Shown here one piece after another: positions 1 through 20,002 of a stretch of DNA of 20,002 nt. The DNA comes from a virus. The DNA is taken from the IMG/VR virus record IMGVR_UViG_3300021368_000334, positions 1 through 20,002 of that record. One strand, 5' to 3'. Both the position numbers and the translations under genes were made by a program. Position 1 is the stretch's first letter; each line of letters opens with the position of its first letter. The notes beneath the pieces were generated by a model. That model was not told the origin of the DNA and searched no databases. It saw nothing but the letters and a program-made list of their open reading frames with translations.

Positions 1-1181
1 TTGTCAGTAACGTTTTGCAGATTTGTTGTCTGCCCAGCGACAGTTGTAACATTTGCTGATATGCCAGCGACAGTTGTTACGTTGCTCGATATACCAGCAA
101 CCGTGTTGATGTTACTGATATTTGAGTTGACGTTATTTATTGTTGTTTGGTCTGAGCTAGTTGGCGTTGTGCGTAGCCACGTAGTCGTACCTAAGTTGTA
201 CACCATCATTACATTGTTGGTGGTGTCATAGAAGAGTGCTCCATCAATAAGCGCGTCCCCGTCGTTGTCTACTGTAGGATTGCCGCCTGATGTAGATTTT
301 GCACCGAGGTATCTATCGTCAAAGCTGTCATAGCTTGCCGCCGCTGATGTAGCTGAAGCCGCCGATGCAGTAGCCGAATTCGCCGAATTAGTTTCACTAG
401 TAGCCGCTGCCGCCTCAGAAGCAGCCGATGCAGTTTCGGAAGCAGCCGCTGCGGTAGCAGAACTTGCCGCCGCTGTAGCAGAAGTTGCCGCTGCGGATGC
501 TGATGTAGTTGCAGATGCAGCATCTACGATAAGATCATATTTTGCGCTGTTGGCATTCGTTGTAAGAGGCTGCGCACCAGAACTGGTATGGTCTGCGTTA
601 ACTAGAAAGATGTTATTAGTGCTTGTGTCCTTGACAATATCACGCGCAACATACGTTGTTGACGTTGCCCAGTTGCCTTTAAATGTGCCAAGCTCTTGCG
701 TCACGGAAAGATTGCCACTAGCATCGAAACTAAACACTTTGTTAGCCCGGTCAGTGGCAGAAATAGTAAACTCTGAGTTTGATATAACGTTTGTTCGTGA
801 GCCTTTAATAGCACGACTAAGTTCTTCTTCATGTTTTTGCGCCATAAAGGTTAGCTTGTCTAAGCTTTCTTCTAACGATTGCGCCGGGAAGGGATCATTC
901 GGAACAAGATCTAAACCTTGCGTCAAAGGTTGTTCACGTATGATAACCACCGTAACACCGCTTGCCGGGGCAGTGCCAAACACTACGTTACCACCACTCG
1001 CCGATCCTACACCTGTAACTGTGTAGTGTGTTGTTATCGTTTGCGTTGTTTCCGTACCGTCAGCTGCACGTAAAATAACTGTAAGATCGTCTTGATCAAA
1101 GATCTTAAACGAGTAGGCAAAGGTTGTTAACGTGCCGTTGCCGCTGTATGAAACTTTATTTGTACTACTAGATACTGTCAT
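1..1181 (-). CDS. Tail fibre protein, T7 gp17-like N-terminus (C-terminal end off window)
   Basis: The reading frame is open from ATG at 1181 to the window edge (393 codons), so the receptor-binding end is missing. Residues 1-128 look like the T7 gp17-type N-terminal domain that attaches the fibre to the tail (beta-rich start, then a helix with Asp-Lys-Leu and Glu-Glu-Leu). Residues about 168-199 resemble a small carbohydrate-binding-type module (pattern GNWATSTTYVARDIV). Residues 221-283 are almost only Ala, Ser and Thr with Glu, a probable trimeric stalk. Residues 292-336 (YLGAKS ... DNDGDALIDGALFYDT) match a hinge segment I recall from many phage fibres. From about 348 onward ten-residue TVAG-type repeats begin. 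AAGGA lies about seven bases before the ATG. The role, host binding at the outer tail, is inferred from the N-terminal domain and the place at the end of the structural cluster. The fibre call is firm; the receptor is unknown. Confidence 0.9.
   Translation of the reverse strand, partial: MTVSSSTNKVSYSGNGTLTTFAYSFKIFDQDDLTVILRAADGTETTQTITTHYTVTGVGSASGGNVVFGTAPASGVTVVIIREQPLTQGLDLVPNDPFPAQSLEESLDKLTFMAQKHEEELSRAIKGSRTNVISNSEFTISATDRANKVFSFDASGNLSVTQELGTFKGNWATSTTYVARDIVKDTSTNNIFLVNADHTSSGAQPLTTNANSAKYDLIVDAASATTSASAAATSATAAASSATAAAASETASAASEAAAATSETNSANSATASAASATSAAASYDSFDDRYLGAKSTSGGNPTVDNDGDALIDGALFYDTTNNVMMVYNLGTTTWLRTTPTSSDQTTINNVNSNISNINTVAGISSNVTTVAGISANVTTVAGQTTNLQNVTD
4..123 (-). repeat. 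Tandem 30-bp (10-residue) repeats in tail fibre
   Basis: Units begin at 34, 64 and 94 on the plus strand (start of each: ccagc), with a degenerate unit at 4-33. They encode ISSNVTTVAG-type decapeptides. The two central units are nearly identical and the others have diverged. The array may continue beyond the left edge. Repeats of this type suggest an extended beta or coiled fibre shaft. Confidence 0.75.
333..521 (-). repeat. Ala/Ser/Thr-rich low-complexity stalk of tail fibre
   Basis: This stretch of 63 codons encodes residues 221-283, nearly all Ala, Ser, Thr, Glu and Asn, in short imperfect blocks such as ATSATAAASSATAAAASETA. It uses mostly GCA, GCG, GCT and TCT codons, giving an imperfect short-period DNA repeat that could slip or recombine and so change stalk length. 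Confidence 0.75.
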
Positions 1182-1235
1182 AGCAAATCCTTACTTTGCG
1201 CAAAAATACCATATATTGTGGTTGTTGTGTAGTTG
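1182..1235 (-). promoter_or_regulatory. Tail fibre leader: SD and a 10-bp palindrome
   Basis: This 54-base gap is one of only three in the cluster. On the minus strand it holds an AT-rich stretch (CACAATATATGGTATTTT), a perfect palindrome TTTGCGCAAA at 1195-1204, and AAGGA at 1188-1192 as the ribosome binding site for the fibre gene. A promoter or operator is possible, but I cannot match it to a known consensus. The ribosome binding site is the only firm part. Confidence 0.4.
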
Positions 1236-3728
1236 TTAATTTCCAAAAATGTTTTCTAGTCTTGGTTTGCGTTTAGGTGCTGTATCACCCGGTCCCCACC
1301 AATACGTTTGTCCATAGTCACGCAAGTATTTTCTTTCTACTCTGCGAAACTTTTGTTGTGCTTTTGGATCAGTCATTAATTGTAATTGATCCCAAACCTT
1401 ACGTTCTAACGCTAACCTTGAATACCACAAAGAAGATCCCGGTAAGTATCTTTGTGTAAATTTCACAAGATCACTTGCAACTTTTGGATCAGTACCTGTT
1501 GCAGCATCAACTAAATTTCTACCAGTTAAATTATATAAATCTTGCCCAAAACTAACAACTGGTCCAGCTAACGTTTCTGCAAAACCACCACCATACCTAT
1601 TTGTTCCAGACGCTAAGAAATCACCAAATATCCCTAAACCACCACCTTGCAATAACGCAGCTGTCCAAAATTTAATTGTTTCTTCTGTATCGCTAAACAT
1701 ATCACGCGGATCTCTACCTTTTGCAATCTCGCGTAACTGTAAAGCTAACGCACCCATTAAGGTTGTAGAAATGATTAAGTTTGCAAAATACGCACCTTTT
1801 GTTCCAGCTGTCGGCATATTAAATCCACGCATTATATGCGTGTTGTAAAGAGTTACACCAAAGTTTTTATACATTGCAAATGATCTAGCCATTTCACCCC
1901 TAAAAGTACCCGGCCTTGCATCACCTGTTAAAAATGTTCTGCCTCGTAATGAATTAGAAGGCACTGCAAATTCTGTTTCAGTATTAATCATTTCAAGAAA
2001 ACGTTGTGATATATTTTCTCGCAATCCTTCATCTAAATCAGTACGAGCAGCTAAATCGGATGGCCTTATAAATTTAGCGCCCTGTTCGTCATATGGTTTT
2101 GTAGATCTAATAATATCCCACTGGCTTTCGTTAAGATTGTATCGTTGCATAGTATTTCGAAATGCCGGGTCTAATTCATCAAATTTTTTACTAGCATTAC
2201 GACCTACAGTACCCATAAACTCCATGCCAAAAGCCCAACGGCCAGCTGTTGTTAACGGTGATAATAAAGAAGCGCGCATAACAAAATCAGATATACGCCT
2301 TGTTATTTCTGGCCCAGACATATCGCCAACAAAACGCATTTGCCCAGCTGCTAAACTTGTCCAACCTTCAGCGATTAAACCAGAACTTATAGCTAGCTCA
2401 CCTCGCTCTTTAGCGTTTAATGGATTTAATTGTTCTAAGTATTGTTTCAAAACTTTAGTTTGTGGCAAACCAGTAAATTGTCTTGCCATGCGGTTAAAAT
2501 TTATATCTGTCAAAGCTGCTATAGCAGTAGATCCAAGTTGTGCAGATTGAATTACTTGACGCAAACCAGCAAACGTTGATGCAAAAAATCCATCAATAGG
2601 CGCATTATTTTTTCCTGTAACAGCTGAATATAATTCATCAATGTTTGCATTTGTTTTTCTTGCTTTGCTTTTTAATTTTTCATTAGCTGTTAATTTAGCC
2701 TTATTTGTTAGCGTGTCTTTTATAAAAGAAACGGTTGCGCCCGGATTAGGACCAAGTATTTCTAATAACGCAATATCACGCGACATATTTTCTATATGGC
2801 TAATCATTGTATCAAAGACATTTGCATCACCATATTGTTTTTGATACTCAAACCATTGTTGACCATTTTTAAATGCTAAAAACCTATGATCTTGCATCCT
2901 ATTGCTTAATGATTTTCCAACTGTAGATCGACCGGGTTTAGCTTTGTTTGCACCTTCCGTTTTAATGGTTTCATAAACTTCACGTAATGCTAACTCTAAA
3001 CGCCCAGCATCTCTAATAAACGGCAAACCTGTTTGTTCATCTACCATTTTTTCAAGATCTAGCTTATCAATAATATCGTCGCGCCATTTATTATAACCAG
3101 CTTTAACTATCTTTGCTGCGTTGTGTCTTTGCGGCAAACCCCAATCTGGGCGATATGGTATGTTGCCACCAGCGCGATTAAATTTTTTACGCAAAAACTC
3201 AGATACTTTTTTCCAAGCCTCTGCCATTTCTTTAGCGCTTCGGTTTTTTGTAGATGTGCCAAATATTTCTTTGGTTAAATCTTCAAAGGTTGCTTTTTCT
3301 CGTACTTCCCCAAGCAAATTACGCCGATACGTACTTAATATTTGCGGTATTTCACTATAAGCCAAACCTTTAATAGCGGCTTCTCTTTGCGTAATACTTG
3401 AAAACTTAGATATTCCATCTTGCTCAAAATGCGCTAATGCAGCTGCAAACATATTTTCACGACCTAACCGATCTTTATATTGGTTCATGTTTAAACTTAT
3501 TTGCTGCCATGCTTTTGCTTGTAATAACTTTTTGCGTTTTTTTTCGTATACATTTTTTTCTGTTGCTTTAAATGTATCACGTCCAGCTTGTTTGCTAGCG
3601 GCTCCCGGCCCCATTGTTTTTGCGTAACTATCAAACAAACCTTCGTATATGTTTAACATATCAGTAGCTTGCTTATCAGTAATCGTACCTTCCGCTTTAG
3701 CGTTTACTATACATTCTCGTAAACTCAT
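1236..3728 (-). CDS. Large internal virion-type protein (830 aa), function unknown
   Basis: The start is ATG at 3728, which overlaps the TGA of the upstream gene (ATGA at 3725-3728). An in-frame TTG nine bases earlier would extend it, but is less likely. The N-terminal half is helical and charged. Around residues 188-207 the segment IPYRPDWGLPQRHNAAKI recalls a conserved patch of large phage virion proteins. Hydrophobic or glycine-rich segments lie near 646-664 (YFANLIISTTLMGALALQL), 688-707 and 716-727. The C-terminal part from about 761 (RYLPGSSLWYSRLALER, then DPKAQQKFRR and YWWGPGD) also recalls a recurrent tail of large podovirus proteins. No catalytic motif is evident. Its place between the gp16-position gene and the fibre suggests a protein packed in the virion and ejected with DNA, perhaps crossing or lining a membrane. 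That role is inference. Confidence 0.8.
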   Translation of the reverse strand: MSLRECIVNAKAEGTITDKQATDMLNIYEGLFDSYAKTMGPGAASKQAGRDTFKATEKNVYEKKRKKLLQAKAWQQISLNMNQYKDRLGRENMFAAALAHFEQDGISKFSSITQREAAIKGLAYSEIPQILSTYRRNLLGEVREKATFEDLTKEIFGTSTKNRSAKEMAEAWKKVSEFLRKKFNRAGGNIPYRPDWGLPQRHNAAKIVKAGYNKWRDDIIDKLDLEKMVDEQTGLPFIRDAGRLELALREVYETIKTEGANKAKPGRSTVGKSLSNRMQDHRFLAFKNGQQWFEYQKQYGDANVFDTMISHIENMSRDIALLEILGPNPGATVSFIKDTLTNKAKLTANEKLKSKARKTNANIDELYSAVTGKNNAPIDGFFASTFAGLRQVIQSAQLGSTAIAALTDINFNRMARQFTGLPQTKVLKQYLEQLNPLNAKERGELAISSGLIAEGWTSLAAGQMRFVGDMSGPEITRRISDFVMRASLLSPLTTAGRWAFGMEFMGTVGRNASKKFDELDPAFRNTMQRYNLNESQWDIIRSTKPYDEQGAKFIRPSDLAARTDLDEGLRENISQRFLEMINTETEFAVPSNSLRGRTFLTGDARPGTFRGEMARSFAMYKNFGVTLYNTHIMRGFNMPTAGTKGAYFANLIISTTLMGALALQLREIAKGRDPRDMFSDTEETIKFWTAALLQGGGLGIFGDFLASGTNRYGGGFAETLAGPVVSFGQDLYNLTGRNLVDAATGTDPKVASDLVKFTQRYLPGSSLWYSRLALERKVWDQLQLMTDPKAQQKFRRVERKYLRDYGQTYWWGPGDTAPKRKPRLENIFGN

Positions 3729-6700
3729 AATGCACAATCCCTTAATCTATCAAGCATACGTTGATCCTGTACAAACTCATCTTTTAGTTGACGAATAGTT
3801 TGTGCTTCTGCTATAACTTCATCGGTTTCATCGTCAATGGTTCTACCTGTTGGAACTTCAAAATCATCGTCAAAGTTGACTTTTAAATCATCTAACAATA
3901 TACTTGCATCAGAGGTATCCATGCGATTTTTTCTTATAGACGGATCTATACCAGCCATAGAAACATCACCGGGTTCTATGATTGGCCTTTTCAAAGGTTC
4001 TTGGAGGCCAGTATCAGATAACCGTATACTTTCTGATGAACGCTCACCAGAAGTTACACGTGAAATTGTGTCTTCTCTTACCGCTAGACTTGGCGCAGAT
4101 ATGCCATCTGATGTTTGATTATTAAGTATTGTTACCCAACCTTTTGATAGATTGTTTTTTACTTGACCGTATAACTCAAGCATATCATTAACGGCTTTTT
4201 CTCTATCTTCTAGTTTTTCTTTTCTATTGCGAGATATATTATATAATTCCGTACCTTTCGCTTCTTTTGCCTCAAGCATACCCGGAGGCCAAATTTGCAC
4301 TTCACCAATTTGATTATCATCAAATATAACCATTAATTTGCGGTCAAAGTATCCTTCGTTTGTAAACTTTAATCCTTCGTCAACAATTTTATATCGTTTA
4401 GCTAATTCTTCTACAAATTGATCTGCAATCTCAGGAGTATCCGCTACAATGCCGCCACGCGCTGCGTCAGTTATTGAATCAAGATCACCACTGTATTTAT
4501 TATTAATTTTTTCTTCTATGCGCTCACGTTTTTTTGGTTTAGCTATTTTTTGTTTTGCACCTACTCTTTGACTAGCTTGTGTAATTAATGTTGTAAGTTC
4601 TGCATGATTATTTGCTGCTCTAGCAATTATTTCATCTATACTTGCAAAAGCTTGTTGATTTTTAAGTTGAATTTCTAAAGCTTTAGCTTCTGGAAAATCT
4701 AAATCATTTAAACGAATTATCTGTTGCTCTGGAATTGGAATAGGCGTTCTAGATTTTTCTTTTAAATTATCTTTAGTATTTATTGCGCCCATTACATCGT
4801 TATCTAAACCGCTTAATTGTTCAGCTTGTCCTTCACCGAACATTTCACCGAAAGCATCTAACTGTTCTTCTTCTGCATCTGATCGTACAGTAGGGATTTC
4901 TTCTGGAGTGTCGAAATTGCGTCCAACATCGCTAACCTCTGCGCGATCAAACTCACCGTCTGAAATCGCTCGTCTGACATCTTCGACAAAGCGCGCTGTA
5001 GCGGCGTTGTAATTTCCTGTTTCTTTTGCTTGTCGGGCTGCGCTTGTAAGCGCGTCCGAGAGACTGCCTTTGCGGTTTGCTTGGCTTTGGAGGAGCGAGA
5101 TTGCTTTGCCATCGTCTGATGCCCTTCTTTCATTTGCTAATTTAGCTAATTGATTACCTTCATCTTCTAATCTGTCTGCATTTTTAATTAAATTTTGGAA
5201 CGCATTTTTATCTTTTCGTAATTGTTTTTGCGCCCGATCTAACACCTTTGATCTTTCAGAAAACAAACTTTGTGTTAATACTTGTTCTCCAAATAAATTT
5301 TCTTGCGTTTCAGTAACAAGGTCTGTTTCTCTTATTTGTCTTACTATTGCTTCTGCTTGAAACGCATTAGATGGTTCTGTCTTTGCTAAAACGTCTAACG
5401 CAGCTTTTTGCATAGCTGGATTATCAGCCATCAAACGACCAACAATTGCAGCATAATTTGGAGCAACTATATCATTTTTAACCATGCCCCACGCATCATT
5501 AGAAAGCATAGATAGCTCTCTTGCTTGTTTAACAAATGCCGATCTTGGTGGTAATGATCCAATTTTATCAGGGGCTAATCTAAGTATTTTTGCCGCATCT
5601 ACAACATTACCTGATCCCATAGCAATATTATTTAATGCGCCTAACACAATTGCATCATCAGGTGTTATACCATCAACTTCTCGTATTCTAAAACCAAGCA
5701 TACGAATTTTTTGAGAAGGATCTTTTGCCATAATGCGTTTAGCTAAACCTAATCGCTGATGTCCGTCTGCTATAAACAAACGACCATCGGCATACTCATA
5801 AACCATAATGGTCTGTGCCATCATAGGGTTCCATTCAGTAACGTCTTTTAAAGCTTCTGTAACGCCAAACTCGTCACCACCCTCTTTAAATTGAAATGTT
5901 CTTGCATCTACTGCAATTTGATTTGGATCAAATTCTTCATACATCCCACCTAAATTTGTAGCTTCGTTTAAATTATCCGGCACTTCGATTTGCGATTGAG
6001 TAGTTTCTGAAATATTTGGCAATTGACCATCGTTAAAAGCAATTGTTGCTTCATTTAATCTTGCTTGATGCTCCGCTTGTCCTAATGGTGTTTTTTGCAA
6101 CGGATTGCTTTCAGCTGAAGAAGAAGCAACCTCTTCTAGTATTTCCGCGGTTTCTTGTATTTCCGATTTTTTTGTTGTTACTTTGTTTAAAACGTCAACG
6201 CCTTTTTGGGCTTGCTCCATTGTTAATTTAATTGTATCTGCGCCAACTTTTATAACAACTGGAAAAGCACCACCAATAACAGTAGCACCACCTACATTAG
6301 TTACAAAATCTTTCCAATCATAATCTAATCCAAGACTATCATACCATTCTTTGACAGCTGGTTGTTGTATAGCTTCTACCGCTGCGTTTGTTAAAGCTTC
6401 TCCAATTACAATACCAGAAAAAGTATTTTTCAATCGTAACGCTGGTATAGCCATACTCAATTGGTTTATCGGATCTTCTGCACCAGCTGCTAAACCACCT
6501 ATAAATCTTGATACTGTTGGGCCAACGCCCGGTGATCTTTCTGTTATTTCAGCAAGTTCTGCTGTTTCTTTAGCATATTTTTCTCTTGCTGCTTCAGCCC
6601 ATGAGTTATCTCTGTCTTGATCTAAAACAGAAACAACTAATTCTTCTGGTAGTTTATCCCTGTTATCACGTACATAAGTTTCTACTTCTTTAACGTAACG

Positions 6701-6991
6701 ATCATAAAAAAACTTTTGATTTATTAATGGATAACCTTGACCTATTTCTAAAATATTAGGGCGCAAATAAGAACCGGGATTATTAAAAGATTTACCAGTA
6801 AGATCTTTTATCTCTTCAACAATAGGCTCCCACGCTTCTTTTATGTAACGCTCTTTTGACGTACCGCTTTGCATAAGGCCAGCATCGAAAGCTTTAGAAA
6901 AATTTTGTATTAGAGTGCCTTGCGGTTTATTATCTCTTTTTACAAGAGCAAAAGACGCTGGCTTTACTTCGTTTGGTAAATAACTAGCCAT
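3725..6991 (-). CDS. Polyvalent-type internal virion protein with ParB/DdrB-like and RelA/SpoT-like regions
   Basis: The product has 1088 residues. ATG at 6991 overlaps the upstream stop by eight bases. Residues 1-150 are helical and charged. Residues 155-250 contain glycine/alanine-rich, membrane-like helices (FIGGLAAG, GGATVIGGAFPVVIKVG). Residues about 357-470 resemble the DdrB-type ParB domain: DARTFQFKEGGDEFGVTEAL, then the ParB signature ADGHQRLGLAKR at 408-419. Residues about 560-720 are helical or low-complexity linker. Residues about 825-925 resemble a RelA/SpoT-type nucleotidyltransferase fold: ITDAARGGIV (840-849), GYFDRKLMVIF (880-890), and IGEVQIWPPGMLEAKEAKG (895-913) followed by LY. 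The tail is acidic. In T7 this slot holds gp16, an ejected transglycosylase, but I see no lysozyme motif here. I infer an ejected multi-domain effector. The ParB-like call is fairly strong and the RelA/SpoT-like call moderate. Confidence 0.8.
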   Translation of the reverse strand: MASYLPNEVKPASFALVKRDNKPQGTLIQNFSKAFDAGLMQSGTSKERYIKEAWEPIVEEIKDLTGKSFNNPGSYLRPNILEIGQGYPLINQKFFYDRYVKEVETYVRDNRDKLPEELVVSVLDQDRDNSWAEAAREKYAKETAELAEITERSPGVGPTVSRFIGGLAAGAEDPINQLSMAIPALRLKNTFSGIVIGEALTNAAVEAIQQPAVKEWYDSLGLDYDWKDFVTNVGGATVIGGAFPVVIKVGADTIKLTMEQAQKGVDVLNKVTTKKSEIQETAEILEEVASSSAESNPLQKTPLGQAEHQARLNEATIAFNDGQLPNISETTQSQIEVPDNLNEATNLGGMYEEFDPNQIAVDARTFQFKEGGDEFGVTEALKDVTEWNPMMAQTIMVYEYADGRLFIADGHQRLGLAKRIMAKDPSQKIRMLGFRIREVDGITPDDAIVLGALNNIAMGSGNVVDAAKILRLAPDKIGSLPPRSAFVKQARELSMLSNDAWGMVKNDIVAPNYAAIVGRLMADNPAMQKAALDVLAKTEPSNAFQAEAIVRQIRETDLVTETQENLFGEQVLTQSLFSERSKVLDRAQKQLRKDKNAFQNLIKNADRLEDEGNQLAKLANERRASDDGKAISLLQSQANRKGSLSDALTSAARQAKETGNYNAATARFVEDVRRAISDGEFDRAEVSDVGRNFDTPEEIPTVRSDAEEEQLDAFGEMFGEGQAEQLSGLDNDVMGAINTKDNLKEKSRTPIPIPEQQIIRLNDLDFPEAKALEIQLKNQQAFASIDEIIARAANNHAELTTLITQASQRVGAKQKIAKPKKRERIEEKINNKYSGDLDSITDAARGGIVADTPEIADQFVEELAKRYKIVDEGLKFTNEGYFDRKLMVIFDDNQIGEVQIWPPGMLEAKEAKGTELYNISRNRKEKLEDREKAVNDMLELYGQVKNNLSKGWVTILNNQTSDGISAPSLAVREDTISRVTSGERSSESIRLSDTGLQEPLKRPIIEPGDVSMAGIDPSIRKNRMDTSDASILLDDLKVNFDDDFEVPTGRTIDDETDEVIAEAQTIRQLKDEFVQDQRMLDRLRDCAL
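4901..5115 (-). other. GC-rich compositional island inside the 1088-residue protein gene
   Basis: By hand count the 60-base lines from 4921 to 5100 are about 52-58% GC, while the lines at 4741 and 5161 are about 30% and 27%. Codon choice shifts to TCG, CTC, CGC, GCC and GCG. It encodes residues about 625-697, a linker between the two recognisable domains. This looks like a recombined segment that kept the reading frame. Confidence 0.6.
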
Positions 6992-9644
6992 CTTTTTTAC
7001 TTTCGTACTTTATTTTTGCCATTGTTTTTAAATTATTTACAATAATGTCGTTTACTATTATATCATTCTCTTTTGCCCAATCGCGTATATCATCGTTTGT
7101 TAATACATCTACAATATTTTTTATAGAAAAATCATTTTGCAATTCTTTTAAAACTTGCGTAGTGTAACGAGCTTCTTTTTTCTCGTAACTTTTTTTATCG
7201 TATGATGGCAATTGCGCTAACTCATACTCACTTAAAAGAAAATTTCCATTTAATTTTTTAGTAGATTTAGCTACTTGTGAGGTGTCGCTATCATTTGTAA
7301 CTTTAGTATCTTTTTGATTTACAAACTTTTCTGTTTCTTCCGCCACACCTTTTGCAGTAAAACCAACTACACCTACTTCTTCAGAAAGTTCTTGTTCTTT
7401 TTGTGCTTCAATTAAATCTTCTATTGTAAATCGTATATCAACATTGTCAGTATCAGTCATAATGCCAAAATCAGTAGCGCCATATTCTCCACGTGTAATT
7501 GTGTACAGTATTCGACCGTTTTCACGGCCTATCGCAGTAAAAGTATAGCTTTCATCGTTTTTAATTGCATTAAACAATTCTTCATCTATCAATCGTGTTT
7601 CATCCGACACTCTTGAGTTTTGTGTAATTGAACTAAAATTGTCTAATGTAATATTTTCTAATGCGTCTAAAACTGTTTCTTTATTTACATTAACAGGTAA
7701 TATTGTTGTACCAACTTGACCACCGCTGCCACGTAAATTTACAATTCCAATGCTTTCTACATTGTCACCACTTTTTGTATTAGCACCAGCTGCAATATTA
7801 ACTGCTTTTTGCCATAAATCAGCTTGATAAGATCTATCACCTGTTCTTGATATAAATTCAGCGTAATAAGCTAACGCTACTGTTTTAACATTCTTTTTTA
7901 ATTGAGCGTTTAGTTTGCCCGGCAACATTTCATAAGCACTACCAATAATGTCAAACATTTCTTCTTCTGCAATTGCCATATCAACGCCCTGTATAGGCGA
8001 TCCGTTAGCTTCTATTTCTTCTAATCCTTTAAAAACAATTTCCGCTTCTGGAACTAAACCGTCTGACATTAAGCCAGCTAAGTGACTTAATAAAGGAGCA
8101 TCATCACTTACTTGAGTAAATAAATGTTGTGCATCATTACCTAAAGCTTGTTGAACACTCATTATAGCATTAAACTTTGTTGGAAAATCCATATTGTCTA
8201 ATATGTTGCTAAATTGAATTACTTCACTTTCATCTAAAATTTTTGGTTGCAGACCGCGTTGTGTACGATTATATAACGCATCTACTTCTCTGTAGAGGCT
8301 ATTTCTTAGCTTTAAACCGTCCATTACATTTTTAACAGATTGCTCACTAGAAAAATCAAAGTTAATTCTTTTAAACTTACCAGCTAATAATCCGTTTTGC
8401 TGCGCAACTTGATACGGCGTATCGTCAATTCTCTTTTGAAACTTTGTTTGATAATCTTCTAAAAAACTAATTACATTACGCTGACGTTCAGTTTCGGTTC
8501 CTTCTGCGCGCAAATCGTTTATATACTTTGTAATTTGGTTTGGGTTCATTTGCCGTACTTCATTACGTGCGGCAGTAATAGCTACTAAATTTTCATACCC
8601 ATCAGTTATTACTTTTGCTTCATCTGGCGGTAATATTTCAATAGCTAGTTTTACTTTTTCTTCAATAGTATTAAAAGTAGGCAATGAAACATCAAACCCG
8701 TCAGTAATTACTTTCTTTGCTTCTTTAATCTCATCCTCTGCACTTTTAGCAAAAACTTCTTGAGTTTTAAGTAAATTTTCTTCTTCTATTGTTTTGCCAT
8801 CAATTGCTTGTCGCGTAGATCCTACTGAGTTTAAAATCTTTGCCCGATCTTCTGGGCGCAATCTTTTTAGTAACTCGACTTCTATTAGGCCATCACCACC
8901 AGCATCAATAAGTTCTTGCAAATCATCATCACGCAGCGCTTTATGTATTGCAGAAAACTTTGTTAATGGCTTGCCACTTTGGTCTACAAGTTTTTGTAAC
9001 CGTCTATACGCAACATTATTAAGTAAAGCATACTCTTGTTCTTTTAAAGCAGTTGGATTAAAATTTAATACAGTTGATAGTTTGTTGCTTTCCGCAGCTG
9101 CTTCTTGAAATTGCAAATCAAGATACGCTATTGTTTCAGCAGCAACAGCTTGATCTTCTTTGTCTTCTAAATATTGCCTATGAGTAGCTTGCGTATCTGC
9201 TTCTATTTTCTGGTCAATAACAGTTCGCAATCTAAACCGTTGTTGTAACTCTTGCCTAGAAAACGTTTCATCAAATCTTTGCAATGCAGCGCGGTCAGTG
9301 CCAACGCTATCACGCATTTTTGTACGTATGCCCTCAACAGTTTTATCCCACTCAGGATCATTTCCATCTAAAACGCCCCAAGGTTTTTCTGACTTACTAA
9401 GCCTGTTGTACTCTTCTGCTAACTGTTCTTGCGTACCAAGTAACGCATTGCTTAATTGTGCCTCACGCGCCATTTTATAACGCATTTGCGCAAATTCACC
9501 TACTTGATTTACGACTTCTCCAAACACGTTTCCTTTAGCTAGTGCTTGCTGCACATATGGTTCTGCCCTCATACGCGCAGTCATAGAGCGACCCGGCGCT
9601 TGAGTAGCAATCGAACCTCGCGCTTGATACCTTGGTATTTTCAT
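6984..9644 (-). CDS. Internal virion protein, T7 gp15-position (886 aa)
   Basis: ATG at 9644 follows AAGGTG by about six bases. The product is long, mostly helical and charged, with no signal peptide. The N-terminus (KIPRYQARGSIATQAPGRSM) is basic, and residues about 85-140 read like other podovirus internal proteins (PWGVLDGNDPEWDKTVEGIR). Glu/Lys/Gln-rich helical stretches fill the middle, and the C-terminus is Lys/Asp-rich with a short internal duplication (NDIIVNDIIV). In T7, gp15 of 747 residues forms part of the ejected core and the channel through the periplasm. I assign this gene by size, helical character and its place directly after the gp14-like gene, not by a firm sequence match. 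It overlaps the next gene by eight bases, which suggests coupled translation. Confidence 0.75.
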   Translation of the reverse strand: MKIPRYQARGSIATQAPGRSMTARMRAEPYVQQALAKGNVFGEVVNQVGEFAQMRYKMAREAQLSNALLGTQEQLAEEYNRLSKSEKPWGVLDGNDPEWDKTVEGIRTKMRDSVGTDRAALQRFDETFSRQELQQRFRLRTVIDQKIEADTQATHRQYLEDKEDQAVAAETIAYLDLQFQEAAAESNKLSTVLNFNPTALKEQEYALLNNVAYRRLQKLVDQSGKPLTKFSAIHKALRDDDLQELIDAGGDGLIEVELLKRLRPEDRAKILNSVGSTRQAIDGKTIEEENLLKTQEVFAKSAEDEIKEAKKVITDGFDVSLPTFNTIEEKVKLAIEILPPDEAKVITDGYENLVAITAARNEVRQMNPNQITKYINDLRAEGTETERQRNVISFLEDYQTKFQKRIDDTPYQVAQQNGLLAGKFKRINFDFSSEQSVKNVMDGLKLRNSLYREVDALYNRTQRGLQPKILDESEVIQFSNILDNMDFPTKFNAIMSVQQALGNDAQHLFTQVSDDAPLLSHLAGLMSDGLVPEAEIVFKGLEEIEANGSPIQGVDMAIAEEEMFDIIGSAYEMLPGKLNAQLKKNVKTVALAYYAEFISRTGDRSYQADLWQKAVNIAAGANTKSGDNVESIGIVNLRGSGGQVGTTILPVNVNKETVLDALENITLDNFSSITQNSRVSDETRLIDEELFNAIKNDESYTFTAIGRENGRILYTITRGEYGATDFGIMTDTDNVDIRFTIEDLIEAQKEQELSEEVGVVGFTAKGVAEETEKFVNQKDTKVTNDSDTSQVAKSTKKLNGNFLLSEYELAQLPSYDKKSYEKKEARYTTQVLKELQNDFSIKNIVDVLTNDDIRDWAKENDIIVNDIIVNNLKTMAKIKYESKKDG

Positions 9645-9653
9645 TTTTTCACC

Positions 9654-10181
9654 TTAATCAAATAAACCAGCCGAATAGCCAGTACGAGCCGCTGACCCAA
9701 AACCAGAAATAAGACTTTGCATACCTTGTGCTCGTAACGCACCAGCTGATGCGCCACCCTCCATTCTAGTAAGATCAGCCGTAAGCTGTACATTTTCTTT
9801 TGCATCAGCAATCTGCATTTGTGTAACGCTATCATTAAATCGGTTTACAGCCATATCGTATTCAAACTCTCTTGCGTTTTGCCTAAGAACACGCATAGGC
9901 GTTCCTTGTGCAATGTCTATCCCAGCATAACCATAGTTAGCTATTACCGATCCTTGCTGTTGAGAAAACCTAAATCTATCAAGTTTTTCACGCAATAAAG
10001 CATTTGCGTTTAGTATTTTGCTTTGTTTATCAAGAAGGCCAATGTCTCGTTCAATTAAATCAGCATTAAAGTTTGCAGCTTCTTGCGCTTTTTCAGCGGC
10101 TCTATCAGCTGAATTTTTTTGAGATATGCCACCTATTATCTGTGAGCCACCCATTATAAAAGCAAAAGCATTAGCAGTCAT
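9654..10181 (-). CDS. Internal virion protein, T7 gp14-like (175 aa)
   Basis: ATG at 10181 lies one base after the stop of the acetyltransferase gene, with AAAAAGG about nine bases upstream. The first 20 residues are hydrophobic and glycine-rich (AFAFIMGGSQIIGGISQ). A long helix follows (ADRAAEKAQEAANFNADLIE, then a Leu/Lys/Arg-rich part). At about 77-95 comes SVIANYGYAGIDIAQGTPMR, a segment typical of gp14-like proteins as I recall them. The C-terminus is Gly/Ala-rich (SLISGFGSAARTGYSAGLF). T7 gp14 (196 residues) is an inner-core protein that goes into the host envelope during ejection. Size, position and the glycine-rich ends agree with that. It precedes the two larger internal protein genes as in T7. 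Confidence 0.8.
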   Translation of the reverse strand: MTANAFAFIMGGSQIIGGISQKNSADRAAEKAQEAANFNADLIERDIGLLDKQSKILNANALLREKLDRFRFSQQQGSVIANYGYAGIDIAQGTPMRVLRQNAREFEYDMAVNRFNDSVTQMQIADAKENVQLTADLTRMEGGASAGALRAQGMQSLISGFGSAARTGYSAGLFD

Positions 10182-10182
10182 T

Positions 10183-10638
10183 TTATATTAACCTTTTTGC
10201 AAAAACATTTTCTATATGCTCAAACCCAAGACGATCTAACAATTTATCAAAAGGTTTGTGTCGTTTAACGTTTATCATCAAAATAGATGCGCCGTATTCT
10301 TTTAATTTTTCTTCAGCAAATTTAATAAGCTTCCAGCCAGCAAAACCTTTTCTATGTTCTGGCGCTATATAAATTATATCATTCTGTGCAAATATGTGGT
10401 CTTGGTAGTGTAAATTAGGAGCTACCGAAACAACAAAATACCCTATCATTATACCGTCTTCTCGCGCTGTATAAATTTTTAACGCGCCTATACTTTCGTA
10501 TTTTTCATACATATCCCAATTAGGATTAAACTTTATTATATCCTTATTTAACGCTATTTCTTCGTAATGCCTTATAAGCAACGGTATAGCATCCGCTTTA
10601 GCTTGGCTTAATGTTTCTTCTGCGTATACTACCGTCAT
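10183..10638 (-). CDS. GNAT-family N-acetyltransferase-like protein
   Basis: The product has 151 residues. Its ATG overlaps the TGA of the tail tubular B gene (ATGA, 10635-10638), and no clear ribosome binding site is seen, so translation probably depends on coupling. Motif A of the GNAT fold is visible at about 88-110: IIYIAPEHRKGFAGWKLIKF, where the loop RKGFAG would hold the acetyl-CoA pyrophosphate. Before it lie strands IYTAREDGIMIGYFVVSV (55-72), and after it KEYGASILMINV and a C-terminal FDKLLDRLGFEH, both usual for the fold. The substrate is unknown. GNAT-like genes between tail tubular B and the internal proteins recur in podoviruses as I recall, so it may modify a virion or host protein, or serve as a structural relic. 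Family call good, role open. Confidence 0.85.
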   Translation of the reverse strand: MTVVYAEETLSQAKADAIPLLIRHYEEIALNKDIIKFNPNWDMYEKYESIGALKIYTAREDGIMIGYFVVSVAPNLHYQDHIFAQNDIIYIAPEHRKGFAGWKLIKFAEEKLKEYGASILMINVKRHKPFDKLLDRLGFEHIENVFAKRLI

Positions 10639-12899
10639 TTGTCAAAAGTGTTTAGCCTTGGATAAATTGCTAATACTGTCATTGGTAGCGGCTGTGTTTG
10701 ACGTACAAATATTTTTGCATCGTCATCATAGCCACCGGGAAACTCTATTTCTTTGTCACCAGTAAATAATGGTATAGCTGTATCCATATCCATAGAACTA
10801 TCTCTAAAAAATATTCTATCTAAATTATTAGCATCTGGCCCTACTTCAATACCTACTGTTTCATCTAAACGTAATGTAACCGCGTGTATTCTTTTTGGTT
10901 TACCTTGTGATGTACCGTCTACAGATCCAGCCTCTAAGCGCAATGTTTGCATTTGGCTTGTGTAACCAAACCCTATTGCCCCAGACGTAATGTCAAAATC
11001 AAACGTAACACCAGCGCTAGATACTGTTTTATCAGCGTGTGTTGCGCCATTAGCAAGTATAGAAACTGCTTCGCCTTCTAGATGCTGCAATCCTGTTATA
11101 GAACCAGTTGCGCTTCCAGAATACGACAATCCACTGTCAACAAAAAATGCTGTTGTAGAAGTGCTGCCAAAATCAAAATCTTTCATTACTTCTATATAAC
11201 GTTTTGTCTGACTGTTAATAGTACGCTTAACAATCATGTATAATTCATCTTCGCCGCTGTCTGTCGGCAAACTAATAATACTTTCTACAACAGCTTGACC
11301 GCTGCCGAAGCTACCACCAATCACATGCTTATGCCACGCAACTACTTCTTCTTCCCTTCGGTACGTTAGACCTAGCAATGTACCATCTGCACGTAATGCC
11401 CATATAAGGCTCTCAGGCTCTTGCTGATACGCAAATGCCGTAAGACCGCCCTCTGTTAGATGCTCTGCCAATATCGTAACGTCAGGAGCCGCATACCCAC
11501 CTGTATCCACCTCACCAGTATACTTAAACTCTCGTACCTTGCGACCACCACGTTGGATAAACAACGTTAAATCTGCAACTTGTACAGGCTCGTCGTTTGT
11601 ACAGCCATAGTTGCTATACTTACGAATAACTGTTGTTGTTGCGGTAACCGGGCCACCATTTGTTGTTGTTAATACGTATTCACCGCCAGATGTACCGATA
11701 ATAAGTATTCTAGTTGCTGAGAGATAGCGTATAGCGTTTACTTTGTTTGACGCAATTGTATATATTAAAGCATCGTTATCTGCGCCCGATCCTATCGTAA
11801 AGTTTTCGTAATCCGCTGATTTGCTAAAAAAAAGTGTTTGCGGATTATTATTAGTCGCTGCAAAAACAAGTCTTTGCTCAAAGAATGTACACACCGATGG
11901 ATTGTTATCGGTTCCAAATAAAGCTGGCACACTAGCAGTTATTTTTTTTACAGTTCCCCCAGAAGACCACGCTGTATAATTTGTAGTGTCAATATCGTTG
12001 CCATCTATATCTTTAAGCGTAAAAGTGTGCGTTGTTACATTTGCAACAGTAAAATATTTATCATTTAACTGCGTCATACCAGTAATGCTTTCAATCAAAA
12101 CAGCATCGCCATTTGCATAAGCGTGTGTTTCATGCACCGTTACAACGCCCGGATCAGCTTGCGTTATACCTGTAATAGTTGTCGCAGTCTGTGGTTCACC
12201 TAAATAAATAGCGTCTAATGTCCAAGCATTATGATCCGTACGCAATAATGTACGCACCTGATAGCTAGGATGCACCAAATACATAATATCGGCTGACTGA
12301 GCAAACCTTATGTTAGGTATATCCGCTGTTAGGTATGGCGTAGCTATCTCATAAATTTTATCAACGCTTACGCCGCTGTCGTATGTTGTGAAATTTGTAG
12401 TATCTATTGCAACGCCAAACAAATCAGTAAGCGTAAATGTATTAGTTGTAACGTTTGCTACTAAATAGTTTCTAGCAGTTAGCTCTGTCATAGCTGATGT
12501 GTTGTATAAATACACTTCATCGCCGTTGCTCAAACCATGACTACTACTTGTTAGAACACCGGGGCTAGCTTTTGTGATTGCACTAACTGTTTTTGCACTA
12601 CCTTCTAAAACTTGCAAACCATTACGCAATACACGCATATACTGATTTCCAAACTCTAGCACATAAGTATCAGCTGTTTTAAACTCAAACGGTATAAGTC
12701 TTGTTTGCGCAGCACTATTTTTTACTTCACCTAGATATTCCGTTCCCGGTCTACGTGTAACGCCGCCATGCGGCTGAACAATCATATTGGTAAGATCTGA
12801 TAGACCTTCTCTGTACTTTGAAATAGAAACACGGCCTTCAAGCCTTGGCGATATTTCACCAGCCGTAAAGGTACTGAGAGCCGGGGCTGATCGAGCCAT
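10635..12899 (-). CDS. Tail tubular protein B (T7 gp12-like nozzle)
   Basis: The product has 754 residues. ATG at 12899 directly follows the TAA of tail tubular A (TAAATG). The N-terminus is diagnostic: APALSTFTAGEISPRLEGR, then LTNMIVQPHGGVTRRPGTEY (36-55) and LIPFEFKTADTYVLEFG. T7 gp12 forms the lower, nozzle part of the short tail. Two related inserts of about 80 residues lie at 104-182 and 240-320 and are described separately. The mid-region FEQRLVFAATNNNPQTLFFS and IRKYSNYGCTNDEPVQVADL also fits the family. The gene ends in an ATGA overlap with the acetyltransferase gene, so the two are likely translated together. The call is very secure. Confidence 0.95.
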   Translation of the reverse strand: MARSAPALSTFTAGEISPRLEGRVSISKYREGLSDLTNMIVQPHGGVTRRPGTEYLGEVKNSAAQTRLIPFEFKTADTYVLEFGNQYMRVLRNGLQVLEGSAKTVSAITKASPGVLTSSSHGLSNGDEVYLYNTSAMTELTARNYLVANVTTNTFTLTDLFGVAIDTTNFTTYDSGVSVDKIYEIATPYLTADIPNIRFAQSADIMYLVHPSYQVRTLLRTDHNAWTLDAIYLGEPQTATTITGITQADPGVVTVHETHAYANGDAVLIESITGMTQLNDKYFTVANVTTHTFTLKDIDGNDIDTTNYTAWSSGGTVKKITASVPALFGTDNNPSVCTFFEQRLVFAATNNNPQTLFFSKSADYENFTIGSGADNDALIYTIASNKVNAIRYLSATRILIIGTSGGEYVLTTTNGGPVTATTTVIRKYSNYGCTNDEPVQVADLTLFIQRGGRKVREFKYTGEVDTGGYAAPDVTILAEHLTEGGLTAFAYQQEPESLIWALRADGTLLGLTYRREEEVVAWHKHVIGGSFGSGQAVVESIISLPTDSGEDELYMIVKRTINSQTKRYIEVMKDFDFGSTSTTAFFVDSGLSYSGSATGSITGLQHLEGEAVSILANGATHADKTVSSAGVTFDFDITSGAIGFGYTSQMQTLRLEAGSVDGTSQGKPKRIHAVTLRLDETVGIEVGPDANNLDRIFFRDSSMDMDTAIPLFTGDKEIEFPGGYDDDAKIFVRQTQPLPMTVLAIYPRLNTFDK
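11940..12182 (-). repeat. Second Ig-like insert domain in tail tubular B
   Basis: This part encodes residues 240-320. It shares with the first insert the pattern ANGD, TGMTQLN, VANVTTHTFTLKD and IDTTNYT, ending in GGTVKKI. Such beta-sandwich inserts of the tubular protein family may decorate the outer face of the nozzle. That location is inference. Confidence 0.75.
12354..12590 (-). repeat. First Ig-like insert domain in tail tubular B
   Basis: This part encodes residues 104-182: PGVLTSSSHGLSNGDEVYLY, then VANVTTNTFTLTD and IDTTNFTTYDSG. It aligns with the second insert along its whole length, so the pair is an intragenic duplication whose copies have since diverged strongly. Confidence 0.75.
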
Positions 12900-13505
12900 T
12901 TAGAACCTCGCCTCAATGAAATCATTAGCTTCAAGTTTTTGTGGCGCTCCTTCTGTGCCATCAACAAATCTAGCTTCTTTAAGCTTTTCTTCATACAAAG
13001 ATGCAGTAACTTGCACCATTGTAGTCGAGCCAGTAACTGAATACGCTATTTCCATAGCCAACCTTGCAGCTAAAGCTTCAATTAAATTAGCATCATACTG
13101 TTGTGGATCTGTTACTCTAGAAACATATTTTATTTTAGCAATAGCTTCATCTGTTAGTAATTTACGACCCTCAATCACAAACACCGGGCCACCTGTATTA
13201 CTAAACATATTATCCTGCGGATAAGATAAAGTTCCGTTGCTAAATTCAATTACACGTAAACAATATGGATCTGTAGGTAGAGTATATTGATACGCATATC
13301 CAAAATCAGGCGTATCACTTTCTCTTGCAAGTTCAGTTCTTTGTATCAAACAATTCCAAGGGTGCGCCCTAAATACTGTATCTCTTACGGACTCGTACCT
13401 TTGATTGATTATACGCGCTGGCTTACTGTTTTCATCAAGCGCGGTAATATTTGTAGCGCCTAATGTATTAAGCGCAAAATTTGCAATATCAACTGTACTA
13501 GCCAT
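12900..13505 (-). CDS. Tail tubular protein A (T7 gp11-like adaptor)
   Basis: The product has 201 residues; T7 gp11 has 196. The N-terminus (VDIANFALNTLGATNITAL) and the segment INQRYESVRDTVFRAHPWNC at about 34-53 are the family hallmarks. A central YTLPTDPYCLRVIEF and a helical C-terminal part (IEALAARLAMEIAYSVTGS) complete it. The protein forms the adaptor ring between the portal and the nozzle. GGAGA lies about six bases before the ATG at 13505, just after the terminator, so this gene begins a separate tail part of the transcript. Its TAA abuts the ATG of tail tubular B. Confidence 0.95.
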   Translation of the reverse strand: MASTVDIANFALNTLGATNITALDENSKPARIINQRYESVRDTVFRAHPWNCLIQRTELARESDTPDFGYAYQYTLPTDPYCLRVIEFSNGTLSYPQDNMFSNTGGPVFVIEGRKLLTDEAIAKIKYVSRVTDPQQYDANLIEALAARLAMEIAYSVTGSTTMVQVTASLYEEKLKEARFVDGTEGAPQKLEANDFIEARF

Positions 13506-13518
13506 TTAAATTCTCCAT

Positions 13519-13544
13519 AAAAAGAGGGGGCGCAAAAGCGCCCC
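13519..13544 (-). terminator. Rho-independent terminator between head and tail genes
   Basis: On the minus strand GGGGCGC pairs perfectly with GCGCCCC around a TTTT loop (stem arms at plus-strand 13538-13544 and 13527-13533). It is followed by CTCTTTTT. It lies seven bases after the stop of the decoration gene. As no promoter is obvious between it and tail tubular A, it probably lets part of the polymerases through. Confidence 0.85.
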
Positions 13545-13550
13545 ACTCAA

Positions 13551-14012
13551 TTAGTCAACTACATACTTGATGGTTAGCTCTACAGTACCAGTTCCGGCAG
13601 CGCCGCCCATAGTAACCGTAATCGCAACGCCATCTTCATTAGTATTTGTCTCTGTGCCTGAGCCTAGAGCCAAAGTAGCAAGAATGTCTACCTTCTGTGC
13701 AGATGTAGACGCAGCAGCAGCTTTATATGCAGCAGCAGATGCAGATACGGCAGAACCGTCAGCGTCTGTGTGTGCAGCATAACCAACTGACAAAGTTGTA
13801 GATGAACCCATTGCATCATGTGCAAGTGATCCTTCTAGCAATCTTGCGCCATCTGGAAGAATAAACATTTCAATAACGTCACCAGACGCTAATGAAGATG
13901 CTTCGTATGTGCCATGAGCAACGCGGATACGTCCACCTAGCTCATTTGCTTTGTTCATCACGGCTGGAGTAGCGCGTGAATTAGTTCGCTGTGTCGAATA
14001 AACAGTAGCCAT
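13551..14012 (-). CDS. Putative head decoration / minor capsid protein
   Basis: The product has 153 residues. It lies directly after the major capsid gene with its own ribosome binding site (GGAG about eight bases before ATG 14012), and the head-tail terminator follows it. The sequence is Ala/Ser/Thr/Gly-rich and probably all-beta: residues about 43-78 GDVIEMFILPDGARLLEGSL then AMGSSTTLSVGY, ending in TVELTIKYVVD. An Ala/Ser stretch near 86-105 could be a flexible loop. I recall similar unnamed proteins following capsid genes in podoviruses. The shape, place and likely high expression suggest a capsid-surface protein. That role is inference. Confidence 0.7.
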   Translation of the reverse strand: MATVYSTQRTNSRATPAVMNKANELGGRIRVAHGTYEASSLASGDVIEMFILPDGARLLEGSLAHDAMGSSTTLSVGYAAHTDADGSAVSASAAAYKAAAASTSAQKVDILATLALGSGTETNTNEDGVAITVTMGGAAGTGTVELTIKYVVD

Positions 14013-14024
14013 TTTTCAGTCTCC

Positions 14025-14885
14025 TTATTCGTTACAAGCTATTTCTACTACTTTTTCTTCTTCCATGCGAGTAGCACCGACAGATTGGCAGTAGTAGACT
14101 TGGGTTGCATATGACTTGTCAGCACGTTCATCAATGCGCGCTGATGGCTCTTTACCAACAGCTAGTTTGATGCCATCTGAAGCAAACGCAATAACCTGAC
14201 GGTCACTGTTACTATCAGTGTTCAAACGATTTGACACGATAAAGTTAAAGCCAACAAATGTGTTTAGCTCACCTTGTGCCAACGCTTTGACTGTGTTGAA
14301 GTCGGATGAAGTTACTGTTGTGTTGTTTAACAAATCAGAAATTTGTTTTGGTGACACAACAATATGCCGTGTGATTGACGGATCAACAGAGTTTGCGTCT
14401 AAGATCTCTTTAGCGCTTAGAAGCTTTGCTATTGTCAATCCAGCAGATCCATGAGCAATTTTCTGGCCTGATGGAAGCGCTGTAGAAGTAGCACCCTCTT
14501 TACCAGTGTTTGCAGTGCCAAGAGCCGCTGTAATGATAACATCATCCATAGCACGGCCCATAGCAGCAGCAGCTGCACGGCTGTAGGTTGAAGTCGGATC
14601 AGCAAGTAAGCGCACTTTGTCTTGATCATCAATCAAGTCAGCGTACTCATAATCTGACATTGTTACCATACGTCTGCTATGTGGTGTGTCCACCAATGGC
14701 GTATCCGCATGGCGCGAAGTGCGTAGAACAGCTGACGCTGCACCTACTTGGTCAAAGAAAGCTTTCTCGCCATTCACGCTTTCTACATCTACTGCATCAC
14801 GCAGCAACGAACCCATTTGCTGTGATAGCATTTGGATGTTTGCAGAAAACTGATTGACAAAAGCTGTAGTTATTTGAGTAGACAT
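14025..14885 (-). CDS. Major capsid protein
   Basis: The product has 286 residues, a typical size for the short capsid proteins of this podovirus group. Recognisable stretches are the N-terminal helix TTAFVNQFSANIQMLSQQMG, VNGEKAFFDQVGAA (39-52), the P-domain-like DYEYADLIDDQDKVRLLADP, IVVSPKQISDLLNN and IVSNRLNTD, and a C-terminal strand ATQVYYCQSVGATRMEEEKV. These fit HK97-fold phage capsid proteins, which form the icosahedral shell. It follows the scaffold gene after a structured spacer and has the strongest ribosome binding site of the window (AAAGGAGAG), in line with the most abundant virion protein. The gene looks clearly less AT-rich than the internal protein genes. The call rests on family resemblance plus context. 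Confidence 0.92.
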   Translation of the reverse strand: MSTQITTAFVNQFSANIQMLSQQMGSLLRDAVDVESVNGEKAFFDQVGAASAVLRTSRHADTPLVDTPHSRRMVTMSDYEYADLIDDQDKVRLLADPTSTYSRAAAAAMGRAMDDVIITAALGTANTGKEGATSTALPSGQKIAHGSAGLTIAKLLSAKEILDANSVDPSITRHIVVSPKQISDLLNNTTVTSSDFNTVKALAQGELNTFVGFNFIVSNRLNTDSNSDRQVIAFASDGIKLAVGKEPSARIDERADKSYATQVYYCQSVGATRMEEEKVVEIACNE

Positions 14886-14904
14886 ACTGTCTCTCCTTTA
14901 CAGT
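14886..14904 (-). promoter_or_regulatory. Capsid ribosome binding site displayed in a hairpin loop
   Basis: Immediately before the capsid ATG (14885) the minus strand reads ACTGT, AAAGGAGAG, ACAGT. The two five-base arms are perfectly complementary, so the full Shine-Dalgarno sequence would sit in a nine-base loop. This is the best ribosome binding site of the cluster, and such exposure may raise or control capsid translation. Confidence 0.6.
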
Positions 14905-15015
14905 TTCGATTAAAGTTTGCTGCGCTTGGTTATCCCTTATGGGGCCGTGCTACTGCTTTGGGCAGCTACTCCGCTTGTCTCACAAGCTTGACGTTGTGGG
15001 CCTTTCGGTTATCCA
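14905..15015 (-). promoter_or_regulatory. Structured, GC-rich spacer between scaffold and capsid genes
   Basis: This is the largest non-coding stretch of the window. Minus-strand hairpins visible by eye: GTGG/CCAC enclosing CC-GAAA-GG (overlapping the end of the scaffold gene), GCTTGT-GAG-ACAAGC (six pairs), CTGC-CCAAA-GCAG, and CCC-CATAA-GGG. The octamer GGATAACC occurs twice, at plus-strand 14928-14935 and 15007-15014. There is no T-run after any hairpin, so it is not a standard terminator, and I see no known promoter consensus and no tRNA. It could be a leader RNA element, a processing site, or the site of a promoter for the capsid gene. Confidence 0.5.
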
Positions 15016-15828
15016 CTAGGTAAATTCGCGGAGCCTTAACACCTCTGCGACTACCTTATCTTTATTAGGATGTTTTGCATCCCAATATGGACCTCCCGGC
15101 ACTGTAAGCTCGTCTATTTGACGCTGTGCCTCTTCTGGGGTCATAACTAATTCTGTTGGCTCACCGACAAGCTTATCTTCGCCTATCTGCTCACCTAAAC
15201 TAGCAAACATTTTTACAATTTCTGGAACATCTCCTAGTAATCGCCCATCTGCTAATTCTATTTGATCAAACAATTCCGTACCGCCTAAAAACGTTCTAGC
15301 GGCATTTTGCGCTAATTCTAAACGTTGGTCAAAAGCTTTGCCATATTCTTTTTGCAATTCTTCAATACCAACTTGCCGCGCTTCATCAGCTTGTTTTGTT
15401 CTTAGATCTCTAAAGCCACTTTCTTGCTCCGCTAAGTAGTTAGCCAACTGACTAGCTTGATTTTGTGTCAAACCAGCCTCAAAAGCTCTTTCTCGCAAGT
15501 TATTAGCAACAAGTTCGTTTAAACCTTCAACTTGTGTAAAATCATAACCATCGGCACTTTCTGGCGCGCCTAGCTTTGTAAACACATTTCGCCATTCGTC
15601 AGGCGTAGAATGTTTGCCGGGCAATGCAATTTTGTCAGCGCCAATCATTCTTTGCGCGTGTACATAACTTTTTGCCAAAGTTGCTGGGTCTGTAAAATTA
15701 CGTAAAGATGGCTCACTACGTAAATCTTCTGGTAAACTTTCTAAAAAACTAACTGGTGCCGTTTCTGCTACAGCAACAGCTGGTGCAGCTTCTTGAGATC
15801 CAGCGTCTTGGATTACCTCTTCGCTCAT
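15016..15828 (-). CDS. Capsid assembly scaffolding protein
   Basis: The product has 270 residues, acidic and helical. The diagnostic part is residues about 27-100: FLESLPEDLRSEPSLRNFTD, LAKSYVHAQRMIGADKIALP, then TPDEWRNVFTKLGAPESADG. Residues about 110-190 are long charged helices (Glu, Gln, Ala, Leu), fitting an elongated coiled-coil body. The protein guides prohead assembly and is lost before packaging. AAAGGAA lies six bases before ATG 15828, which also overlaps the stop of the Bbp19-like gene (ATGA). It is followed by the structured spacer and the capsid gene, the usual order. Confidence 0.93.
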   Translation of the reverse strand: MSEEVIQDAGSQEAAPAVAVAETAPVSFLESLPEDLRSEPSLRNFTDPATLAKSYVHAQRMIGADKIALPGKHSTPDEWRNVFTKLGAPESADGYDFTQVEGLNELVANNLRERAFEAGLTQNQASQLANYLAEQESGFRDLRTKQADEARQVGIEELQKEYGKAFDQRLELAQNAARTFLGGTELFDQIELADGRLLGDVPEIVKMFASLGEQIGEDKLVGEPTELVMTPEEAQRQIDELTVPGGPYWDAKHPNKDKVVAEVLRLREFT

Positions 15829-16034
15829 TGTGGTTCCTTTTCTTCGGACAACATCCGCACGATCAGCAACACAGTTGCGCGTTGTCCTTCATTAAATGCA
15901 GTTTCATAAGGATCGTGGGAAAACGTGGTTGCCTCAAATCCAAATCTAGACTTGAGATCACTCAACACTTTTGCGCCATCGTCAGTATTAAACGTGCGAC
16001 GATAGCTTAGTTTTAACTCTTCTATCTGTTTCAA
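15825..16034 (-). CDS. Bbp19-like small phage protein, TTG start
   Basis: The product has 69 residues. The sequence SYRRTFNTDDGAKVLSDLKS, then RFGFEATTF and DPYETAFNEGQRATVLLIVR, matches the pattern I recall for the Bbp19-like phage family (named after a Bordetella phage protein). Its function is not known. The start is TTG at 16034, which overlaps the portal stop as TTGA. The only methionine of the frame lies near the C-terminus, so no other start would keep the domain. It ends in an ATGA overlap with the scaffold gene. A short GGAT is the only Shine-Dalgarno hint, so translation likely depends on the portal gene. Position between portal and scaffold suggests a part in head assembly. Confidence 0.85.
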   Translation of the reverse strand: MKQIEELKLSYRRTFNTDDGAKVLSDLKSRFGFEATTFSHDPYETAFNEGQRATVLLIVRMLSEEKEPQ

Positions 16035-17635
16035 ATTAATCCAGCCTCACTAACGGCTTTTAAACCCGGTCCAGCTTGCCCAACCAGTTCCGCAGCTTCT
16101 TGCTGTTGCTGAACTTGTTGCGCTTGCGCTTGTGCTTCAGCTTGCTCTCTTCTCATGCGCGCAACTTCCTCATTACTCTTAATTACACGCGCTGGCATAC
16201 CTGTAACCTCTACAAGATACTGCACAAGCTTGTCATCATCTAGATAATCCATTACAGGCGCAACCTGACTTACTTGCATCATAATTTCAAACCCACGCAA
16301 CATAGATTGTAAATCAGTAAGTTTTTGCGCTTTTGCTAATGGTGAAACGTATTCAATATCTATTTCTCTACCTTGTAGCTCCTCCGGCGCGGCTGGGAGG
16401 AGACCGTTACGGAGGAGCAATGCAAAAGATCTGGAGATTAACGGCTGGAGCAACTCCGCTTGCAGCCTACCCAATACAGGACCAAGCAGACGCATCTTCT
16501 CTTCATTCCTTTGCAAAACTTCCGTAGCGGTCATCGTTTGACTTTGACCGACTAACAACTGATCTACATAAAAAGCTTGACGTATAGCATTACGTCTTTG
16601 CTCTTCCATATTTAGACCAAGTGGATTATTCGCGCCTATATTTAAAGGCTCTAACCTGTCTCGCGTTCCTGTGCGATAAAAGTTTAACGCACCCGGCGTT
16701 GTTCGTACAGGCATCATAAAACCATCGTCAGGAACCATTAATGGTGGGTCAATCTGTTTTTGCGCTGCTTTAATTGTTGTTTCTGACATTTTATTAAGCA
16801 TCTTAACATCAGGCAGTGCAGTCATCGCCGGAGACCTACCGTATTGGCTAACGCTATCTTTTACAAAACGCGGTATCATAAACGGAAAATCATCAAATCC
16901 ACTTTCTGAAAGAAGCGTTAAGCCATCGGCAAGGTAATACACAGAAGCAATCGGTTTATCTTTTGCAATCTTTCCACCTACTTCACCGCGAGGGAATACG
17001 GCGTGTATTATCTCATGCTCTCTATACGGATCGTTTTTTATGTCTTTTTCTATTTTTTGTGGCAACATCTTTTGTTCAAACTGCATACTAATAGCGCGCG
17101 CAGACAATTTAAACTTACGATAGATTGTATCTACTCTGCCACTAGGGTTTTCACTTACACATATCTCCGCAATATGCCGGGAAGCAAAACGTAATCCATC
17201 AGGTTCAAACTCTACGTATAAAGCAGCTGTACCAAACACCACTAAATCATAATACAGTTCATGTATTTCTTGTTGAAAGTTTGATCTGTGAAACGCCTGA
17301 TACATTTGATCTACACACGTTTCTAACCACTCATTAGCAACATCATTGCGCTGTAACTCTTGATCGCGGTAACGCATAGAAAACCAAGGGGTGCTTGGGG
17401 AAGTAAGCATACCGTGTAAACTGCTAGACAGCAATTCAACGGCGTGTATAGCCGTACCATCATAAATTAATTCAGTACGCTTATCGCCTTGTGTTCTTTT
17501 CTTAACAATATCAGCTTTTCGCGGTAGCATATAATCCGCTAGCTCTTGCCAATGCTTTTCCCAATTAGATCTTTGCGTCTGTAATGTGCGGTAACGCCTG
17601 TCTAACTGTGCAACTAAGGGATCAATTTGTGCCAT
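16031..17635 (-). CDS. Head-tail connector (portal) protein, T7 gp8-like
   Basis: The product has 534 residues; T7 gp8 has 536. The N-terminus shows the family pattern: LDRRYRTLQTQRSNWEKHWQ, ELADYMLPRK, TELIYDGTAIHAVELLSSSL, HGMLTSPSTPWFSMR. Further on, LYYDLVVFGTAALYVEFE and FVKDSVSQYGRSPAMTALPD fit the stem and wing parts. The C-terminal region is rich in Gln, Ala and Glu (about 495-520), as usual for the helical barrel. The dodecamer forms the DNA channel of the head and is the terminase docking site. ATG 17635 overlaps the previous stop by one base (TAATG), with AGGAA seven bases upstream. A GC-rich patch with an inverted repeat lies within it near 16378-16418. Confidence 0.96.
   Translation of the reverse strand: MAQIDPLVAQLDRRYRTLQTQRSNWEKHWQELADYMLPRKADIVKKRTQGDKRTELIYDGTAIHAVELLSSSLHGMLTSPSTPWFSMRYRDQELQRNDVANEWLETCVDQMYQAFHRSNFQQEIHELYYDLVVFGTAALYVEFEPDGLRFASRHIAEICVSENPSGRVDTIYRKFKLSARAISMQFEQKMLPQKIEKDIKNDPYREHEIIHAVFPRGEVGGKIAKDKPIASVYYLADGLTLLSESGFDDFPFMIPRFVKDSVSQYGRSPAMTALPDVKMLNKMSETTIKAAQKQIDPPLMVPDDGFMMPVRTTPGALNFYRTGTRDRLEPLNIGANNPLGLNMEEQRRNAIRQAFYVDQLLVGQSQTMTATEVLQRNEEKMRLLGPVLGRLQAELLQPLISRSFALLLRNGLLPAAPEELQGREIDIEYVSPLAKAQKLTDLQSMLRGFEIMMQVSQVAPVMDYLDDDKLVQYLVEVTGMPARVIKSNEEVARMRREQAEAQAQAQQVQQQQEAAELVGQAGPGLKAVSEAGLI
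16378..16418. repeat. 8-bp inverted repeat in a GC-rich patch of the portal gene
   Basis: GCTCCTCC (16378-16385) and GGAGGAGC (16411-16418) are perfect inverted arms with 25 bases between them. A further GGAGGAG lies at 16396-16402. The segment encodes ALLLRNGLLPAAPEELQ with GC-ending codons unlike the codons around it. It may be only a codon effect or a recombined patch. Confidence 0.5.
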
Positions 17636-17838
17636 TATCTATTCCTATAACTGTTCATTAGACTAGGTTTTTTCATCTTTAAACCTTCAACAGAACCACC
17701 TTTTGTACGACCAGCCATTTTTTGATTTAGCTTTTCTATCGGGTCTATTGTTGCAACACCATTAAACGCCGCTGGTTGCATAGCATCTCTGCCCATAAGC
17801 CCGGCAATATTAGATGGTTGTTTTTTATTCATTAACAT
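17635..17838 (-). CDS. Small basic protein upstream of portal, unknown
   Basis: The product has 67 residues from ATG 17838, or 65 from the ATG at 17832. I do not recognise it. It is basic, with Lys/Arg clusters near the C-terminus (KMAGRTKGGSVEGLKMKKPS) and no membrane segment. It starts three bases after the stop of the acidic protein gene and its stop shares one base with the portal start, so it sits inside a coupled chain, which supports that it is translated. Small proteins between terminase and portal genes are common in such phages, but no function can be given. Confidence 0.65.
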   Translation of the reverse strand: MLMNKKQPSNIAGLMGRDAMQPAAFNGVATIDPIEKLNQKMAGRTKGGSVEGLKMKKPSLMNSYRNR

Positions 17839-17841
17839 TTG

Positions 17842-18720
17842 TTATCCAGCCAACAAAGATCGTCTTTGTCTTAATCTTAAATCTTCTTCTTCTTCATCTT
17901 CATCTGTTAACAACCCTCTTGGTGTTGTAGCAATTGTTGCTCGACGCCCTCTTGTGTACATCTCTACCGCTTCATCTTCTGCCGGGCCAACAGATATAGC
18001 AGCTTCCTTTTCAGCTTGCCCACCAGCCGCATCGCCAGCCATGCCACCACCAGACATAATGCTAGCTACATTTGTAAAACTTTCCGTGCCTTGCGTTGTA
18101 TCTCCTACTTGTGGGCCACCAAATGCAGCGGCTGCCGCCTCGCCTACTTCCGTTAATGCTTCTTCAGCTGCTTCGTCTTCGACACTATCGCCTAATTCTA
18201 TTTCTGTACCCTCCAGAACGTTTTCTTCAACAACATCATAAGCACCGTCTAAACCTTCTTCATCAACGCCTGTTTCAACTTCTGTATCGACCATTACTTC
18301 TTCTGACGCATTAGCCTCTGATACAGCAGCTATTTCATCTGCTAAACGTTTTACGGTTGCAACTTCATCAGCAGTTTTACCAGCCGCAGATTGCAAAACA
18401 GTTCCATCAGAAAGTGTAATAGTAGAATACTGATCACGACCGCCAAATAAACCGCCGCCGCCGCCAGCTTTTACATCCGCTTCAGTATAAGAAAGATCTT
18501 CCCCGGCTTGCGCTTTTTCCAATCCAGATTTAAAACTATCAAACGTAGCTGCTACCGCATTTCTAGCCCCACTTTTACTACTACCTTTTTGCGAAGAGAT
18601 AACCGACCGCCTACCGCTAGGGTCAAATTTTTCAATGATGCTATTACCTTTTTTGTAACGAGCAACATACTTAGTGCCGTCTTCAGCCGTAAAACTACCA
18701 TACTCTGTATAACTTGACAT
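17842..18720 (-). CDS. Acidic low-complexity structural-type protein, unknown function
   Basis: The product has 292 residues. ATG 18720 follows GGAGAG by four bases, a strong site. The N-terminal 60 residues look folded (YTEYGSFTAEDGTKYVARYK). A Gly-rich hinge is at 86-94. Residues about 135-195 are strongly acidic and Ala-rich, 220-235 are Gly-rich, and the end (257-292) reads TRGRRATIATTPRGLL, an acidic run DEDEEEED, then RLRQRRSLLAG. This end resembles a short motif (GR-STIL-TGP-GLLG then a basic RRKTLLG) that I recall at the C-terminus of small proteins near portal genes in many phages. It may therefore be a long version of that family, perhaps a head or head-tail part. That link is from memory and no role is known. 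Confidence 0.7.
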   Translation of the reverse strand: MSSYTEYGSFTAEDGTKYVARYKKGNSIIEKFDPSGRRSVISSQKGSSKSGARNAVAATFDSFKSGLEKAQAGEDLSYTEADVKAGGGGGLFGGRDQYSTITLSDGTVLQSAAGKTADEVATVKRLADEIAAVSEANASEEVMVDTEVETGVDEEGLDGAYDVVEENVLEGTEIELGDSVEDEAAEEALTEVGEAAAAAFGGPQVGDTTQGTESFTNVASIMSGGGMAGDAAGGQAEKEAAISVGPAEDEAVEMYTRGRRATIATTPRGLLTDEDEEEEDLRLRQRRSLLAG

Positions 18721-18730
18721 CTATCTCTCC

Positions 18731-20002
18731 TTACGCAGCCTCAAACGGATTGTAATCCATTTCAGCCATTTTCTGAGGCGCTTCCATACGCCCACCAGTT
18801 TCCCTAAGACCCACCGCCAAATATCTAAAAGCATCTGCCGCGTGACTAGAATAATCATGTACAGGCGTAGCCCTAAAGCTCCTAGTGCGCTCGTTATACG
18901 CCCTATGATATTGCCTAAGACACTCCAAGCCATACTTACACTTCTCTCTATCAAACCATAAACGCGGTATCAGCATCTGCGCTGCATGAATACCATCCTC
19001 TATAGGTAGCTTGGGAACCACGCGAAAATTCAAACCCAGATCCCACGCAACTTCTCTTCTGCTTTTTCCACTACCCAACTCACGAACTTCAATATCATGC
19101 GGCGCATTATGCTCACCATACAAGTAATTCTTAGAAGAAAGCACCTTACAATAATGCGGTAACCCTTCCCCACGCGCTTCATAATAATCAATTACGTGAA
19201 CAGCGCGCCCTATATTCTGCGTAAAAAATATTGCAGTGCTATCACCTACACCTAAATCCCACCACGTATCTACCCGAACAGACGGATCATAAGGCACATT
19301 CGTAATCCGACCACCAGCTTGCGCCTCTTCTAACTCTTTACCATATACCGCACCCGGTACATTCGCGTTCCAACTACATTCAAACTCTTGTGCATACTGA
19401 TCTCTCGACATCATAACCTTCGCCGCGTCAAGCTCTTCCTGATCCAATATGCCAGTTTCGCTAGCACGATACACCGCAGCTAACCAATCATCATTCGCTA
19501 CAGCTTCTTCATACTTTTCATAAAAAGCATTATGCCCCTTCGGGGTGCCTAGAAAAATACAAAACCCTTTCCGATCCGATAACGCCGGACGTAACACTTC
19601 TGGAAATACATTCTCCGGCATATCCGCGACCTCATCCATCACGCAGCCATCTAAATATATTCCACGTAAACTATCCGGGTTCTCCGCACCCAGCAAAGAA
19701 ATCCTAGCACCAGTAGGTAAATCACACCGCAGTTCCGTTTCATGGAAACGTACACCCGGTATCTTACCAGCGTATTCTTTTATATAATCCCACGCTACGT
19801 TCTTAGCTTGCCTATACGTAGGAGCCATATACGCTAGTCTAGGGTTGTTCTTCTCACACATTAACGCAGCACGTAATATATGATTAATCGCCCAGACAGT
19901 CTTACCAAACCTTCGGTGACACACCACAACGCCCCACCGCTTCAACGCCATCTGATTATGTAACTTACGCTGCAACTCCCTCGGCTCGTAAGGTATTTCA
20001 AT
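18731..20002 (-). CDS. terL: Terminase large subunit, ATPase and nuclease (N-terminus off window)
   Basis: Visible are 423 residues. The frame is open to the right edge, so the true start lies beyond it; the TTG at 19975 reads as an internal Leu within IEIPYEPREL, a usual opening of these proteins. Walker A is the deviant CHRRFGKT (visible residues 28-35), Walker B with the catalytic Glu is VMDE (121-124), and the coupling motif is LGTP (151-154). The nuclease domain shows WDLGVGDSTAIFF (Asp 249 as metal ligand) and HDYSSHAADAFRYL (Asp 390). The protein docks on the portal, pumps DNA into the prohead and cuts it. It ends ten bases before the next ATG. No small terminase gene is in view; it may lie to the right. 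Confidence 0.95.
   Translation of the reverse strand: MEIPYEPRELQRKLHNQMALKRWGVVVCHRRFGKTVWAINHILRAALMCEKNNPRLAYMAPTYRQAKNVAWDYIKEYAGKIPGVRFHETELRCDLPTGARISLLGAENPDSLRGIYLDGCVMDEVADMPENVFPEVLRPALSDRKGFCIFLGTPKGHNAFYEKYEEAVANDDWLAAVYRASETGILDQEELDAAKVMMSRDQYAQEFECSWNANVPGAVYGKELEEAQAGGRITNVPYDPSVRVDTWWDLGVGDSTAIFFTQNIGRAVHVIDYYEARGEGLPHYCKVLSSKNYLYGEHNAPHDIEVRELGSGKSRREVAWDLGLNFRVVPKLPIEDGIHAAQMLIPRLWFDREKCKYGLECLRQYHRAYNERTRSFRATPVHDYSSHAADAFRYLAVGLRETGGRMEAPQKMAEMDYNPFEAA

Follow-up and report, generated by a model that had tools for sequence, protein, structure and literature searches.

The E. coli ompA 5' UTR is a structured leader of about 130 bases that precedes a gene for a highly abundant structural protein and leaves its Shine-Dalgarno sequence free. 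Riboswitches and ribosomal-protein leaders are translational cis-regulatory RNAs in which a conserved core is combined with a variable expression platform. The RAT elements of LicT and SacY carry two related internal loops in one hairpin, which is read by a symmetric protein dimer and controls a terminator. In phage T7, the region between the scaffold and capsid genes holds a phage promoter, phi10. Phages of the HTVC010P type, together with their relatives, are considered to be among the most abundant viruses of the sea. Structured RNAs of marine phages have been found by comparative genomics, namely manA and wcaG, which occur in T4-like cyanophages and are mostly linked to metabolic genes (Weinberg 2010, PMC2864571).

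We analyzed a 20,002-base virus record, hereafter the window, in which the capsid gene is preceded by a leader RNA of an apparently undescribed, deeply conserved, pseudoknotted class. Its nearest functional analogies would be the structured leaders of abundant-protein mRNAs and the translational cis-regulators. Like the ompA 5' UTR, it is about 130 bases long, structured and followed by a free Shine-Dalgarno sequence; unlike it, the capsid leader is pseudoknotted and deeply covarying, its internal loops are near-invariant, and in the window clade it begins at the stop codon of the upstream gene. It shares with riboswitches and ribosomal-protein leaders a core with lineage-specific expression parts and, in one clade, a mutually exclusive pairing of a core strand and the ribosome-binding site (RBS), but differs in matching no Rfam model, in its viral capsid target and in the absence of such a platform from the window clade. 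As in RAT, two related internal loops are present, although here they lie in two separate hairpins and no terminator is involved. The position between podovirus scaffold and capsid genes is that of phi10 in T7, but here it is occupied by a conserved RNA with no sigma-70 promoter match. Like manA and wcaG (PMC2864571), it is a structured RNA of marine phages found by comparison, the difference being that no Rfam model matches it.

The gap between the scaffold and capsid genes

The late genes of the window lie on the - strand, and their order (connector, small protein, capsid assembly protein, capsid, tail tubular proteins) agrees with that of HTVC010P and Lederberg. Given this shared gene order, and a capsid protein identity of 73-76% to Pelagibacter phages HTVC010P and Lederberg, the window is, on these sequence resemblances, an HTVC010P-type podovirus or a close relative. 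A gap of 130 bases (14886-15015) separates the scaffold-like ORF from the major capsid ORF, both on the - strand, whereas the other late genes nearby overlap or are at most 45 bases apart. Its GC fraction is 0.50, and that of the RNA core 0.55, against 0.44 in the capsid gene and 0.43 in the scaffold gene. The initial annotation had singled out this gap as large for a cluster of mostly overlapping genes, richer in GC than its flanks and free of a T-run, and all three remarks hold; for the last, a scan of the - (coding) strand of the gap for intrinsic terminators (a GC-rich hairpin with a T-run) returned no terminator-like site. The structured part covers 14917-15016, and the remainder (14886-14916) is an A-rich linker that carries the Shine-Dalgarno sequence. 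The features are listed in Table 1.

Table 1 Features of the capsid leader and its flanking genes in the window
Feature	Position	Strand	Basis
Major capsid protein gene, 286 aa	14025-14885	-	Identity to the major capsid proteins of Lederberg EXVC029P (76%) and HTVC010P (73%)
Shine-Dalgarno AAGGAG of the capsid gene, outside RNA-core sequestration in the window clade	14893-14898	-	Sequence and complementarity tests
Conserved tail GCGCAGCAA, first GC is the 3' side of P5	14917-14925	-	Nearly invariant alignment columns
P4 hairpin GG-C-CCC-ATAA-GGG-ATAA-CC	14928-14946	-	Alignment scoring of its two helices
Second 4x1 internal loop, AUAA side, opposite C at 14944, mirrored relative to P1	14930-14933	-	Alignment and loop scan
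P5 5' side GC, partner GC at 14924-14925, encloses P4	14949-14950	-	Covariation at both pairs
P3 hairpin GCTGC-CCAAA-GCAGT, loop carries the 3' side of the pseudoknot	14952-14966	-	Both-side changes in 4/5 pairs
Pseudoknot 5' side GG, partner CC at 14960-14961	14971-14972	-	100% of scored cells paired
P2 hairpin GCTTG-TGAGA-CAAGC	14973-14987	-	Both-side changes in 4/5 pairs
P1 hairpin GTGG-ATAA-CC-GAAA-GG-C-CCAC	14996-15016	-	Compensatory changes
First 4x1 internal loop, AUAA side, opposite C at 15000	15009-15012	-	Alignment and unbiased loop scan
Scaffold/capsid assembly protein gene, 270 aa, ends at P1	15016-15828	-	Annotated as capsid assembly protein at the equal position in relatives

Fold, covariation and the twin internal loop

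The coding strand of the structured part is predicted to form four hairpins, P1 to P4, together with a pseudoknot of two pairs and, enclosing P4, the short helix P5. In the window, P1 and the scaffold stop codon share one base, the first of P1 and the last of the codon. The pseudoknot is made by the two bases after P2, which pair with the first two bases of the P3 loop; its outer pair is seen as G-C, A-U, C-G or G-U, and the other pair is invariant. The fold energy of the coding strand was no better than that of shuffled sequences (z 0.26 for the gap, -0.67 with flanks) and no energy signal was obtained for the + strand; therefore, the hairpins could not be judged from the window alone.

Eighty relatives were fetched via the capsid protein, and in those with enough upstream sequence the gap is mostly 101-145 bases long, with a minority at 154-312. 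Fifty-three leaders, extracted by a pattern requiring two G-R-Y-A-A motifs, were aligned with MAFFT without structural information, and a hand-written structure that included the pseudoknot was scored. The pattern itself thus accounts for part of the loop conservation in this alignment, but it placed no requirement on the stems, P2, P3 or the pseudoknot. Paired cells amounted to 97.8% (87.5% in shuffles), 18 of the 25 pairs were changed on both sides (8.3), double-changed cells numbered 127 (25.4) and the covariation score was 0.349 (0.142), counts that do not equal independent events since the leaders are mutually related. When the partners were slid by 1-3 columns, about 40% of the cells at most were paired, with no more than 8 double-changed pairs and a score of 0.075 or less. 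Unaided, RNAalifold predicts P1, P2, P3 and the inner part of P4. Among the pairs, G.U/U.G combinations (n=41) far exceed A.C/C.A ones (n=8), which argues that it is the mRNA (coding) strand that has been selected as a folded RNA.

The initial annotation had counted at least four hairpins on the coding strand and had made its case depend on the conservation of their pairs in relatives. Comparison shows P1-P4 to be real, with pairs kept by compensatory change beyond the controls, and the hairpin that it had rated best, GCTTGT-GAG-ACAAGC, is P2. That the gap contains a cis-acting RNA is virtually certain. Two further pairings were tried and rejected: a hairpin ACUGU..ACAGU enclosing the RBS of the window, which relatives do not keep, and the pairing of a conserved GGAGUAG segment with capsid codons 2-4, which does not covary. 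Contigs L011 and L016 both carry GGATTAG, yet their capsid starts differ.

The hallmark of the RNA is a 4x1 internal loop, AYAA/C in the window clade and AYWA/C or GUAG/U elsewhere. P1 and P4 each hold AYAA/C, with the four-base strand on the 5' side in P1 and on the 3' side in P4; by their sequences, the two hairpins show the same motif in mirror order. A strict twin-motif search returned ordered twins in ct3Et533, VC8, CKB-S2, L213, L077, L153 and L212 (at most 1% in shuffles), with motif variants that had been picked after seeing the sequences and with a second stem in L212 that is probably spurious. Since this search misses P4 of the window, which has an outer stem of two pairs only, 270 leaders were instead scanned without bias for 4x1 loops of any sequence in strong hairpins. 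In the P1 orientation, the commonest loops were AUAA/C, AUUA/C, ACAA/C, ACUA/C and GUAG/U, with AYWA/C first and GUAG/U next, and the AYWA/C series was again the commonest in the P4 orientation. On the reverse complement, the commonest loops were the complements of the coding-strand ones. The loop mostly begins with A facing C or with G facing U, and both combinations would be wobble pairs of a similar kind. The loop motif AYWA/C, GUAG/U may be a new protein- or ligand-binding module. Many leaders of contigs L342-L404 seem to have a further AYAA-type hairpin upstream of P1 (e.g., GGGACAAGCGTAAGCCCC in L375), and some may carry three copies of the motif.

Distribution of the leader and its link to the capsid gene

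A covariance model of the leader (R1) matched the window and seven longer records of the same clade once each, with no second copy elsewhere in these eight records. Significant matches lie directly before the capsid gene in ct3Et533 (E 5e-7, capsid identity 51%), in Methylophilales phage MEP301 (E 3e-6, 33%) and in contig L257 (E 1e-6), the capsid of which is 40% identical to that of ct3Et533. The leader has thus persisted in lineages whose capsids share as little as about one third identity (33-51% for the significant matches). The twin motif, or half of it, is also found in Vibrio phages CKB-S2 and VC8, Alteromonas phage ZP6 and Pelagibacter phages HTVC010P and Baldr; these are motif assignments made by reading and pattern inspection, as distinct from R1 matches. 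One R1 match in HTVC028P, inside a coding gene and at 13.5 bits, was taken as chance.

The position of the element was tested without recourse to capsid sequence, on contigs gathered by the DNA pattern of P4. Of 23 full-model matches, 22 end 20-35 nt upstream of a same-strand capsid match. The remaining one, in L168, has a larger distance because a group I intron interrupts its capsid gene. This intron (L168 2268-2493, - strand; Rfam RF00028, 73 bits) is inserted after about codon 37. Throughout a large podovirus lineage, the element is found at a fixed position directly upstream of one gene family, as is characteristic of a cis-regulatory leader, and together with the compensatory changes this supports the earlier proposal of a functional RNA tied to capsid expression. 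Some related capsid genes (those of vB_EcoM_APEC, Piluca, Hodr and Acinetobacter MD-2021a) lack the element and follow a gap of only 11-39 nt, too little to contain it; in principle, the element is therefore dispensable.

With Rfam release 15, searched at several thresholds, no match at the gathering score was obtained in the window or at the loci of 39 relatives, in agreement with the initial annotation, which had recognized no known family; the sole sub-threshold match (16.3 versus 50 bits) was taken as chance. A literature search that covered few subscription journals returned no description of a capsid-leader RNA in this group.

Some variation was seen at this locus. A subclade (L024, L046, L047, L069, L288, L292 and L293) has a longer leader, of which about 158 bases are matched by the model, with an apparent extra long hairpin before P4. 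Pelagiphage contigs carry an ORF of about 60 aa between the capsid assembly and capsid genes (L082 2990-3166, and the same place in L083-L089 and L091). In HTVC010P, this ORF runs at its 3' end into P1 of the HTVC010P form of the RNA. Both ct8d5349 and L219 also seem to have small ORFs of this kind.

Ribosome-binding site, promoters and possible mode of action

In a second clade, which comprises L342-L404 and has capsids about 40% identical to that of ct3Et533, the Shine-Dalgarno region is complementary to the leader (41/54 at p<0.05, mean z -3.7), and the complementary stretch is mostly the loop-bearing strand of P1 or P4. In 49 of 53 leaders, the leader pairs better with its own RBS than with those of other members. 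The pairing occurs in the variants GATTAGCC/GGCTAATC and GGTCAACC/GGTTGACC, which, as far as sequences tell, are compensatory changes. Complementarity to the RBS was also found in two VC8-type contigs, L410 (0/300 shuffles) and L407 (p 0.02). In the second clade, the loop strand of P1 or P4 would alternatively pair with the RBS, so that formation of P1/P4 would open the RBS and their unfolding would close it. A translational switch in which P1/P4 and RBS sequestration exclude each other appears to be the simplest account of this clade, and the complementarity of loop strand and RBS makes the switch hypothesis directly testable there.

Such mutual exclusion of the core and RBS sequestration is present in the second clade and absent from the window clade, where RBS complementarity is at chance level (2/70 at p<0.05). 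In most members of the window clade, P1 starts at the scaffold stop or within a few bases of it, with a one-base overlap in 26/68. Because the RBS is free, an effect on mRNA stability, processing or ribosome loading is more likely in this clade. For the window itself, only the conserved core is claimed, and we infer its mode of action and binding factor.

A scan for sigma-70 promoter types found none in the gap of the window; the best upstream site had 7/12 matches, a score reached by 64% of shuffles. The promoter that had been offered as an explanation of the gap is thus unsupported in this phage, but some distant relatives have one upstream. Immediately upstream of the RNA, ZP6 has a consensus promoter with 12/12 matches and VC8 one with 11/12, and therefore the RNA is a 5' leader in these two phages; by reading alone, an upstream promoter is also apparent in L407 and L409. 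A processing site had been suggested as well. The RNase III type is unlikely because all helices are short, the longest conserved ones having 5-6 pairs versus about 20 in such a site; processing in a wider sense is weighed below. In the VC8 record, a rho-independent terminator is annotated upstream of the capsid gene (L223 1306-1357), and a near-consensus promoter, TTGACT-17-TATAAT, lies near it within an inverted repeat.

We favor, as the reasonably probable explanation, a new class of cis-acting capsid-mRNA leader whose twin loops are probably the binding site of a factor. The mirrored loops of P1 and P4 may together form one two-fold binding site, the binder of which would most likely be a protein, either the phage capsid or scaffold protein or a host factor. 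Occupancy or folding of this site would set the amount of capsid protein made per mRNA, relative to the scaffold made upstream, and the leader offers a testable handle on the balance of scaffold and capsid synthesis in HTVC010P-type phages. A broader version, in which tailed phages widely use the RNA as a sensor of capsid supply, with the twin loops binding an assembly protein or another signal and the fold gating the RBS, is put forward as a less likely possibility; if true, capsid stoichiometry would be controlled at the RNA level in a way that is new for this group.

Other explanations were weighed against this factor-bound leader. A role mainly as a stabiliser or processing site, with a folded 5' end that protects the capsid mRNA or marks a cut in the late transcript, is possible but on balance doubtful: capsid protein is needed in large amounts, the RNA of VC8 and ZP6 begins shortly after a consensus promoter, and the window clade has a free RBS and a P1 next to the scaffold stop, but a simple stabiliser needs neither near-invariant internal loops nor a pseudoknot, typical RNase III sites require longer helices than the 2-6 pairs seen here, and the RBS complementarity of the second clade points to translation. 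We regard as rather unlikely a feedback operator at which capsid or scaffold protein, bound to the twin loops, represses capsid synthesis. Mirrored twin loops would suit a dimeric or oligomeric protein and the association with the capsid gene is strict; however, a more stable P1/P4 in the second clade should make the RBS accessible, whereas simple repression would do the reverse, and at least about 30 bases separate the loops of the window, at which binding is predicted, from the Shine-Dalgarno sequence downstream. It is improbable that the leader is a put-like antiterminator acting on RNA polymerase for the capsid-to-tail transcript, since the window element lies inside the late gene cluster and not at its start, and since the RBS complementarity in relatives fits translation, even though such an antiterminator would fit a structured RNA that precedes a long late operon and that, in some relatives, immediately follows a promoter. 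That the gap is a DNA element (promoter, packaging or recombination site) or a set of chance hairpins is scarcely credible given the compensatory changes with a coding-strand G.U excess, the covarying pseudoknot and the absence of a promoter match in the gap, for all that the single-sequence fold energy is not significant.

Elsewhere among the late genes of the window, an ORF at 10183-10638 (- strand) resembles a GNAT-type acetyltransferase, a putative assignment made by reading its sequence.
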